This document shows, one piece after another, positions 1 through 64,000 of a DNA stretch of 64,000 nucleotides. Under the pieces are notes generated by a model. The model was not told the DNA's origin and did not search any database. It worked only from the letters and a program-made list of their open reading frames with translations. Position numbers and translations under genes: made by a program. Positions within the stretch are counted from its first letter, which is position 1; the number at the start of each line of letters is the position of its first letter. This stretch comes from Croceivirga thetidis (GTDB lineage Bacteria > Bacteroidota > Bacteroidia > Flavobacteriales > Flavobacteriaceae): assembly GCF_012272815.1 (NCBI RefSeq), contig NZ_JAAWWL010000001.1, forward strand, positions 1,489,146 to 1,553,145. The letters run 5' to 3'.

Positions 1-453
1 GTAATTCAAAGCAGTAGCAAAAACTACCCATATCAAATAGGGAATCAATAACCAAGAAGCTTTTTTGCTTACCACTCTGAACCATCGTATCGTTAGTATG
101 ATCAAAATCAACAAAGCAACAATCACAATTAGTGCCCAAAATATTTCCTTCATTCCAAAAAAGACAATGCTCCACATCGCATTTAGAAGTAATTGAAAAC
201 CAAAATGATAAAGTGCAGTTTTAACCCAAATATGATGAAAACCCTTGCCCCATACTATTCCGGCGGCGACTCCCATGAGAACATAAAGCAACGACCAGAC
301 GGGAGCAAAAACAGCATTTGGAGGGTTGAAGGAAGGCTTGTTAAGCGTTACATACCAATCATTTACAGAGCTCTGTGTGGCAAAGCTTGACAAGAATCCT
401 ACCAACAAACAGATGCCTACGGCAATTATTATTTTTAAGATTTTACGCTTCAC
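1..453 (-). CDS. tspO: TspO/MBR family tryptophan-rich sensory protein (3' end cut by window edge)
   Basis: Reading the minus strand from a GTG at 453 gives 151 codons that run off the window at base 1. The translation shows the family signatures in order: WYVTLNKPSFNPPNAVF after the first helix, PVWSLLYVLMGVAAG, NAMWSIVFFG and, at the edge, PYLIWVVFATALNY, with five hydrophobic segments. An in-frame TAA lies two codons upstream of the GTG, so no longer start is possible. TspO proteins bind tetrapyrroles and act in stress responses in the membrane. The family is about 155-160 residues, so only a few C-terminal residues are missing. The gene is divergent from mvaD, sharing a spacer of about 70 bases. 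Confidence 0.9.
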   Translation of the reverse strand, partial: MKRKILKIIIAVGICLLVGFLSSFATQSSVNDWYVTLNKPSFNPPNAVFAPVWSLLYVLMGVAAGIVWGKGFHHIWVKTALYHFGFQLLLNAMWSIVFFGMKEIFWALIVIVALLILIILTIRWFRVVSKKASWLLIPYLIWVVFATALNY

Positions 454-509
454 TTTTTAGGAGACATTTCGCACTAAAATAGGAATTTATTTTATCGGTG
501 TTGGAAACT

Positions 510-517
510 TATCTTTG
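510..517 (+). promoter_or_regulatory. Candidate -7 element (TATCTTTG) for mvaD
   Basis: TATCTTTG fits the Bacteroidota TAnnTTTG element and ends five bases before the mvaD ATG, which would give a very short leader. I see no clear TTG/TTTG partner at the usual distance, so this is a weak call. Confidence 0.4.
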
Positions 518-522
518 CTGGA

Positions 523-1608
523 ATGAAAGCGAGTGAATTTGTTTCAAATATTGAACTTGAACTACCCAAATCCGGAAGTGTAAGTTGGAAATCTCCCAGT
601 AATATTGCTTTGGTAAAATATTGGGGAAAAAAATTAAATCAAATTCCGGCGAACCCATCAATCAGTTTGACGCTTGACGCTTGCCACACCAAAACCAGTG
701 TGCAATTTCAAGAGATAACTCAAGAACAACAAAATTTTTCTTTTGATTTGTTCTTTGAAGGAGAAGAAAAACCTGCATTCAAACCTAAGATTCAAACATT
801 CTTTGAACGAATCGAAAGCTTTGTTCCTTTTCTTAAGAAGTACCACTTTACCATACATACTTCAAACTCATTTCCACATAGCAGCGGTATAGCTTCTTCC
901 GCAAGTGGAATGGCTGCATTGGCCTTGTGTCTGATGGAAATTGAACAAAAAGCGTTACCCGAAATGACCGAGGATTTTTTTTATCGAAAAGCCTCTTTTC
1001 TAGCAAGGTTAGGTTCGGGAAGTGCTTGTCGAAGTATTCGTGGAAGTCTCGTACAATGGGGAATGCACAAACCAATACCTGAAAGCAGTGATTTGTATGG
1101 TATCACCTATCCTTTTGAGGTGAATGAAGTTTTTGAAGATTATCACGACACCATCTTGTTGGTTCATAAAGGACAGAAAACCGTTAGTAGTACCGTTGGT
1201 CATGGGCTAATGGAAGGGCATCCATTCGCAATAAATAGATTCGAACAGGCCCATTCCAATTTAAACGCCTTGAAGTCAATTTTTGCGGAAGGAAATTTAG
1301 CGGAGTTCATAAAAATAGTGGAGAGCGAAGCATTGACCTTACATGCCATGATGATGACCAGTCACCCTTATTTTTTACTCATGAAGCCTGATACCTTGGC
1401 CATTTTAGAAAAAATTTGGAATTTCCGAAGGGAAACAGGACTACATGCGTGTTTCACCCTTGATGCGGGTGCCAATGTTCACCTGCTTTATCCTTCATCC
1501 CAAAAAGAAAGGACCATTCAATTTGTTCAAGATGAGTTGGTTGCTCACTGTGAAAATGGACACTATATTTGTGACCGCGTAGGAAATGGGTCAAAAAGAT
1601 TAATGTAA
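523..1608 (+). CDS. mvaD: Diphosphomevalonate decarboxylase
   Basis: This enzyme makes isopentenyl diphosphate from mevalonate 5-diphosphate with ATP, the last step of the mevalonate pathway, in the cytoplasm. The 361-residue protein has the GHMP fold signatures: SPSNIALVKYWGKK (residues 24-37), the phosphate loop SSGIASSASGMAALAL (120-135), RLGSGSACRSIRGSLVQW (162-179) and TLDAGANVHL, whose Asp314 matches the catalytic aspartate of the family. The ATG at 523 puts the first motif where it is expected. The mevalonate kinase gene follows after about 140 bases on the same strand. Length is slightly above the usual 320-340 because of insertions, and no key residue is missing. Confidence 0.95.
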   Translation: MKASEFVSNIELELPKSGSVSWKSPSNIALVKYWGKKLNQIPANPSISLTLDACHTKTSVQFQEITQEQQNFSFDLFFEGEEKPAFKPKIQTFFERIESFVPFLKKYHFTIHTSNSFPHSSGIASSASGMAALALCLMEIEQKALPEMTEDFFYRKASFLARLGSGSACRSIRGSLVQWGMHKPIPESSDLYGITYPFEVNEVFEDYHDTILLVHKGQKTVSSTVGHGLMEGHPFAINRFEQAHSNLNALKSIFAEGNLAEFIKIVESEALTLHAMMMTSHPYFLLMKPDTLAILEKIWNFRRETGLHACFTLDAGANVHLLYPSSQKERTIQFVQDELVAHCENGHYICDRVGNGSKRLM

Positions 1609-1749
1609 TTAAAATTTTGACTGGAATTTTTACGTTAATTAAACCCGAACAAATTTAAAGTTATCGTAAACTTTTGACCACAGGTCAAAATTTGTTTAAT
1701 TTTAAATATTGGGATATTGAACAAAAGTCAAAATCAGCCGGAACAAGAC

Positions 1750-2682
1750 ATGAAAGGACCACTATTTTATTCTAAAATTCTGCTTTTTGGAGAATATGGG
1801 ATAATTAAAGATTCCAAAGGACTTTCTATTCCTTACAACTTTTTCAAGGGTGCCCTTAAATCATCAGAAAACCTTGATGAAGTTGCAACCAAATCAAATA
1901 AGTCACTCGATAAGTTTGCTGATTATTTGGCTTCTATTCAAGATGAAAATTTGGTGCAATTTGACCTATCCGGTTTGAAGGATGATATCGCTAATGGAAT
2001 GTATTTTGACAGTTCTATTCCTCAAGGGTATGGTATAGGAAGTAGTGGAGCTTTAGTGGCGGCTATCTATGACAAATATGCACTAGATAAAATAACGGTT
2101 CTTGAGAACCTTACTAGAGAAAAGTTATTGAAATTGAAGACGATTTTTGGCAAGATGGAATCTTTTTTTCATGGAAAGTCTTCTGGCCTTGACCCCTTAA
2201 ATAGTTACTTAAGTCTTCCTATTTTAATTAATTCAAAGGATAATATAGAGTCGACCAGTTTGCCTACCCAAAACAAAGAAGGTAAGGGGGCCGTATTTTT
2301 ATTGGATAGTGGAATAACAGGAGAAACAGCTCCAATGGTTCAAATCTTCATGGAAAAAATGAAGCAAGAAGGTTTTAGAACCATTATCAAAGATAAGTTC
2401 ATAAAACACACCGACGCCTGTGTTGAACATTTCTTAAAAGGTGACGTAAAAGCTCTTTTTGGGCATGTAAAGCAATTATCAAATGTTGTTTTAGACAATT
2501 TCAAGCCTATGATACCAAAACAATTTCATACCCTATGGAAGAAAGGTATCGATACCAATGACTATTACTTAAAACTTTGTGGTTCTGGCGGTGGAGGCTA
2601 TATATTAGGATTCACCGAAGATATTGACAGGGCCAGAAAATCATTGAAAGGGCACAGTTTAGAAGTAGTATACAACTTCTAA
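1750..2682 (+). CDS. mvk: Mevalonate kinase (GHMP family)
   Basis: Phosphorylates mevalonate to mevalonate 5-phosphate. A longer reading from a TTG at 1717 is possible, but ATG at 1750 begins directly with MKGPLFYSKILLFGEYGII, which matches the normal family N-terminus, so I prefer it (310 residues). The GHMP phosphate loop is seen as PQGYGIGSSGALVAAIYDKY, followed by ESFFHGKSSGLDPLNSYL, which carries the Asp typical of mevalonate kinases, and KLCGSGGGGYILGF near the C-terminus. It lies between mvaD and a UbiA prenyltransferase with only 9 bases to the latter, consistent with one isoprenoid transcript. Confidence 0.92.
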   Translation: MKGPLFYSKILLFGEYGIIKDSKGLSIPYNFFKGALKSSENLDEVATKSNKSLDKFADYLASIQDENLVQFDLSGLKDDIANGMYFDSSIPQGYGIGSSGALVAAIYDKYALDKITVLENLTREKLLKLKTIFGKMESFFHGKSSGLDPLNSYLSLPILINSKDNIESTSLPTQNKEGKGAVFLLDSGITGETAPMVQIFMEKMKQEGFRTIIKDKFIKHTDACVEHFLKGDVKALFGHVKQLSNVVLDNFKPMIPKQFHTLWKKGIDTNDYYLKLCGSGGGGYILGFTEDIDRARKSLKGHSLEVVYNF

Positions 2683-2691
2683 TTTCGAGAA

Positions 2692-3597
2692 ATGTTTAGT
2701 AGAAAAAACAAGCTCTTGCTTTTTAAGCTTTTGAGCCTGTTTTCTGTTGTACGAGGCTACAACATATTGGTCATTACGTTGGCTCAATATCTAGCTTCCA
2801 TCTATATTCTTGCTCCTGATTGGCCTTTACACAAGGTGGTATTTGACATCAATCTTTTTTTAATTGTGACCGCCTCAGCTTTGGTCATTGCAGCAGGCTA
2901 CATAATCAATAACTTCTATGATGCCGAAAAAGACTTGATTAATAAACCAACTAAAAGTATGTTGGATAGGTTGGTGAGTCAACGTTTTAAACTTACTACC
3001 TATTTTGTTTTAAACTTCTTGGCAATTTTTGCTGCGAGTTACATATCCTTCAGGGCAGTGTTCTTCTTTGCTACCTATATTTTTGGTATTTGGTTCTATT
3101 CGCATAAACTGAAAAAAATCCCCTTTTTGGGTAACCTAGTCTCAGCAATACTTTCAATTTTACCCTTTTTTGTAGTCTTTATTTACTACAAGAATTTTGA
3201 ACCAGTAATATTCGTTCATGCACTTTTTCTGTTCTTATTGATTTCAGCCCGAGAACTTATTAAGGATTTGGAAAATATTCCTGGTGATATGGCTCAGGGC
3301 TACAATACCATTCCAATCTTGTACGGTATTCGAATAGCAAAGTTATTTACTGGGTTTCTTTTAAGCTTGGCATTGTTACCTTCTTTGCTTTTGGTTACAA
3401 AATTTGATGTTGGTTACATGTACATTTATTTTTACGCAACTACAGTATTACTGATAGTAATATTGGTATTTCTTTGGAATGCTCGAACAAAGAAGCACTT
3501 TATTTGGTTACATAACATTTTAAAATTTATAATTGTAGTGGGTGTTTTCAGTATCTTATTGATAGACGTAGATCTTCTTCTAAATCGAATATTATGA
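2692..3597 (+). CDS. UbiA-family prenyltransferase (geranylgeranylglycerol-phosphate geranylgeranyltransferase-like)
   Basis: An integral membrane enzyme of 301 residues with about eight hydrophobic helices. The first Asp-rich motif is NNFYDAEKDLINKP (73-86), a variant of NDxxDxxxD with Asn in place of the first Asp, and the second is RELIKDLENIPGDMAQGY. Such enzymes move a prenyl chain from a prenyl diphosphate to a lipid-soluble acceptor. Flavobacterial members with these motifs are usually labelled geranylgeranylglycerol-phosphate geranylgeranyltransferase, but the acceptor here is unproven. The position after mevalonate kinase suggests supply of isoprenoid precursor and use in the same transcript. 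Its last codons overlap the next gene by four bases (ATGA). Confidence 0.85.
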   Translation: MFSRKNKLLLFKLLSLFSVVRGYNILVITLAQYLASIYILAPDWPLHKVVFDINLFLIVTASALVIAAGYIINNFYDAEKDLINKPTKSMLDRLVSQRFKLTTYFVLNFLAIFAASYISFRAVFFFATYIFGIWFYSHKLKKIPFLGNLVSAILSILPFFVVFIYYKNFEPVIFVHALFLFLLISARELIKDLENIPGDMAQGYNTIPILYGIRIAKLFTGFLLSLALLPSLLLVTKFDVGYMYIYFYATTVLLIVILVFLWNARTKKHFIWLHNILKFIIVVGVFSILLIDVDLLLNRIL

Positions 3598-4547
3598 CCG
3601 ACAATCAATTAAAAGTGGCATTGGCCCAAATTGCACCAGTTTGGCTTAATAAAACCCTGACGATTAAAAAAATTGAAGACTCAATTGAAGAAGCCTCAGA
3701 ACATAAGGCCGAACTCATTGTTTTTGGAGAAGCACTCTTGCCAGGGTACCCATATTGGTTGGCATTGACCGAAGGCGCCTCATGGAATCTACCAATCAAC
3801 AAGCAGTTACATGCACATTATGTTCGAAATGCTGTTCAAATTGAAAAAGGTGATTTAAATACTATTTGTCAATTAGCTAAAAAGAACAGAATTGCAATTT
3901 ATCTGGGCATAATGGAACGTGCAAAAGATAGGGGAGGACATAGTATTTATGCCTCATTGGTTTATATTGATATTAGTGGCAAGATTCAATCGGTCCATAG
4001 AAAATTACAGCCAACCTACGATGAAAGACTCACCTGGGCCCCAGGTGATGGACATGGATTATGTGTGCATCCACTTAAGCAATTTACAGTCGGAGGTCTA
4101 AATTGTTGGGAAAATTGGATGCCTTTACCTCGAGCTGCACTTTATGGTCAGGGTGAAGATTTACATGTCGCAGTCTGGCCAGGTAGTCTCCACAATACAA
4201 AAGACATTACAAGATTTATAGCTCGTGAGTCAAGAAGCTACGTTATTTCAGTGTCTTCAATTATGACCACACATGATTTTCCAAAAGACACTCCTCACAT
4301 ACAGGAAATTCTTAAAAAGGCTCCGGAAACACTAAGTAATGGCGGTTCTTGTATTGCCAGTCCTGATGGCAAGTGGCTTATGGAACCGGTCACTTTTAAA
4401 GAAGGAATTTTTTACGAAACGCTTGATTTCAATCGAGTTTTGGAGGAGCGACAAAATTTCGACCCTGTCGGCCACTACTCAAGGCCAGACGTAACCAAAT
4501 TGGTTGTTAATAGGGAAAGACAATCGACTATTGAAATAGAGGATTAA
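3594..4547 (+). CDS. Carbon-nitrogen hydrolase, nitrilase family
   Basis: The 317-residue protein has the Glu-Lys-Cys triad of the nitrilase superfamily: Glu46 in FGEALLPGYPYW, Lys137 in HRKLQPTYDERLTW and Cys171 in GGLNCWENWMPLPR. The CWEN context and the length fit true nitrilases or aliphatic-nitrilase-like enzymes (nitrile to acid plus ammonia) better than amidases, but the substrate is not known. It is cytoplasmic, with no signal peptide. The start overlaps the UbiA gene stop by four bases, so the two are almost certainly co-translated. Why a nitrilase sits in an isoprenoid transcript is unexplained. Confidence 0.87.
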   Translation: MTDNQLKVALAQIAPVWLNKTLTIKKIEDSIEEASEHKAELIVFGEALLPGYPYWLALTEGASWNLPINKQLHAHYVRNAVQIEKGDLNTICQLAKKNRIAIYLGIMERAKDRGGHSIYASLVYIDISGKIQSVHRKLQPTYDERLTWAPGDGHGLCVHPLKQFTVGGLNCWENWMPLPRAALYGQGEDLHVAVWPGSLHNTKDITRFIARESRSYVISVSSIMTTHDFPKDTPHIQEILKKAPETLSNGGSCIASPDGKWLMEPVTFKEGIFYETLDFNRVLEERQNFDPVGHYSRPDVTKLVVNRERQSTIEIED

Positions 4548-4644
4548 CGGATATTTCTGTAGAATTAACTACTTGGAAATTTATATTTTGTGTGTTGATT
4601 TCAACTTAGCTCTGGCATTCCGTTCTAAATCATACTATTAAAGC

Positions 4645-4652
4645 TATCTTTG
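4645..4652 (+). promoter_or_regulatory. Candidate -7 element (TATCTTTG) for the pseudouridine synthase gene
   Basis: TATCTTTG lies 16 bases before the ATG at 4669 in an otherwise AT-rich 120-base spacer. No good TTG/TTTG element stands about 20 bases upstream, so confidence is limited. Confidence 0.4.
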
Positions 4653-4668
4653 CCAAAATTTTAGACTG

Positions 4669-5532
4669 ATGGCGAAATCAGACAACGAACGAAATCGTAA
4701 GCCTAACAATAGAAAAGGTAATTTTAAAAAGGGCACCCCCCCAAAGGGAAGCTTTGCCGAAAAGGCAAACCAATATGCCGCCCAAAAAAAGAAAACAAAA
4801 TCTTCTTCCAATTCCAACCCTGATTTAATTCGACTTAACAAGTATGTTGCCAATGCGGGTATTTGTTCTAGAAGGGAAGCAGACGTCTATATTGCTGCTG
4901 GTAGTGTTACCGTTAATGGAAAGACTGTTACCGAAATGGGGTATAAGGTCAAAAAATCTGACGATGTTCGTTTTGATGGCCGAAGACTTAACCCTGAAAA
5001 GAAGGAATACGTTTTACTCAATAAGCCCAAGAATTTTATCACTACCACACGTGATGAAAAGGGACGAAGAACGGTGATGGAATTGGTCAGTAGTGCTTCA
5101 AACAATCGATTGTATCCAGTAGGGCGATTGGACCGAAATACGACAGGACTTTTACTTTTCACCAATGATGGTGATATGGCCAAAAAATTGACCCATCCTA
5201 AACACGGTGTTCGGAAGATTTATCACGTGCATTTGGAGAAAAATGTCTCCATTGCCGATTTGCGCAATATTCGAGAAGGCCTTGAACTGGAAGATGGAAA
5301 GGTAGAAGTCGATGAGGTAGACTATGTAACAGGGGCTTCTAAGAAAGAAATAGGAATCGAAATCCATTCAGGCCGTAATCGTATTGTACGAAGAATATTC
5401 GAACATCTGGGCTATGAAGTCTCAAGGCTTGACCGGGTGGTCTTTGCCGGACTCACCAAAAAAGACTTACCTCGAGGCCATTGGCGTTTTTTAACGGAAC
5501 AGGAAGTCATTAATTTGGGGATGATTAAGTGA
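4669..5532 (+). CDS. rluB: RsuA/RluB-family ribosomal pseudouridine synthase
   Basis: 287 residues. Residues 1-48 are a Lys/Arg/Asn-rich, low-complexity tail (starting MAKSDNERNRKPNNRKGN), then an S4 RNA-binding domain (LIRLNKYVANAGICSRREAD, about 53-72), then the catalytic domain with the family motif PVGRLDRNTTGLLLFTNDGD that holds the nucleophilic Asp, and HSGRNRIVRRIFEHLGYEV. It isomerises a uridine in rRNA, most likely in 23S rRNA by family. Charged N-terminal extensions are common in Bacteroidota members. Its stop overlaps the GTG start of the next gene by four bases. Confidence 0.92.
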   Translation: MAKSDNERNRKPNNRKGNFKKGTPPKGSFAEKANQYAAQKKKTKSSSNSNPDLIRLNKYVANAGICSRREADVYIAAGSVTVNGKTVTEMGYKVKKSDDVRFDGRRLNPEKKEYVLLNKPKNFITTTRDEKGRRTVMELVSSASNNRLYPVGRLDRNTTGLLLFTNDGDMAKKLTHPKHGVRKIYHVHLEKNVSIADLRNIREGLELEDGKVEVDEVDYVTGASKKEIGIEIHSGRNRIVRRIFEHLGYEVSRLDRVVFAGLTKKDLPRGHWRFLTEQEVINLGMIK

Positions 5533-5987
5533 CCAAACCTACCAAATTATATCATCTGGTATTTTTGACTTTGGCATTTGTTTTTGCAATTGTCTATTTG
5601 TTCTTTCTGTTGAAGCATAGCGATTCTACTTTTGATATAAATATCCACGATATCTATTTTGTGATAGCCTATGCACACATTTTGCAGGTATTGGCGTTAT
5701 GGTTTGGGCTATGTGGTTTGGGATATTATATCGTTTTTAGATATGGTATCAGATTGTTTGGTTTGCTATTTTGGTTGCACCTACTCTATAGCCTTCTTTT
5801 CGTTTTTAATCCGATTTTATCCCATTTCGAACCAGAACCTTTTATAGAACATATTGAAACTATTCAGTTGCTTGAAACCTTACGGTTTATTTTTTTGTTG
5901 GCATTTCCTGTAGGTCAATTGGTTTATTTTCTGAATATTTTTATTTCTACACTAAGGAAACAAAAAAAATCTAATCTCTTTGGCTAA
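5529..5987 (+). CDS. Small four-helix membrane protein with a cytochrome-oxidase-subunit-I-like segment
   Basis: 152 residues beginning at GTG (GTGA overlap with rluB). It has four hydrophobic segments, near residues 10-27, 41-68, 72-95 and 118-142. The segment FDINIHDIYFVIAYAHIL resembles the HDTYxVVAHFHYV region of haem-copper oxidase subunit I, but only one of the two haem-ligand histidines is left (AYAH for AHFH) and nothing else of the large subunit is present. It therefore cannot be an oxidase core by itself. It may be a small accessory or a relic family. Function unknown. It ends 8 bases from a convergent gene. Confidence 0.7.
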   Translation: MTKPTKLYHLVFLTLAFVFAIVYLFFLLKHSDSTFDINIHDIYFVIAYAHILQVLALWFGLCGLGYYIVFRYGIRLFGLLFWLHLLYSLLFVFNPILSHFEPEPFIEHIETIQLLETLRFIFLLAFPVGQLVYFLNIFISTLRKQKKSNLFG

Positions 5988-5995
5988 TTACTGAA

Positions 5996-6802
5996 TTAAG
6001 CAATTTGATTCAATCGATCTCTTTCGATTTCTGAAATCAGTTCGATTAAAGTGACCTGGTCTTCATGATTCAGTGAGTTGAATAAAGCATTCCCATCTTT
6101 TAATGCCTTAAGACCAAACTTAAGGCCATTAACTTGGGTTAATGAATAAACGTCTTCCTTTGTTTTCATTACATTGATTAAGTCCCCAATCATTTCTATA
6201 ATCTTATTTGTCAGCACTTTGTCGTGAAGGGTTTCAAATAAGGATTGTGAGGTTTCAATAAAATCTTCTACCTCAATGCGAGGTAATAACGCAATCAATG
6301 CATCAATTTTTTTTAGGTCATAAGGAGCTTGAATGTCATTTTTTATCGCTTCTTCAATTAATATGGATTCAAATTTGGAAGCTGCCCGAAACGATTTCAA
6401 AGCCTTAAGTCCTGCGTTTAAGATTAAGTGAAGATGTCGCCCGTATTTAAAAACCAGTTTAGAAGCCTCAAATAATATTCCGATTAGTTTTTGAGGCTTT
6501 TTTATGTATTCATCCAAACTTCGAAAAGCTTTTTCCAATTCTTGCCGCTTTTCAAATTCGGGATAAAGGTTTTCCAAGAAATAATCACGAAGGTTATTGA
6601 CCGTTTTTTCGTTTACGGTTTGGGGGATATTGTATTTTTTTTGGATGTTGTGATACTGATATCGTTCTAAAATGGAATTTCGGTAGCCCTCAATAATATC
6701 AGGTAATATTTCTTCTCGATTCATCTCGTAATTAAATCGTGTGGGCTTGAATTTAATCAGAGTTTTGTAATTATGACCAGATTCTTCATTAGTAAATGCC
6801 AA
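5996..6802 (-). CDS. Conserved hypothetical helical protein
   Basis: 268 residues, no signal peptide and no membrane segment. The sequence is rich in Leu, Lys, Glu and Ile in helical patterns, with an N-terminal stretch of about 60 residues followed by repeated amphipathic helices (for example EKAFRSLDEYIKKPQKLIG and FIETSQSLFETLHDKVLTN). I recognise no catalytic motif or named domain. The ATG at 6802 is the first good start, with MAFTNEES at the N-terminus. It is downstream of the PorP/SprF gene with a 45-base gap, so it might share its transcript. It is probably a cytoplasmic protein. Confidence 0.65.
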   Translation of the reverse strand: MAFTNEESGHNYKTLIKFKPTRFNYEMNREEILPDIIEGYRNSILERYQYHNIQKKYNIPQTVNEKTVNNLRDYFLENLYPEFEKRQELEKAFRSLDEYIKKPQKLIGILFEASKLVFKYGRHLHLILNAGLKALKSFRAASKFESILIEEAIKNDIQAPYDLKKIDALIALLPRIEVEDFIETSQSLFETLHDKVLTNKIIEMIGDLINVMKTKEDVYSLTQVNGLKFGLKALKDGNALFNSLNHEDQVTLIELISEIERDRLNQIA

Positions 6803-6847
6803 TTTTGGCAGATTACCTCAATGTGCTAACTACATAATTAGCAATTT

Positions 6848-7765
6848 TTAAAAACTATAGCCAGAACCTGCTCTGTAGCTTAAAATTATACCATGAGTGT
6901 TACCTAAAGGAGAATCTCCACTCCCTTGGCTATAACTGTAAACAAATCGGAAATTCTCTAACAGATAAAAACCAAGGAAGGCATTCAGCGTATTACTCGT
7001 TCGATAACCCGCACCCAATTCAATAATGTTTTTAAAATTCAGACCTAGGTTGGCATCAATTTGCACTGGCGCCCCTTTTTCATATTTAAAAAGCATACTG
7101 GGTTTTAGTACAAAATTCGGATTGTAGCGGTCTAAAACAAAATGATATCCGGTATAACCGTAAATGGGCTGTGACAATTCTAAATTATCCTGATTGGCAA
7201 AGGTCTCCCCCAATAAATTGGGTGCTGAAACACCTGCAAAAAAGTTTGCATGACCAAAAAGGACACCTGCTCCCACAGTGGGTAAAGTTGTATTGATATT
7301 CTCCGCAAAATTAGGGTCGCTTTGTAGGCCAAGACTCAAGAGGTCTTGGTTGTAAATCAACGCTCCCGCGTTTAGACCAAAAGAGACAAAAGAACGGTCA
7401 TACACCTTCCAATACGGATGTGCATTATCATTCAAAAAGATTTTATAAGAATAAGACCCAGATATTTGAGTGGCGCTGGTTATCCCGATTTCATCGTTCA
7501 AAAACCCGAAACCAAGCCCCATTTTTTCGTTTCGTAATGGAGTATTAAAGGTTCCTGTCAAACTTCTGGGCGAACCTTGTATACCTTGACCCCCAAAACC
7601 AATATTGCTAATGGTCAGTTCAGAACTTCCTAGAACTCCGGCATAGGCTGGATTGATTATGAAAGGATTGTAATTGTACTCTGTGAAGGAAGGCGTTTGT
7701 TGACCTGTTACAAAAATCGAAAGACCAAATGCCAAAACCAATAAAAGAATATGATTGTTTTTCAT
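6848..7765 (-). CDS. PorP/SprF-family type IX secretion system membrane protein
   Basis: 305 residues with a signal peptide (ILLLVLAFGLSIFVTGQQ) and the opening signature TPSFTEYNYNPFIINPAYAG that marks the PorP/SprF family, followed by an outer-membrane beta-barrel pattern ending in an aromatic Phe. Family members sit in the outer membrane and are needed for secretion or surface anchoring of proteins with type B sorting domains, as SprF is for SprB in gliding flavobacteria. It starts only 4 bases after the stop of the giant type B-sorted protein gene, so the two are a translational pair and probably a dedicated cargo and anchor. Confidence 0.9.
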   Translation of the reverse strand: MKNNHILLLVLAFGLSIFVTGQQTPSFTEYNYNPFIINPAYAGVLGSSELTISNIGFGGQGIQGSPRSLTGTFNTPLRNEKMGLGFGFLNDEIGITSATQISGSYSYKIFLNDNAHPYWKVYDRSFVSFGLNAGALIYNQDLLSLGLQSDPNFAENINTTLPTVGAGVLFGHANFFAGVSAPNLLGETFANQDNLELSQPIYGYTGYHFVLDRYNPNFVLKPSMLFKYEKGAPVQIDANLGLNFKNIIELGAGYRTSNTLNAFLGFYLLENFRFVYSYSQGSGDSPLGNTHGIILSYRAGSGYSF

Positions 7766-7769
7766 TGCC

Positions 7770-10700
7770 TTATCGTTTTAATACCAAGAACCCTTGGGTC
7801 GTTTTGAGATTATGTTCCTCAGGAAGTACCAATCTAAAAAAGTACGTGCCCTCTGGAAGTTGTCCGGCGCCCATTCCGGTCATTTGGTTTGCATTACCCG
7901 TAAAGACATTTGAATTGTTGTCATATCCTTCAGTTTTGAAGACCATGTCTCCCCAACGATTAAAAATCATTACAACGTTAGTGGGATATTGCTCAATACC
8001 ATTAATGGTCCAAAAATCATTAATGCCATCACCGTCCGGTGAAAAGCCAAATTGTGATTCAAGTTCTTCTTGAACCTCTGTTGTAAAAGATTGTTCTTGG
8101 CAGCCAACAGTAAAACCATCATCGTTATAGGGTATAATATTGATAAAAATTTGCTGCTCATAAGGAAGATCTTCTGTGATATCATAAGTATTGGATTGAC
8201 CCACATCTAGATTTTCAATAATATCACCTGCTCCCATTGAGGTTCCTATACTTAGGATATAACCAGTGGCATTTTCAACCAAGGTCCACGAAATGTCTGT
8301 TTCTATAGTGACATCTTCGGCTCCATTTTCTGGGAATGTTAGCATAGTACATTCTGGAAGAACAAGAGGTGCACTACCAGTGATAAAACTTTCCACATCA
8401 CATGATAATGCATCACCAATGGTATTGTAAGGAATAATCAGAACGAAGATTTCAGCGTTTTCCGGTAGATTTTCAGAAAATTCAAATACTGTGATATTCC
8501 CTACGTCTTCATTGTTCACAATATCACCAAGACCTGGTGCAGTGCCGATTGTTATTCTGTATCCTGTGGCATTTTCAATTGAAGACCAAGAAATTTCTGA
8601 ATCGATTGGGACATCAATTGCCATATTCAAAGGATCTATTACAACAGTACACTCCGGAATAGTCTCTGGTATTTCACCAGTTACAAAAAATTCCTCTGCA
8701 CACCCTATGGCATTGCCTTGACCATTGTAGGGTATAATCAATACATAAATATCTGTATTTGCGGGAAGATCAGCTGGCAAATCAAAAGTTGTGAGGTTGC
8801 CGACATCAAGATTGTCTAGGATATTGTATGCTGAAGAAGCCCCATCCCTTACGCTCAAAAAATAGCCATCGGCATTGGTTAGGGCATTCCAAGTTAAATC
8901 GGTTGAGATGGAAACATCGGTAGCTGCATTGAGGGGTAAACTTAAACTTGTACAGCTGGGGATTGTAGCTACAGTTTCAGTAGTAAAGGATTCTTCAGCA
9001 CAACCTATAGCGTTCCCAATGCCATTGTACGGTACAATGGTCACGAAGATTTGTGTATTCTCAGGCAAGTCAGTGGGTAGGTCAAAAGTATTCCCAGTGA
9101 CATCTTCGGCATCCAAAATATCATTAGCTCCAGCAGTGGTACCGACAGTTAGCAAATACCCATCAGCATTAGCAATTGTGTTCCAAGTTAAATCGGTTGA
9201 GATGGAAACATCGGTAGTTGCGTTCAGGGGATTGGTCAAGTTGGTACAGACCGGTACCGTTGCAATCGTTTCTGTGGTAAAGGATTCTTCAATACATCCG
9301 GTAGCGTTCCCAATGCCATTATACGGTACAATGGTCACGAAGATTTGTGTATTCTCAGGCAAGTCAGTGGGTAGGTCAAAGGTATTCCCAGTGACATCTT
9401 CGGCATCCAAAATATCAATACCTCCAGCAGTGGTTCCGACAGTTAGCAAATACCCATCAGCATTGGCTATTGTGTTCCAAGTTAAATCGGTTGAGATGGA
9501 AACATCGGTCGCTGCATTGAGGGGTAAACTTAAACTGGTACAGCTGGGGATTGTAGCTACGGTTTCGGTGGTAAAGGATTCTTCAGCACATCCGGTAACG
9601 TTCCCAATGCCATTATACGGTACAATGGTCACGAAGATTTGTGTATTCTCAGGCAAGTCAGTGGGTAGGTCAAAGGTATTACCGGTCACATCTTCGGCAT
9701 CCAAAATATCATTACCTCCAGCAGTGGTTCCGACAGTCAGCAAATACCCATCAGCATTAGCTATTGTGTTCCAAGTTAAATCGGTTGAGATGGAAACATC
9801 GGTAGCTGCGTTCAGGGGACTAATCAAGTTGGTGCAGACCGGTACCGTTGCAATCGTCTCGGTTGTAAAGGATTCTTCAGCGCATCCGGTAGCATTCCCA
9901 ATGCCATTATACGGTACAATGGTCACGAAGATTTGTGTATTCTCTGGTAAGTCAGTGGGTAGGTCAAAGGTATTACCGGTCACATCTTCGGCATCCAAAA
10001 TATCATTACCTCCAGCAGTGGTTCCGACAGTCAGCAAATACCCATCAGCATTGGCTATTGTGTTCCAAGTTAAATCGGTTGAGATTGAAACATCGGTCGC
10101 TGCATTGAGGGGTAAACTTAAACTTGTACAGCTGGGGATTGTAGCTACAGTTTCAGTAGTAAAAGATTCTTCAACACATCCGGTAGCGTTCCCAACGCCA
10201 TTATACGGGATAATGGTCACGAAGATTTGTGTACTTTCTGGTAAGTCGGTGGGTAGGTCAAAAGTATTCCCAGTCACATCTTCGGCATCCAAAATATCAT
10301 TACCTCCAGCAGTGGTTCCGACAGTTAATAGGTAACCGTCGGCATCTGCAATGGTATTCCACGTCAAATCACTCGTTACAGGAATATTCAAACTGTTTGC
10401 CAAAGGATTTGAGAGTGTGGTGCAATTGGGTATAGTGGCAAGAATTTCAGTGGTAAAACTTTCAATACTGCATGTAGCTGCTGAACCAAAAGAATTGTAA
10501 GGAGTAATGGTTACAAATATTTCAGTGTTTTCAGGTAGATCAGTCGGTAAATCATAGATTGTAACGTTGCCTACATCAAAATTGTCCAAAATATCATTTC
10601 CGTCGAAGGTCGTGGCAACAGTTAAGAAATAGCCTTCTGTGTTCGAAGCCGGGTTCCAACTTAAGTCGGTTGAAATGGTTACATCAATAGTTCCATTTAA

Positions 10701-13700
10701 AGGGTTTGCAAGTGTTGTACATAGTGGTGGATCATTAAGCGTAGTATTCCCTGTTCTAAAACTTTCTTCAGAACAGGCCAAAGCGTCACCCACTGCATTA
10801 TAAGGTATTATTGTTACGTAATGCGTTCTATCTTCTTGAAGGTCGGTAGGGATATCATAGGTTGTAAAATTACCGACATCTATATTATTGGCAATTTCAA
10901 TTCCGCCTTGTGTGGTTCCAATAGTAATTAAATAACCGGTGGCATCAGGAACCGCATTCCATGAGATATCCGTATCTATCGGTACTGCCGTTGCCCCATT
11001 TAATGGATTAGTTAACGTAGTACAGATAGGAGGAACCGGGATGAATTCCGTTCGAAACGATTCTTCTGTACAACCTATTGCTGTACCTTCTTCGTTGTAA
11101 GGATTTATGGTTATATAAATCAATGCATCTTCTGGTAAATCCGTAGCAAAATCATAGGTAACTGTATTGCCAACATCTTCATTGTTGATTATTTCTGTAC
11201 CGCCAGGCGTGGTTCCAACATTTATTCGATAACCATCAGCATTATTTATGATATCCCAACTTATATCGGTATCAACAGAGATGTCCGTGTCCCCATCTAA
11301 AGGAAGTGATAAGTTAGTACAGTCAGGAACTGTTGCAGGTGTTGCCGTAATTGTAAAACTTTCCTCTATACAGGGTCCGAGAGCGTCACCGTTTTCATTG
11401 GATGGTATCATCGTAACGTAGACTGTTACACCTGGAGCAAAATCTGCTGCAAATTCATAAAAAGTGTCATTGACTACAACCTCATTATCCACAATATCGT
11501 TTCCTCCTGGGGTAGTTCCTACAATTAGACGATATTCACGTGCAAAGGTAACGGCGTTCCAATTCAAATTGGTGTTCACAGGAACCTCTACAGCTCCACT
11601 TAATGGGGCAACTAGTTGTGTACAATCAGGCACAGGGCAATCCAAAACATCGCCGGTGAAGACCCAACCAAAGTTTGTTATCATTGACTGTCTTTCCTCA
11701 ACAGCATCACAATAGGGCAATGTATTAGCTCCTAAGTTAATTCCTGATTGCAGATTTTGTTCCGACCAGGCAATTAAGGTATTGTCATAGTTTTCGCGGG
11801 TCAAGGCCGTGTCATCCAACATGTTTTGCATGTTGCTCACGTTTTCAATGTTCCAGTCGCCTAAAAATTGATTAAATGCAATGGCATCGTGAAACATTTC
11901 TCTCATAGAAACCGAACCAACCAGCCATAAATTCAATGGTTGATTGAATGAAGAAGCATTTCTAAACATTCGTTCCATATCTGCAACACCATTAACACGC
12001 CAATCATTAAGGGGTTGATTGAAACTACTGGCCCCATTGAACATGTCAAGCATAGTAGTTACGGCACGTACATTCCAATTATTGATACTACCGTTAAAGG
12101 AAGTAGCTTCTTGGAACATACCTTGCATTGTGTTTACGGAGGCAACGTTCCAAGCATCCAATGATTGATTAAAACTGCTGGCCTCTCTAAACATTTCTTC
12201 CATCGTTGTCACAAAAGAAGTATTCCAGCCAGCAATATTTTGGTTGAATGCACTTGCTCCATAGAACATACTCGCCATATTTTGACCCTCTCCTGTATCC
12301 CAATTATTTAGGGGTTGATTAAATACGATTGCTTCTTTTAACATAGAGTCAAAATTGGTTACTACCGCCGTATCCCAATTGTTGAGAGGTTGATCAAATG
12401 CCTCTGCAGCTTCAAACATAGAAGGCATTAGTGTAACAGAGCTGACATCCCAAGTATTCAATGGTTGATTAAAAACTGTGGTTCCATCAAACATATTACT
12501 CATATTAGCAACCGCACTAACATCCCAATTTTCTAGGGGTTGATTAAATGCGCTTGCTCCTCTAAACATTGAACTCATATTAACAACAGAATTCACTTCC
12601 CAACTGTTTAAAGGCTCATTGAATACCTCGGCAAAACTGAACATATTGCTCATGTCGGTTACGTTTGTCACATTCCAACTATCAATATTTTGGTTAAATG
12701 CCTCAGCTCTAGAAAACATGGAATTCATGGTCGTTACTGATGAAACATTCCAGTTATCTAAGGGTTGATTAAATACTGGAGCACTGTAGAACATTTGTGT
12801 CATATCAGTTACAGAAGAAACATTCCAACTATTGATGTTTTGATTGAAAAGTTCCGCATCATAGAACATGGCTGACATGTCTTGAACATTTGCAGTATTC
12901 CAATTATTTAAAGGTTGGTTAAATGCCTCTGCCCTTTGGAACATTTCGGACATATCGGTTACTTGTCCAACATTCCAATTGTTTATGGGTTGGTCAAAAG
13001 CTTTGGAGCTTTGAAACATTCTACCCATATTGTTCACACTACTTGTGTTCCAACTACTTAGATCTTGATTGAAATCCTGGGTTTGTGCAAACATGAAATT
13101 CATATTGGTAACTTGGCTTACATCCCAGTTATCCAAAGGCTGATTAAATTCAGTTGCTGCACCAAACATTCCGTACATGTTTGTGACTTGACCAACATTC
13201 CAACTATTTAGGGGTTGATTGAATATTCTTGCCGAAATGAACATACTTAACATGTTCGTGACATTGCTTACATCCCAATTATCAATATTACCATTAAACA
13301 AATAACATTGAGAAAACATATTCGAGGTGTTTTCAACTTGGGTAAGATTGGGAACATCAGTAGCATTATAGACCATGTTTTCACAACCATAAAAACCGTA
13401 TTGCATGGATTGCCATACCTGAGATCCCCATTGGTCAATAGATATTAATTTGATATGATCTGAGTTACTGACCCAATGATAAGGAGCTGGAAAATCACCA
13501 ATTATGGAAACAGTATAAATACCAGGATTAAGATAGGTGTGTATTATTTGTCCGGTAACATTGTTATCGTATTGGCCATCACCCCAATCAATAGAGTAAT
13601 TATAAGTCAAGTAATCAGGGAAACCAGTATTTGCTTCAATTTTTAGTTGATTCGCCGGAGTACTTCCATTTTCAAGTAATGAGGTGTCATAGGTAAGCTT

Positions 13701-15779
13701 AAAAGCATCTGGACTATTTACCCAACTTTCTACTACGGTAAAACTAATTTCTGGACAACCCGCGGCGGGACCTTCAGCATTGTATGGTACAACAGTGACA
13801 TAAACAATATCTCCAGGTAAAAATTCATTGGTAAAACTTAGACCAATGACATTGCCTACATCAAAATCGTTAAGAACATCACCATTGAGGACAGCATAGT
13901 TTCTTGCTCCACCTCGTTCAATTTCCAGTGTAATACGATAACCATCAGCATTAGGCGCTGGATTCCATCTAATATCACTATTGGCAGGAGTCATGGTGTC
14001 ACCTGCTGCCGGCATGGTAATTTCAGTACAAAGCACAAAAGAGCAATTGACAGCATCACCGGTTATGTTCCATCCAAAATCATCAATTAAGCGTTGTCTT
14101 TGATTTAGTGCGTCACAATATTGCAAATTAGTTGCCCCTAAATTGACATTGAATTGAACAGTTTGGCTTTCCCAACCTATAAGCGTATTGTCATAATTTT
14201 CTTGAGAGAGACCACTATTGGATAACATGCCATTCATGTTGCCCACGTTTGATATGTTCCAGAGGCCCAAATTTTGGTCAAAACTTGTAGCAGATGCGAA
14301 TGTGCTGCTCATAATGGTGACCCCAATAGTATTCCATCCACTGATATCTTGATTGAATGCCGTTGCTTGTCGAAACATGTTTGCCAAACTGCTTTTGCCA
14401 GTCATATCCCAATTATCCAAGGGTTGGTTGAATGCAGCTGCTCTATAGAACATTGAAGTCACATCAGTTACCGCTGACATGTTCCAATTATTTAATGGTT
14501 GGTTAAATACATCGGTCTCTTGAAACATGCTAGACATATTTGTAACGCTACCAACATTCCAATTATTTATGTTTTGATTAAAGGCCGGGCTATCTTCAAA
14601 CATACCCCGCATGTTTCGCACATTACTTACATCCCAACCGCTGATGTCTTGATTGAATGCAGCATTTTCGCGGAACATATACTCCATATCCTCTACATTA
14701 CTTACATCCCAGTTATCCAAAGGTTGGTTGAAAACTGCACCCCAAATCCAGCCATCGAACATTTCTGACATATCGATCACATTACTGACGTTCCAGTTGT
14801 TTAATGGTTGGTCGAATGTTCTATTCCTATGGAACATCTGAGCCATGTTAGTTACGTTGCTAACATTCCATGTATTAAGAGGTTGGTTAAATTGAGATTC
14901 CCTAAAAGTGGCTTGCATTGAAACAACATTGCTAACGTTCCAGTTATCTAAAGGTTGATTGTATGCGGAACCTTGAAAGGTACCCGTCAAGTCTGTTATG
15001 TTTTCAATATTCCAGTTGTTCAAAGGTTGGTTAAAGCGTCCTGTATATCTAAACGTACCAATCAAATTTGTTGCACTACTGATATCCCAATTATTAATAT
15101 TTTGATTGAAATCGGAAGCTTCTGAAAGAAAGTATTCAAAATTGTCAACTGAAGATACGTTCCAATTATCCAATGGTTCATTAAAATCTCTAGCTCGGTG
15201 AAATGTATAAGACATATCGGTAATACCAGAGGTATTCCAATTATCAAGTGGGCGATTAAAAATTTCACATTCTTGAAATAATCCAGAAATGTCTGTTATG
15301 GTACTTACATCCCAATTATTTAAAATTCCATTGAATGCAGTACATTCTCGAAATGTGTTTTTTAAGCTTGTTACCTGAGACAAATTTGGAGCTTGTATAG
15401 CATCAAAATTCAGATTTTCACATCCATAAAAAGAATTCTCCATTGATTGCCAAATGATGGTGCCCCAATCTAGAATTTCGATTATTTTTTCACGATCACC
15501 GGCGTTGTTAAAATAAATTGATGGGAAATCACCACTTATTTCAACAACATAAATTCCCGGAGCAGCATAGGTATGACCAATGTCGCCGATTACATTAGTG
15601 TCGTTGTTACCATCACCCCAATCAACTGAATAATTGTAGGTAAATGCAGGATTTGTGGGAATGTTAATTTCTGTATTGGCGGAACCTGGTAAATTGGTAT
15701 TCCAGCGAGTGGTAAAATTCTGACCAACTACATTTCCGCATATAAATAACAGGGAAAATAGGAGTATTAGTCTTGTCAT
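7770..15779 (-). CDS. Giant T9SS-exported surface protein: PKD-like, DUF285 (BspA-like) and Fn3-like repeats with a type B sorting domain
   Basis: 2669 residues. In order: signal peptide (1-19, LILLFSLLFICGNVVGQ); a PKD-like domain (about 25-85, YNYSVDWGDGNND and HTYAAPGIYVVEISG); about 15 DUF285 repeats of 25 residues of the pattern FNQPLNNWNVSNVTNMxxMF (about 145-520) closed by a cap with YCDALNQRQ; one Fn3-like domain (about 580-680); a second PKD-like domain (about 690-770); about 20 DUF285 repeats with a second cap (about 825-1380); 12 Fn3-like domains of about 98 residues (about 1380-2572); and a C-terminal gliding-motility type domain (2573-2669, FSPDGDGINDFW, IFNRWGDMVF, GTYFFRLVL, ending QGFLVLKR), which is the T9SS type B sorting signal. 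DUF285/BspA-like repeats are usually adhesive. It probably forms a long surface stalk or adhesin. The next gene encodes PorP/SprF; a TPR/AraC regulator lies upstream. Confidence 0.93.
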   Translation of the reverse strand: MTRLILLFSLLFICGNVVGQNFTTRWNTNLPGSANTEINIPTNPAFTYNYSVDWGDGNNDTNVIGDIGHTYAAPGIYVVEISGDFPSIYFNNAGDREKIIEILDWGTIIWQSMENSFYGCENLNFDAIQAPNLSQVTSLKNTFRECTAFNGILNNWDVSTITDISGLFQECEIFNRPLDNWNTSGITDMSYTFHRARDFNEPLDNWNVSSVDNFEYFLSEASDFNQNINNWDISSATNLIGTFRYTGRFNQPLNNWNIENITDLTGTFQGSAYNQPLDNWNVSNVVSMQATFRESQFNQPLNTWNVSNVTNMAQMFHRNRTFDQPLNNWNVSNVIDMSEMFDGWIWGAVFNQPLDNWDVSNVEDMEYMFRENAAFNQDISGWDVSNVRNMRGMFEDSPAFNQNINNWNVGSVTNMSSMFQETDVFNQPLNNWNMSAVTDVTSMFYRAAAFNQPLDNWDMTGKSSLANMFRQATAFNQDISGWNTIGVTIMSSTFASATSFDQNLGLWNISNVGNMNGMLSNSGLSQENYDNTLIGWESQTVQFNVNLGATNLQYCDALNQRQRLIDDFGWNITGDAVNCSFVLCTEITMPAAGDTMTPANSDIRWNPAPNADGYRITLEIERGGARNYAVLNGDVLNDFDVGNVIGLSFTNEFLPGDIVYVTVVPYNAEGPAAGCPEISFTVVESWVNSPDAFKLTYDTSLLENGSTPANQLKIEANTGFPDYLTYNYSIDWGDGQYDNNVTGQIIHTYLNPGIYTVSIIGDFPAPYHWVSNSDHIKLISIDQWGSQVWQSMQYGFYGCENMVYNATDVPNLTQVENTSNMFSQCYLFNGNIDNWDVSNVTNMLSMFISARIFNQPLNSWNVGQVTNMYGMFGAATEFNQPLDNWDVSQVTNMNFMFAQTQDFNQDLSSWNTSSVNNMGRMFQSSKAFDQPINNWNVGQVTDMSEMFQRAEAFNQPLNNWNTANVQDMSAMFYDAELFNQNINSWNVSSVTDMTQMFYSAPVFNQPLDNWNVSSVTTMNSMFSRAEAFNQNIDSWNVTNVTDMSNMFSFAEVFNEPLNSWEVNSVVNMSSMFRGASAFNQPLENWDVSAVANMSNMFDGTTVFNQPLNTWDVSSVTLMPSMFEAAEAFDQPLNNWDTAVVTNFDSMLKEAIVFNQPLNNWDTGEGQNMASMFYGASAFNQNIAGWNTSFVTTMEEMFREASSFNQSLDAWNVASVNTMQGMFQEATSFNGSINNWNVRAVTTMLDMFNGASSFNQPLNDWRVNGVADMERMFRNASSFNQPLNLWLVGSVSMREMFHDAIAFNQFLGDWNIENVSNMQNMLDDTALTRENYDNTLIAWSEQNLQSGINLGANTLPYCDAVEERQSMITNFGWVFTGDVLDCPVPDCTQLVAPLSGAVEVPVNTNLNWNAVTFAREYRLIVGTTPGGNDIVDNEVVVNDTFYEFAADFAPGVTVYVTMIPSNENGDALGPCIEESFTITATPATVPDCTNLSLPLDGDTDISVDTDISWDIINNADGYRINVGTTPGGTEIINNEDVGNTVTYDFATDLPEDALIYITINPYNEEGTAIGCTEESFRTEFIPVPPICTTLTNPLNGATAVPIDTDISWNAVPDATGYLITIGTTQGGIEIANNIDVGNFTTYDIPTDLQEDRTHYVTIIPYNAVGDALACSEESFRTGNTTLNDPPLCTTLANPLNGTIDVTISTDLSWNPASNTEGYFLTVATTFDGNDILDNFDVGNVTIYDLPTDLPENTEIFVTITPYNSFGSAATCSIESFTTEILATIPNCTTLSNPLANSLNIPVTSDLTWNTIADADGYLLTVGTTAGGNDILDAEDVTGNTFDLPTDLPESTQIFVTIIPYNGVGNATGCVEESFTTETVATIPSCTSLSLPLNAATDVSISTDLTWNTIANADGYLLTVGTTAGGNDILDAEDVTGNTFDLPTDLPENTQIFVTIVPYNGIGNATGCAEESFTTETIATVPVCTNLISPLNAATDVSISTDLTWNTIANADGYLLTVGTTAGGNDILDAEDVTGNTFDLPTDLPENTQIFVTIVPYNGIGNVTGCAEESFTTETVATIPSCTSLSLPLNAATDVSISTDLTWNTIANADGYLLTVGTTAGGIDILDAEDVTGNTFDLPTDLPENTQIFVTIVPYNGIGNATGCIEESFTTETIATVPVCTNLTNPLNATTDVSISTDLTWNTIANADGYLLTVGTTAGANDILDAEDVTGNTFDLPTDLPENTQIFVTIVPYNGIGNAIGCAEESFTTETVATIPSCTSLSLPLNAATDVSISTDLTWNALTNADGYFLSVRDGASSAYNILDNLDVGNLTTFDLPADLPANTDIYVLIIPYNGQGNAIGCAEEFFVTGEIPETIPECTVVIDPLNMAIDVPIDSEISWSSIENATGYRITIGTAPGLGDIVNNEDVGNITVFEFSENLPENAEIFVLIIPYNTIGDALSCDVESFITGSAPLVLPECTMLTFPENGAEDVTIETDISWTLVENATGYILSIGTSMGAGDIIENLDVGQSNTYDITEDLPYEQQIFINIIPYNDDGFTVGCQEQSFTTEVQEELESQFGFSPDGDGINDFWTINGIEQYPTNVVMIFNRWGDMVFKTEGYDNNSNVFTGNANQMTGMGAGQLPEGTYFFRLVLPEEHNLKTTQGFLVLKR
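8064..11640 (-). repeat. Array of 12 Fn3-like domain repeats inside the giant surface protein gene
   Basis: Twelve consecutive units of about 98 codons (about 294 bp). Each begins near a CTxLxxPLN motif, contains DLTWN and DGYxLTVGTT, and ends GNAxGCxEESFTTE. Outer units are diverged while the middle six are almost identical at the DNA level. Every unit carries one Cys near its start and one near its end. Confidence 0.9.
8860..10430 (-). repeat. Higher-order 588-bp tandem repeat (paired Fn3-like units)
   Basis: The plus-strand marker cagctgggga occurs at 8953, 9541 and 10129, exactly 588 bases apart, which is two 294-bp units. The alternate units carry a different boundary sequence (protein IPSCTSLSLPLN against VPVCTNLxxPLN), so the array reads A-B-A-B-A. 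This points to recent amplification of a two-domain block. Confidence 0.88.
11820..13305 (-). repeat. DUF285 repeat block 2 (about 20 units)
   Basis: About 20 in-frame 75-bp units encode the 25-residue pattern FNQPLxxWNVSxVTxMxxMF. The block ends with a cap containing NYDNTLIAW and LPYCDAVEERQSM that is nearly the same as the cap of block 1. Confidence 0.85.
14225..15345 (-). repeat. DUF285 repeat block 1 (about 15 units)
   Basis: About 15 in-frame 75-bp units of the same 25-residue pattern, more divergent than block 2. One unit is lengthened by a short insertion (FDGWIWGAV). The cap reads NYDNTLIGW then LQYCDALNQRQRL. Confidence 0.85.
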
Positions 15780-15851
15780 AGTTAGTGTTTGGGGTTCTAT
15801 CTCAACGACTCAATAAAATCTTTATTTCCCAATACTATTTGCACTCTCATT

Positions 15852-15892
15852 ATTGGTGGGAATTCTTTTCGAAATATTTAAAGACCACCAAT
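15852..15892. promoter_or_regulatory. Inverted repeat upstream of the giant surface protein gene
   Basis: ATTGGTGG (15852-15859) and its exact reverse complement CCACCAAT (15885-15892) are separated by 25 AT-rich bases, about 75-110 bases before the start of the giant gene. It is a possible operator; the TPR/AraC-type regulator next door is the natural candidate to bind it, which is inference. Confidence 0.4.
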
Positions 15893-15982
15893 TAAATAGA
15901 AGATAGTTTCAAGCTATAAAGACTTATGACTCAAAGATCTTATCTAAAGAACGAATCATTGGACTCACTATTATTGGAATAG

Positions 15983-16004
15983 GTACCACTCAACCGAGTG
16001 GTAC
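15983..16004. terminator. Perfect 9-bp hairpin after the AraC-type regulator gene
   Basis: GTACCACTC and GAGTGGTAC flank a four-base AACC loop, 29 bases past the regulator's stop codon. No T-run follows on the minus strand, so it may be a factor-dependent or weak terminator, or an operator instead. Confidence 0.45.
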
Positions 16005-16032
16005 TCGATTTTATGTTTAAAAAGGAAATCAG

Positions 16033-17625
16033 CTAGTTTTTAGTAATACTATTCTTATACTCGGAGGGTGTCTTCCCGGTATGACTTTTAAATGCCCTAT
16101 TAAAGGAGGTTTTGCTCTTAAAACCAGAGTCGAAAGCAATTGCTACTAGCTTAGCATCTTTATAATTTTCTTCTTGAATTAATTTTTGTGCCTCAAGGAT
16201 ACGATATGAATTAACAAAGTTGTAGAAATTTTGATTGTAGCCAACGTTTAGCACTTCAGATAAGTGATGACTACTAATTCCTATTTTTTTTGCTAAATCT
16301 TTTTGAGATAAATCAGGGTCTAGATATGGTTTCATCTTTTTCATGAATACCGATAGACTTTTCTTGTGTTTGTTCAAGTCTTCTTCCTTTAAACTCGAAT
16401 TTTTATAGGTATTGTTTTTTTCTTTGGGAGTATTTTGAACTGACTTGATGAAAACCTCTTTATTCACGTTCTTTCCTTTTTTAAGATTCTCAAATTGTTC
16501 TTGTAGAAGCTTTTGTTGGGTTTTTAGACGTTTAGAATAGAAATAAAAAAGTAATAATAGAATAAATAAAATACCACCCAGAGCAAGGCTCCAAAATTTT
16601 AATATTTTTCGATTGTTTGCTAGATCCGCAATATCTGATTCTTTCTTTTGCAACATTGCATTTTTGGCGGATATGTCTTTCTCTAAATCTATTCTGGTTG
16701 CATTCTGCTTACGTTCCAAGAAATCATTTTTCAATGATAGGTAGTTCTCTTTTGCGCTGGAAGCATTCGTACTATCATTAATTGATAAGTATACTTTACT
16801 TAGGTCATCGTAAATCTCCATTTGAGCTTCCGTCAATCCCTTTTCAATGGCAATTTTTTTAGCCATATTGAGGTTTTTAATTGCGTTTTCTAGGTCGTTT
16901 TGTTTCCATTGGGCCATGGCTAATCCAGAAAGTAACCATACCTTTTCCTTAGTTGGTTGTTTGGTGTATTCCAGATTAAGGGCCCGCTCACAGACTTCGA
17001 CTGCCAGTTCGTATTTTCCTTGAATTTGATAAGTGTCACTTATGTTGTTCAGCGCTGTTGCGATAATTTTCTCATTGTTTATTTGTTCTCCTAGTTCTTT
17101 GGTTTTAAAATGGAACTCAAGTGATTTTTCATAATTTTTTAATTTTTCATAATTATTAGCTAATCCGTTATATGCAGAAGCCCTGATTTTTGGATTGTCT
17201 TCAAATTCGTCTAATAGCGATAATACATTCTCCATCGTTCCAATCGCCTTTTGATGAGAATTAATTCGCGTATACACATTGCCAAGGTTGACTAGAATAA
17301 TGATTTTTGTTCGGTAGTCATTTGGAATAGAGTCGGCAATGGAAAGGGCGTCTCGGTAAAGTTCTATTGATTTGTCCTGTTCCCCAATATTGTTATGAAA
17401 AACAGCTTGATTTACCATTCCTAAGATTTGAAAATTTGCCGCTTTATTGGCTTTTCCCCAATGATATAATGAATCACTATATGTCTTGTGTAGCTTATAA
17501 TCACCATTGTCATAAGCTGATTGAATATTTTTTAGAAGTTCTGCTGGTTTTGAATTCTTGTTAGTTTCTTGCGAAAGACAAAAAGAAAGGTTGAGTAATA
17601 AAACCGTGAAAACGATTTTTAACAT
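16033..17625 (-). CDS. TPR-sensor/AraC-family transmembrane transcription regulator
   Basis: 530 residues. A signal peptide (about 1-18) leads into tetratricopeptide repeats to about residue 290, with recurring GNVYTRINSHQKAIG-type helices. A coiled region follows, then one membrane helix (about 345-365, WSLALGGILFILLLLFYFY), and a cytoplasmic linker. The C-terminal AraC-type DNA-binding domain (about 435-525) shows DLSQKDLAKKIGISSHHLSEV and the second helix-turn-helix ending AFKSHTGKTPSEYKNS. This one-protein sensor layout is common in Bacteroidota. It presumably senses a periplasmic signal through the TPRs. It lies upstream of the giant surface protein on the same strand, 253 bases away, and may control it. 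This is inferred from position only. Confidence 0.88.
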   Translation of the reverse strand: MLKIVFTVLLLNLSFCLSQETNKNSKPAELLKNIQSAYDNGDYKLHKTYSDSLYHWGKANKAANFQILGMVNQAVFHNNIGEQDKSIELYRDALSIADSIPNDYRTKIIILVNLGNVYTRINSHQKAIGTMENVLSLLDEFEDNPKIRASAYNGLANNYEKLKNYEKSLEFHFKTKELGEQINNEKIIATALNNISDTYQIQGKYELAVEVCERALNLEYTKQPTKEKVWLLSGLAMAQWKQNDLENAIKNLNMAKKIAIEKGLTEAQMEIYDDLSKVYLSINDSTNASSAKENYLSLKNDFLERKQNATRIDLEKDISAKNAMLQKKESDIADLANNRKILKFWSLALGGILFILLLLFYFYSKRLKTQQKLLQEQFENLKKGKNVNKEVFIKSVQNTPKEKNNTYKNSSLKEEDLNKHKKSLSVFMKKMKPYLDPDLSQKDLAKKIGISSHHLSEVLNVGYNQNFYNFVNSYRILEAQKLIQEENYKDAKLVAIAFDSGFKSKTSFNRAFKSHTGKTPSEYKNSITKN

Positions 17626-17670
17626 TATGTGAGGTAGTTGATTAGTGTTACCTAAATATATCGGTCAACA

Positions 17671-18957
17671 TTAAGCATTCCAAATTACCTTGAACTTATT
17701 TTCAATTTCATTTAGTTTCAAATTTCCCAAGCTCCCTTCATGACTGTGTTCAATATCTTTATTAGGTTTAAATGTGCCATTTTCAATGGCCGTTCCCATG
17801 GTCTTGTAAGCATCTCGAAAGGGCATACCATTTTTCACCATCTCATTTAAGGTATCAACACTAAATAAGTAATCGTATTTTGGGTCATTCAAGATGTTTT
17901 GGTTTACCCGAATTTCCTTTAAGCTAAAAGTCATCATTTCCAAACAGGCCTTCATATCTTGTAATGCAGGCACAATACTTTCCTTAACCAATTGCAGATC
18001 ACGATGGTAGCCACTTGGCAGGTTATTGGTTATCAAGGTCAATTGGTTGGGTACCGCTTGAATCTTGTTGCACTTGGCACGGATGAGTTCGAACACATCT
18101 GGATTTTTTTTGTGTGGCATAATGCTGCTACCGGTAGTCAACTCGTTCGGAAAGGATATAAAATCAAAATTCTGGCTCATGTATAGCGTTATGTCCATCG
18201 CCAATTTAGAGAGTGTTGCTGCGATACTTGATATTCCAAAAGCAGTGGCTTTTTCGACCTTGCCACGCCCCATTTGAGCAGCCACAACATTGTATTTTAG
18301 GGTTTCAAAACCCAATTCTTCGGTTGTAAATGTTCTATCAATAGGGAATGAGCTTCCATAACCGGCAGCGCTTCCCAAGGGGTTTTGGTCTGCAACTTTA
18401 TAGGCAGCTTGTACAAAATAAAGGTCGTCGACCAGACTTTCGGCATAGGCCGAAAACCAAAGTCCGAAAGAAGATGGCATTGCAATCTGTAAATGGGTAT
18501 AGCCTGGCAATAATACTTGTTGATGTTTTTCAGCCAGTTCTATTAGCAAGTCAAATAGTGCTTTAACCTGTGATTTGATTTCATTTAACTCCTCTTTTAA
18601 GAACAATTGCATGGCCACTAAAACTTGGTCATTTCGAGAGCGGGCCGAATGTATTTTTTTTCCAATATCTCCAAGCCTTTCTGTCAACAAAAACTCTATT
18701 TTAGAATGCATGTCCTCAAAATCATCTTCAATGGTGAATGTTCCCTGTTCGATGGTGCCTAAGATGAACTTAAGTTCTTTTTCCAATGCTATTCCTTCGT
18801 CTTCAGAAATCAATCCAACTTTTGCTAACATTTTAGCGTGTGCGGTTGAAGCAATAACATCGTATTTCGCTAAAAGCAAATCGAGTTCACGATCATTGCC
18901 TACAGTAAAATGGTCTATTTTTTTGTCAGTGCTAAAACCTTTGTCCCAGAGTTTCAT
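17671..18957 (-). CDS. argH: Argininosuccinate lyase
   Basis: Splits argininosuccinate into arginine and fumarate, the final step of arginine synthesis. I start at ATG 18957 (MKLWDKGFSTDKKIDHFTVG), giving 428 residues, the usual size; an open frame extends further upstream into argE, but that extension has no family likeness. Seen motifs include HSARSRNDQVLVAMQLF, the lid GSSIMPHKKNPDVFELIRAK, which is the fumarase/lyase signature with the catalytic Ser, and LPGYTHLQIAMPSSFG. It is the last gene of the arginine operon and begins 67 bases after argE. Confidence 0.96.
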   Translation of the reverse strand: MKLWDKGFSTDKKIDHFTVGNDRELDLLLAKYDVIASTAHAKMLAKVGLISEDEGIALEKELKFILGTIEQGTFTIEDDFEDMHSKIEFLLTERLGDIGKKIHSARSRNDQVLVAMQLFLKEELNEIKSQVKALFDLLIELAEKHQQVLLPGYTHLQIAMPSSFGLWFSAYAESLVDDLYFVQAAYKVADQNPLGSAAGYGSSFPIDRTFTTEELGFETLKYNVVAAQMGRGKVEKATAFGISSIAATLSKLAMDITLYMSQNFDFISFPNELTTGSSIMPHKKNPDVFELIRAKCNKIQAVPNQLTLITNNLPSGYHRDLQLVKESIVPALQDMKACLEMMTFSLKEIRVNQNILNDPKYDYLFSVDTLNEMVKNGMPFRDAYKTMGTAIENGTFKPNKDIEHSHEGSLGNLKLNEIENKFKVIWNA

Positions 18958-19024
18958 GTTTTCAAGTTCAATTTCAACATCAAGTTCAAATACATTTTTT
19001 GAACTTGATACTTGGGTTTGTTTT

Positions 19025-20098
19025 TTATTTTTTGAAGAAGCCTTCCAAGATTTTGATGTAAAGATCAACTCCTTCCAAAACTTCTTTCACATAGATAAAT
19101 TCGTTTGCGGAGTGAGATCTTGGGCTATATCCTGGCCCCAATTTTAAGGATTGGCAACTCAATTTTGCTTGGTCTGACAGCGTAGGAGAACCATAAGTTT
19201 CCCTACCTAGTGCAATTCCCGATTGTACCAAAGGATGGTTCATGGCAATCGAAGAACTGTCTTTATTCAATGACCTCGGAACCAATTCGCAAGGAGCTTC
19301 CCTTTGTAAGATATCGTTGATCTCGGTATTGGAATAACAATCATTTACCCTAGTATCGATTACTAGATCTACATGTGCTGGTACTACATTATGTTGACTA
19401 CCGGCACTTATTTGGGTTACCGTAATTTTAACGGGTCCCAGAACATCAGAAACTTTTTCAAAGGCATAATTTTCGAACCAGTCCAATACCTTGGGTAATT
19501 TATAAATGGCACTGTCATTATTTGGGTGGGCCGCATGCGATGGTGTTCCAGATATTTTTCCTTCGTATACAATCAGCCCCTTTTCGGCAATAGCCAATTG
19601 CATTTCTGTCGGTTCTCCAACTATGGCCACATCAATTTCAGGTAGAATTGGCAATAAGGCGGAAAGACTTTTGGCTCCCGCATCTTCTTCCTCCGCAGTG
19701 GCTGCCATGATGATGTTATGACTCAAATCTTCTCGTTCGTAAAAATGAACAAAAGTGGCCAATAATGAACATAATGCCCCACCTGCATCATTGCTGCCGA
19801 GACCATATAATTTACCGTCCTCAATATGTGGATGAAAAGGGTCTTTGGTATAAGCCGAATTTGGTTCCACAGTATCGTGGTGCGAATTCAGTAAAAGATT
19901 GGGTTTGTTTTCATCATAATATTTATTGAAGGCGTAAACATTATTGTATTGTCTTTGTGTGACCACACCGTGCTTTTGCAAAAAATCCTCGATTGCCGCA
20001 GCAGTGCCATCTTCTTTTTCAGAAAGTGATGGTATTGAAATTAGTTGTTGCAATAAGGTTAAGGCTTCTTGAGCCAATGTTTCTGTTGTCAATGTCAT
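19025..20098 (-). CDS. argE: Acylornithine/acylcitrulline deacylase (M20 peptidase, ArgE-type)
   Basis: 357 residues of the M20 zinc peptidase family. Metal-site motifs are SHHDTV (His73-x-Asp75), GLGSNDAGGA (Asp104) and the catalytic Glu pair in TAEEEDAG (136-138). In Bacteroidota operons with an N-acylornithine carbamoyltransferase, this enzyme should release the acyl group from N-acylcitrulline rather than from N-acetylornithine; whether the acyl group is acetyl or succinyl is not visible. The start overlaps the argB stop by four bases. Confidence 0.9.
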   Translation of the reverse strand: MTLTTETLAQEALTLLQQLISIPSLSEKEDGTAAAIEDFLQKHGVVTQRQYNNVYAFNKYYDENKPNLLLNSHHDTVEPNSAYTKDPFHPHIEDGKLYGLGSNDAGGALCSLLATFVHFYEREDLSHNIIMAATAEEEDAGAKSLSALLPILPEIDVAIVGEPTEMQLAIAEKGLIVYEGKISGTPSHAAHPNNDSAIYKLPKVLDWFENYAFEKVSDVLGPVKITVTQISAGSQHNVVPAHVDLVIDTRVNDCYSNTEINDILQREAPCELVPRSLNKDSSSIAMNHPLVQSGIALGRETYGSPTLSDQAKLSCQSLKLGPGYSPRSHSANEFIYVKEVLEGVDLYIKILEGFFKK

Positions 20099-20874
20099 AA
20101 AACTAGACTTGTATAGTTTGTAGTTGAATTTTCAAACAATCCCAGATTACCGATTCGTACTTCACGTACCCCATTTTTCAAAGCTTCAAAACAGTTGTGC
20201 AATTTGGGGAGCATGCCTGCTGAGATGACACCTTCGTCAACAAGTTTGGTGTAGGAACTGGAATCAATATTTTTAATCACAGATGATTTATCATTTATGT
20301 CTTTTAAAACTCCATTCAATTCAAAACAATAGTTCAAGTTGGTTTGAAAAGAAGAACTTAATCCAATTGCCAGGGTAGCAGCAATTGTGTCTGCATTGGT
20401 ATTTAGTAATTGTCCTTTTTGGTCGTGCGTCAATGCACAGAATACCGGAGTTAGCCCTAAATTCAAAAGGTTGCACAGCATTTTGGCATCAATACCTTCA
20501 ACATCACCAGCAAAGCCGTAATCAATTTTAGTAATAGGTCGCTTGTGCGCATGAATACTGTTGGCATCCGCACCGCTCATTCCAATCGCGTTGTTTCCTA
20601 AAGCTTGGAGTTTAGCCACAATATTTTTGTTTACCAACCCACCATAAACCATCGTGACAACCTCTAAGGTTGCGGAATCCGTGATTCTTCTTCCATTGAC
20701 CATTCTGGGTTTGATTCCAAGTTTTGGAAGGAGTTCACTGGCTTTTTTGCCCCCTCCATGTACTAAAATTTTGTGACCTTCAAGATTTGAAAATAAGTAT
20801 AATAATTGCTTAAGTTCTTCTTCATTTTCGATGATGTTACCACCGATTTTAAATATGTTGAGCTTATCTCCCAT
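20095..20874 (-). CDS. argB: N-acylglutamate (acetylglutamate) kinase
   Basis: Phosphorylates the gamma-carboxyl of N-acetyl- or N-succinyl-glutamate. 259 residues of the amino acid kinase fold: KIGGNII at the N-terminus, VHGGGKKASELLPKLG with the glycine loop, MVNGRRITD, and NTNADTIAATLA. It is short, like the E. coli type, and lacks the N-terminal helix that goes with arginine feedback in other bacteria. That fits control at the leader rather than allosteric control, though this is inference. Its start overlaps the small membrane ORF by 11 bases and its stop overlaps argE by four. Confidence 0.94.
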   Translation of the reverse strand: MGDKLNIFKIGGNIIENEEELKQLLYLFSNLEGHKILVHGGGKKASELLPKLGIKPRMVNGRRITDSATLEVVTMVYGGLVNKNIVAKLQALGNNAIGMSGADANSIHAHKRPITKIDYGFAGDVEGIDAKMLCNLLNLGLTPVFCALTHDQKGQLLNTNADTIAATLAIGLSSSFQTNLNYCFELNGVLKDINDKSSVIKNIDSSSYTKLVDEGVISAGMLPKLHNCFEALKNGVREVRIGNLGLFENSTTNYTSLVL

Positions 20875-21058
20875 TCCCAGGTGTTTTTCTTATCGAGACA
20901 ATCATCGAAAGAATTAGAAATACCATAGACGTTGGCAACAAAGCATCTTGCCACCTCAAATTATTGTAATCCAATTCCAGTAAATGAAATACAATTATTA
21001 GAGCGGCTAAAGCTATTAGGGCATACCTAAATTTATTTTTTGTCTGCATGGAGTTCAA
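20864..21058 (-). CDS. Small two-helix membrane protein in the arginine operon
   Basis: 64 residues, or 61 if the second Met (codon at 21049) is used. Two hydrophobic segments, about residues 12-28 and 39-55, are joined by a short loop with LDYNNLRWQD, and the tail is basic. It overlaps both neighbours (26 bases with argF', 11 with argB), which supports real translation, as removing it would leave an unusual gap in an otherwise overlapping operon. I recognise no family. A role in the inner membrane is all that can be said. Confidence 0.6.
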   Translation of the reverse strand: MNSMQTKNKFRYALIALAALIIVFHLLELDYNNLRWQDALLPTSMVFLILSMIVSIRKTPGNGR

Positions 21059-21998
21059 GCTGTGATTCTTTTAAGATTCGCTTCAAGACGAGCTGTGCAG
21101 CCCAAGTTCTATTATCAGCTTGATCAATAACCAAGCTTTGGTTACTGTCAAGTACTGCATCTTCAACGACAACATTTCTTCGAACGGGTAGACAATGCAT
21201 GAAATTAGCCCCTCCCAGTTTTTCTGACGTCATCATCCAATCTCTGTTTTGGTGTAAGACTCGTCCATAATCTCGGTAACTACTCCAGTTTTTCACGTAT
21301 ACAAAGTTCGCATTTTCAAGTGCTTTTTCTTGGTCATTCACAATTCTGCAACCTTCTGTGATTTTAGGGTTCAAATCATAGCCTACTGGATTTGTGATCA
21401 CAAATTCGGCGTCTTGCAATTTCATCATGTTTATGAATGAATTTGCCACGGCATGTGGCAACGCTTTGGGGTGTGGAGCCCAAGACAATACCACTTTTGG
21501 TCTTTCAACAGTTTTATGCTCTTCAAGTGTAATGGCATCTGCCAACGCCTGTAATGGATGGGCTACAGAGCTTTCCATATTTACAACTGGTATGGTGGCA
21601 TGTTCCAAAAAGCCATTTAGTACAACTTCTGCTTCATCTTGTTCTCTGTCAATTAATCCGGCAAAGGCACGAATAGCAACGATGTCGGCATACTGTGAAA
21701 CGACTTTTGCAGCTTCTCGAATATGTTCCGATTTTCCGGCATCCATCACCACGCCATCATTATATTCCAATTGCCAACCTTCAGAACCAAAATTCATCAC
21801 CATGGTATTCAAACCAAGATTGGAAGCTGCTTTTTGAGTGCTCAATCTTGTGCGCAAACTATTGTTGAAGAACAACAAGCAAATAGTCTTTCTTTTACCC
21901 AATTGATCAAAACTGAAAGGATCAGATTTTAATTCAATGCCTTCTTTTACCGCTTCTTGAAGGTTTTTTAAGTCTGATATGGATAAATAATGTTTCAT
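21033..21998 (-). CDS. argF': N-acyl-L-ornithine carbamoyltransferase (acetyl- or succinyl-ornithine type)
   Basis: 321 residues of the carbamoyltransferase family, transferring carbamoyl phosphate to N-acylornithine. The carbamoyl-phosphate loop is FFNNSLRTRLSTQKAA (43-58), with SLRTR instead of the STRTR of ordinary ornithine carbamoyltransferase, and the second domain has MHCLPVRRNVVVEDAV. These are the marks of the Bacteroidota/Xanthomonas N-acylornithine branch. The residue before EHIREA is Ser90. From memory, this is the position that is Pro in the succinyl enzyme and Glu in the acetyl enzyme, so the acyl specificity is unsettled. The start overlaps the argD stop by four bases. Confidence 0.9.
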   Translation of the reverse strand: MKHYLSISDLKNLQEAVKEGIELKSDPFSFDQLGKRKTICLLFFNNSLRTRLSTQKAASNLGLNTMVMNFGSEGWQLEYNDGVVMDAGKSEHIREAAKVVSQYADIVAIRAFAGLIDREQDEAEVVLNGFLEHATIPVVNMESSVAHPLQALADAITLEEHKTVERPKVVLSWAPHPKALPHAVANSFINMMKLQDAEFVITNPVGYDLNPKITEGCRIVNDQEKALENANFVYVKNWSSYRDYGRVLHQNRDWMMTSEKLGGANFMHCLPVRRNVVVEDAVLDSNQSLVIDQADNRTWAAQLVLKRILKESQLELHADKK

Positions 21999-23122
21999 GC
22001 CAGTTCTCTTTTTAATCCTTCAAAAAACAAATCAATCTGCTCCTTGGTGATGTTCAATGCGGGTAAAAACCGAAGCAGGTTTTTATTCGCCGAGCCGCCA
22101 GTAAACATATGTTGATTATAAATCAATTTTTTTCGTAAATCACTCACTTCAAAATCAAATTCAAGACCTAACATAAGGCCTCTGCCTTTTAATTTTTTTA
22201 TAGAAGGTATTTCCGAAGCTTTTTCTTTAAAGTATGTTTCTAGTATTGCTGCATTATCAAGTAAATTTTCCTTTTCCAAGACTTCTAAAACAGACAATGT
22301 TGCCATGCAAGCCAGATGGTTTCCGCCAAATGTAGTTCCCAGCTGTCCATACCACGGTTTGAATTTTTGATGTAGTAAAACCCCACCGACAGGAAATCCG
22401 TTGCCCATACCTTTGGCGATGGAAATTATATCGGGTTGAATTCCGTGATGTTGAAATGCGAAGAATTTTCCACTTCTCCCAAAACCTGATTGCACTTCGT
22501 CGGCAATCAAGACAACCTCGTATTCCTCACATTTTTTTGCTATAAACTGGTAAAAATCCGTAGTAGGTTCATCCAAACCTCCAACTCCTTGGATGGCTTC
22601 TAAAATTACGGCACAATGAGCACCCTTAGAAATACATTTTTCAAATGCCTCAAAATCATTTAGAGGCAGAAAATCTACTTCTTGTTGGGCATTCAACGGA
22701 GCAACAATCTTTGGGTTGTCTGTAGCTACAACCGCAGCAGAAGTACGTCCATGAAAACTATTTTTAAAGGCTATTACCTTTGATTTTCCGGTATGGAAAG
22801 AAGCCATTTTTAAAGCATTTTCATTGGCTTCGGCCCCTGAACTGCACATGAATAGTTGGTAACCCTTACAATCCGAAGCGGAACCAAGTTTCTCCCCTAA
22901 TTCTACTTGTAATGGATTTTTAATGGAGTTACTATAAAAAGCCATTTTTTGGAGTTGCTCTGTCATCCGATTTACATAATGAGGATGCGAATGTCCTATG
23001 GAAATCACCGCATGCCCGCCATAAAAATCTAGGTAGGATTGGCCTTGTTCGTCCGTTACCTCAATTCCTTTTGCAGAGACTGGAGTTACATCATAAAGCG
23101 GATATACATCGAATAGTTTCAT
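21995..23122 (-). CDS. argD: N-acylornithine aminotransferase
   Basis: 375-residue class III PLP aminotransferase. It converts N-acylglutamate semialdehyde to N-acylornithine with glutamate. Seen are the PLP-phosphate motif CSSGAEANENALKMA, FHGRTSAAVV, the ring-binding Asp in LIADEVQSGFGRSGKF (Asp208) and the Schiff-base lysine Lys237 in ISIAKGMGNGFPVGG. Length and motifs are normal. The gene lies between proC and argF', overlapping each by four bases, so its place in arginine synthesis is firm. Confidence 0.94.
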   Translation of the reverse strand: MKLFDVYPLYDVTPVSAKGIEVTDEQGQSYLDFYGGHAVISIGHSHPHYVNRMTEQLQKMAFYSNSIKNPLQVELGEKLGSASDCKGYQLFMCSSGAEANENALKMASFHTGKSKVIAFKNSFHGRTSAAVVATDNPKIVAPLNAQQEVDFLPLNDFEAFEKCISKGAHCAVILEAIQGVGGLDEPTTDFYQFIAKKCEEYEVVLIADEVQSGFGRSGKFFAFQHHGIQPDIISIAKGMGNGFPVGGVLLHQKFKPWYGQLGTTFGGNHLACMATLSVLEVLEKENLLDNAAILETYFKEKASEIPSIKKLKGRGLMLGLEFDFEVSDLRKKLIYNQHMFTGGSANKNLLRFLPALNITKEQIDLFFEGLKRELA

Positions 23123-23913
23123 GCTTCTCGTATTTCACTGATTTTCTTGTAGGAAGTAACGATGCCTTGAATCAACGACGAACTCAAGCCTTGATGTTCC
23201 ATTTCATTCAACCCTTCAATAGTACATCCTTTTGGAGTGGTTACCCTGTCAATTTCCTGTTCTGGGTGGCTGCCTGATTCTACCAAGAGACTCGCAGCAC
23301 CGTTGCAGGTATGCATTGCCAATTCTTGGGCCTCTTTTGCATCAAAACCCAATTGAATGGCACCTTGGGTAGTTGCGCGAATCAAGCGCATCCAAAAAGC
23401 AATGCCACTGGCACAGATTACTGTAGCTGCCTGCATCTGTTCTTCAGGAATTTCCATTGAATGCCCCATTCGATTAAAAATGGCCTTGGCCAAATCAATA
23501 CGTTTTTTACCCAATCCATTACTACAAATGCAGGTCATGCTCTTGCCAACCGAAATGGCCGTATTAGGCATGCTTCTCACAATGTATTTGTCATTGCCGA
23601 TAACGGATTCCATTCTAGCGATACTAAAACCTGTGATGGTACTGATAACCACATGGTTTTCGGTCAACAGGTCTTTGATGTCAAAGAGAATGGCTTCAAA
23701 ATGACCTGGTTGAACTGCAAAAATGAGAATATCGGAATTCTTAACTGCTTCTGCGTTATCTGCGGTAACCGTGACGTTACCATACTTCTCGAATTCCTTG
23801 ATTTCTGAAGTATTTCGTTTGGTCAGGTACATTGTTGTGGCTCCATTGCTATGCAAAATTCCTTTTGCAATGGATAGTCCTAGATTACCTGCTCCTATAA
23901 TGGCTATTTTCAT
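23119..23913 (-). CDS. proC: Pyrroline-5-carboxylate reductase
   Basis: 264 residues. An N-terminal Rossmann motif IAIIGAGNLGLSIAKGIL binds NAD(P)H. The C-terminal helical domain carries the family stretch VTTPKGCTIEGLNEME. It makes proline from pyrroline-5-carboxylate. The gene lies inside the arginine operon: its stop overlaps the argD start by four bases and argC ends 9 bases upstream of its start. Co-expression would link proline output to arginine demand, for instance through ornithine-derived pyrroline-5-carboxylate. The enzyme itself looks intact. Confidence 0.93.
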   Translation of the reverse strand: MKIAIIGAGNLGLSIAKGILHSNGATTMYLTKRNTSEIKEFEKYGNVTVTADNAEAVKNSDILIFAVQPGHFEAILFDIKDLLTENHVVISTITGFSIARMESVIGNDKYIVRSMPNTAISVGKSMTCICSNGLGKKRIDLAKAIFNRMGHSMEIPEEQMQAATVICASGIAFWMRLIRATTQGAIQLGFDAKEAQELAMHTCNGAASLLVESGSHPEQEIDRVTTPKGCTIEGLNEMEHQGLSSSLIQGIVTSYKKISEIREA

Positions 23914-23922
23914 TGTTCCTTT

Positions 23923-24897
23923 TTAAAATGCGATTGATTTCAACTGTAATCCCAAATCTTCTTCCAAACCAAAAACTAGATTCATATTCTGAACCGCTTG
24001 GCCCGAGGCTCCCTTTAATAGATTGTCAATGGCTGAGGTCACCAGTAACACATCGTCATGTTTATGTAAATGGATATGGCAGTTATTGGTATTCACAACT
24101 TGTTTTAGATGGATGGGTTCGTCAGAAATGTGTGTGAATTGCGCATGTTTATAAAAGGTTTCGTACATCTGGATTGCCTCCTCAAAATTTCCTTCAAACT
24201 TGGTATAAGCCGTTGCAAGTATACCTCGGCTAAAGTTGCCCCGATTTGGGAGAAAGTGAAGTTTGCCAATTTTATTTCCGAAAGAATTCAGGCTTTCTCC
24301 AATTTCCCCTAGATGTTGATGGGTGAAAGGTTTATACCAACTAACATTGTTGTTTCGCCAACTAAAATGGGTTGTAGCAGAAGGTTTAATTCCAGCTCCC
24401 GTACTTCCTGTAACGGCATTAATATGAACCGCTTCTTGTAACAAATTGTGCTGCGCAAGCGGAAGTAACGCTAACTGAATGGCCGTAGCAAAACAACCTG
24501 GATTTGCGATTGCCTTAGCATTTTCAATTTTGTTTTTGTTCAGTTCAGGAAGCCCATATATGAATTGATTGGATTCAAATTTGGAATCGTCCTGTAACCT
24601 GAAATCGTTACTGAGGTCAATCAATACGGTTTCTTCTGAAAAATGGTTTTCCTTCAGGAACTGCGTTGAATTGCCATGACCGAGGCACAAGAAAACGACG
24701 GACACATCGGCATTGATATCCCCAGTAAATTTCAGATTAGTTTGTCCCAATAAGTCTCCATGGGCCGAGGATAATGATTTTCCGGCCCTTGTAGTGCTGT
24801 AGACAAAATCCAGTTCTACGGCTTGATGATTCAATAGTAGCCGAATAAGTTCTCCACCGGTATAACCTGAACCACCGATAATTCCTGCTTTAATCAT
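23923..24897 (-). CDS. argC: N-acyl-gamma-glutamyl-phosphate reductase
   Basis: 324 residues. It reduces N-acylglutamyl phosphate to the semialdehyde. The N-terminal dinucleotide motif is GIIGGSGYTGGELIRLLL; the catalytic cysteine is Cys135 in NPGCFATAIQLALLPL. The C-terminal half has the expected NRGNFSRGILATAY and FGLEEDLGL stretches. It overlaps argG by eight bases at its start. Confidence 0.95.
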   Translation of the reverse strand: MIKAGIIGGSGYTGGELIRLLLNHQAVELDFVYSTTRAGKSLSSAHGDLLGQTNLKFTGDINADVSVVFLCLGHGNSTQFLKENHFSEETVLIDLSNDFRLQDDSKFESNQFIYGLPELNKNKIENAKAIANPGCFATAIQLALLPLAQHNLLQEAVHINAVTGSTGAGIKPSATTHFSWRNNNVSWYKPFTHQHLGEIGESLNSFGNKIGKLHFLPNRGNFSRGILATAYTKFEGNFEEAIQMYETFYKHAQFTHISDEPIHLKQVVNTNNCHIHLHKHDDVLLVTSAIDNLLKGASGQAVQNMNLVFGLEEDLGLQLKSIAF

Positions 24898-26080
24898 TGT
24901 TTTGATTTACGTGATTCGCAATTTTACCAGGATTGGAAAGAATCTTTATAAAACCCTTTGCATCATCTGCGGTCCAGCCTTTGTTCATTTCACCATAGCT
25001 TCCAAAAGAGGCGTTCATAAGATCATTTTCGGATGAAATTCCATCCAGTCGAAACTGAAAAGGATATAGACTTACAAAAACATCACCCGAAACATTTTTC
25101 TGGGTGTCCGTTAAAAAAGCCTCAATGTTCCTCATGACTTCATCTAGATAGTTTCCTTCGTGTAATAGCATACCATAAAAATTGCCTAATTGTTCTTTTT
25201 GATACTGTTGCCATTTGCTTAAGGTATGCTTCTCAAGTAAATGATGTGCCTTGATTATAATGAGCGGGGCGGCAGCTTCAAATCCCACACGACCCTTAAT
25301 CCCGATTATCGTATCACCAACGTGGATGTCACGGCCGATTGCGTATTTTGAAGCTAAAGCCTCTAACTTCTCAATATTGAAGACCGGGTCGTTTTTTTCA
25401 CCATCCAATGCAACAAGTTCTCCATTTTCAAAGGTCAGCTTTAGTTGTAAAGGTTCCTTTTGCTGTAATTGACTGGGGTAGGCCGAGTCAGGTAAGGGAA
25501 GGTTGGATGTCAAGGTTTCATCGCCCCCGACAGAGGTGCCCCATAACCCTCGATTGATGGAATATTTTGCTTTTTCCCAAGAATAATCGACTCCATTTTC
25601 CTGGAGATATTTAATTTCTTCCTCACGGGCCAATTTGTTATCTCGAATAGGTGTAATGATTTCGATTTCTGGGGCCAATGTTTGAAATATCATATCAAAT
25701 CGTACTTGATCGTTACCGGCCCCAGTACTGCCATGGGCGATATACTTTGCCCCAACTTTCTTGGCATGATTGACAATCTCAACAGCTTGTACAATCCGCT
25801 CTGCACTTACCGAAAGTGGATAGGTGTTGTTACGCAATACATTGCCATAGATAAGATATTTGACGACTTTTTGATAAAAATTTTGTACCGCATCAATAGA
25901 GGTATAGGAGCTGGCTCCAAGAGCTATTGCCTTTTCTTCAATCTGCTTTATTTCTTGTTGGGAAAATCCACCAGTATTTACGCTGACCGCATGTACTTCA
26001 TATCCATGTTCTTTGGATAGGTTCATGGCACAATATGAGGTGTCTAATCCACCGCTATAGGCTAAGACTAATTTTTTCAT
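24890..26080 (-). CDS. argG: Argininosuccinate synthase
   Basis: 396 residues. It condenses citrulline and aspartate with ATP. The ATP pyrophosphatase loop is LAYSGGLDTSYCA at the N-terminus. Also seen are AHGSTGAGNDQVRFD and SINRGLWGTSVGGDETL, both family signatures. Its start overlaps the GNAT gene stop by four bases, and its end overlaps argC. Standard length; no anomaly. Confidence 0.96.
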   Translation of the reverse strand: MKKLVLAYSGGLDTSYCAMNLSKEHGYEVHAVSVNTGGFSQQEIKQIEEKAIALGASSYTSIDAVQNFYQKVVKYLIYGNVLRNNTYPLSVSAERIVQAVEIVNHAKKVGAKYIAHGSTGAGNDQVRFDMIFQTLAPEIEIITPIRDNKLAREEEIKYLQENGVDYSWEKAKYSINRGLWGTSVGGDETLTSNLPLPDSAYPSQLQQKEPLQLKLTFENGELVALDGEKNDPVFNIEKLEALASKYAIGRDIHVGDTIIGIKGRVGFEAAAPLIIIKAHHLLEKHTLSKWQQYQKEQLGNFYGMLLHEGNYLDEVMRNIEAFLTDTQKNVSGDVFVSLYPFQFRLDGISSENDLMNASFGSYGEMNKGWTADDAKGFIKILSNPGKIANHVNQNND

Positions 26081-26694
26081 TTTACTTTTTTCTTGAGAAA
26101 GAGTGTTTCTTTAATACTTTTTAACCGCTTAAATGCTTTTCCGTTTAATTTGTTTTTTGCTTGGTTTTCTTTTGAATTGGGATCGTATAGCATTCCCGTG
26201 CACAGGCACATTTTGCGTTCGGTTCTGGTTAGAATATCAAAATTCTTGCAGGTTTGGCAGCCTTTCCAGAAATCTGGGTCGTCGGTCAATTCTGAAAAGG
26301 TCACAGGTTTATAGCCCAGTTCGTAATTCATTTTCATGACAGGTAATCCAGTAGTGATTCCAAAGATTTTAGCTTCAGGAAATTTCTCTTTTGACAATTC
26401 AAAAATTCGCTTCTTTATCTTTTTTGCTAGGCCTTTACCTCGAAAATCAGGATGTACTATTAATCCAGAATTGGCCACAAATCCTTTGTTTCCCCAAACT
26501 TCGATATAACAGAAGCCAGCAAATGTTTCCCCCTCTAAAGCAATAATGGCATTACCATTCTGTAACCGTTTGATTATATATTCAGGGGTGCGCTGTGCAA
26601 TACCCGTTCCACGAACCTTTGCTGATTCGGTAATGGTATCGCTTATGATTTGAGCGTATTTAAAATGTGATTCGTTAGCAACTAAGAGTTCCAT
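26077..26694 (-). CDS. GNAT-family acyltransferase heading the arginine operon; candidate N-acylglutamate synthase
   Basis: 205 residues. The GNAT core is visible, with the acyl-CoA loop VHPDFRGKGLAKKIKKRIF. The C-terminal region is unusual, with a Cys cluster (GCQTCKNFDI followed by MCLCTGMLYD) and a very basic tail. No classical argA or argJ is in the operon, and this gene is first, so it is the natural candidate to acylate glutamate (acetyl or succinyl). I recall that GNAT proteins in Bacteroidota arginine operons have been tied to this step, but have not verified it for this family. The ATG is at 26694. The Cys cluster may bind zinc. Confidence 0.75.
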   Translation of the reverse strand: MELLVANESHFKYAQIISDTITESAKVRGTGIAQRTPEYIIKRLQNGNAIIALEGETFAGFCYIEVWGNKGFVANSGLIVHPDFRGKGLAKKIKKRIFELSKEKFPEAKIFGITTGLPVMKMNYELGYKPVTFSELTDDPDFWKGCQTCKNFDILTRTERKMCLCTGMLYDPNSKENQAKNKLNGKAFKRLKSIKETLFLKKKVK

Positions 26695-26876
26695 TGCTGA
26701 CTTTTAGATTAAAACAAAAATTGAAAACTTGGTTTGAAACGGGAATGGACTCACCTAATCCCAAAGATTGATGTGCACCCTTACGGGCGACGACGTGGAG
26801 CGAACGGACGTGCTGGAGCAAGAGTGCTCGTAGAAGTGAATATGTAATCTTGTTCGTTCATGTTGGGGTAAATGTA
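26695..26876 (-). promoter_or_regulatory. Arginine operon leader region (candidate attenuator)
   Basis: The transcribed leader should hold the 26-codon Arg-rich ORF (minus 26861-26781), a small hairpin over its stop codon (CGCCC, GTAA, GGGTG, with one G-U pair), and further down an imperfect stem formed by 26741-26762 (GGGA/TCCC plus GG/CC), followed by a U-rich run templated by the A-rich plus strand around 26711-26732. This layout fits ribosome-dependent attenuation by arginine. The hairpins are weak when read by eye; only the leader ORF is strong. Confidence 0.55.
26781..26861 (-). CDS. Arginine-rich leader peptide of the arg operon
   Basis: An ATG at 26861 opens a 26-codon frame ending at TAA (26783-26781). 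The peptide starts MNEQDYIFTSTSTLA and ends PARPFAPRRRP, so four of its last nine codons are Arg, three of them consecutive (CGT CGT CGC). It stands alone between a promoter-like sequence and the first gene of a ten-gene arginine operon. The short GC-rich patch it makes is out of character with the surrounding spacer and is explained by the Arg, Pro and Ala codons. Leader peptides rich in the pathway's product are the classic sensor of attenuation. I know of no annotation for this ORF. Confidence 0.75.
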   Translation of the reverse strand: MNEQDYIFTSTSTLAPARPFAPRRRP

Positions 26877-26908
26877 CAAATTATCTTAAACCTCAAACAT
26901 TTTGTCAA
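26877..26908 (-). promoter_or_regulatory. Candidate promoter of the arg operon
   Basis: On the minus strand TTG (26908-26906) is followed after 22 bases by TAATTTG (26883-26877), one base shorter than the TAnnTTTG consensus. It ends 15 bases before the leader ATG and overlaps the stop codon of the preceding gene. Confidence 0.45.
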
Positions 26909-28272
26909 TTGTTTTTACGAATTACGGCAAGAATGTTATGATTTTTCATGATTTCATATCCTAAGAACCCTAATACCAAAATATATTCAATCGCTAAGAG
27001 CCATAGGTTTTCCTTGAAATCAGGTTGGGAATAGGCATAATAACTTAAAACGACCAGACCCGACCATAATAAGGTGAATCGGTAGTTGGTAAAAAGACTA
27101 AGGCCAACAAGAAAAACAATATACCAAGGATGAACAGTTGATGATAAAAAATAATAGGAACTCAGTAATACAAGCATTGATAGCAGAATTGATTGCGTTG
27201 ATTTTTTATCCCTAAATACCATCAATAAGAATGCAATTAAGATGGTTAGTAAAGGCACAATATCACCGTAATCTTTAACTACTTCCCAGGGTTTTTGCTC
27301 GTAATGTTCGACAGCTACAGTCTTTACCAGATTGTAAAAACCTGCATTAAATTCAAAATTTGAAAACCACAGCCTCACGGTTTGGACATAATGTGTTGCA
27401 AACTCCGATGAATAAAATGGTATCAAAAATAAGATGGAACATACGGTTATTGCCACATAAAAAAAAGTACTCTTCTTAAAGCCCAAAAGGGGAAGAAACA
27501 ATGGTAGGAAGAGAATAGGTACCAGTTTCAACATAATTGAGGCCGCATAGATTGGGGCTGCAAGAAGATATTTTCCTTTTGAAATCAAATGCACGGCCCA
27601 AATGAACAGAAAGAACATTACACCTTCAAAGTGAAGGTTTCCAGTTAGCTCGATTATGATTAAGGGGTTTAAGAAATACCAAAAAATCAGATGTGGACTT
27701 TGGTTTAGGTTTTGCAGTAACCTTCTCCCAAAATAAACCGTTCCAATGTCTGAGAGAATTATAATTACCCGCATCCAGATGACTGAACCCAAAATACTGC
27801 CCATGCCTAAAAAGCTACTAATGCTAAAAATGAGCTGGTTTATGGGCGGATAGTTGCTGTAATGTTTTGCACTTAAACTTCCCATTCCGTCATATAATTC
27901 TTGGGAATTGGCAATGATTATAGTTGATTTTTCAATGATTTGGTTTGGGGTGTAGAGGTATGGATTGATTCCTTGGTTTATCAATTCACCATCCCAAATA
28001 AAGCGATAGAAGTCTTGTGAAAGGTTAGGTATGGCAATTAGAAAAACCAATCGGAATAGAATCCCGGTTACCAAAAGAAACTTGAAGTTCCATTTTTCAA
28101 ATTGAATGATTTTGTAAAGCAGAATAAAGAGACCAGCATACAAGGCAAGTAACTTCAGAAAATCTTCTCGTTCCAAATCATAGGCAAAAACGGTATAAAG
28201 AAGTAGGTTTGCCAGTACAATTAAAGATGGGTATTTATGTAACTTAATATATCGTTGGGCAATTTTCTCCAA
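26905..28272 (-). CDS. Multi-pass GT-C-type glycosyltransferase (mannosyltransferase-like)
   Basis: 455 residues with at least ten hydrophobic helices. The early loop SQDFYRFIWDGELINQGINP resembles the Asp-containing loop of polyprenol-phosphate-sugar-dependent GT-C transferases (YRYxWDGxxxxxGxNPY), and the later stretch STVHPWYIVFLVGL is also typical of this group. The frame starts with TTG at 28272; no ATG occurs before the conserved loop, so a non-ATG start is needed. It follows the DUF6090 gene by 10 bases. A dolichyl-phosphate-mannose-synthase-like gene lies in the same run and could make its lipid-linked sugar donor. Confidence 0.75.
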   Translation of the reverse strand: MEKIAQRYIKLHKYPSLIVLANLLLYTVFAYDLEREDFLKLLALYAGLFILLYKIIQFEKWNFKFLLVTGILFRLVFLIAIPNLSQDFYRFIWDGELINQGINPYLYTPNQIIEKSTIIIANSQELYDGMGSLSAKHYSNYPPINQLIFSISSFLGMGSILGSVIWMRVIIILSDIGTVYFGRRLLQNLNQSPHLIFWYFLNPLIIIELTGNLHFEGVMFFLFIWAVHLISKGKYLLAAPIYAASIMLKLVPILFLPLFLPLLGFKKSTFFYVAITVCSILFLIPFYSSEFATHYVQTVRLWFSNFEFNAGFYNLVKTVAVEHYEQKPWEVVKDYGDIVPLLTILIAFLLMVFRDKKSTQSILLSMLVLLSSYYFLSSTVHPWYIVFLVGLSLFTNYRFTLLWSGLVVLSYYAYSQPDFKENLWLLAIEYILVLGFLGYEIMKNHNILAVIRKNN

Positions 28273-28282
28273 GGTTTTTGAT

Positions 28283-29059
28283 TTACTGATCCGAAGAGAG
28301 TTCTTGGTTGATTAGTTTTATTAGCTGTTCTAAATCTTTTTGAAAGCTGGGATAGTTTTTACGGGATAGTTGATCCCCACTCGCAAGATAATGTAATATG
28401 GTATTTTCGAATTCTTTAGAGGTTAGGAAGTGTTTGTTACTTTCTGTACTTGATACTTCTGAAATCTTTAAATATTCCGAAAGCCCTAATTGATCAAATA
28501 TTACCCTAAAACTTCCTTTTTCCTTAACCAACCTATGTGTTTCCTCTAATGCTTTATATAATCCTGCTTCTTGGGACTCTAATATCGCGAGTTTAGCATC
28601 CCATGATGCCAAAACACTTCTAATAGTATCATTTTTTATGTCTTTTAATCCCCCGGAAGCCAACAACTCAGTTAGTGCTCCATTTTCATTTTCGAACTTT
28701 ATTTGTCTAGTTAGGGGCATAAATAGGATATCAGAAAGATAACTCTCCCTTAGGGTGTCTATTTTCTTTTGGTTATTGAATACGCTTAGAATTAATCGAT
28801 TACTTTCTAATATTTCACCCAATGCCTCTTTTTCGGTCTGCAAAGAATAAAGGTTATTGGTCATCTCTCCCATTATTAACCTTAAGTGATTTTCCTGCTT
28901 TTTATCTATAGTCTGCTGCTCATTTATATTGTCTAGATATAGGGCAATTAAGATTCCAATGACAACAAGGGCAATTTCTCCAATAGCATAGAATAAATAG
29001 GCTTTGAATTTATTCTCCTCAAGAAGATTTTTTCTGATTCTTCTGAAAAATTTTAGCAT
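28283..29059 (-). CDS. DUF6090-family membrane-anchored protein
   Basis: 258 residues. The N-terminus reads MLKFFRRIRKNLLEENKFKA then a single strong membrane helix YAIGEIALVVIGILIALYL, which is the hallmark of a family widespread in Flavobacteriia. The remaining 200 residues are helical and charged and should lie outside the cytoplasm. No catalytic motif is visible and function is unknown. The gene sits between the two sets of glycosyltransferases on the same strand, but is separated from the upstream one by 124 bases including a likely terminator. Confidence 0.8.
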   Translation of the reverse strand: MLKFFRRIRKNLLEENKFKAYLFYAIGEIALVVIGILIALYLDNINEQQTIDKKQENHLRLIMGEMTNNLYSLQTEKEALGEILESNRLILSVFNNQKKIDTLRESYLSDILFMPLTRQIKFENENGALTELLASGGLKDIKNDTIRSVLASWDAKLAILESQEAGLYKALEETHRLVKEKGSFRVIFDQLGLSEYLKISEVSSTESNKHFLTSKEFENTILHYLASGDQLSRKNYPSFQKDLEQLIKLINQELSSDQ

Positions 29060-29154
29060 CCTTCCAAAAGTTGATTGTTGTTTGGAACTAAGATAGGAAA
29101 CAATAAATCGCTTCCTAGCGAGGTATCGCGAAGACTAGCTTTAGGCACGATGAA

Positions 29155-29185
29155 AATAATCCTACGTAAGGAGATTGGGATTATT
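29155..29185 (-). terminator. Candidate terminator after the GT2 gene
   Basis: AATAATCC (29155-29162) and GGATTATT (29178-29185) form a perfect 8-bp inverted repeat around a 15-base loop, overlapping the GT2 stop codon. On the minus strand the second arm runs into further T residues (GGATTATTTTC). Confidence 0.4.
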
Positions 29186-30674
29186 AAGCTTTTGCAACCA
29201 AGCTTTTAAAGAATACGAAGCCGAAACCCAAAAACAACATTAGGTGAAATGGGAACAATCCGTAATCGTTCAATGGTACAGCGCTATACATTCCGAATAA
29301 GAAGTATAACATTAACCCAAATTCAAGAATCATATTAGGCGAAAGTTTCTTGGCCAGATATTTATTGCCTTTCCAACTGTCGGTAAGGTTGTTGATATTG
29401 AATTTTGGTGTACGAACGAATTCGCTTCTCTTGCCTAAATGACCTTCCAATACAGCAATAGAATTGTGTAGCGATAAGCCAAGTGCGACAGAAAAAAATG
29501 TAAAGAACAATTTTATGTAATCAACAAATTTGTCAAAACCACCTCCCTGCATACTCTTGTAGGTGTACCAATAGCAGAAAAACAAGATAATTGTACTTAC
29601 GATAAAGAAGCTGGTTATTTCAAACACCCAATCTAAGTGTCCGTAGGTGTTTTTGATGTACAACATGGGTATACTCAAAATAGAAACCAAGAAAACACAA
29701 AGGAACATTGAACTGTTCAATAAATGCATCACGCCGTGAAACTTGGTTTTGAAATCTATGTTTTTGGCATTAAGGACACTCCAAACAGATTTTCTGAAGT
29801 TTTCGGCCCCACCTTTGTTCCATCTAAATTGTTGCGAACGAGCAGCGCTCATTACAACGGGAAGTTCTGCAGGAGTTTCAACATCTTCTAAGTATTTAAA
29901 CTTCCAATTCTTTAATTGCGCCCTGTAGCTTAAATCTAAATCTTCGGTTAAGGTATCACCTTCCCAGTTGCCTGCGTCAAGTATGCAATCCTTTCTCCAG
30001 ATTCCAGCGGTACCATTAAAATTGATAAAATGCCCTTTAGAATTCCGTCCAACCTGTTCCAAAGTAAAGTGGGCATCCAAAGCAAACGCTTGAATTCTTG
30101 TTAAGGTTGAGTAATCTCGGTTGATATGCCCCCAACGTGTTTGAACGACACCTATTTCAGGGTCTTTAAAATAAGGGACAGTTTTTTTCAACCAATCGCT
30201 TTCTGGCATAAAGTCCGCATCAAAAATTGCAACAAAATCACCTTTTGCAATTTGAAGCCCTTCTTTAAGTGCACCAGCTTTAAAACCGGTTCTATCAATT
30301 CTTGTAATATGTTGGATATCCAATCCTGTTTCCTGAAGTTCGGCAACACGTTTTGCTGTGTCGTGAACAGTGTCATCAGTTGAATCGTCTAAAACCTGGA
30401 TTTCTAATTTACTTTTAGGATATTCAATTTTTGCAATGTTGTCCAAAAGACGTTCCATAACATACTCCTCGTTGTATACCGGAAGTTGAATGGTAACATA
30501 TGGTATTTCCCTTGGGTCAAGTAAGTTGAATTTTGGAGCTTCTGCGTTTTGTTTTTTATAGGTCAGGTAATTGACCAATAAATTGAGTTGCGCAAGGCTG
30601 TAGAAGAAAATAAGTAAGAGTGCAATACTGTAGATTGCGATGATGATGTAAGCTATGGTCAATCCTATTATCAT
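29184..30674 (-). CDS. Family 2 processive glycosyltransferase, cellulose-synthase-like membrane protein
   Basis: 496 residues with an N-terminal membrane helix, a cytoplasmic GT2 domain and several C-terminal helices (about residues 310-400 and 445-490). The full D, D, D, QxxRW set is seen: VLDDSTDDT, FDADFMPES, TLTEDLDLSYR and QQFRWNKGG. This is the layout of cellulose-synthase-like and glucosylceramide-synthase-like enzymes that polymerise or add sugars at the inner membrane. The product is unknown. Its start overlaps the next GT2 gene's stop by four bases. Confidence 0.88.
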   Translation of the reverse strand: MIIGLTIAYIIIAIYSIALLLIFFYSLAQLNLLVNYLTYKKQNAEAPKFNLLDPREIPYVTIQLPVYNEEYVMERLLDNIAKIEYPKSKLEIQVLDDSTDDTVHDTAKRVAELQETGLDIQHITRIDRTGFKAGALKEGLQIAKGDFVAIFDADFMPESDWLKKTVPYFKDPEIGVVQTRWGHINRDYSTLTRIQAFALDAHFTLEQVGRNSKGHFINFNGTAGIWRKDCILDAGNWEGDTLTEDLDLSYRAQLKNWKFKYLEDVETPAELPVVMSAARSQQFRWNKGGAENFRKSVWSVLNAKNIDFKTKFHGVMHLLNSSMFLCVFLVSILSIPMLYIKNTYGHLDWVFEITSFFIVSTIILFFCYWYTYKSMQGGGFDKFVDYIKLFFTFFSVALGLSLHNSIAVLEGHLGKRSEFVRTPKFNINNLTDSWKGNKYLAKKLSPNMILEFGLMLYFLFGMYSAVPLNDYGLFPFHLMLFLGFGFVFFKSLVAKA

Positions 30675-31363
30675 TTCATACTGTATTTAAAAATCCAACC
30701 CAAAATTTTCACGCCTGCAAATATAGTACCTTTTACGGTTCCTGAAACTTTTGAGACACCTATTCGACGTTTGTAACGAACGGGTACTTCTTTGTAAGCC
30801 AGATTTTTACGAATTGCCTTGAGTTGCATTTCGACTGTCCAACCATAGGTTTGGTCCTGCATCTCCAAATTTTTAAGGGATTCGTATTTTATGGCTCGAA
30901 ATGGACCTAAATCCGTAAAATTTGCCCCAAAAAACAAGCGCATCAAAAAAGTGGCCAATTGGTTCCCAAAAACTTGTTGGGGAGTCATTGAACCAGGCTC
31001 GCGCAATTCTTTTTTTCGGGCACCGATTACTAAATCCATGTTCTCGTTTATAATTGGAGCAACTATTTTATCCAATTCTTCAGGATAGTCAGAATAGTCT
31101 CCATCAAGAAATACGATGATTTCCGGTTTTTTGGATTGTTTTTCGATATAATTTAATCCGGCCAAACAGGCATTCCCATACCCAGCGATCGGCTGATCAA
31201 CAACCGTAGCACCGGCTTTGGCTGCATTTTCTGGTGTATTGTCCGAAGAATTGTTATTTACAACTATTGTCTCAGAAACTGAATCGGGAATTTCAGCAAT
31301 TACCTTACCTATCGAATCTTCTTCGTTATAGGCCGGGATAATAACTTTGATGTCTACTGCCAT
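30671..31363 (-). CDS. GT2 polyprenyl-phosphate sugar transferase (DPM1/DPG-synthase-like)
   Basis: 230 residues, single GT2 domain without membrane helices. It has IIPAYNEEDSIGKVIAEIP, VVNNNSSDNT and FLDGDYSDYPEELD, the nucleotide-sugar binding motifs of dolichyl-phosphate mannose or glucose synthases. It likely charges a polyprenyl phosphate with one sugar at the cytoplasmic face. It overlaps both neighbours (TAATG with the YwqK-like gene, four bases with the processive GT2), so it works with them. The nearby GT-C enzyme could be the user of its product. Confidence 0.87.
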   Translation of the reverse strand: MAVDIKVIIPAYNEEDSIGKVIAEIPDSVSETIVVNNNSSDNTPENAAKAGATVVDQPIAGYGNACLAGLNYIEKQSKKPEIIVFLDGDYSDYPEELDKIVAPIINENMDLVIGARKKELREPGSMTPQQVFGNQLATFLMRLFFGANFTDLGPFRAIKYESLKNLEMQDQTYGWTVEMQLKAIRKNLAYKEVPVRYKRRIGVSKVSGTVKGTIFAGVKILGWIFKYSMK

Positions 31364-31848
31364 TACTTAAGGTCGGACAATTTATTTTCCTTTTTAAAGC
31401 TGGCAAAGCTAAACCATTCCTTTATTTTTTTACCGTCTTTGAATTTTTCTGCCGATTTAAGCTCTTCGTCGATATATTTTAAACAATACCCATTTTTGAC
31501 ACCATCTTTCAGTTGGCATTTGTGGTTGATTTTTCCATTTTCATCATAGAATAACCACCAATTTACCTTCTCTCCATGATTCATGTGGCCTTCCATCTCA
31601 AGCTTTCCGTCCGTATCATAGAAATACCAGTAACCATCGCGTTGATTCATTTTATAATGGCCTTGCTCCATTAGTTTTCCGTTAGAATAGTAGAACTTCC
31701 AATAGGCCTCTTTATTCTTACCAATCTTCCAGCCTTGAGCGGCTATTTTTCCATTAGGATGATAACTTTTAAAATAGGACTTATTCGTAGTGCTAAAGAA
31801 CAAGCCCACCACAAGAAAACACGCGATAGAATTCAACTTAAGAATCAT
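31363..31848 (-). CDS. YwqK/MORN-like repeat protein
   Basis: 161 residues with a hydrophobic N-terminus (signal or anchor; LNSIACFLVVGLFFSTT). About five repeats of roughly 23 residues follow, of the pattern YxxNGKLxxxGxxKxxxxxGxW (for example YSNGKLMEQGHYKMNQRDGY), which match the YwqK/MORN-variant repeats. Such proteins are often labelled toxin-antitoxin components, but nothing here supports a toxin system. Probably a periplasmic binding or scaffold protein. Its stop shares a base with the start of the DPM1-like gene. Confidence 0.8.
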   Translation of the reverse strand: MILKLNSIACFLVVGLFFSTTNKSYFKSYHPNGKIAAQGWKIGKNKEAYWKFYYSNGKLMEQGHYKMNQRDGYWYFYDTDGKLEMEGHMNHGEKVNWWLFYDENGKINHKCQLKDGVKNGYCLKYIDEELKSAEKFKDGKKIKEWFSFASFKKENKLSDLK

Positions 31849-31995
31849 TTTCTAGAACGTTTAATAGTGAGTCGTAAATGAATCCTTATGTTTTCACTAA
31901 AAGGGTTATTTTTTAAAATTTATCCTGAATTTTAACAATCAGTACGACCGCAATCAAGTGATTGCAAGTGGTAGAATGAACTCAATAAACTTGGT

Positions 31996-33600
31996 TTATT
32001 TCTGATTAACCAAATTCATTAGATCAACATCATTTCCAAGTAAAACTTGATTGCCATCTATACGTCCTTTCAATGGACCATTTTCCAATTTAAGAACTCC
32101 TCTTGGGCAAACCGCAGAACAAATACCACAACCTACACAACTAGAACGAACGATGTTTTCTCCTTTTTGGGCATAGGCGCGTACGTCGATTCCCATTTCG
32201 CAATAGGTAGAGCAGTTGCCACAAGAAATACATTGACCTCCGTTGGTGGTAATTCGAAACCTCGAAAATAAACGTTGTTGAAAACCAAGTATAGCTGCCA
32301 TGGGACAACCAAAGCGACACCAAACACGATTACCAAAAATTGGATAGAAGCCGGTGCCAATAACGCCCGAGAAAATACTGCCAATCAAAAAGGAATACGA
32401 TTTTCGAAGCGTTTCTGATTTGAAGAGGAAAACGTTACCATCTCCACTAAAAAAGTGAAAGCCGATAAGTGCCATGATGATGACAAAATAGCCGATAGCA
32501 CCGTATTTAGCATCCTTTTTAAATTCATCTTTTTTGAATACTATCACTAGCACAAAAATTGCGGTCAACAATACAGCAACACCGATTAAAAATGTGCTTT
32601 TGGTCAACCAATACTTACTAGTATCATTACCAAGGTAAGAGTAGATTACGGCTGTGGTCATCAAGGTCACGAAAACGACAACACTGTGCACGACCCAACG
32701 TTCAATTTTCCAAGCCTTTAAAGATTTGTCACTTAATTGACGAAAAGAATCACCTGCTGTTTCGGCCAAACCGCCACATCCACAGACCCATGAACAATAC
32801 CACCGTTTACCAAATCTGAATGTCAAAATAGGACTGATAACAAAGATGGTAACTATGCCGAATATGAGCATTGCGAAGCCGATATCACCCGAACTCAAAA
32901 ATCCTTTAATGCGATAGCCTTCAAAATTATAGTAATTCAATGGCCACATGTTTTTAAGGTCATAATAGGGCAGGCTTCCGCCATTTAATACCGAACTACC
33001 ATTTAATCGAGCCATAAACTCAGGTATCAAAAATGCAAAAGCCAATTGAAAGAACATTACACTAAAGGTGCGAATACGTTCGTAGCGGTTATGGCGATAT
33101 TTCCACAAGAATTTGATACCAAAGGCAATAATTGCTACTGTATATAATGTGCCGTAAACGAACCATTGACTTGCCGGATTGCCACTAAGCATTTTACTTA
33201 AGGGGTCAAACAAACCGATTACACCCTTGTTTTCACCGCCATTGACCAAACCTAAATATTCTGGATAGAAATAAAGGATGATATAAAACCCAGTCAAAGC
33301 AATCCCTGCAATCCATCCCCAGAAACCTTTGCTTGAAATTGATTTAAACCAAACCCCATCGTTTTTAATTCCCGGAGTTTTGTCCAAATAGGCATCCCAA
33401 GAAAACCAAACCGTACCCACAAGAATGGCACCTAAGGCGAATCCCAACCAAAGGCCCTTGTTTGGAAAGCCCACATTGAAGGTGGCCAAGAGTAAGATTG
33501 CCAAGCCTAGCATTCCCAATAGGGTCGCAAGCTTTTGATTTTTACTTAATGTAACTGGTGGTTGACCCGTCAAGGCCATACTTCTGTCGTAAGTGCTCAT
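31996..33600 (-). CDS. Membrane polyferredoxin (NapH/NosR-like 4Fe-4S protein)
   Basis: 534 residues with about nine membrane helices. Cys-rich loops WYCSWVCGCGGLAETAGD and WCRFGCPMAAILGFQQR are of the NapH/NosR/CcoG type. Near the C-terminus are two 4Fe-4S ferredoxin motifs, CISCGNCSTYCEMGID and CVGCGICSAVCPRGVL. The protein should pass electrons across or along the inner membrane. It is followed upstream, 6 bases away, by a FAD/NAD(P) oxidoreductase, the likely electron donor. No nitrate or nitrous-oxide reductase gene is in the window, so the acceptor is unknown. Confidence 0.87.
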   Translation of the reverse strand: MSTYDRSMALTGQPPVTLSKNQKLATLLGMLGLAILLLATFNVGFPNKGLWLGFALGAILVGTVWFSWDAYLDKTPGIKNDGVWFKSISSKGFWGWIAGIALTGFYIILYFYPEYLGLVNGGENKGVIGLFDPLSKMLSGNPASQWFVYGTLYTVAIIAFGIKFLWKYRHNRYERIRTFSVMFFQLAFAFLIPEFMARLNGSSVLNGGSLPYYDLKNMWPLNYYNFEGYRIKGFLSSGDIGFAMLIFGIVTIFVISPILTFRFGKRWYCSWVCGCGGLAETAGDSFRQLSDKSLKAWKIERWVVHSVVVFVTLMTTAVIYSYLGNDTSKYWLTKSTFLIGVAVLLTAIFVLVIVFKKDEFKKDAKYGAIGYFVIIMALIGFHFFSGDGNVFLFKSETLRKSYSFLIGSIFSGVIGTGFYPIFGNRVWCRFGCPMAAILGFQQRLFSRFRITTNGGQCISCGNCSTYCEMGIDVRAYAQKGENIVRSSCVGCGICSAVCPRGVLKLENGPLKGRIDGNQVLLGNDVDLMNLVNQK

Positions 33601-33606
33601 TTCTTA

Positions 33607-34953
33607 TTAGTTGAGTTGAAATATGCGTTTTAGGCTTTTCTTTTTTGGTTTAATGGATTTTTCAAAAGCCGAATTGTAACTGGATACAATGTCTTGTTCG
33701 TATTGTTTGTAGAATTCAGGGTCAAAGTTGGCATCAGCAAGATGCTCCAAAACATAGTCCGCACTTTTTTCTTCGGTTAGCCATCGGTCAAATACCTCAT
33801 GGCGCATTCGAATTCCGAAAGTGTTTATCCCTAAAAATTTATTGGAATCTTGGTCAAAGGATACCGTAACACAGACTTTGTCCTGAGGGTGCCTCCAATG
33901 AAATTGTTCTTCGTAATCCAGTTTTCCTTTTTTGCCAAAAACCCAGCCGTAGGTTTGATATTCAATATCCAAGAACTTTGCAGAGTTGAACCAGTGTCCA
34001 GGTTTGTACTCAATTCTATTGCCACAAATAGTTTGGGCAACGGTTTCCCCCATCATCCGACCGGTATACCAAACCGCCTCGATAGGCCGTCGATTGCCAA
34101 TTGCTTCATGTTGCTCAGCACAATCACCTATGGCGTAAACATCTTTTACATTGGTTTCTAGAAATCGGTTGACCTTGACCCCACGGCCAAGTTCAATTTC
34201 AGAACTTTTCAAAAAATCAACATTAGGAGAGACCCCGGCTGTCAATCCAACCACGTTGCATTCAATAGTTTCACCTTTATCCGTGGTCACGGCTTTAACC
34301 CTACCATTTTCATCTGGAATGATTTCCACCAGATTGGTACCCAATCGTAAATCAATATGGTGCTCCAGTATATGTTCATTGATGAGTTGTGATTCTCCAT
34401 CGGGTAAGACCCCGTTCCAAAAACTACTTTCCCGGACCAAGAATGTAACAGGAATTCCTCTACTGTGAAGCATTTCAGCCAACTCTATCCCAATTAGTCC
34501 TCCACCAACAATTACGGCCCGTTTACAAATTTCCCTATTCGGAGCATTGACTTCCAATAAATCCAAATCTTGCTTTGAATAAAGGCCTTGAACCCCATGT
34601 AAATCTTGCCCTGGCCAACCAAATTTGTTTGGTTTAGATCCAGTGGCAATAATCAATTTATCGTAATTCAGCGTTCGTGAACCGTCTAATTGCAGCTGCT
34701 TATTTTTTGTATCCACATGGTTAACATAGGCTCGGACCAACTCAATTCTATTCTTCTCCCAAAACCAATTTTCATAGGGTTGGATATGTTCAAATTTCAT
34801 GTGTCCCATGTAGACATACATGAGCGCAGTACGGGAAAAGAAAAAGTCGGTTTCGGCTGAAACTATGATAATTCGTTTGTTGGATAGTTTTCGAATATGT
34901 CTTGCAGCAGTAACGCCTGCAATCCCATTTCCGATTATTACAATATTCTCCAT
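33607..34953 (-). CDS. FAD-dependent NAD(P)H oxidoreductase (pyridine nucleotide-disulfide family, NirB/rubredoxin-reductase-like)
   Basis: 448 residues. The FAD Rossmann motif is IVIIGNGIAGVTAARHIRKL; then LIIATGSKPNK, the NAD(P)H motif AVIVGGGLIGIELAEMLHSRG and VYAIGDCAEQHEAIGNRR, the second FAD contact. No redox-active CxxC or disulfide pair is seen, so it should act as an electron-transfer reductase. The C-terminal 100 residues are family-specific. The gene is directly upstream of the polyferredoxin gene, and together they probably form a two-part NAD(P)H-to-quinone or -protein electron route. The upstream spacer is 136 bases to a divergent amidase gene. Confidence 0.88.
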   Translation of the reverse strand: MENIVIIGNGIAGVTAARHIRKLSNKRIIIVSAETDFFFSRTALMYVYMGHMKFEHIQPYENWFWEKNRIELVRAYVNHVDTKNKQLQLDGSRTLNYDKLIIATGSKPNKFGWPGQDLHGVQGLYSKQDLDLLEVNAPNREICKRAVIVGGGLIGIELAEMLHSRGIPVTFLVRESSFWNGVLPDGESQLINEHILEHHIDLRLGTNLVEIIPDENGRVKAVTTDKGETIECNVVGLTAGVSPNVDFLKSSEIELGRGVKVNRFLETNVKDVYAIGDCAEQHEAIGNRRPIEAVWYTGRMMGETVAQTICGNRIEYKPGHWFNSAKFLDIEYQTYGWVFGKKGKLDYEEQFHWRHPQDKVCVTVSFDQDSNKFLGINTFGIRMRHEVFDRWLTEEKSADYVLEHLADANFDPEFYKQYEQDIVSSYNSAFEKSIKPKKKSLKRIFQLN

Positions 34954-35089
34954 TTATTGGTAGTTGATTGGCAATCTGTCGTTACTAAAGGTATAAACTT
35001 TACAAAGTTTTTATCATTTCGCCGAAAATTCTTTTGGCAAGGTTTCTGATTGCATAGGACATAAGTATATTTCAGCGAACTTTTACAAC

Positions 35090-36100
35090 ATGACAATTAT
35101 TCGCATATCAGTTCTATTTTTTTGTCTGGGATTTTTTATCCAAACAGTTGCTCTCGCTCAAGATTCAACGCGAACGGTAACAGCAGAAGCGGGTGACGGA
35201 ATTTTTTCAATTCTTCGAAGAAATGGTTTAAATCCTGCCGAATATTTGAATCCATTTATTGAACTCAATCGTGAAAGTTTGGGAGATGATTTTGGTTTGA
35301 CTGTAGGTGCGAAGTATCAATTACCTAAACTTAAAACCATGGGGAAGAAAGTGAGAGCAGTTTCTTATCCCATTTTTGGTAAGGAAAATGAGGTTGTCGA
35401 TTCGCTAAGCAATCAATTAAGAGGCGCGGTCTATTATTTAATAGCTGGTCATGGTGGTCCCGACCCTGGAGCAATTACCAAATATCGAGATATGCTAGTC
35501 GCTGAAGACGAATATGCCTATGACATTACACTTCGTTTAGCAAAAGAGTTGATTTCACACGGAGCCGAAGTTCATTTGATCATTAAGGATGAAAATGATG
35601 GGATTAGGGATGACCGAATACTCGATATGGATACTGACGAAACTGCAATGGGTGAAACTATTCCTTTAAATCAACTTGCTCGGCTAAAACAGCGAACAGA
35701 CCAGGTCAATGAATTGTATTTACAGAAAAGAGGGAAGTATCAACGTTTATTGGTAACCCATGTAGATAGTCGTGCCAAGGGTACCAACATTGATGTATTT
35801 TTTTATCATCATGAAAAAAGTAAGAATGGAAAAAGACTAGCAGAGAGCATTCACGAAACTTTTAAAAAGAAGTACAAAAGGTTTCAGCCTAATCGTAAAT
35901 ACACGGGTACATTTTCAGAGCGAAGCAATTTGTATTTGGTAAAAAACACATATCCGGCCATGGTTTACATTGAAGTTGGAAATATAAAAAACCAGAAAGA
36001 TCAGAAACGGATTTTTGACCCTGAGAACAGACAGGCATTGGCCAAATGGATCTCAGAGGGTCTTTTGCTTGACTTTAAAACAAGAAATTCTTCAAATTAA
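35090..36100 (+). CDS. N-acetylmuramoyl-L-alanine amidase (Amidase_3-type) with LysM-like N-terminal region
   Basis: 336 residues. A signal peptide (to about residue 23, IQTVALAQ) precedes a LysM-like region (about 29-80: EAGDGIFSILRRNGLNPAEY, GAKYQLPK) and an Amidase_3 fold. The zinc site reads His121 in AGHGGPDPGA, Glu139 or Glu141 in VAEDEYAYDI, His224 in VTHVDSRAKG and the catalytic Glu295 in VYIEVGNIKN. It should cut the amide between muramic acid and L-Ala in the periplasm. A paralogue lies at 40321-41307 with nearly the whole site gone. It is divergent from the FAD oxidoreductase gene. Confidence 0.85.
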   Translation: MTIIRISVLFFCLGFFIQTVALAQDSTRTVTAEAGDGIFSILRRNGLNPAEYLNPFIELNRESLGDDFGLTVGAKYQLPKLKTMGKKVRAVSYPIFGKENEVVDSLSNQLRGAVYYLIAGHGGPDPGAITKYRDMLVAEDEYAYDITLRLAKELISHGAEVHLIIKDENDGIRDDRILDMDTDETAMGETIPLNQLARLKQRTDQVNELYLQKRGKYQRLLVTHVDSRAKGTNIDVFFYHHEKSKNGKRLAESIHETFKKKYKRFQPNRKYTGTFSERSNLYLVKNTYPAMVYIEVGNIKNQKDQKRIFDPENRQALAKWISEGLLLDFKTRNSSN

Positions 36101-36159
36101 ATTAATGTTAAAGTGTTGAGTTTTTAATTCTTGTGCGACCAAGCAAAAAATTCAATGAA

Positions 36160-36873
36160 ATGAAAAATGCAGTTCTAGTTTTTTTTAGCCTCTTTTTATT
36201 ACAAGGTTTTTCACAATCAGTAGATACTTTTTTTTCTAAGACTGATGCCTTTTTCAAAGCGAACGTAAAAAATGGCTTAGTTGATTATAGCGGCATAAAG
36301 GAAAACCCTGGAGAACTGAATTCAATTCTAGATTTAGCTAAATCGATTCGTATTTCTAAAGACGATACCAAGGCTTTTCAAGCTTTTTGGATTAATGGAT
36401 ACAATCTGCATGTAATAAAAGGTATCATAGACAACTATCCAGTAAAATCGCCTTTGGATATTAATGGGTTCTTTGATAAAACGAAACGAGACATAGGCGG
36501 TATCCAAATCACCTTAAATGATATTGAGAACAAGCTACTGCGAGAAAACTTTAGTCATGAGGCAAGATTTCATTTTGTATTGGTCTGCGCAGGTTTGGGT
36601 TGCCCACCCATCATTGATGGTGCTTACTCGCCCAGCAAACTTGAAGCGCAGTTGCAAAAACAAACCGAATTGGCCTTAAATAATCCCAACTTTATTAAAG
36701 TAAAGGGTAAGAAAGTTCTCGTTAGCCAAATATTTGAATGGTACAAAGTTGATTTTACCCAAGATGGAAAAGATGAAATACAATTCATAAATCAGTTTAG
36801 AAACGAGAAACTAGATACAAAAGCTAAGTTGGGGTATTACCCCTATGACTGGACTTTAAATACAGTACGGTAA
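36160..36873 (+). CDS. DUF547 secreted protein
   Basis: I start at ATG 36160 (MKNAVLVFFSLFLLQGFSQS, a good signal peptide) rather than the GTG at 36133. The mature 220 residues show the DUF547 pattern: KAFQAFWINGYNLHVIKGII, then a conserved HFVLVCAGLGCPPI with a Cys pair, and the C-terminal FEWYKVDF. DUF547 is widespread in Bacteroidota and of unknown function; some members have been linked to thiol or glutathione chemistry, unverified. Secreted to the periplasm. Its start is 59 bases after the amidase, and the next gene begins 24 bases after its stop. Confidence 0.85.
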   Translation: MKNAVLVFFSLFLLQGFSQSVDTFFSKTDAFFKANVKNGLVDYSGIKENPGELNSILDLAKSIRISKDDTKAFQAFWINGYNLHVIKGIIDNYPVKSPLDINGFFDKTKRDIGGIQITLNDIENKLLRENFSHEARFHFVLVCAGLGCPPIIDGAYSPSKLEAQLQKQTELALNNPNFIKVKGKKVLVSQIFEWYKVDFTQDGKDEIQFINQFRNEKLDTKAKLGYYPYDWTLNTVR

Positions 36874-36897
36874 ACTAACAATCCTAAAAATTTAAAA

Positions 36898-37770
36898 ATG
36901 AAAAAATTAAAACAGCATATTTGCTTAATAGGTCTGCTATTGGTGAGTCTGAATCTTATAGCACAAGATGATACTCCACAAGGCAGTAATATTCAAAACC
37001 TTACGCCCTCAAAACTAATTGGTAAAGGGCAGTGGGATATTAAGTGGTTCAATAATTTATATACAGAAACAGAGGATACATTTAATGGCGACATACCTAG
37101 AAATGTATTTTTTACTTCAACTCTCGATGTCTTTACCGGTGTTGGAGATAATAAAAGGGTCAACCTTGGTGTATTGTTAGAATTCAGGTCTAATACCGTA
37201 GGTGGTAGGGGACTTTTTGATTTCCTCTCGTTTGACGGAGAAGAAGGATCGGCCCGATCAGGTCTAACCTCCATTGCCCCTGCAATTAAGTTTACCCCAT
37301 TTTCAAACGTTGGAAATTTCTCGATTCAAAGTGCGCTATTCATACCATTGGTTGATAACGAAACGGAAAATGGCGTATTCCTCGACCAAAATGGGTTTAT
37401 ATGGCAAAACAGGTTCTTTTACGATTATTCATTTGCCGAGGGTAAATGGCAACTGTTTTCTGAGCTTAATTCAGAATTAAATTTTGGTGATGAGGCCGAT
37501 AGCTTTGCCAACAATAGCTTGAGACTAACTCCAGGACTATTTTTAAGCTACTTTCCAAGTTCAAAATTTACAGTTTTAGGCTTGGTTCAACACTCTCAGC
37601 TTATTGATTTGGGCAATGAATTTTCACAAAATTTTACAGCCTTGGGTGGCGGTGTAAAGTACCAGCTAACAGATGAACTGAATATTGAGGCATTGTATAC
37701 CAACTTTGTTAGGGGCAATGACACTGGTTTGGGTCAAACCTACAATATCGGTTTGAGGGCCGTATTCTAA
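36898..37770 (+). CDS. Outer-membrane beta-barrel protein of unknown function
   Basis: 290 residues with a signal peptide (LIGLLLVSLNLIAQ) followed by DDTPQGSNIQNLTPSKLIGK. The rest alternates hydrophobic and polar residues in strands (about 12 can be drawn) and ends in Phe (GLRAVF), the outer-membrane barrel signature. No TonB box and no plug domain, and too short for SusC. Probably a small porin or a family of flavobacterial barrel proteins. Same strand and close to DUF547 and an Omp85-like gene, so it may belong to an envelope transcript. Confidence 0.75.
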   Translation: MKKLKQHICLIGLLLVSLNLIAQDDTPQGSNIQNLTPSKLIGKGQWDIKWFNNLYTETEDTFNGDIPRNVFFTSTLDVFTGVGDNKRVNLGVLLEFRSNTVGGRGLFDFLSFDGEEGSARSGLTSIAPAIKFTPFSNVGNFSIQSALFIPLVDNETENGVFLDQNGFIWQNRFFYDYSFAEGKWQLFSELNSELNFGDEADSFANNSLRLTPGLFLSYFPSSKFTVLGLVQHSQLIDLGNEFSQNFTALGGGVKYQLTDELNIEALYTNFVRGNDTGLGQTYNIGLRAVF

Positions 37771-37825
37771 TATTTTACAACTTTTGTCTTGGAGCCTTAT
37801 TTTTGAATAAAAATTGCTGACTCCA

Positions 37826-39085
37826 ATGCACAAAGCTTGGTTCTTTATCTTTTTTGTTGTTGTCGAGTTTTCTTGGAGCCAAAGTATTGTTTCAGAAATC
37901 AGGGTTCAGGGTAATAAGCGCACTAATACGGGCTTTGTTGAGGATTTTGTTTCTTTAAGGGAAGGAGATGTCCTGGACTCAATCGTAATTGCAAAAGATG
38001 TCGCCAGGTTGATTCGACTCCCTTCGGTTTCACATGCCTATTTCGAAGTTAATGAAGGTCAAATCGAAGATGAATTTGTTGTGGTTTATGGTATCGAGGA
38101 AAATTTTACTTTGATACCATTTGCCAATGTATATACTTCTAACAATGATGAATTTGCCTTTAGAATAGGACTACAAGAATTCAATTTTTTAGGACGGAAC
38201 ATTACCCTTGGAGCTTTTTATCAGTACGATGTTTTTCATTCAGTAGGGTTAAGTGCAAGGGTTCCATACCTGTTCTCGAATAAACTTGGTGTAGCATTCA
38301 ATTACCAAGACCTTACGACTCAAGAACCTGTCTTTTTAGAGAGTGGTGAAGCGGATTATCGGTACAATAACGAATCCTATGAATTCTTACTGCTCTATGA
38401 GCCCAACTTTAAGCATCGCTTTGAAACTGGATTAAATTTCTTTACCGAGGATTACCAATATTTAGAAGGAGCCACCGACGTAAATGTTCCACAAGAATTG
38501 GTTGTTTCAAAGCTATTGTACAAGTTGTTATACAAGTACGACGGACTTACCTATTACTATTACTTTTTGGATGGTTTTCGTAGTGATTTGAATTTGCAAT
38601 ATGTACGAAGTTCGAGCAACGCTTTACCCGATTTTTGGATTGGATTTAATGATTTCTCATATTTCAAAAGAGTGGGTAATAAAGGAAATTGGGCAACCCG
38701 GTTGCGATTGGGGCTGGCAAGTAATATTGATACGCCCTTTGCTCCCTTTGCTGTGGACAATAATTTAAATATTAGGGGTGTTGGCAATACAATTGATAGG
38801 GGGACCGCTGCCATTGTATTAAATAGTGAATTTCGGTATTCACTAATCGAAAAAGACTGGTTTGTATTACAATCAAACATATTTGTAGATGGAGGAAGTT
38901 GGAGAAATCCGGGAGGAGATTTAGGTGATTTTGGCGATAGCCAAAACCTTAGGGTTTATCCTGGTTTCGGACTCCGATTTATTCATAAGCAAATTTTCAA
39001 TGCGGTATTTAGAATTGATTACGGTATTGGTGTTACAGATAATTCAACTAGTGGTATCGTTTTTGGAATTGGGCAATATTTTTAG
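37826..39085 (+). CDS. Omp85/BamA-superfamily barrel protein with one POTRA domain
   Basis: Start at ATG 37826 (MHKAWFFIFFVVVEFSWSQ), giving 419 residues; a TTG at 37814 would add four residues. After the signal peptide a single POTRA-like domain is seen (about 25-100: VSEIRVQGNKRTNTGFVEDF and VVVYGIEENFTLIPF). The barrel follows and ends GIGQYF. The late motif DNNLNIRGVGNTIDRGTAAI matches the Omp85 conserved strand-turn (an RGxxN-type loop). Full BamA has five POTRAs, so this is a small relative with a specialised role (protein or lipid insertion), not the essential BamA. Confidence 0.8.
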   Translation: MHKAWFFIFFVVVEFSWSQSIVSEIRVQGNKRTNTGFVEDFVSLREGDVLDSIVIAKDVARLIRLPSVSHAYFEVNEGQIEDEFVVVYGIEENFTLIPFANVYTSNNDEFAFRIGLQEFNFLGRNITLGAFYQYDVFHSVGLSARVPYLFSNKLGVAFNYQDLTTQEPVFLESGEADYRYNNESYEFLLLYEPNFKHRFETGLNFFTEDYQYLEGATDVNVPQELVVSKLLYKLLYKYDGLTYYYYFLDGFRSDLNLQYVRSSSNALPDFWIGFNDFSYFKRVGNKGNWATRLRLGLASNIDTPFAPFAVDNNLNIRGVGNTIDRGTAAIVLNSEFRYSLIEKDWFVLQSNIFVDGGSWRNPGGDLGDFGDSQNLRVYPGFGLRFIHKQIFNAVFRIDYGIGVTDNSTSGIVFGIGQYF

Positions 39086-39204
39086 GTCCTTAGAAAGAAG
39101 TTGATTTTCAAGAATGGTCAAATCCATAAAATAATCTTAAAAAGTGTTATTCGGACTGACTCTAAATCAGAATTCACCTATTTTTCTCGTAGAATCTATA
39201 AATC

Positions 39205-40209
39205 ATGCGGAGCTTAGGCCTACTTCTTCTTTGTTTACTACAATTTTCGTGTTCAAGTCAGAACGAATCAAAAATTAATGGAGTGAGTTTTGTTGCGAAT
39301 CCGGATCGCGCTAATCAATCTCATGTAAACCCAGTTTTAGATATTGGAGCCAATTATGCAGCGGTAATGCCATTTGGTTTCGTTAGGAATCTTCAAGATC
39401 CTGGAGTGATTTTTGATACAGACCGCCAGTGGTTTGGTGAAACCAAAGTAGGGGCCAAGCAATACATTGAAATCTTGAAGAAAAATGGTATTCAGATAAT
39501 GGTAAAACCACAAATATGGGTTTGGCGAGGTGAATTTACAGGTGATTTATTGATGAATTCAGAAGATGACTGGGTAAAGTTCGAAAATTCATATGAAAAA
39601 TTTATCCTGACTTACGCTCGTTTGGCCCAAGAAACGAATGCCGAAATTTATTGTATCGGTACCGAATTGGAAGAGTTTGTAAAGCACCGGCCTGAGTTTT
39701 GGCATAAACTGATTGGTGAGGTTCGTAAAATATATTCGGGTCAATTGACTTATGCGGCAAATTGGGATGAATACAAAAGGACCCCTTTTTGGGAGGATAT
39801 GGACTTTATAGGAGTAGATGCTTATTTTCCGCTTTCAGAAATGCGTGAGCCTTCCGTTGATGATATGAAAAAGGGTTGGCAAAAATGGAAAACTGCTCTA
39901 AAAGAGTTGTCAAATACAACAGATAAACCTATTCTCTTTACTGAATTTGGATACCGAAGTATGGATTATACGGCCAAAAAGCCATGGCTAGTTGATCGCA
40001 ATGAAATGGCTGTTAACCTACAATCACAAGCAGATGCTCTTAAAGTAACGTTTGAAGAATTTTGGAAAGAAGACTGGTTTGCAGGGGGGTTTGTATGGAA
40101 ATGGTTTATTCATCACGAGGATTCAGGTGGAGTGGAAGATAATCGGTTTACACCACAGAATAAGCCAGCACAAGAGGTTCTTAAGAAGGCTTTTTCAGAA
40201 TTTAACTAA
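39205..40209 (+). CDS. GH113-like glycoside hydrolase lipoprotein
   Basis: 334 residues. A lipoprotein signal (LLLLCLLQFSC, lipid Cys16) is followed by a TIM-barrel hydrolase similar to GH113 beta-mannanases and related glycosidases. Candidate acid/base Glu154 stands in IGTELEEF and candidate nucleophile Glu247 in ILFTEFGYRS, at the ends of strands 4 and 7, as in clan GH-A. Aromatic groups around KPQIWVWRGEF and GGFVWKWFIHH suit sugar stacking. Substrate unknown. No SusC/SusD genes are close, so it is not part of a classic polysaccharide locus. Confidence 0.8.
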   Translation: MRSLGLLLLCLLQFSCSSQNESKINGVSFVANPDRANQSHVNPVLDIGANYAAVMPFGFVRNLQDPGVIFDTDRQWFGETKVGAKQYIEILKKNGIQIMVKPQIWVWRGEFTGDLLMNSEDDWVKFENSYEKFILTYARLAQETNAEIYCIGTELEEFVKHRPEFWHKLIGEVRKIYSGQLTYAANWDEYKRTPFWEDMDFIGVDAYFPLSEMREPSVDDMKKGWQKWKTALKELSNTTDKPILFTEFGYRSMDYTAKKPWLVDRNEMAVNLQSQADALKVTFEEFWKEDWFAGGFVWKWFIHHEDSGGVEDNRFTPQNKPAQEVLKKAFSEFN

Positions 40210-40260
40210 TTAAGTAATTCGTAATTTCTTAACAATTTTTTAGTCACTTCATCGATTTAT

Positions 40261-40291
40261 TTTGCTTCTCATCGATAAGATGCTATATTCG
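40261..40291 (+). promoter_or_regulatory. Bacteroidota-type promoter for the pseudo-amidase gene
   Basis: TTTG (40261-40264), 19 bases, then TATATTCG (40284-40291), one base off TAnnTTTG. It ends 29 bases before the ATG at 40321. The spacing is ideal, which suggests that the inactivated paralogue is still expressed. Confidence 0.55.
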
Positions 40292-40320
40292 TAGGGCATT
40301 CATTGCAAACCAAACTAACA

Positions 40321-41307
40321 ATGAGACTCCTACTCCCCCTACTTTTATGCTTAGGTTCAGCTGTTTTGGCTATCGGCCAAACAGAGAACGACACCGTTGT
40401 TGCCAAACAAGGTGACGGAATATTTTCCGTATTGAGAAACCAAGGCTTAGATCCTGTTAAGTATTATCCTGCTTTTATTGAATTGAACATTGAGAATCTT
40501 AAGAATGGCAGTGAAATGGTACTTGGTGAGACTTACATAATACCAAAAGCTCCAGATTCCTATAAAGATATGGGGATAGCCGTTGACGTTGAAAATGCTA
40601 TCGAGACACCAATATTTGAAGAAGAATTGGCCGATTTTGAAAATAAGGGAGATAAACTGGAGAATGCAGTAATTTATTTAATGGCTTCTTCTTCCAATAG
40701 TTCAGCTAGTAGCGACCAAAGTCAGTTAAAAAAGGACGTTTTGAAATCTGTGGCTAAGCAATTGTTATTGAATGGTGCTAAAGTATACTTACTTCAAGGA
40801 ACTGATGAGGTTACAATTAATGAAGAGGAGTCTGAGAATAGTAAAGATAGCATTCAAGTTGAGGCCCCTATGGCAGGTTTAGATGCCATGCGTAACTATG
40901 TTGATGTTATTAATAAGTCTTTCTTGAAAAATTCAGGTAAGCAAAAATATCAAAGGTTATTGGTCATCGATTTAAAGCCAGGAACTACCAGTGAAAAATA
41001 TTATAAGGTTGCCGTCTTTCATGACAACAATACAGAGGGGGAACGATTCGCTACTAGCATGCAGCAAATATTTAATAAAAGTAAAATTCTTGATGATTCG
41101 AAGGATTTTACTGCTATATTTGCTCAGAAAAACAATCTTTTTTTAGCAAAAAATGCTTTACCTCCTTTAACGTTTATTGAAGTAGACGCTACTGAGAATC
41201 CAAAGATTGAAGGAAGAATTAAGGTCAAGCCAGAAAAGAATTGGTTGACCGATGTAATTACCAGCGGCATCGTAAATGACTATGCCCAACTGGAGTTTCA
41301 AGATTAA
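40321..41307 (+). CDS. Amidase_3-like pseudoenzyme, paralogue of the amidase at 35090-36100
   Basis: I start at ATG 40321 (MRLLLPLLLCLGSAVLAIGQ, a signal peptide), giving 328 residues. The protein aligns end to end with the amidase: AKQGDGIFSVLRNQGLDP matches EAGDGIFSILRRNGLNP, AVIYLMASSSNSSASS replaces AVYYLIAGHGGPDPGA, GKQKYQRLLVIDLKPG replaces GKYQRLLVTHVDSRAKG, and PLTFIEVDATEN keeps the glutamate of VYIEVGNIKN. So the first and third zinc ligands (both His) are gone, along with the acidic loop, while the fold-defining segments remain. The reading frame is intact. It is probably a non-catalytic peptidoglycan-binding or regulatory protein. Confidence 0.85.
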   Translation: MRLLLPLLLCLGSAVLAIGQTENDTVVAKQGDGIFSVLRNQGLDPVKYYPAFIELNIENLKNGSEMVLGETYIIPKAPDSYKDMGIAVDVENAIETPIFEEELADFENKGDKLENAVIYLMASSSNSSASSDQSQLKKDVLKSVAKQLLLNGAKVYLLQGTDEVTINEEESENSKDSIQVEAPMAGLDAMRNYVDVINKSFLKNSGKQKYQRLLVIDLKPGTTSEKYYKVAVFHDNNTEGERFATSMQQIFNKSKILDDSKDFTAIFAQKNNLFLAKNALPPLTFIEVDATENPKIEGRIKVKPEKNWLTDVITSGIVNDYAQLEFQD

Positions 41308-41416
41308 AAGGCTGTCGACGTGATTGTTATTCTGTATGTCTAGTGGGGTGGACATAGGAATTTTGTAACACTATATGCAAAAAACTACATCACTGCTGAC
41401 GGCCTTACTTCTTTAA

Positions 41417-42112
41417 TCAATTCAACAAATATTTTTTGTAGTACAGATAAAGGTCTTCTGGACCTTGTCCTAAATAGTTCTTGAGATGTATCATGGCAAA
41501 ATGATACTGAACTTTTAACCAGCCCTTTTCGCGGTACTTTCTGGTTGAGGTGACAACTGGTTCTTTATGTATTTTGAATTGTGTTTCTGCATAAATTCTT
41601 CTAATGAACTCGCTATCCTCATAAATAAAATATGATTCGTCAAAACCACCCAGTTGATTGAATTTCTCCTTTGTAATGTATAGCGATTGGTCACCACCCC
41701 TGCATAATATATGATTGAACCTTGTAAGCCAAGCGAAAAAACGAAGCACAATATTTTTGGTGTCGAATTTCATGCGAAAACAGCCTGACTCAAAACCATA
41801 TTCAATTGCTTTTAAAATATGTGCATCAAAGTTCTTAGGTGGGAGGGTATCTGCGTGAAGAAAATACAATATGGGTGCCATTGCCAATTTGGCTCCAAAA
41901 TTCTGTTGTTTAGCTCTTCCTTTAGCACTCTTTAAAACTTTGACCCTGGTCTTGTTTGCAATAGTTTGAGTGGCATCTTTACTTCCGCCATCAACGACCA
42001 GTACTTCAAGTTTAGACGGATTTTTTGCCTGCTTATTAAGATGATCTATCAATGATTCAATAAACCGTTCTTCATTTAAGGTAGGTATAATTATGGTCAA
42101 ATCCGGATTCAC
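41417..42112 (-). CDS. TIGR04283-family glycosyltransferase (arsenosugar biosynthesis type)
   Basis: 231 residues of GT2 type: TIIIPTLNEERFIESLIDHL, VVDGGSKDATQ, KGRAKQQNFGAKLA and FLHADTLPPKNFD, the last two being specific to this subfamily. NCBI names the family arsenosugar biosynthesis glycosyltransferase because it accompanies the radical SAM enzyme ArsS. Here neither ArsS nor ArsM is in the window. It is downstream of the nucleoside phosphorylase with a 51-base gap on the same strand, after TIGR04282 and a rhodanese lipoprotein, which supports one functional set. Confidence 0.9.
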   Translation of the reverse strand: MNPDLTIIIPTLNEERFIESLIDHLNKQAKNPSKLEVLVVDGGSKDATQTIANKTRVKVLKSAKGRAKQQNFGAKLAMAPILYFLHADTLPPKNFDAHILKAIEYGFESGCFRMKFDTKNIVLRFFAWLTRFNHILCRGGDQSLYITKEKFNQLGGFDESYFIYEDSEFIRRIYAETQFKIHKEPVVTSTRKYREKGWLKVQYHFAMIHLKNYLGQGPEDLYLYYKKYLLN

Positions 42113-42163
42113 CTTAATGAAGTGGAGAAAATCTGCAAAAGCTTACAAGATTCTTTAAAGAAG

Positions 42164-42985
42164 TTATGCCCCCTCAATTAACTCCTTAAATAGCTGTATC
42201 ATTTTCGGTTCGGCCTTTCCAGCAATTTCAATGATTTCTTGAACATTAATGGGTTCAAGATTATCAGGGTCGCATTCATCAGTTAATACAGAAATGGCAA
42301 CAATAGGCAAGTTTAAGTGATTGGCAACTATGACTTCCGGAACTGTACTCATACCTACAGCGTCCGCTCCTAAAATCTTCAACATGCGATATTCAGCTTT
42401 GGTCTCCAATTGAGGCCCTACTACCGAGGCATAGACACCTTTTCTTAATACAATATTGTTCGCTTTTGCTATCGTTTCAATTTTTTGCCCCATTTCGGTG
42501 TCATAGGGTTCGCTCATATCCACAAAACGTTCACCGAATTCTGAAACATTTTTAAAGGCTAATGGAGAACCCCCTTGAAGATTGATGTGGTCTTCGATAA
42601 GCATGATGTCACCTTTTTTGAAATCCAAATTAATGGCGCCTGCCGCATTACTGATAAATAGTTTTTTTATCCCGAGGCCGTGTAGAACCCTGATTGGATA
42701 AGTGACATCTTTTAAATCATAGCCTTCATAGAGGTGAAATCGTCCTTGCATTACAGCAACTTTTTTACCTTGAAGTGTACCATAAATCAATTTCCCAGAG
42801 TGAAATTCAACTGTGGCCAATGGGAAGTAAGGAATTTGATGATAGTGCGCTACTATCTGGTCTTCGATTTCATTTACCAATTGCCCTAGACCGGTACCTA
42901 GAACGATGCCGATTTCAGGAGCCTCAAACCCCTTCTGTTTTAGAAAGTCTATGGATTCTTCGAGTTGCTTTTTGGTCATGTTCAC
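42164..42985 (-). CDS. Purine-nucleoside phosphorylase
   Basis: 273 residues of the trimeric PNP family: IGIVLGTGLGQLVNEI with the phosphate-binding Gly/Ser-type loop (the usual GSGLG Ser is Thr here), TVEFHSGKLIYG, MQGRFHLYEGY and FISNAAGAINLDFKKGD. The catalytic region TDECDPDNLEPI is near the C-terminus. It cleaves purine nucleosides with phosphate. Placed between the TIGR04282 and TIGR04283 genes, so it may also remove adenine from an adenosyl-linked intermediate of arsenosugar synthesis, a role I infer from context. One base separates its start from the TIGR04282 stop. Confidence 0.92.
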   Translation of the reverse strand: MNMTKKQLEESIDFLKQKGFEAPEIGIVLGTGLGQLVNEIEDQIVAHYHQIPYFPLATVEFHSGKLIYGTLQGKKVAVMQGRFHLYEGYDLKDVTYPIRVLHGLGIKKLFISNAAGAINLDFKKGDIMLIEDHINLQGGSPLAFKNVSEFGERFVDMSEPYDTEMGQKIETIAKANNIVLRKGVYASVVGPQLETKAEYRMLKILGADAVGMSTVPEVIVANHLNLPIVAISVLTDECDPDNLEPINVQEIIEIAGKAEPKMIQLFKELIEGA

Positions 42986-43600
42986 TTAGTTTTTAAAAAA
43001 TTTCTGAAAGGCAGGGACATCTTTTATGTCTTCAAAATAATCAACGTCGTTTCGCTCTGCAAGAAGTTCAAAACGTTCTTCTTCTAGATTTTTCAAGGTA
43101 TCCTTTAAAACGTTACCGGTTCCCCAAGCTTTATCAATAAACAAGTCTTCTTTAAAGGTTTTCATACCTAAAAGATAATAACCACCATCGATTGCTGGGC
43201 CCACGACAAAATCGGCTTTTTCTAGAGTTTCGAAGGCTCCTTGTAAATCGACTTGGCTTAAATCATACATATCACTCCCAATGATTATGATTTTTTTATA
43301 TCCTGCCTTGAATCCAGCTTTGAACGCATTAGCCATGCGTTCACCCAAATCAATTCCAGTCTGAAGTTTCTTTGAATAGATGTCATTGTCCCAAATATCA
43401 TTTTCCCAAATTTCTTCAGAATAATAGACTTCTTTTTCCACATCTAATTCCCTCGAAATCTTCACCGTGTGTTCCAAAAGGAATTTATATATCTCTAATG
43501 CAGTTTCCTTGCCTACCGCAGCGGCCAAACGAGTCTTGCATCGACCAAGTTCAGGGTTTCTTGTGAAAATTAATAGAAGATTTTCGGTAGTGGCTTTCAA
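42986..43600 (-). CDS. TIGR04282-family glycosyltransferase-like protein (arsenosugar biosynthesis type)
   Basis: 204 residues. It has the nucleotidyl-/glycosyltransferase motif LLLIFTRNPELGRCKTRLAA at the N-terminus, typical of the DUF2064/TIGR04282 family (also known as rSAM/selenodomain-associated transferase 1), followed by GIDLGERMANAFKAGF, IIIGSDMYDLSQ and VGPAIDGGYYLLG. NCBI names it an arsenosugar biosynthesis glycosyltransferase. It immediately precedes the PNP gene (1-base spacing) and follows the rhodanese gene. No missing motif. Confidence 0.9.
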   Translation of the reverse strand: MKATTENLLLIFTRNPELGRCKTRLAAAVGKETALEIYKFLLEHTVKISRELDVEKEVYYSEEIWENDIWDNDIYSKKLQTGIDLGERMANAFKAGFKAGYKKIIIIGSDMYDLSQVDLQGAFETLEKADFVVGPAIDGGYYLLGMKTFKEDLFIDKAWGTGNVLKDTLKNLEEERFELLAERNDVDYFEDIKDVPAFQKFFKN

Positions 43601-43617
43601 GTGTTAACTTTTATGAA

Positions 43618-44103
43618 TCAATATACGATTTGACCTTGTCTCAACAGTTTACTCCACTGTTTGTTGTAGCCATGTATTTTCTTAGTGGTACCGACAGAGT
43701 CAATTAAAGAGTTGCCTGCATTTGTCCATTCAAAAATACCTCCATATAAATTTTTTACCTCGGTATAACCAGCTTCAAGCAGCTTTTCTGCGATATCTTC
43801 TGACCTAACCCCTATGGAGCAGTAAACAACTATTGGAGTAGTCTTATCCGGAAATCTCTCTTCAATCGATTCGATATCGAATTTTTTGTAGCCCACCCAT
43901 GTAGCGTTTTCGATATGACTTACTTGATACTCTTCCAATTTTCTGGAGTCAAAAAGAACGGCTTCATCCTTTTTTAAATCTTCTACGAAAGTATATTCCA
44001 CAGAATTAGTGTTGTATTTAGATAAGGCCGCTTCGATACTTTTTTGCGGCAGGCATGACTGTGAAAGAAATAATAGTGGTAGAAAAAGTATCGAAAGTCT
44101 CAT
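43618..44103 (-). CDS. Rhodanese-domain lipoprotein
   Basis: 161 residues. A lipoprotein signal (LFLPLLFLSQSC) precedes a single rhodanese domain with the acid-rich start VLFDSRKLEEYQVSHIENA and the active-site loop VVYCSIGVRSEDIA (catalytic Cys present). The CSIGVRS loop has six residues, the sulfurtransferase length. Sulfur transfer from the envelope side is the usual inference. It heads the TIGR04282-PNP-TIGR04283 run, with 17 bases to the next gene, as rhodaneses often do in Flavobacteriia arsenosugar loci. Confidence 0.88.
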   Translation of the reverse strand: MRLSILFLPLLFLSQSCLPQKSIEAALSKYNTNSVEYTFVEDLKKDEAVLFDSRKLEEYQVSHIENATWVGYKKFDIESIEERFPDKTTPIVVYCSIGVRSEDIAEKLLEAGYTEVKNLYGGIFEWTNAGNSLIDSVGTTKKIHGYNKQWSKLLRQGQIVY

Positions 44104-44186
44104 AAATTCAAAGCAAGTTCAAAGGTAGTATTTAATATAAATTAGGACCTAGAAATGGTATCTTTAAAGGAAATATTTAGTTCGAT

Positions 44187-45737
44187 ATGTTACCAAGAAC
44201 ATTACAGTTATTAGTGCTTTTTCTTCTGTGCTCATGTATTCGTCAATCGGGGAAAACTTTAGAAGTAGTCGAAACTAAGGTTTATGCTGAGAAATACAGA
44301 CCACAATACCATTTTTCGCCGCCTACCGGATGGATGAACGACCCGAACGGATTGGTCTACCATGATGGATTGTACCATTTATTTTATCAATATTACCCGC
44401 ATGCCACAGTTTGGGGGCCAATGCATTGGGGACATGCTGTGAGTTCTGATTTAATCAATTGGGATAACAAGCCAATTGCGTTATACCCCGATAAAAATGG
44501 ATTTATTTTTTCAGGTAGTGCTGTGGTTGATAAGAACAATACGTCGGGTTTTGGAACTCACGGAAAAATACCTTTGGTCGCTATATTCACTTATCATGAT
44601 ATGGAGGGAGAAAAGTCAGGAAGGTCCGACTTTCAAACCCAAGGAATTGCCTTTAGCCTGGACAATGGTGAAACTTGGGAAAAATATGAAGGTAATCCGG
44701 TCATAGGCAATGTAGATACCAAAGATTTGAGGGACCCAAAGGTCTTTTGGCATGAAGGCACAGAAAGTTGGATAATGGCTTTGGTTGCAGGTGACCATGC
44801 AAAATTCTACCGATCAAAGAATCTGAAAGAATGGGATAATATCAGTGATTTTGGGCAAAATCAAGGTGCCCATGGAGGCGTTTGGGAGTGTCCTGATTTA
44901 TTCCCTTTAAAGGTTGAAGGTACAGATGAAGAGAAGTGGGTATTGATAATCAGTATCGGAAATGGAGCACCAAATGGGGGCAGTGGTACACAGTACTTTG
45001 TTGGTGATTTTGATGGGACCACCTTTTCTTCAGAACAAAAGGAATACAAATGGCTTGATTGGGGTACCGATAATTATGCTGGGGTTACCTATAATGATAC
45101 ACCAGATGGTCAGCGAAAATTTATTGGTTGGATGAGTAATTGGCAATATGCTTTGAAAACGCCAACTTCAACCTGGCGAAGCGCCATGACGTTACCTCGA
45201 AATCTTGGCCTAAAAAAAATTGAAGGGGAATATGTATTGGTTAACTATCCGGTTCAAGCCATAAATGCAATTATTTCAGATACTTCCACGGAATCTTTTG
45301 AATTGGAAGCGAGTGAGAAAAAAATATGGGCCAATACTACCCTCAGCCAGTCGAAGGTCTCGCTATCCTTACCTAAAAAAGACTTTGTGGTTTCATTTTC
45401 AAATGACGGTGGAGAAGAGTTCCGATTGATTTTTGATTCAGCTTCAAATTTGGTGATGTTGGATAGAACCACAGCAGGGCAAGATGATTTTAACTATCAA
45501 TTCGGGAATAAGTTGCATTACATGATTTTGGACGATAAGACCAGTGAATCCATGAAACTTGAATTCTTCATCGATAACGCGTCATGCGAACTATTTATAA
45601 ATGATGGGGAAAATGTCATGACCTCACAATTTTTTCCTTCGGAAGGATTTTCAAAATTCTCAATTGAAAATATGGCTGATGAGACGATAGTTGTTTCAGA
45701 TTTTGCAATCGCTGAGGTAAAAGGTATCTGGAAATGA
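44187..45737 (+). CDS. GH32 glycoside hydrolase lipoprotein (levanase/fructosidase-like)
   Basis: 516 residues with a lipoprotein signal (LLVLFLLCSC). The five-bladed propeller of GH32 is clear: nucleophile Asp52 in GWMNDPNGL, transition-state Asp183 in DLRDPKVFWH and acid/base Glu234 in VWECPDLFP. The C-terminal beta-sandwich (about 370-516) is present. It should release fructose from fructans or sucrose at the cell surface or periplasm. No SusCD pair or fructokinase is adjacent, so its pathway partners lie elsewhere. The DoxX-like gene starts 7 bases after its stop. Confidence 0.92.
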   Translation: MLPRTLQLLVLFLLCSCIRQSGKTLEVVETKVYAEKYRPQYHFSPPTGWMNDPNGLVYHDGLYHLFYQYYPHATVWGPMHWGHAVSSDLINWDNKPIALYPDKNGFIFSGSAVVDKNNTSGFGTHGKIPLVAIFTYHDMEGEKSGRSDFQTQGIAFSLDNGETWEKYEGNPVIGNVDTKDLRDPKVFWHEGTESWIMALVAGDHAKFYRSKNLKEWDNISDFGQNQGAHGGVWECPDLFPLKVEGTDEEKWVLIISIGNGAPNGGSGTQYFVGDFDGTTFSSEQKEYKWLDWGTDNYAGVTYNDTPDGQRKFIGWMSNWQYALKTPTSTWRSAMTLPRNLGLKKIEGEYVLVNYPVQAINAIISDTSTESFELEASEKKIWANTTLSQSKVSLSLPKKDFVVSFSNDGGEEFRLIFDSASNLVMLDRTTAGQDDFNYQFGNKLHYMILDDKTSESMKLEFFIDNASCELFINDGENVMTSQFFPSEGFSKFSIENMADETIVVSDFAIAEVKGIWK

Positions 45738-45744
45738 TTTAATT

Positions 45745-46197
45745 ATGGATTTTGAAGAGATAGACCAGCGAATTGCCAAGATTATGCGCAGGTGGGGCCT
45801 TCCGGCCGTACGTATTTCATTCGCAATAATTTTTTTCTGGTTCGGTATTTTAAAACCCTTGGGCCTTTCAGCTGCTGAGGGCCTTTTAAAAAAGACCGTG
45901 GCATGGTTGCCATTTGGTGAACCCGAGCTATGGTTGCAACTAATTGGTTGGTGGGAAGTGGTGATAGGGGTTGCTTTTCTATTCAGAAAAACCACAAGAA
46001 TTGCAATAGCTTTACTTTTTCTGCAAATGGTGGGCACTTTTATGCCTTTGTTCTTTCTACCTGAGGTTACCTTTCAGAAGGGCAGTTATTTATTACCCAC
46101 CTTAGAAGGGCAATACATCATAAAAAATGTGATGATAATTTCTGCTGCACTTATTGTGGGTGGTACATTTTACAGATCAAGAAGCAATAAGACATAA
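45745..46197 (+). CDS. DoxX-like small membrane protein
   Basis: 150 residues with four hydrophobic helices: about 19-38 (AVRISFAIIFFWFGILKPLG), 60-79 (LIGWWEVVIGVAFLF), 84-101 and 124-141. Topology and the FFWFGILKPLG motif resemble DoxX/DUF417-type proteins. The role is unknown; family members have been linked to redox or stress complexes. It begins 7 bases after the GH32 gene, but no functional link is obvious. A strong hairpin terminator overlaps its stop. Confidence 0.72.
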   Translation: MDFEEIDQRIAKIMRRWGLPAVRISFAIIFFWFGILKPLGLSAAEGLLKKTVAWLPFGEPELWLQLIGWWEVVIGVAFLFRKTTRIAIALLFLQMVGTFMPLFFLPEVTFQKGSYLLPTLEGQYIIKNVMIISAALIVGGTFYRSRSNKT

Positions 46198-46225
46198 AAA
46201 AAGCCCCAAAACCGGGGCTTTTTTT
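46196..46225. terminator. Bidirectional rho-independent terminator
   Basis: A perfect 12-bp stem (seven A then GCCCC, paired with GGGGC then seven T) around a six-base AAAACC loop sits between convergent genes. The A-run and T-run give a poly-U tail in both directions. Confidence 0.95.
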
Positions 46226-46451
46226 AAGCTAAAGGATTACCCTTTAAACGTTTTTCAATCTTCTTCTTCTTCTCTGTCAATCGTTTCATGACATCCATAA
46301 GAGAAGAATCTTTGGTTTGTTTATAAATTTCATTGATTGAAAGAATCAATTGTTTTGCTTCGCGCGAAGCCGCAACACGGTCGCTAGTAGACATGTGACT
46401 CAGCGTTCGTCCTTCAAACTCTGCTGCTAATTTTAGCAAATCTTCAGCCAT
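46224..46451 (-). CDS. Small conserved helical protein
   Basis: 75 residues, entirely helical and charged, no signal peptide or membrane helix. The N-terminal MAEDLLKLAAEFEGRTLSHM and central SREAKQLILSINEIYKQT suggest a helical hairpin; the C-terminus is Lys-rich. I do not recognise a named family. It has its own terminator and a 124-base upstream spacer, so it looks like a monocistronic gene. Confidence 0.65.
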   Translation of the reverse strand: MAEDLLKLAAEFEGRTLSHMSTSDRVAASREAKQLILSINEIYKQTKDSSLMDVMKRLTEKKKKIEKRLKGNPLA

Positions 46452-46575
46452 TTTTATTTCTAAATTAAATACTTATAAATTTTCAGCCGCCATAATACGA
46501 TAAATTGATAATATGGCAACAAAGGAAAGTTCTATTTAGGATTTTTTTATGAATGTTCCAAACTTTATCCTGAAA

Positions 46576-47868
46576 TTATTCTTCAGGGCTAAATTTAAGT
46601 TTGGTGATGCCGTCTGCCATCGCCTCTAAATCAATGCCTAAAACCTCTCTATTTACTTGTAAAACTTCGGTTTTCAAATCAGTTGGTAGGGCTTCAAAAC
46701 CATACTTTGCGCCAAGAATCATTCCAGCGATGGCTGCAACAGTATCGTTATCCCTACCATAGTTGACAATAAACTGCATGCACTGCTCAAAATTTCCACT
46801 GGAATAAACGAGCGAAGTAATTAGAATTTGCCAGATTTCGCCAGCATGAAAAGCAATTTCTTTTTCGTTTTCTTCCAAAAACTCAAAAATCTTGTTCTCA
46901 AGTACCCATTGTTTTTTGCTATTAGGAAAGCCATCAGGAATCCTTGTCGTATCAGTTTGCATAAAAGTGCTATCAAACATGGCTTGTCGTTTTAACGCCA
47001 GTACTTGATTAATTGAGGCGTCGGCTGTATTGAGTGCAATTCTTCCAACAAGCCGACTATTTTGATAACCGACAGGGTCTACGAAGTTTATCGTAGAAAG
47101 AATCGAATCTAGGTCTGAAGTTCGTAAAGCTACATGGGTCATGGCCGAAACCAAAGCTGAAATGTCCTTGGCGTAGCCAATATCAAATAACGCATGTTCA
47201 TAGGCCAATTCATAAGCCTCTTCAGGAGTTTCAGCTATTAATCCGAACATTGGGGTATAGAGTTGCCCTGCACACGACATTTCGCCTCCATAAAAACGAT
47301 TTAGCGCTTTCTGGTAAGAACTATCTCCTTCGTTGTAAGCCAAAGAAACCCGGGCCCATTCTTTAATCCAATCTACTTTTTCGACAGTTTCATCAAAAAC
47401 ATCGGTACTCTTCAATACTTGTGCGTCTTGAAGTTTGGTTACCTCTTGTTGGTAATAATCAAGAATGAAATTGTTAAAACTATTTGGTTGTATTTTTTCC
47501 TTTTTAAAATATTCTGTCATCAATAACTTCCAGCGAGTGTCGTCTGTTGTGGAGCCATCTGGTAGGTTGTTATCCCAAGTGCCCTCTGGTGATTGCGGTC
47601 GTAGCGCGGGGGTAAGCCCAGTGATGTAGCCATATTTTAATTGAATGGCATCCCGGTGCCACATTTCGGTAGAAGCACCCATTGCATCGCCAATTGCCGA
47701 GCCAACAAGCGCCCCAAGTACTTTGTTATGGTAATCTTCTTTGCTAAGTTCCGAAGATTGAATAATGTAAACAGTTTCTAGGGGTTTGGGTAAATTAACC
47801 GAAGTCCTTTTGTGGTCTGTGCACCCCAGAATAAGAATTCCAATAATAAGAAAGAGAAGCTTTTTCAT
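46576..47868 (-). CDS. ADP-ribosylglycohydrolase (DraG/ARH-family) lipoprotein
   Basis: 430 residues. The N-terminus LLFLIIGILILGC is a lipoprotein signal, unusual for this mostly cytoplasmic family. The ADP-ribosylglycohydrolase fold is marked by GALVGSAIGDAMGASTEMW, the metal site STTDDTRW and the C-terminal RDNDTVAAIAGMILGAKYG. These Asp residues bind the two magnesium ions, so the protein looks active. Substrate (protein or small-molecule ADP-ribose) is unknown. Its start overlaps the stop of a kinase gene by four bases, so the two are coupled. Confidence 0.9.
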   Translation of the reverse strand: MKKLLFLIIGILILGCTDHKRTSVNLPKPLETVYIIQSSELSKEDYHNKVLGALVGSAIGDAMGASTEMWHRDAIQLKYGYITGLTPALRPQSPEGTWDNNLPDGSTTDDTRWKLLMTEYFKKEKIQPNSFNNFILDYYQQEVTKLQDAQVLKSTDVFDETVEKVDWIKEWARVSLAYNEGDSSYQKALNRFYGGEMSCAGQLYTPMFGLIAETPEEAYELAYEHALFDIGYAKDISALVSAMTHVALRTSDLDSILSTINFVDPVGYQNSRLVGRIALNTADASINQVLALKRQAMFDSTFMQTDTTRIPDGFPNSKKQWVLENKIFEFLEENEKEIAFHAGEIWQILITSLVYSSGNFEQCMQFIVNYGRDNDTVAAIAGMILGAKYGFEALPTDLKTEVLQVNREVLGIDLEAMADGITKLKFSPEE

Positions 47869-48884
47869 GACAGTACAAGTTTTTGGGCCAAATCAAGTAA
47901 ACCCTCCTTTTCTTTCAAACTCCTTTGAAGAGGTAATTGGGCAAGGCCAATCAGACGTCTTAAAATTTCAATTCCAGCGATTTGGCTTGTGAGTTCCCAG
48001 GAGGCACTGCCCTGATATTCATTAAAGATTTCCTTTAGAATGCCAAGGTCGCCAGTGGCCAAAATTAGGTGTGCTGCCATAACACCGAGGTCGAATTCAG
48101 AAAATCCTACGAAACTAAACTCAGGGTCGAGAACATAGAGTTGCTTTTGGTTTTCCATCCAACTACCTGGGTAGTAATCTCCATGAAGTAAAGTATTACC
48201 CTGAGAAAGGTAGCGTAGGCCGATTTCATCAATCTTTCGCTTCAATTCCCTATTATTTTTAATTGGTAATGAAAGTTCCTGTAGTCCACTTTGTACATCA
48301 TCCAAATTAAAACCATTGTCTTGTACAAACGGCAAAACAAATATGTGTTGATGGTTCAACTCCCGTAATTTCAGGTTTTTGGGCTGTTCGGGATTTGGTA
48401 TTACGGAATGAATCCCTGAAAGTATTTGGACAAGGCTTTTAAGGGTATTCTTATCAATTTGTTTTTTTGAATACATCTGGGTTAAATCCTCTATTTGTCC
48501 TAAATCCTCAAATAGCAAAAGAAAGTTTTCGGCATCGGTATGCAGTACTTTCGGAAAGTGCTTTGATACACTGCTGTCAGCTAATCTCGAATAGAATATA
48601 TTTTCTACCATGATTCGGTCAAGAGGAGCCGGAATTTGTGGATATTTCTGAACGTAATCCCGAGACTGTTTTAAAATATAGGAATTGGTATTGGTTTTAA
48701 TGCGAATGACCACGTTCATATTGCCTTCACCGGGTTTTTGAAGTCCAATTACATTTTCATTCTCCCGTATTAGGCCAACACTTTTTAAATAGGAGTCGAA
48801 TTCTTCAAATGAGGTTTCAAAATCGAAGTGTATCACTGGCTTTTTTCTACAATATAAGAGGAATGTGTAAAATGAAAAACCCAA
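47865..48884 (-). CDS. APH-family small-molecule kinase (methylthioribose-kinase-like)
   Basis: 339 residues from ATG 48884; an alternative GTG at 48836 would remove a 16-residue hydrophobic leader. The kinase core shows LQKPGEGNMNVVIRIK (nucleotide loop), SYILKQSR (Lys), the catalytic HGDYYPGSW and the metal-binding LDPEFSFVGFSEFDLG. GEGNMN and these spacings resemble S-methyl-5-thioribose kinase and other aminoglycoside-phosphotransferase-fold sugar kinases. No methionine-salvage gene is nearby, so the substrate is open; a ribose-like product of the ADP-ribosylglycohydrolase is a tempting alternative. Confidence 0.78.
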   Translation of the reverse strand: MGFSFYTFLLYCRKKPVIHFDFETSFEEFDSYLKSVGLIRENENVIGLQKPGEGNMNVVIRIKTNTNSYILKQSRDYVQKYPQIPAPLDRIMVENIFYSRLADSSVSKHFPKVLHTDAENFLLLFEDLGQIEDLTQMYSKKQIDKNTLKSLVQILSGIHSVIPNPEQPKNLKLRELNHQHIFVLPFVQDNGFNLDDVQSGLQELSLPIKNNRELKRKIDEIGLRYLSQGNTLLHGDYYPGSWMENQKQLYVLDPEFSFVGFSEFDLGVMAAHLILATGDLGILKEIFNEYQGSASWELTSQIAGIEILRRLIGLAQLPLQRSLKEKEGLLDLAQKLVLS

Positions 48885-49031
48885 TAAATATGGACCCTTT
48901 AATCATATTACTAATTGAGGATATCAATTGTAGTAATTTAATCATTCTCAATTCAGTCTTACAGTAAAGATTTGTTTGCAGAAACCTTTTCCAAATGAAT
49001 AAAAGCAATAAAAAATTCTATCCGAATAATC

Positions 49032-50846
49032 TCATTCTGAAACCTTGTAGTTGAAATTAAAGTATTTGCCTAAACGGTCCAAAAACTGGGACCAACGGGG
49101 GTCATCATGCAAATTTTTGAAGGCTGGATAAGTCCATAATTCCTCGGTCCAAACAACATAGTCATCAAATGCTTGATTCAGTGCATTAAAAGCACTATCC
49201 AAATCACCTTTGGTTGCGTACATTTCGGCCAAAAAACTATAATGTGTCGTTAAATCGTCATCTTCGGTACTTTCCAGAATCTCCTCGTTCGGAATACTTA
49301 AAAATTCATTCAAAATGTTTTCTGCTTTCTCTACTTGACCATCTTTGTATTCCAACAAGAATTCGGAATGAAGTTTCAGATATCGGTTAGGCTCTTTTGC
49401 ATTTATTTCAATTGCTTTTTTTAAATCACCTGTTAGTTCATAATACGAGACTAAATCAATAATATCAGGTTCTAAACCGGTTTGTTGCTCGTAAACTTCT
49501 ATTTGTTTCTTCATTGCAATGGCGGCTTTTTCATTATTACCTAAATACCTCTCTAACTTAAAAATCCACCAGTAGGACTCCCAGTCGTTTGGATCTAGCT
49601 GTGGAAGTCTGTAGGCACACAAGAGTGCCTTTTCTGGCATTCCCACCCTTGTATAAGCATGTGCTGCCAGCCTATTTATACTTGCGCTATTGGGGCTATT
49701 GGCCAACATCTTTTCCAGTGTTCCTAGAGATTTGGTTCCTTCTCGGTTATGCCACTGCCAGTTGGCTATCCAAACCTTTGAACTATTAATGGAAGAATCC
49801 AATTCCAATGCTCTTCTAGCAGCACTAAGCCCCATATCGATGGCTTTTTCCCGCTCCAAATGGTAGTAATAAATGCCTTTGTGAAAGGTTGTTTGTGACA
49901 ATATGGTCCATGCTGGTGCATAACCTGGGTCGATGTCCAGAGAACGCCTAATCAAAGAATCGCCAAGTGTCGTTGTGCTATCATTTAATATTCTCAGGGC
50001 CTCTAAAGACTTCAAATAAAATTGGTAGGCTTCTGGGTCTACTTTCCGCAGCAGCACATCTTCGTTTAACAGCGTCAGTTGCAATCGGTTGGCAACAATT
50101 TCAGCAATTTCATCCTGAACGAACAAGGCATCCTCGACTTGCCTATCGAAAGTGTCCGACCAAATATGGGAACCATCGCGGGTGTCTATAAGTTGCACGG
50201 TAGTTCGGAAGGTGTCTCCGGATTTTCGTATGCTCCCCTCCAAAACATAGGCGACATCCAATTCCTTCCCAATGATATCGATGGTAACATCCTTGTCCTT
50301 GTAGGCAAAAGAGGAGGTTCGGCTGATAACCTTTAGGTCTTTGTATTTGGTCAATCGATTGAGGATTTCTTCACTAATACCGTCCGAGAAATACTCTTGA
50401 TCTTTATTGGGACTCATATCGTCAAAGGCCAGTACGGCAATGGAAGAGGTGAAATCGGGTATCATGACCATACTCGCCACCTGCTTTTGATTAACTTCAT
50501 TTTTACCAGCGAAAAACAAGCGTTCTACCAACAAAAAGCAAACTGTAAGTGCCAATACTCCAATGATGAAATAATTCAATCTTCGACCTTTGATTTTGTC
50601 ATCAATTACCTTTTTGTCCCCAATCAATCTCAAACCTTGGGGGGTCAATTCAAAAAGCCAAGCAAGCAACAGGGCCAAAGGAAAGCCAACAATTAGAATT
50701 CTTGTAATTAGTGATGGCACGGAATCTGGCCAATCTAGGTTTGGCCCGATGGTATTCACCACTTGAATAATCAACCAAGAAGAAATAGCGTAGGCAGTGG
50801 CTACCTTGTAGACGTTCCTTTTCTTTAGTTCTTCGAAGAATTTCAT
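49032..50846 (-). CDS. TolB/FlgO-like and TPR membrane protein
   Basis: 604 residues. The N-terminus MKFFEELKKRNVYKVATAYA is typical, followed by two membrane helices (about residues 15-33 and 43-65) and a third about 92-112. Then comes a FlgO/TolB-N-like domain (about 133-260: SIAVLAFDDMSPNKDQEYFS and VLEGSIRKSGDTFRTTVQLI), and TPR-like repeats to the end. In relatives this domain set sits behind adenylate-cyclase or HTH domains; here neither is present. Probably a cell-envelope signalling or assembly protein. It is monocistronic. Confidence 0.82.
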   Translation of the reverse strand: MKFFEELKKRNVYKVATAYAISSWLIIQVVNTIGPNLDWPDSVPSLITRILIVGFPLALLLAWLFELTPQGLRLIGDKKVIDDKIKGRRLNYFIIGVLALTVCFLLVERLFFAGKNEVNQKQVASMVMIPDFTSSIAVLAFDDMSPNKDQEYFSDGISEEILNRLTKYKDLKVISRTSSFAYKDKDVTIDIIGKELDVAYVLEGSIRKSGDTFRTTVQLIDTRDGSHIWSDTFDRQVEDALFVQDEIAEIVANRLQLTLLNEDVLLRKVDPEAYQFYLKSLEALRILNDSTTTLGDSLIRRSLDIDPGYAPAWTILSQTTFHKGIYYYHLEREKAIDMGLSAARRALELDSSINSSKVWIANWQWHNREGTKSLGTLEKMLANSPNSASINRLAAHAYTRVGMPEKALLCAYRLPQLDPNDWESYWWIFKLERYLGNNEKAAIAMKKQIEVYEQQTGLEPDIIDLVSYYELTGDLKKAIEINAKEPNRYLKLHSEFLLEYKDGQVEKAENILNEFLSIPNEEILESTEDDDLTTHYSFLAEMYATKGDLDSAFNALNQAFDDYVVWTEELWTYPAFKNLHDDPRWSQFLDRLGKYFNFNYKVSE

Positions 50847-50933
50847 CTAGCTGGCCAGATTTTAGTTTTGGTCACTCTTAAATTACAAAAAAGGAGTTAA
50901 GGGCAATAGGAAATTGGAAAGGTCAAAAAACAA

Positions 50934-50959
50934 AAAACCCAGCGCAAAGGCCGGGTTTT
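50934..50959 (-). terminator. Rho-independent terminator of tRNA-Phe
   Basis: On the minus strand AAAACCCGGC pairs with GCTGGGTTTT around a CTTTGC loop, with one G-U pair, and TTGTTTTTTG follows. It lies 4 bases beyond the tRNA 3' end. Confidence 0.85.
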
Positions 50960-50962
50960 ATG

Positions 50963-51035
<73 letters not shown>

Positions 51036-51142
51036 TTTAGGTTTCCCTTAAAAGGGCTGCAAATATAATTTCAATTTGCCGATAAACAAACAAAAATAAA
51101 AAAAACACTTCCCCTTTTTTAGGGTTTGCAGACCTTTGTCAT

Positions 51143-51871
51143 ATGAACTTGGTAGTAGATGTTGGGAATACCCTCGTAAAAATGGCGGTCTTTGAGAATC
51201 ATGAAATCCTTTTTGACCAAGCTGTTGACGCGCAATACTTTCTTGAAAAAGTTAAAGTGCTCTTTGCAAAATACCCTAATATTAGCCAAGCTATTGTTTC
51301 TTCGGTCGGTCAAATAGGTCAGAAAGAAGCTAAAATTCTGTCACTCTTCTGTACAGTTCATGAACTGACACATCAATCAAAGCTGCCCTTTAAGAACAGT
51401 TATGCCACACCCCAATCTTTAGGGGTGGATAGAATTGCATTGGCCGCTGCCGCGTTTTATAAGTACCCAAAAAGTAACGTTTTGATTATTGACGCCGGCA
51501 CTTGTATTACCTATGATATTGTTAATGACTATGGGGAGTATCTTGGTGGCGCAATTTCTCCAGGAATTCAAATGAGATACAATGCCATGCACCAGCAGAC
51601 TGCAAAATTACCACTGCTGACCCCAAGCGAAACCTTGGATTATATTGGTAATTCAACAGAAAACTGCATGCACAGTGGTGTTTTGAACGGCACCGCAAGG
51701 GAGGTTGACGGGGTAATTGACCAATACAACGAGCGCTTTGAACATTTAACAGTTATTTTAACAGGGGGCGATGCGCAAATTTTTGGTAAAAGGGTAAAAA
51801 ATTCCATATTTGCGCATTCTAAAATTCTCTTGGAGGGGCTAAACTACCTGCTGGAATACAACAAACGATAA
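51143..51871 (+). CDS. coaX: Type III pantothenate kinase
   Basis: 242 residues. It phosphorylates pantothenate, the first step of CoA synthesis. The ASKHA-fold signatures are LVVDVGNTLVKMAVF (phosphate-1 motif), GVDRIALAAAAFYKYP, LIIDAGTCITYDIV and GGAISPGIQMRYNAMHQQTA. Family type III needs a monovalent cation and is not inhibited by CoA. It heads the seven-gene envelope run to ppiD: the outer-membrane protein gene starts directly after its stop. Confidence 0.95.
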   Translation: MNLVVDVGNTLVKMAVFENHEILFDQAVDAQYFLEKVKVLFAKYPNISQAIVSSVGQIGQKEAKILSLFCTVHELTHQSKLPFKNSYATPQSLGVDRIALAAAAFYKYPKSNVLIIDAGTCITYDIVNDYGEYLGGAISPGIQMRYNAMHQQTAKLPLLTPSETLDYIGNSTENCMHSGVLNGTAREVDGVIDQYNERFEHLTVILTGGDAQIFGKRVKNSIFAHSKILLEGLNYLLEYNKR

Positions 51872-53149
51872 ATGGTAAAGAAGTTTTCAGTTGCAATTTT
51901 GTGCATGATTTCTTTTGGGGTTTTTGCGCAAAACGGTACCATTTCACCCTACTCTTTTTTTGGTATTGGAGATTCGCGTGAAGGTGGCACGGTTGAAAAT
52001 CAGATGATGGGTGGCCTTCGTATGTATGCCGACAGTATACATGTAAACTTAAGAAATCCGGCTGCGTATTCAGAATTGCGATTAACGGCTTATTCTGTTG
52101 GTCTTTCACATAGGGAATTCCGATTAAAAGATTTTACAGAACAACAAAACACCTCGGTTACCAATCTTGATTACTTGGCCATTGGGCTTCCGGTAGCAAA
52201 AGATGTAGGGGTCGGTTTTGGTATCATGCCCTATTCTTCAGTGGGGTACAGTTTGGTTCAAAACAGGCTGACTACCGAAGGTGATTCCATCACCAATGTG
52301 TATAGTGGTGAAGGTGGTATCAACCGCGTTTATGCCTCCATAGGATTTCGCGCACTCAAGAATCTAACTTTAGGGGCAACGGCTAATTTCAATTTTGGTA
52401 CACTTCAATATAATCGAATACAGACCATACAAGATGTACAATTCGGTACATTAGATGCCCGCTCCTCTCGAATTAATGGATTTGATTTTAATTATACGGC
52501 CAATTTCACACCGAAAATTACAGAAAAGCTAACCTTATTCAGTCATTTAGGAGTCAATACGCAATTGAATTTAGTCTCTAAAAATGAAGAGGAAATAGGG
52601 TCGTTCAATACCCAAAGTGGTCAAAACATAGAACTCGTCGAGGTTGATTTGGAAGCCCAAAACCTTCGAAATACGGAGCTTAAAATACCCACGGTTTTTA
52701 CCGGCGGACTTGGAATAGGTGAAAATAAAAAGTGGTTTCTGGGAGCGGAGTATAGCGCGCAGCAGTTAAGTACTTTTGAAAACGCTTTTTTGCGTCTTGA
52801 AAACGTTGAATATCAAGATGCTAGTACTATTTCTGTGGGTGGGTATTACATACCGAATTATACCTCATTTTCGAACGTACTCAATAGAATAACCTACCGA
52901 GCCGGACTTCGCTATGATCAAACAGGAATGATCGTAAACGGAAAAGAGATAAATAACTTTGGCATAACTTTTGGATTTGGTGTACCACTGGTCGGTGTCG
53001 GTACCGATAGATTTTCAAATCTAAACATAGGTTTTGAGTTGGGAAGAAGAGGTACTACAGACGCCAATTTGGTAGAGGAAAGTTACTTTAGGTTAAACCT
53101 TGGTTTGTCCTTTAATTCCAAATGGTTCCAGAAAAGACAGATAGATTAA
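51872..53149 (+). CDS. Outer-membrane beta-barrel protein (FadL-like fold)
   Basis: 425 residues. Signal peptide KKFSVAILCMISFGVFAQ, then NGTISPYSFFGIGDSREGGT and MMGGLRMYADSIHVNLRNPA, which resemble FadL/OmpP1-like barrels of Bacteroidota that begin with a small N-terminal hatch region. Many alternating strands follow to the end. No catalytic motif. The function is unproven; a hydrophobic-compound channel is likely by fold. It starts at the base after the coaX stop (adjacent, no gap) in a conserved Bacteroidota gene order. Confidence 0.82.
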   Translation: MVKKFSVAILCMISFGVFAQNGTISPYSFFGIGDSREGGTVENQMMGGLRMYADSIHVNLRNPAAYSELRLTAYSVGLSHREFRLKDFTEQQNTSVTNLDYLAIGLPVAKDVGVGFGIMPYSSVGYSLVQNRLTTEGDSITNVYSGEGGINRVYASIGFRALKNLTLGATANFNFGTLQYNRIQTIQDVQFGTLDARSSRINGFDFNYTANFTPKITEKLTLFSHLGVNTQLNLVSKNEEEIGSFNTQSGQNIELVEVDLEAQNLRNTELKIPTVFTGGLGIGENKKWFLGAEYSAQQLSTFENAFLRLENVEYQDASTISVGGYYIPNYTSFSNVLNRITYRAGLRYDQTGMIVNGKEINNFGITFGFGVPLVGVGTDRFSNLNIGFELGRRGTTDANLVEESYFRLNLGLSFNSKWFQKRQID

Positions 53150-53191
53150 TACTTTAAAAATTTGTACATTAACCGCTTCAAAATTAATAAG

Positions 53192-54562
53192 ATGAAAAAG
53201 AACCTTTACTTAACGATGTTTGTTGTGATTATGTCGATGGGTTTAAGTACGGCCCAGGCAGAAAATCCTGAATGCAGAACCAATATGTCCATTTGGTATG
53301 AGCATTATAAAGTCAAAAATTACGATGCCGCTTATGAGCCATGGCTAATGGTTTACAATACTTGTCCTGAATTCAACAAAGGAACTTTTACAGGTGGTGA
53401 GCGCATACTAAAACATAAAATCAAAAATTCTTCTGGAGCAGATCAAGATGGTTACATCCAAGACTTGTTAAAGCTGTATGAGGATAGTAACAAGTATTTC
53501 CCTGCAAAGTTCCCAATGCCTGAGGTAATGAGTGATAAGGCTCTTGTGATGGATGAGAACAAAATGGCTTCAGACCAGCAGGTATACGACATGTTGGATG
53601 CCGAGTTTAAGAAAAACCCAAAAGGATTTAAAAACCCTAAGGCTCTCTACCTTTATTTCTCAGCCTTGGTGAATTTATATAATGCAGGTTCAAAAGACAT
53701 TCAAGAAGTATTTGATACTTATGATGCGGTAGTAGAGCAAATGGATGTTATCAATAAGGGATATACCGATAACATCACGAAGTTTTTGAAAAAAGAAGAA
53801 GACGGTACAATAACATCCAAAGAGAAGAGAAACCTGAAAATCTATTCAAAGAACTCCGAATCACTAGGCAAGGTTTCAACCAGTATTGATGCAAAATTAG
53901 GTGAGTTGGCGGACTGTAATAATCTTATACCCCTATATCAAAAGAATTTTGATTCCAGAAAAGGAGATGTTAAATGGGTGAAAAGTGCAACAAGTAGAAT
54001 GGCTGGGAAAGAATGTACCGATGACCCAATGTTTGTGAAATTAGTAGAAGTACAAGCCGATCTTGAACCATCTTCTGACGTATACTATTATTTAGGAATT
54101 TTAAAGGCTAAAAAAGGAGATAACAGTGGAGCAATTGTAGATTTTAACAAAGCTGTGGAATTGGAAGGAAATCCTGATAGAAAATCGAATATTTTATACA
54201 AAATTGCTACAATCGTTAGAAGAAGTAGCAAGTCTCAAGCTAGGAGTTATTTGCGTAAAGCTGTTGCCGAAAATCCAGCTAATGGGAAGGCATACTTATT
54301 AGAGGCAAGTCTAGTGGCTTCAAGCGCAAACGCATGTGGTAGTACTCCTTTTGAGAAGCGAGCCATATATTGGTATGCGGCAAATATTGCTGACAAGGCG
54401 GGTAGGGTTGATCCTTCTCTTAGTGGAAAGGCAAGGAAAACTGCAGCCAGTTACAGGGCTAAGGCACCAGATAAAACAATGATATTTAATGCTAATATGG
54501 CTGGTAAAACAGTTACTTTTAGTTGTTGGGTTGGTGGCAGTGTAAAAGTGCCAAATCTATAA
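53192..54562 (+). CDS. TPR-repeat secreted protein
   Basis: ATG at 53192 (MKKNLYLTMFVVIMSMGLST) gives 456 residues with a signal peptide ending near AQAENP; a longer TTG reading from 53162 is less likely. The mature protein contains TPR-like helices, for example SDVYYYLGILKAKKGDNSGA and ILYKIATIVRRSSKSQARSY. Four Cys residues, including one pair (NECRTN-like ECRTN and TCPEF), may form disulfides. It is probably periplasmic and acts as a scaffold; no target is visible. Its stop shares one base with the lptC ATG (TAATG). Confidence 0.83.
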   Translation: MKKNLYLTMFVVIMSMGLSTAQAENPECRTNMSIWYEHYKVKNYDAAYEPWLMVYNTCPEFNKGTFTGGERILKHKIKNSSGADQDGYIQDLLKLYEDSNKYFPAKFPMPEVMSDKALVMDENKMASDQQVYDMLDAEFKKNPKGFKNPKALYLYFSALVNLYNAGSKDIQEVFDTYDAVVEQMDVINKGYTDNITKFLKKEEDGTITSKEKRNLKIYSKNSESLGKVSTSIDAKLGELADCNNLIPLYQKNFDSRKGDVKWVKSATSRMAGKECTDDPMFVKLVEVQADLEPSSDVYYYLGILKAKKGDNSGAIVDFNKAVELEGNPDRKSNILYKIATIVRRSSKSQARSYLRKAVAENPANGKAYLLEASLVASSANACGSTPFEKRAIYWYAANIADKAGRVDPSLSGKARKTAASYRAKAPDKTMIFNANMAGKTVTFSCWVGGSVKVPNL

Positions 54563-55164
54563 TGAATAAAAAGTTCTCGAGAACACTATATGCTATTGCC
54601 ACGGTTTTTACCGTGGCATTGCTTTTTGGGGCCTGTCAAGACAAATACAAAAGGGTAGGTGAAGAAGCTTCTGCACGAATTTTTCCGCAGGGTATCGCTG
54701 AAAACTTCACAGTTACCTACACAGAAATGACAGAGCCTTTGAGTTCTCAAGATTCTTCGCTGTCAAAAGTGGTTTTTACACTTCGTAGTCCGAGAAATGA
54801 GAATTATGACAACCTTGAGTTTGGGCATCAGATTTTTCCGAATGGGGTCGAAGTAGACTTTTTTGATAAGCAGGGTCGAAAAAGCACCGTAGTTGCTGAT
54901 TATGGAATTTTGTATTCAGATACGAACGTAATTGATCTGCAAGGAAACGTTTTGATTACCAACCATGATGGTAAAATGTTGGAAACTCCTCAATTGTATT
55001 GGGACCGGACCAACAAGTGGATATTTACAGAAGCAAAATTTACCTATACAAATCCTGAAGACGGTACGGTAATGGATGGAGAAGGGATGGATTTCAATAA
55101 TGATTTCACTTACTTTAATGCCCATAAAACGTATGGTCTAATGACAATCACCGAAGAAGACTAA
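54562..55164 (+). CDS. lptC: LPS export ABC transporter periplasmic protein LptC
   Basis: ATG at 54562 (MNKKFSRTLYAIATVFTVAL) gives 200 residues; earlier ATGs would extend into the TPR gene. An N-terminal membrane segment ends LLFGACQDK, a lipobox that is typical of Bacteroidota LptC. The LptC beta-jellyroll pattern follows: VVFTLRSPRNENYDN, GVEVDFFDKQGRKSTVVADY, NVIDLQGNVLITNHDGKML and FTEAKFTYTNPEDGTVMDG. It moves LPS from LptBFG to LptA. Its stop is 2 bases before the next start. Confidence 0.9.
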   Translation: MNKKFSRTLYAIATVFTVALLFGACQDKYKRVGEEASARIFPQGIAENFTVTYTEMTEPLSSQDSSLSKVVFTLRSPRNENYDNLEFGHQIFPNGVEVDFFDKQGRKSTVVADYGILYSDTNVIDLQGNVLITNHDGKMLETPQLYWDRTNKWIFTEAKFTYTNPEDGTVMDGEGMDFNNDFTYFNAHKTYGLMTITEED

Positions 55165-55166
55165 AA

Positions 55167-55370
55167 ATGCAAAAGTTTTTAAAATACACGATATATATTA
55201 ACCTGATAGTTTCGATTTTGTCGGTCTACATGGTATTCAATTTTTGGGACACGGATAGAAATAGGGCCTACATCTTTATTTTCTTAGCAATTGCTACAGG
55301 CTTTAATTTTTTCTTCCGAAGGCATTACCACAAAAAGTTCGAGCAGCGCAAGCGCGAAAATGAAAAATAG
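55167..55370 (+). CDS. Small two-helix membrane protein
   Basis: 67 residues. Two hydrophobic segments (about 7-26 and 36-52) are followed by a basic tail rich in Arg, His, Lys and Glu (RRHYHKKFEQRKRENEK). It is tightly packed between lptC and the CNNM gene (2 and 5 bases). I do not recognise a family; a conserved position in Bacteroidota gene runs is plausible. Confidence 0.65.
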   Translation: MQKFLKYTIYINLIVSILSVYMVFNFWDTDRNRAYIFIFLAIATGFNFFFRRHYHKKFEQRKRENEK

Positions 55371-55375
55371 GAACT

Positions 55376-56665
55376 TTGGACACTTCCTTGCTTATTATCG
55401 TTGTTTCACTTCTATTTTCAGCCTTTTTTTCAGGTATGGAAATCGCCTTTATTTCGGCGAACCGTATCCATATTGAAATAGAAAAGAAACAGGAAGGTTT
55501 TCTGGCAAAGGTATTGGGCTGGATTACTAAAAAGCCTTCAAAATTTATTGCCTCGATGCTCATCGGCAACAATATCGCTTTGGTCGTTTATGGGCTTTTT
55601 ATGGGTGATAGGCTAATGGCGTGGTTTCAAAGTTTTCTTCCCTCTTCAAGCAACTTAGTGAACCTGCTATTGGAAGATTTTAATCTACTGAGCCAAACTG
55701 TTATTTCAACAGTAATTATATTGCTGACGGCAGAATTCCTACCCAAGGTATTATTTCAAATCTATTCAAATACCTTGCTTAAAGTCTTGGCTTTTCCTGC
55801 ATATCTCTTCTATCTATTGTTCTGGCCAATTTCTTGGTTTGTTATGAAGGTTTCCGATTTTCTTTTAAAGACCTTCTTCAGAACGGATGGTGATGAAATT
55901 CAGTTGGCTTTCAGTAAAATTGAATTGGGAGATTACATTTCCGAACAAATGGAAGCCGTAGAAGAGGAAGATGAAATAGATTCTGAAATTCAGTTGTTTC
56001 AAAATGCTCTTGAGTTTTCAGAAGTAAAGGCACGCGAGGTTATGGTGCCCCGAACCGAAATTACAGCGGTAGAATTACATGATTCACCAAAAAACCTAAC
56101 GAAACTCTTTACGGAGACAGGTTACTCAAAAATTTTGGTTTACAAGGAAACCATTGATGACATTATTGGTTACGTACACTCCTATGAGCTTTTTAAAAAG
56201 CCGAAAACCATAAAGAGTATTTTAAGACCTGTTGAATTCGTTCCAGAGACTATGCTGATTCATGAAATATTGGATGTTTTGACCAAAAAACGAAAAAGTA
56301 TGGCTGTGGTTTTGGATGAGTATGGCGGAACATCAGGAATAATGACCGTTGAGGATATCGTTGAAGAGCTGTTCGGAGAGATTGAGGACGAGCATGATAC
56401 TACAGATTTAATCGAAGAGCAAATCGATGGGAATACCTTTAAGTTTTCAGCTCGAATGGAGGTAGATTATATTAATGAAACCTATAAAATTGATCTACCC
56501 GAAGGCGAGGATTATGAGACACTTGGAGGATTAATTGTAAGTAAAACGGGTGAAATTCCAGAACAGGGCACGGATATTAAGGTTGATAGTTTTCTTTTCC
56601 ATATCGTGGAGGTTTCAAACACGAAAATAGATATGGTCAGTGTAACGATTTTTGAAGAAGAATAA
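55376..56665 (+). CDS. CNNM/CorC-type protein with CBS domains (hemolysin-like)
   Basis: 429 residues starting at TTG 55376 (no upstream ATG is compatible with the neighbouring stop). The CNNM (DUF21) domain has four helices (about 1-165) with the motif FSGMEIAFISANRIHIE. Two CBS repeats follow (about 200-320, VMVPRTEITAVELHD and MAVVLDEYGGTSGIMTVEDI), then a CorC/HlyC transporter-associated domain (about 345-425). Such proteins transport or regulate Mg2+ or other divalent ions at the inner membrane. It overlaps no gene and precedes ppiD by 89 bases. Confidence 0.92.
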   Translation: MDTSLLIIVVSLLFSAFFSGMEIAFISANRIHIEIEKKQEGFLAKVLGWITKKPSKFIASMLIGNNIALVVYGLFMGDRLMAWFQSFLPSSSNLVNLLLEDFNLLSQTVISTVIILLTAEFLPKVLFQIYSNTLLKVLAFPAYLFYLLFWPISWFVMKVSDFLLKTFFRTDGDEIQLAFSKIELGDYISEQMEAVEEEDEIDSEIQLFQNALEFSEVKAREVMVPRTEITAVELHDSPKNLTKLFTETGYSKILVYKETIDDIIGYVHSYELFKKPKTIKSILRPVEFVPETMLIHEILDVLTKKRKSMAVVLDEYGGTSGIMTVEDIVEELFGEIEDEHDTTDLIEEQIDGNTFKFSARMEVDYINETYKIDLPEGEDYETLGGLIVSKTGEIPEQGTDIKVDSFLFHIVEVSNTKIDMVSVTIFEEE

Positions 56666-56702
56666 AAACCAAAATATTATACGGCCAGATTGGCAAGTAA
56701 TC

Positions 56703-56733
56703 TTGCAAAGGTCTATAGAAAATGGTAGTTTTG
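56703..56733 (+). promoter_or_regulatory. Bacteroidota-type promoter for ppiD
   Basis: TTG (56703-56705), 20 bases, then TAGTTTTG (56726-56733), a perfect TAnnTTTG. It ends 21 bases before the ppiD ATG. So ppiD has its own promoter in addition to any read-through from the coaX-to-CNNM run. Confidence 0.6.
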
Positions 56734-56754
56734 CCCACCAAAAATTTAACGTAA

Positions 56755-58878
56755 ATGGCGATTTTAGGAAATATAAGAAAGCGAACCACAGTATTGATTT
56801 TGATCATTGGTATGGCGTTGTTTGCTTTCGTCATTTCAGGTGTTTTCAACAGTAATGATTTGGGTGGAGCCAAAGTTGGTTCTTCCATAGCCGAAATCAA
56901 TGGCGATAACATTCCTCGAGAAGAATTTCAACAGAAAATGGAACGCGCCTCTAGGCAGTACGGTCCAAATTTCTCGTCAACACAGTTGGTGAATACGGTA
57001 TATAATCAAGAATTACGAAGGGTTATTTTAAATCAACAATTCGACGAATTGGGTATTGATATCGAAAGCGATCAAATCGTCGACTATGTGGCTAACAACC
57101 CTGGTTATGCCCAAATTCCTGATTTTTTGGATGATAGTGGCGTATTTAATGCAGACGTTTTCAAAAATGCCATTGCAGATTGGAGGGTTAATGATCCACT
57201 TCGATATGATGCCTGGCTGCAAGATGAAAAAAATATTATGCAATCTGCAAAAGAGCAGCTGTATTTCAATTTAGTGAAAGCAGGTTCGGGAGCTACTTTG
57301 CAAGAAGGTGAGTTTGATTATAAATTACAGTCAAATAAGGTTGATATTCAATATGTAAGGGTGCCTTATTCATCAATTGCCGATAGTACGATTACCATTT
57401 CAAAAGATGAGATATCGGACTACGTAAAAGCACATAAAGATGATTACAAGCAAGAGCCTGCACGAGATGTTCGTTTTGTATTTTTTGAGGAAAAGGCATC
57501 TGATGAAGATATTAATGATGTACGTACTGCAATTACCAATTTATTGGACAATACAGTCGAATACAACCAAGCTACGGATAAGACAGACACAATTTTAGGT
57601 TTTGCAGCAACTACAGACTACGCTGCTTTTTTAGATAGAAATTCAGATTCGAAGTTCGATACCATTTTTAAGGCCAAGACCGGTTTGCCACAAGTTGCTG
57701 CCGATTCAATTTTTGCTTTGAACATTGGTGAATTCTACGGCCCTTATCGTGATGGAGATGCTTTCAAGGTTACTAAAATGGTTGCCAAAAAGGCAGAAGG
57801 AAGTGTAAAAGCAAGTCACATCCTTTTTGCTTATGAAGGCGCAACCAGGGCAAATCCTTCAATCACGCGTAGTAAGGCAGAGGCTGAAGCCGAAGCCAAG
57901 AAAATTCTCATTGAGGCTCAAAAGGCAGATGCAGATTTCGCTGCCTTGGCCAGAGAGAATTCAGATGGCCCTTCAGGTCCTAGGGGTGGAGACCTTGGCT
58001 TCTTTCAAGAAGGTGTAATGGCAGACGAATTCAATGATTTCTGCTTTGGTAACCCAGTGGGGAAAGTAGGTTTGGTTGAAACGGATTTTGGTTTTCACAT
58101 TATCAAGGTTGATGAGAAAGAGGATATCGTTCAGGTGGCTACGTTGGCCAGAACCATTGAACCATCTGAAACAACAATCAATAATCTCTTTACTGAAACA
58201 ACCAAGTTCGAAATGAACTCTACAGATGCTGCGCCAGAAGAATTCACCAAAATTGCAGAAGAGGGCGAATTTTCGGTTAGACCCGTCAATAAACTCAAAG
58301 CATTGGATGAAAATTTACCTGGGTTGGGTCAGCAACGAAATATAGTACGTTGGGCGTTTGAAGATGCCACTAATGTTGGGGATATCAAAAGATTCGATTT
58401 GACCAATGGTTATGCCGTTGTTCAATTGACCAAAAAGTACAAAGAAGGTGTTATGGCGCCAGAGGATGCCTCTGCCACTGTGTTACCAATTCTTAGAAAA
58501 GAAAGAAAGGCAGAGCAAATTATAGCTGCCAACCAAGGAAAGGCCTTTGAGGCATTTGCTAGTGACAACAATGTTACCCAATCAACCGCTTCTGCACTTT
58601 CGGCAAAATCACCGACCGTGCCTGGGGCTGGAAGAGAACCATTGGTTGTTGGAACAGCTTTGGCCATGAATGATGGAGACACCTCAGGATTGATAAAGGG
58701 GGAAACAGGGGTCTTTATGGTCAAGGTGACTAAAAAAGAAGACGCCGTTGAAATTCCAAGTTTTGTGACATTTGCGAATACGCTTTCAAACCAGAATAGG
58801 AATTCGGTGAATACAGGTGCCTTTAATGCATTAAAAGAGAAAGCAGAAATTGAAGATAACCGCGCCGATTTTTATTAG
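56755..58878 (+). CDS. ppiD: PpiD/SurA-type peptidyl-prolyl isomerase
   Basis: 707 residues. A short cytoplasmic tail and a single N-terminal membrane helix (about 12-33, TVLILIIGMALFAFVISGVF) anchor it in the inner membrane. A SurA-N-like region follows (SIAEINGDNIPREEFQQKM). The PPIC (parvulin) domain is at about 360-460: VKASHILFAYEG and GPSGPRGGDLGFFQEG then FGFHIIKVDE. The remaining C-terminal half is Ser/Thr/Glu-rich with a second, degenerate parvulin-like part. It folds outer-membrane and secreted proteins as they leave the Sec channel. Last gene of its run, convergent to the GYDIA gene. Confidence 0.94.
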   Translation: MAILGNIRKRTTVLILIIGMALFAFVISGVFNSNDLGGAKVGSSIAEINGDNIPREEFQQKMERASRQYGPNFSSTQLVNTVYNQELRRVILNQQFDELGIDIESDQIVDYVANNPGYAQIPDFLDDSGVFNADVFKNAIADWRVNDPLRYDAWLQDEKNIMQSAKEQLYFNLVKAGSGATLQEGEFDYKLQSNKVDIQYVRVPYSSIADSTITISKDEISDYVKAHKDDYKQEPARDVRFVFFEEKASDEDINDVRTAITNLLDNTVEYNQATDKTDTILGFAATTDYAAFLDRNSDSKFDTIFKAKTGLPQVAADSIFALNIGEFYGPYRDGDAFKVTKMVAKKAEGSVKASHILFAYEGATRANPSITRSKAEAEAEAKKILIEAQKADADFAALARENSDGPSGPRGGDLGFFQEGVMADEFNDFCFGNPVGKVGLVETDFGFHIIKVDEKEDIVQVATLARTIEPSETTINNLFTETTKFEMNSTDAAPEEFTKIAEEGEFSVRPVNKLKALDENLPGLGQQRNIVRWAFEDATNVGDIKRFDLTNGYAVVQLTKKYKEGVMAPEDASATVLPILRKERKAEQIIAANQGKAFEAFASDNNVTQSTASALSAKSPTVPGAGREPLVVGTALAMNDGDTSGLIKGETGVFMVKVTKKEDAVEIPSFVTFANTLSNQNRNSVNTGAFNALKEKAEIEDNRADFY

Positions 58879-58907
58879 TGGACTGAATTCTTCTTTTAAG
58901 GATTAGT

Positions 58908-59813
58908 TTAAAGTACCATTTCTGAATACGGAATTACAATATCAAAACCCCGGTCTTTAAAATAGGCAGGGGTTTTTTCATTTCCGGTGGCTAAAATGAA
59001 ATCTCCACCCCAAGCTCCTAAGCTCTTCAACGCGCCAAAATAGTCGGGAAATTTTTGTTTAATCGGTGGCATGCCCAAAATAGTTGAAAGAGCCATTTCA
59101 TGCTCCAAAATGAGCGATTCCATTTCTTCTACCCGTTGAGCTTCAAGAAAACTTTGTGTGATATCGTTGATTTTATCGACTAGCTTTTTCTTATTGAAGG
59201 TTTGCTTGCGGTAATTCGCAATGGCCTTCCTACTATTTTGTTTTTTGTTTAGGTAGATAAAGAAAAGTGACTGGTCAAACGGTGGATGAAAATTTAGGGG
59301 CAATACCTTGGATTTTCCCAAATCCAAACGGTAAAGCAATGGTTGATAATGGTGTGCGCAAGCAATATCGTAACCACTACCCCCTAAAGTCTTTGAAAGT
59401 AAGGTGTAGGCGTCTATATTGGCCCATTGAGCTATATTGTTGATGAGGGTAGATGAAGTTCCCAATCCCCATTTTCTGGGAAAACCAAGCCTTGTTTCGA
59501 TTTGAACTCCGGAAGGGGTATTTAAGAATTCTGGATTTTCAATTCTTGCGACAGTCAATATCTTTTGAAGCGTTTCGGCAGTTTCTTTGTCTGAAGTATT
59601 TAGAATCGAAAAACCATCCAAATCGAAATCCGCCTCAAACCAAATTGAGCTGTCTTCGTCGAAGCTTTTCCAGACCAGTTTAGGTTGTTTATGGGAAAAC
59701 ACTTCTAGACTTTGCCCAAACTTGGTAGGTACGGCCAAGCCCATAGCCCCATCAAGAATGGCATATTCACCAGTCAATAAGAGCTTCCCGTTGCTATAGT
59801 ACTTTTCAGCCAT
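58908..59813 (-). CDS. GYDIA-family GHMP kinase; candidate phosphomevalonate kinase
   Basis: 301 residues. GHMP fold: YYSNGKLLLTGEYAILDGAM at the N-terminus, the glycine-rich loop KWGLGTSSTLINNIAQWANI, the family-naming GGSGYDIACAHHYQPLL and the C-terminal LGAWGGDFILATGNE. The family has no verified substrate that I know. It shares the TAATG junction with HMG-CoA reductase, so it belongs to the mevalonate pathway by context. No canonical phosphomevalonate kinase is in this window. The phosphate-loop Ser-Ser is intact, so an active kinase is likely. Confidence 0.88.
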   Translation of the reverse strand: MAEKYYSNGKLLLTGEYAILDGAMGLAVPTKFGQSLEVFSHKQPKLVWKSFDEDSSIWFEADFDLDGFSILNTSDKETAETLQKILTVARIENPEFLNTPSGVQIETRLGFPRKWGLGTSSTLINNIAQWANIDAYTLLSKTLGGSGYDIACAHHYQPLLYRLDLGKSKVLPLNFHPPFDQSLFFIYLNKKQNSRKAIANYRKQTFNKKKLVDKINDITQSFLEAQRVEEMESLILEHEMALSTILGMPPIKQKFPDYFGALKSLGAWGGDFILATGNEKTPAYFKDRGFDIVIPYSEMVL

Positions 59814-61108
59814 TAATTACGGAGGTTGTTAAGTGCATCTTTTACAGCGGCATTACTTACTGTATGGTCCTTGAAATAGTCTACCAATTTTAGTTTTTCG
59901 CTTTCTGTGGCACCAGCCTGGTTCAAAAGATTCAATAAGTGCATTTTCATATGCCCTTTCTGAATACCAGTGGTGACCAGTGAACGTAAAGCAGCAAAAT
60001 TTTGTGCCAGTCCAGCAACTGCCATTATTTGCATTAATTCTTTAGCAGTTGGGTGTTGCAATATTTCCAAACTAAGTTTTACTAAAGGATGCAATGAAGT
60101 TAGGCCTCCGACGGTACCTACTGCCAATGGAACCTCAATCCAAAATTTAAAGGTATTGTCTTGAATTGTTGCATGGGTTAAACTTGAATAGCCACCATCT
60201 TTTGCCGCAAATGCATGCACGCCAGCTTCGATTGCCCTAAAATCATTTCCTGTAGCTAAAACAACAGCATCAATACCGTTCATGATGCCTTTATTGTGGG
60301 TTACTGCTCTATAAGGTTCTGTTTTTGCAATTTTAACTGCTTGAACCATACGTTCGGCAAAACCTTTTGATACGGTGGTTTCGCTTTTTTTTTCAGATAT
60401 AGCACATTGTACTTCTGCCTTGACCAAGCAATTCGGCACATAATTACTCAATATGCTCATGATGACTTCTAGCTCGAGCTCGTTTTTGGCTGCTTCGCGT
60501 TCCAAAATTTTAGCGAATTGCTCTAAGCAAGAATTTATGAAGTTCGCACCCATCGCATCCATGGTTTGGAAAGTGCAATGCAATTGGTAGTAACCCTTTA
60601 ATTTTTCAGTCTTATCGCGTAGGGTAATTTCAGAGATTCCCCCACCACGTTTTCGCATGCTATTGGTCAATTGTTCCGTTTCTGAGAATAGTGATGGCTT
60701 TAGTTTATCAAAAACAGATTCCAACTTTTTTTGTTCCCCGTAATACATAAAGTGTACCTGCCCAACTTTTTCGGTACCTATGACGGTTGTTTTAAACCCA
60801 CCTTTTGGCAGCCAAAATTTTGCCGATTTACTAGCAGCTGCAACGACAGAACTTTCCTCGATTACCATTGGTATTGTCAATAGTCGACCATTTATCAAAA
60901 AATTCGGTGCAACAGAATATGGCAAGTAATAATTGCTGAGGGTATTTTCAATAAACTCGTCATGTACCTTTTGTAGCTCCTTGTCATTATTCCAATATTT
61001 TTCCAATAATGCGGTTGTGCCTTCCGGATTTCTGGTGCAATTCTGGGCAATCCAATTGATTTTTTCTGACTTGGTCAGTTTTGAGAAACCTTCAATAGGT
61101 TTATGCAT
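59813..61108 (-). CDS. mvaA: Hydroxymethylglutaryl-CoA reductase, class II (degradative type by sequence)
   Basis: 431 residues. It reduces HMG-CoA to mevalonate. Class II signatures: EGFSKLTKSEKINWIAQ at the N-terminus, KRGGGISEITLRD, MDAMGANFINSCLEQ, HNKGIMNGIDAVVLATGND (catalytic Lys and Asn), DFRAIEAGVHAFAAKDGGYS and QKGHMKMHLLNLL (catalytic His). Class II enzymes are often called degradative, but in Bacteroidota with mevalonate genes they act in synthesis. The GYDIA kinase starts at its stop codon. A dyad and a -7-like element stand upstream at 61126-61168. Confidence 0.95.
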   Translation of the reverse strand: MHKPIEGFSKLTKSEKINWIAQNCTRNPEGTTALLEKYWNNDKELQKVHDEFIENTLSNYYLPYSVAPNFLINGRLLTIPMVIEESSVVAAASKSAKFWLPKGGFKTTVIGTEKVGQVHFMYYGEQKKLESVFDKLKPSLFSETEQLTNSMRKRGGGISEITLRDKTEKLKGYYQLHCTFQTMDAMGANFINSCLEQFAKILEREAAKNELELEVIMSILSNYVPNCLVKAEVQCAISEKKSETTVSKGFAERMVQAVKIAKTEPYRAVTHNKGIMNGIDAVVLATGNDFRAIEAGVHAFAAKDGGYSSLTHATIQDNTFKFWIEVPLAVGTVGGLTSLHPLVKLSLEILQHPTAKELMQIMAVAGLAQNFAALRSLVTTGIQKGHMKMHLLNLLNQAGATESEKLKLVDYFKDHTVSNAAVKDALNNLRN

Positions 61109-61125
61109 GGTAAACGGTTAAATTT

Positions 61126-61133
61126 CAAAGATA
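61126..61133 (-). promoter_or_regulatory. Candidate -7 element (TATCTTTG) for the HMG-CoA reductase gene
   Basis: On the minus strand TATCTTTG (plus CAAAGATA) lies 17 bases upstream of the ATG at 61108 and fits TAnnTTTG. The zone where the -33 element would be expected (about 61153-61158) is taken up by the inverted repeat 61152-61168. Confidence 0.5.
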
Positions 61134-61151
61134 ACCCAAAGCAATTTTGGC

Positions 61152-61168
61152 TTGGTAATTGTTACCAA
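61152..61168. promoter_or_regulatory. Perfect inverted repeat between HMG-CoA reductase and DPP IV genes
   Basis: TTGGTAA, TTG, TTACCAA: a perfect 7-bp dyad with a three-base centre in the 122-base divergent spacer. It covers the expected -33 region of the reductase promoter, so a repressor-type operator is plausible. No known regulator is implied. Confidence 0.45.
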
Positions 61169-61230
61169 AAGTTTACATTTTCGAAAAATTAGTAGTAAAC
61201 TTGAAAGCTTTTAACCAAAAAGAACCCTTC

Positions 61231-63432
61231 ATGAAAAAAATAGCGTTATTTCTCGCTTTAATCCTTTCATTATCAATTACTTCTCAGCAAAAACAAATTA
61301 CCCTTGACGAAATTTGGGGTGGTGAGTTCCGAGCTGAATATATGGATGCGCTCCGGTCAATGAACAACGGTACACAATACACCGTATTGAATTTGACAAG
61401 GAATCCAAAGGGTAGTAGTTTAGACAAATACGATTATAAAACTCAAAGTAAAGTAGAGACTATTGTTGCCTCTGGCGGTGATGTTCCTGTATTTAGTTCT
61501 TATGAGTTCAGCGGAGATGAATCCCAATTGATTCTTGCTACTGAGGTAGAACCCATATTTCGACGTTCCAGATTGGGAATCTATTATGTCTACGACGTTA
61601 AATCAAAAAAAATAGTCCAGATTTCCGATAAGAAAATTCAGGAACCTGAATTATCTCCTGATGGTTCACAAGTGGCCTACGCCTTTGAAAACAACCTTTA
61701 TTTATTTGATTTAGCGTCCGAAGAATCGGTACAACTAACATCAGATGGTGAGAAGGGGAGTATAATTAATGGAATTACAGATTGGGTTTATGAAGAGGAA
61801 TTCGCCTTTGTTCAGGCCTTTGAATGGAACAGTGATGGTAGTAAAATCGCCTTCTTACGATTTGATGAAACAAATGTCCCACAATTTTCAATGGATGTTT
61901 ACGGTAAGGATTTGTATCCCTATCAATACGAGTTTAAATACCCAAAGGCAGGTGAGGAAAATGCCAAGGTCTCATTACACATGATAGATGTAGCCAGCAA
62001 AGAAATTTCAAAGGTGGATTTGAGAGCGCCTTATTACATTCCAAGGATTAACTGGATGAACAATCCGAATTACTTGAGTGTTCAGACCATTAATCGACAT
62101 CAAAACCATTTGATTTTGCACCAGGTTAATGCCAAAGACAATTCAGTGGTTACCTTATTGGAAGAAAAAGATGATGCCTATGTAGATATTCATGACAACC
62201 TTACATTCTTGGCAGACGATAGTTTTATTTGGACCAGCGAGCGTGATGGATTCAACCATATTTATCTGTACGATGAAGACGGCAAACTGATGAATCAAAT
62301 TACAGAAGGCCCTTGGGAGGTTACCAATTATTATGGTTATGATCAAAAGAATGACCGTATCTACTATCAATCTGTTGAAAACGGATCTATTAATCGTGGT
62401 GTTTACAGTATTTCTAGTTCTGGTAATAACAAAAAAGAGTTGGTAGCAAAAGAAGGAACAAATTCTGCATCTTTTAGCACAGATTTCACCTATTTCATCA
62501 ATACCTATTCCAGTTCAACGACTCCTAATAAATTCACCTTGCACAATGCGGCCAACGGAAAAAAAGTTGCTGACATTAAGAATAATGAAGCATTATTGGA
62601 AAAACTCAATGGGTACGAACTAAGTGAAAAAGAGTTTTCTACTATAAACATCAATGGCAATGACCTGAACATGTACATGATAAAACCGAAGGATTTTGAC
62701 CCTAATAAAGAGTATCCTTTGTTGATGTACCAATACAGTGGGCCTGGCTCACAATCGGTTGCCAATCGATGGATGGGAGCCAATGATTATTGGCATCAAA
62801 TGTTGGCCCAAGAAGGTTATATTGTGGCCTGTGTAGATGGTCGTGGTACCGGTTTAAAAGGGCGGGACTTCAAGAAAGTGACCTATTTGAACCTGGTTAA
62901 GTACGAGACCGAAGACCAAATTGCGGCGGCAAAGAAGTTGAGTGAGTTGCCTTATATCGATGAAAATAGAACAGGAATTTGGGGTTGGAGTTTCGGAGGC
63001 CATATGAGTACCAATTCTTTGTTAAAAGGCAATGATACTTTTGAAATGGCCATAGCCGTTGCACCGGTTACTAGCTGGCGTTTTTACGATACTATTTATA
63101 CAGAGCGATTTATGCGTACCCCGCAAGAAAATCCTGAAGGTTATGATAACGAGTCTCCGTTCAATTATCCTGAATTGTTAAAGGGAGATTACCTATTGGT
63201 CCATGGCTCTGGGGATGACAATGTACATGTACAAAACAGTATGCGAATGATAGAAGCCTTGATTCAAGCCGATAAACAATTCGACTGGGCTGTGTATCCT
63301 GATAGAAATCACGGTATTTATGGCGGAAACACCCGTAAGCACCTCTACCGAAAAATGACCAATTTTGTTTACGATAAATTAGGAAATCGCCCTAAAAAGG
63401 AAGAGCCAGTAGTGGACAAAATCAAAGGATAA
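61231..63432 (+). CDS. Dipeptidyl peptidase IV (S9 family)
   Basis: I start at ATG 61231 (MKKIALFLALILSLSITSQQ, a signal peptide); the TTG at 61159 lies inside the dyad and adds an unlikely 24 residues. The 733-residue protein has the eight-bladed propeller of DPP IV (about 40-490, with DWVYEEEFAFVQAFEWNSDG carrying the Glu-Glu that grips the peptide N-terminus) and the alpha/beta hydrolase domain. The triad is Ser587 in GWGWSFGGHMS-type IWGWSFGGHMS, Asp662 or Asp663 in GSGDDNVHVQ and His694 in DRNHGIYGG. It cuts X-Pro or X-Ala dipeptides from secreted peptides. The POT transporter gene follows 25 bases later. Confidence 0.94.
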   Translation: MKKIALFLALILSLSITSQQKQITLDEIWGGEFRAEYMDALRSMNNGTQYTVLNLTRNPKGSSLDKYDYKTQSKVETIVASGGDVPVFSSYEFSGDESQLILATEVEPIFRRSRLGIYYVYDVKSKKIVQISDKKIQEPELSPDGSQVAYAFENNLYLFDLASEESVQLTSDGEKGSIINGITDWVYEEEFAFVQAFEWNSDGSKIAFLRFDETNVPQFSMDVYGKDLYPYQYEFKYPKAGEENAKVSLHMIDVASKEISKVDLRAPYYIPRINWMNNPNYLSVQTINRHQNHLILHQVNAKDNSVVTLLEEKDDAYVDIHDNLTFLADDSFIWTSERDGFNHIYLYDEDGKLMNQITEGPWEVTNYYGYDQKNDRIYYQSVENGSINRGVYSISSSGNNKKELVAKEGTNSASFSTDFTYFINTYSSSTTPNKFTLHNAANGKKVADIKNNEALLEKLNGYELSEKEFSTININGNDLNMYMIKPKDFDPNKEYPLLMYQYSGPGSQSVANRWMGANDYWHQMLAQEGYIVACVDGRGTGLKGRDFKKVTYLNLVKYETEDQIAAAKKLSELPYIDENRTGIWGWSFGGHMSTNSLLKGNDTFEMAIAVAPVTSWRFYDTIYTERFMRTPQENPEGYDNESPFNYPELLKGDYLLVHGSGDDNVHVQNSMRMIEALIQADKQFDWAVYPDRNHGIYGGNTRKHLYRKMTNFVYDKLGNRPKKEEPVVDKIKG

Positions 63433-63457
63433 TCAACTAAACTAAACCAATATAATT

Positions 63458-64000
63458 ATGTCTGATGTAGCCAAAGCAGCCGACCAAAAACAAATTTTGG
63501 GCCACCCCCAGGGACTTTTTTATCTGTTCTTTGCCGAACTATGGGAACGCTTTAGTTTCTATGGAATGCGAGCCCTCTTGACCTTATACATGGTCAAGGT
63601 AATATTTGAAGCCTTAGCAACAAGAGATTATGCGGCAGCTGCAGTTTATGCGTCATATGGTTCTTTGGTCTATGCATCAACAGTGATTGGTGGGCGTATT
63701 TCAGATACGATTTTAGGTATGCGAAGCTCCATTTTTCTCGGAGGTATATTAATGGCGCTTGGGCATTTCGTATTGGCTATTGAGAATAATATGGCCTTTT
63801 TCTTGGCATTGGCCTTTATAGTAGTTGGAAATGGATTCTTTAAACCGAACATTTCAACTTTTGTGGGGACCCTATATAAAGACGGGGATCCGCGAAAAGA
63901 TTCAGGATTTACCATTTTCTACATGGGGATTAACATTGGAGGTTTTATCTCGCCACTTTTATGTGGTTGGTTGGGTGAAACCTATGGTTGGCATTATGGA
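63458..64000 (+). CDS. POT/PTR-family proton-dependent oligopeptide transporter (3' end cut by window edge)
   Basis: The ATG at 63458 opens a frame of 181 codons that runs off the window. Signatures seen: LFFAELWERFSFYGMRALLT (the FAExWERFSYYGMR motif of this family), GGRISDTILGMRSSIFLGG, and FIVVGNGFFKPNISTFVGTL, the PTR2 signature (GxGxxKPN). At least five membrane helices are in view; a full protein is about 450-600 residues. It imports di- and tripeptides with protons, so it pairs functionally with the DPP IV gene directly upstream, separated by 25 bases. Confidence 0.95.
   Translation, partial: MSDVAKAADQKQILGHPQGLFYLFFAELWERFSFYGMRALLTLYMVKVIFEALATRDYAAAAVYASYGSLVYASTVIGGRISDTILGMRSSIFLGGILMALGHFVLAIENNMAFFLALAFIVVGNGFFKPNISTFVGTLYKDGDPRKDSGFTIFYMGINIGGFISPLLCGWLGETYGWHYG

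What the first reader, a model, noticed from the sequence alone, without database searches (positions are those of the whole stretch)
26695..26876. An arginine-rich leader peptide in front of the arginine operon
A 26-codon ORF (minus strand, ATG at 26861, TAA at 26783-26781) ends in a run whose last nine residues are RPFAPRRRP with four Arg codons, three of them consecutive. It sits in the only spacer ahead of ten overlapping arginine genes, just after a promoter-like sequence. Read as DNA it appears as a GC-rich, non-coding patch, which is why it would be missed by gene callers. It should be a sensor: if charged arginine-tRNA is short, ribosomes stall at the CGT CGT CGC codons and the downstream genes are turned on. 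This attenuation of an arginine operon by a leader peptide in Flavobacteriaceae is, as far as I know, not described.
Basis: partly seen in the sequence, partly recalled or inferred. Interest (0 to 1): 0.82.

Follow-up and report, generated by a model that had tools for sequence, protein, structure and literature searches.

The report
Arginine-codon leader peptide controlling arginine operon
A tiny gene packed with arginine codons sits in front of the arginine-making genes of this marine bacterium and, in related forms, of many others of its phylum, where it probably senses whether arginine is scarce; it matters because the usual arginine repressor was not found in its relatives and the RNA element has no match in the RNA family library searched.

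Summary
The 26-codon ORF (minus, 26861-26781, ...RPFAPRRRP-stop) lies in the spacer before a ten-gene operon, nine genes of which are arginine/proline genes. Comparison shows a conserved element. Of 100 distinct Flavobacteriaceae loci found by operon genes alone, 98 carry the motif of a downstream hairpin (P2) and 95 a Pro-stop just before it, each with Arg before the Pro. Two RNA hairpins follow the Arg codons: P1 contains the last Arg codon and has the stop in its loop; P2 has a covarying stem and a UGNGU pentaloop. Codons 2-14 drift, while codons 15-22 are conserved as protein in this frame only. A covariance model finds one strong copy per genome; all 59 strong-hit loci checked lie before this operon. 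Arg-rich leaders precede the same gene in several other families. ArgR was found in none of 60 related genomes. Rfam has no match.

The likely function is ribosome-mediated sensing of arginine supply. The output step is open: no intrinsic terminator and no conserved competing hairpin were found, so textbook trp/his attenuation is not shown. A G-poor spacer makes Rho plausible; a nascent-chain arrest peptide is a serious rival. No expression data were available.

The parts
26869..26876 (-). putative Bacteroidota-type -7 promoter element TACATTTA, 7 nt upstream of the leader ATG
   Evidence: direct reading (position); TANNTTT[G/A] ends 7-8 nt before the ATG in 77 of 137 relatives with Pro-stop and ATG, none found in 45 of 137. 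Consensus recalled.
26880..26908 (-). alternative sigma-70-like promoter TTGACA-17-GATAAT
   Evidence: 11 of 12 matches; mean 1.5 promoter-like sites per shuffle, so weak
26781..26861 (-). arginine leader ORF, 26 codons, MNEQDYIFTSTSTLAPARPFAPRRRP-stop
   Evidence: conserved in relatives; codons 15-22 conserved as protein in this frame only
26787..26795 (-). three consecutive Arg codons CGT CGT CGC before Pro-stop
   Evidence: in 156 same-family loci with Pro-stop, Arg at codon -2 in 155, -3 in 148, -4 in 112; CGC/CGT make up 576 of 587 Arg codons in the last nine codons against 43 of 172 in 14 window genes
26776..26789 (-). hairpin P1: CGCCC-GTAA-GGGTG, 5' arm = last Arg codon and first two bases of the Pro codon, stop codon in the loop
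   Evidence: 95.0% of cells paired over 100 sequences, one pair with C-G to A-U double changes (3 sequences), outermost pair unpaired in 21; a P1-like hairpin remains in 21 of 22 loci without the Pro-stop (no control made)
26763..26775 (-). linker between P1 and P2
   Evidence: stop to P2 GG distance 22-27 nt in 156 of 156 leaders with Pro-stop, 12-32 allowed
26741..26762 (-). hairpin P2: covarying stem, bulged A, GG/CC, pentaloop TGAGT (UGNGU)
   Evidence: 7 of 8 pairs with two-sided changes, 93.6% of cells paired, alignment fitted to the model; scan independent of the fit: 167 of 181 loci against at most 5 of 181 for each of seven control loop classes
26749..26753 (-). P2 pentaloop
   Evidence: UGNG in 100 of 100 aligned sequences; UGAGU 70, UGUGU 21, UGCGU 6, UGCGC 2, UGUGG 1
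26695..26740 (-). G-poor spacer between P2 and the first operon gene
   Evidence: mean G 6.5%, C 18.3% in 132 relatives, C>G in 125 of 132; 25 control upstream regions of the window G 15.0%, C 17.8%, C>G in 17
26077..26694 (-). GNAT acetyltransferase, first gene of the operon
   Evidence: PF00583
17671..26080 (-). rest of the operon: argG, argC, proC, argD, argF-like, small membrane protein, argB, argE-like, argH
   Evidence: names from Pfam domains and order, exact substrates not tested

Best explanation
This is an arginine-responsive leader-peptide element of the arg operon. Transcription probably starts a few nucleotides before the leader ATG, and a ribosome translates the leader close behind RNA polymerase. 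Shown by comparison: the ORF, its Arg-Pro-stop ending with CGY codons, the hairpin P1 built from those codons, the covarying hairpin P2 at a near-fixed distance from the stop, and their linkage to this operon. Inferred: when charged tRNA-Arg for CGY codons runs short, the ribosome stalls on the Arg run, stays on the RNA and keeps P1 open; when arginine is plentiful it finishes at UAA and leaves, P1 closes, and expression of the operon falls. The output step is inferred and least certain. I think Rho-dependent termination in the G-poor spacer (or at an RNA polymerase pause set by P1) is most likely, because no intrinsic terminator was found and the start region of the first gene is equally open in all modelled states. 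P2, just ahead of a ribosome sitting at the stop codon, would be a conserved partner of the stalled ribosome, RNA polymerase or a bound protein. The confidence below is for arginine sensing by the leader ribosome; for the Rho step alone I would give about 0.4.
For: Conservation of ORF and Arg-Pro-stop; near-exclusive CGY codon use; conservation as protein at codons 15-22 (pN/pS 0.29 and 0.39; other frames 0.94-3.0) and drift at 2-14; P2 and P1 pairing; one strong copy per genome, and all 59 strong-hit loci checked lie before GNAT-argG (58) or before argG with another acetyltransferase (1); 15 of 18 element-less family members checked outside genus g147 have no argG; Arg-rich leaders before the same gene outside the family, 38 of 77 against 1 of 77 on the reverse strand; no ArgR in 60 of 60 genomes with positive controls elsewhere, and of 47 genomes of other families the only two with ArgR are the f25 pair, which have no Arg leader by the same test. 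Experimental precedent: Salmonella speF orf34, where two consecutive Arg codons sense arginine and Rho is involved (PMC6386406, abstract and section 9 read).
Against: No expression, ribosome profiling or transcript data. No intrinsic terminator and no conserved alternative pairing (85 of 98 leaders used; modelled ribosome positions remove P1 but change little else), so the link from stalled ribosome to gene output is not seen in the sequence. Conservation of codons 15-22 as protein is more than a pure codon counter needs. The predicted fold of the window leader alone is not more stable than shuffles (z 0.19). In 22 of 178 family loci with the P2 motif the Pro-stop is missing, and in 19 of the other 156 no ATG was found 9-45 codons upstream. 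Genus g147 and family f5 have the operon but no such leader by the ATG test, 0 of 10 and 0 of 13; nor have f38, f36, f41, f23, f16, f3 (0 of 16 together) and f25 (0 of 2), although by eye some of these hold Arg-rich endings without an ATG or with too few Arg.
Confidence: 0.72

Rival explanations
1. Arginine-sensing arrest peptide: the nascent chain (consensus APVRPFxPRRRP-stop) binds free arginine in the exit tunnel, or stalls by itself, and holds the ribosome at the stop codon, as TnaC does with tryptophan or SpeFL with ornithine (both recalled); the ribosome parked in front of P2 then sets operon output.
For: Codons 15-22 conserved as protein with free synonymous drift; Pro before the stop in 156 of 178 and a stop-to-P2 distance of 22-27 nt; family f37, in another class of the phylum, ends in IPVRPIPRRR-stop in 2 of 11 and in IPRRR-stop in 7 of 11, those two included.
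Against: In more distant Flavobacteriaceae little more than R-R-P is kept; Pro lies in P1, so it may be an RNA constraint; other families end in PRA, RV, RI or RRR. A biosynthetic operon would need arrest to switch genes off, the opposite of TnaC.
Confidence: 0.25
2. Translational control: leader translation or its arrest changes access to the start of the first gene, without transcription termination.
For: P2 lies at a fairly constant distance from the GNAT start (median 65 nt from P2 GG, range 57-111, n 140); a uORF that senses arginine by acting on translation exists (S. aureus rbfL, PMC13009471, passages seen).
Against: The modelled start region is equally unpaired with no ribosome, a stalled ribosome and a ribosome at the stop (0.568, 0.566, 0.578; 66 of 132 sequences).
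Confidence: 0.15
3. Purely structural RNA (protein- or ligand-binding element such as an arginine aptamer); the ORF is incidental.
For: P1 and P2 are conserved, P2 with strong covariation; a P1-like hairpin remains in 21 of 22 loci without the Pro-stop.
Against: Arg codon -3 lies outside P1, is Arg in 148 of 156 and varies at its third base; frame-specific conservation at codons 15-22; outside the family Arg-rich ORFs are found in 38 of 77 loci but a P2-like hairpin in only 8 of 77.
Confidence: 0.06
4. Chance Arg-rich ORF in a GC-rich patch.
For: A GC-rich stretch favours CGN codons in any frame.
Against: 188 of 268 loci against 12 on the reverse strand and about 8 in shuffles; 92 against 7 in the 100 same-family loci found by operon genes alone.
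Confidence: 0.01

Closest known systems
Salmonella speF leader orf34 / SpeFL
   Same: Short leader ORF with consecutive Arg codons upstream of an arginine/ornithine-linked gene; pausing at Arg codons and Rho-dependent termination (PMC6386406, abstract and section 9 read)
   Different: Gammaproteobacterial, polyamine gene, sensing Arg codons at positions 12-13 in a DUF2618 core; here the Arg codons end the ORF, form a hairpin, and a biosynthetic operon follows. No sequence relation tested.
Leader-peptide attenuators of his, trp, leu operons (classical; recalled)
   Same: Leader ORF rich in the codon of the operon's product, just after the promoter; hairpin overlapping the end of the ORF
   Different: No intrinsic terminator and no conserved competing hairpin found
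TnaC-type and other arrest peptides (recalled)
   Same: Pro before the stop, conserved residues near the C-terminus, no intrinsic terminator
   Different: Arrest and ligand not shown; used here before biosynthetic genes
S. aureus rbfL
   Same: uORF that senses arginine limitation (PMC13009471, passages seen)
   Different: Acts by occluding the ribosome binding site of a biofilm regulator gene; two Arg codons AGA and AGG, the rare AGG in focus
Leader-peptide clues in Flavobacterium psychrophilum
   Same: Same family; structured 5' regions and leader peptides upstream of amino-acid operons (PMC9723704, passages seen)
   Different: No arginine leader is named in the passages seen; its supplement could not be read

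Membership tests
Classical leader-peptide transcription attenuator (his/trp type) | short leader ORF between promoter and first operon gene | tested here: met
   promoter by motif only
Classical leader-peptide transcription attenuator (his/trp type) | run of codons for the operon's end product | tested here: met
Classical leader-peptide transcription attenuator (his/trp type) | intrinsic terminator before the first gene | tested here: not met
   0 terminator-like sites in window 26600-27000; by eye P2 is not followed by a T run in the aligned rows
Classical leader-peptide transcription attenuator (his/trp type) | mutually exclusive antiterminator hairpin | tested here: not met
   consensus fold of 85 of 98 leaders shows only P1 and P2; masking a ribosome removes P1 and changes little else
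Classical leader-peptide transcription attenuator (his/trp type) | derepression under starvation for that amino acid | not testable with these tools
   needs expression data
Arrest peptide (TnaC/SpeFL type) | conserved C-terminal nascent-chain residues | tested here: met
   in the 26- and 27-codon classes only (47 and 43 sequences); in the wider set of 156 only R-R-P is well kept
Arrest peptide (TnaC/SpeFL type) | ligand-dependent ribosome arrest | not testable with these tools
   needs toeprinting
Rho-dependent attenuator | C-rich, G-poor unstructured RNA after the leader stop | tested here: inconclusive
   G-poor against window controls but C not raised
Known Rfam family | match to a covariance model | tested here: not met
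   gathering, whole window: one tRNA only; E up to 5 on 26650-26960: one hit on the other strand, 12.3 bits against a cut-off of 75
ArgR-controlled operon | ArgR (PF01316) in the genome | tested here: not met
   0 of 60, own genome included; 9 of 14 control genomes positive

The most novel reading that the evidence does not exclude
A phylum-old arginine control element of Bacteroidota: an Arg-rich leader peptide with a self-made hairpin (P1) and, in several families, a UNNGY-pentaloop hairpin (P2) that works with the stalled ribosome to switch the arg operon without an intrinsic terminator, present in lineages where no ArgR repressor was found and not seen in the two ArgR-bearing genomes examined; in its boldest form the nascent peptide itself reads arginine, a new arginine arrest peptide in bacteria.
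Probability: 0.3. Interest if true: 0.88.

Novelty: new variant of a known kind. Interest (0 to 1): 0.74.

Why it matters
How Bacteroidota, which mostly do not use Shine-Dalgarno initiation (recalled), control arginine synthesis in the lineages where no ArgR was found is, as far as my searches went, an open question. Here is a concrete, testable element with a covariance model, a defined set of key codons and two defined hairpins. P2 is a conserved RNA structure without an Rfam match whose partner is unknown. Because such a leader ORF is shorter than gene callers usually report, more such sensors may be hidden in these genomes.

Tried and rejected
Rejected: (1) P2 loop AGGUGAGUCC as an anti-Shine-Dalgarno binding site: P2-like hairpins in f2, f7 and f22 have UACGU/UCCGU/UACGC loops that are not SD-like. 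(2) P2 as a DNA operator: the arms vary with compensation while the loop is fixed. (3) P2 as an intrinsic terminator (for the window; rows by eye). (4) The hairpin GAGC..GCUC inside the ORF of the window: by eye only in some close relatives, not in the consensus fold. (5) Second copies in 17 genomes: all at E 7e-4 or weaker; 13 of the 17 loci were read and show no arg gene, 4 had no locus; taken as chance. So are the weak hits: 15 loci (L165-L179, one of them from the same family) were read without an arg gene, 11 further weak matches were not read. (6) The other AGGTGNGTCC sites of the own genome (6 of 7): no flanking stem by eye. (7) L119-L122, the weak own-genome model hits: none looked like a leader by eye. 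(8) One search aligned a wrong strand and was ignored. (9) No structure prediction was run; the peptide is too short for it to help. (10) PMC8632094 (passages) describes other uORF motifs, none in flavobacteria in the passages seen.

Limits. Of the 181 distinct same-family loci, 100 were found by operon genes (GNAT or argG) and 81 by the model or its hits; the latter carry the element by selection. In the 100: P2 loop motif 98, UNNGY hairpin 96, Pro-stop 95, Arg before Pro 95; in the 81: 80, 71, 61, 60. One search requires Pro before the stop, so Pro at -1 is by construction within the 156. The selection test uses only leaders of exactly 26 and 27 codons and pairs 60-95% identical; related pairs are not independent. 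Alignment A3 was fitted to the model; one search is the check that does not depend on it (its printed header says 6 bp, the script used 7). In one search, 85 of 98 leaders were used, those with GTAAGGGT and without eight divergent ones. The model was not run on a draw limited to other families of the order.

Papers: ten searches listed no description of an arginine leader in Bacteroidota in the open-licence library; Lopatovskaya et al. 2010, a comparative survey of attenuation seen only in the reference list of PMC4833913, was not looked up and might bear on it.

Full report
What is there. On the minus strand the window carries a ten-gene operon: a GNAT acetyltransferase, argG, argC, proC, argD, an argF-like transcarbamylase, a small membrane protein of about 62 aa, argB, an argE-like peptidase and argH (names from Pfam domains and order). 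The spacer ahead of it, 26695-26904, holds the 26-codon ORF exactly as described.

Conservation of the leader. I read the region upstream of GNAT in relatives of the own genome (36 of 60 genomes had a match; 30 loci kept) and in 80 named public contigs, the best 80 of 374 matches. All 80 named loci have the P2 motif and a Pro-stop; 79 have an in-frame ATG and the remaining one (L045) runs off its contig; the last four residues are RRRP in 76 of 80. Over 181 distinct same-family upstream regions, 178 have the P2 loop motif; 156 of the 178 have a Pro-stop 22-27 nt upstream of the P2 GG, and 137 of these have an ATG 9-45 codons before the stop, with lengths peaking at 26 and 27 codons (47 and 42). 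Because 81 of the 181 were fetched through the element, the fair figure is that of the 100 found by operon genes: loop motif 98, hairpin 96, Pro-stop 95, Arg before Pro 95. Among the 156, codon -2 is Arg in 155, codon -3 in 148 and codon -4 in 112. Arg in the last nine codons is written CGC 314, CGT 262, CGA 7, AGG 4, while 14 window genes use AGA 53, CGA 42, CGT 29, AGG 23, CGC 14, CGG 11.

Coding evidence. In leaders of exactly 26 codons (47 sequences, 841 pairs) codons 15-22 have pN/pS 0.29 in the reading frame and 1.21 and 3.0 in the other two; for 27 codons (43 sequences, 313 pairs) 0.39, 0.94 and 2.45. Codons 2-14 give 0.86 and 0.95 in frame, and 0.59-0.72 in the other frames, so no sign of constraint as protein.

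The RNA. P1 (CGCCC-GTAA-GGGTG) is formed by the last Arg codon, two bases of the Pro codon and the bases after the stop. P2 has a variable stem, a bulged base, two closing pairs and the loop UGNGU. On 100 sequences aligned to a covariance model built from 24 of the loci, 94.1% of cells pair, 89 cells have two-sided changes (shuffle mean 23.4), and 7 of the 8 P2 pairs show two-sided change. Because that alignment is fitted, I also scanned for hairpins with a fixed loop class: UNNGY loops with at least 7 pairs in 167 of 181 loci, seven control loop classes in at most 5 each. P1 hardly varies, but a P1-like hairpin remains in 21 of 22 loci without the Pro-stop (no control), for example with the by-eye endings RRTFVRA, RRTSVRV and RRRPGRM (rows), and one P1 pair shows C-G to A-U in three sequences. 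Rfam has no match.

Specificity. The model finds one strong hit in the own genome, E 5.4e-19, the next 0.13. In 249 Flavobacteriaceae genomes 159 have a hit at 0.05, 150 of them below 1e-6 by my count of the table. In a draw of 345 from the phylum 40 have a hit, and the 15 below 1e-6 are all of the same family. All 59 strong-hit loci that I checked (L118, L123-L164, L180-L195) have argG just downstream, 58 of them with GNAT between; in L135 a different acetyltransferase stands in its place. The 40 short loci were not checked for the gene. Of 18 element-less family members checked outside genus g147, 15 have no argG; of 7 checked from g147 all have it. In g147 and in family f5 the operon has no Arg leader by the ATG test (0 of 10, 0 of 13).

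Wider distribution. Arg-rich leader ORFs also precede the operon elsewhere in the phylum: f37 11 of 11 (for example MQNTLAHRIDFIPVRPIPRRR), f22 5 of 6, f17 4 of 6, f18 4 of 6 (one, L347, looks accidental), f19 3 of 4, f15 4 of 4, f9 3 of 4, f7 2 of 2, f2 2 of 3. Outside the family that is 38 of 77 loci against 1 of 77 on the reverse strand. By the same test none were found in f38 (0 of 5), f16 (0 of 3), f36 (0 of 3), f23, f25, f41 (0 of 2 each) and f3 (0 of 1). P2-like hairpins with UACGU, UCCGU or UACGC loops lie shortly after the leader stop in f2 (3 of 3), f7 (2 of 2) and f22 (3 of 6): 8 of 87 loci (77 outside the family and 10 of g147), against at most 2 of 87 for each of six control loop classes. 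L255, a same-family genome that the model misses, has by eye an Arg leader with P1 and a UCCGU hairpin.

Repressor. ArgR (PF01316) was found in none of 60 genomes, own included, and in 9 of 14 control genomes such as E. coli, B. subtilis and Bacteroides ihuae. In 47 genomes of other families only the two f25 genomes have it; in both the match falls in the stretch upstream of argG that I had fetched (L322, L350), and neither has an Arg leader. Lineages without ArgR and without a leader also exist (for example f5, f36), so absence of ArgR alone does not predict the leader.

Mechanism. A leader right after a promoter motif, ending in codons for the product of the operon, is the arrangement of a ribosome-mediated sensor. 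The output is the open part. There is no terminator-like site in the window region. The consensus fold of 85 of 98 leaders shows only P1 and P2. Masking a ribosome on the Arg codons or at the stop removes P1 but changes P2 little (mean probability 0.705 free, 0.651 stalled, 0.742 at the stop) and leaves the openness of the GNAT start unchanged (66 of 132 sequences). The spacer after P2 is G-poor (6.5% G, 18.3% C; window control regions 15.0% and 17.8%), which would suit Rho but is weak evidence, since C is not raised. P1 followed in the window by 13 nt and a U-G step also resembles a pause hairpin (recalled from the his and trp leaders), an inference only. The near-fixed distance from stop to P2 puts P2 a few nucleotides ahead of a ribosome at the stop codon (footprint size recalled).

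Known work. Salmonella orf34-speF is the nearest experimental precedent. S. aureus rbfL senses arginine by translation control. For flavobacteria one paper mentions leader peptide attenuation upstream of amino-acid operons in general terms, and one on Bacteroides thetaiotaomicron mentions short ORFs reminiscent of leader peptides. Ten searches of the library listed no arginine leader in Bacteroidota (named in Tried and rejected).

Verdict.

Noticed in passing
20864-21049: Small membrane protein of about 62 aa, overlapping the end of argF and the start of argB; the tenth gene of the operon, function unknown.
   Followed up: partly
L282-L284 (family f16, 0.6 Mb genomes): In tiny genomes of the order the GNAT match lies in an open frame of about 590-630 aa, which suggests a GNAT-ArgG fusion.
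   Followed up: no
L135, about 1730-2365, and the gene upstream of argG in L253: A different, longer acetyltransferase stands in the place of the GNAT (similar in both by eye), while in L135 the leader, P1 and P2 are kept.
   Followed up: partly
L285-L288, L291-L293, L295, L297, L299-L301, L304 (family f5); L257, L258 (g147): Operons without the leader carry, by eye, AGATAAT/ATTATCTT-like inverted repeats near the start in several of these loci, perhaps sites of another regulator.
   Followed up: no
L318, L320, L324 (family f18): By eye the leader stop codon lies in the 5' arm of a long hairpin CUGAYAGG...CCURUCAG with a compensating change, a different structure in the same place.
   Followed up: no
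7770-15779: Very long repetitive predicted protein (2669 aa) downstream of the operon.
   Followed up: no
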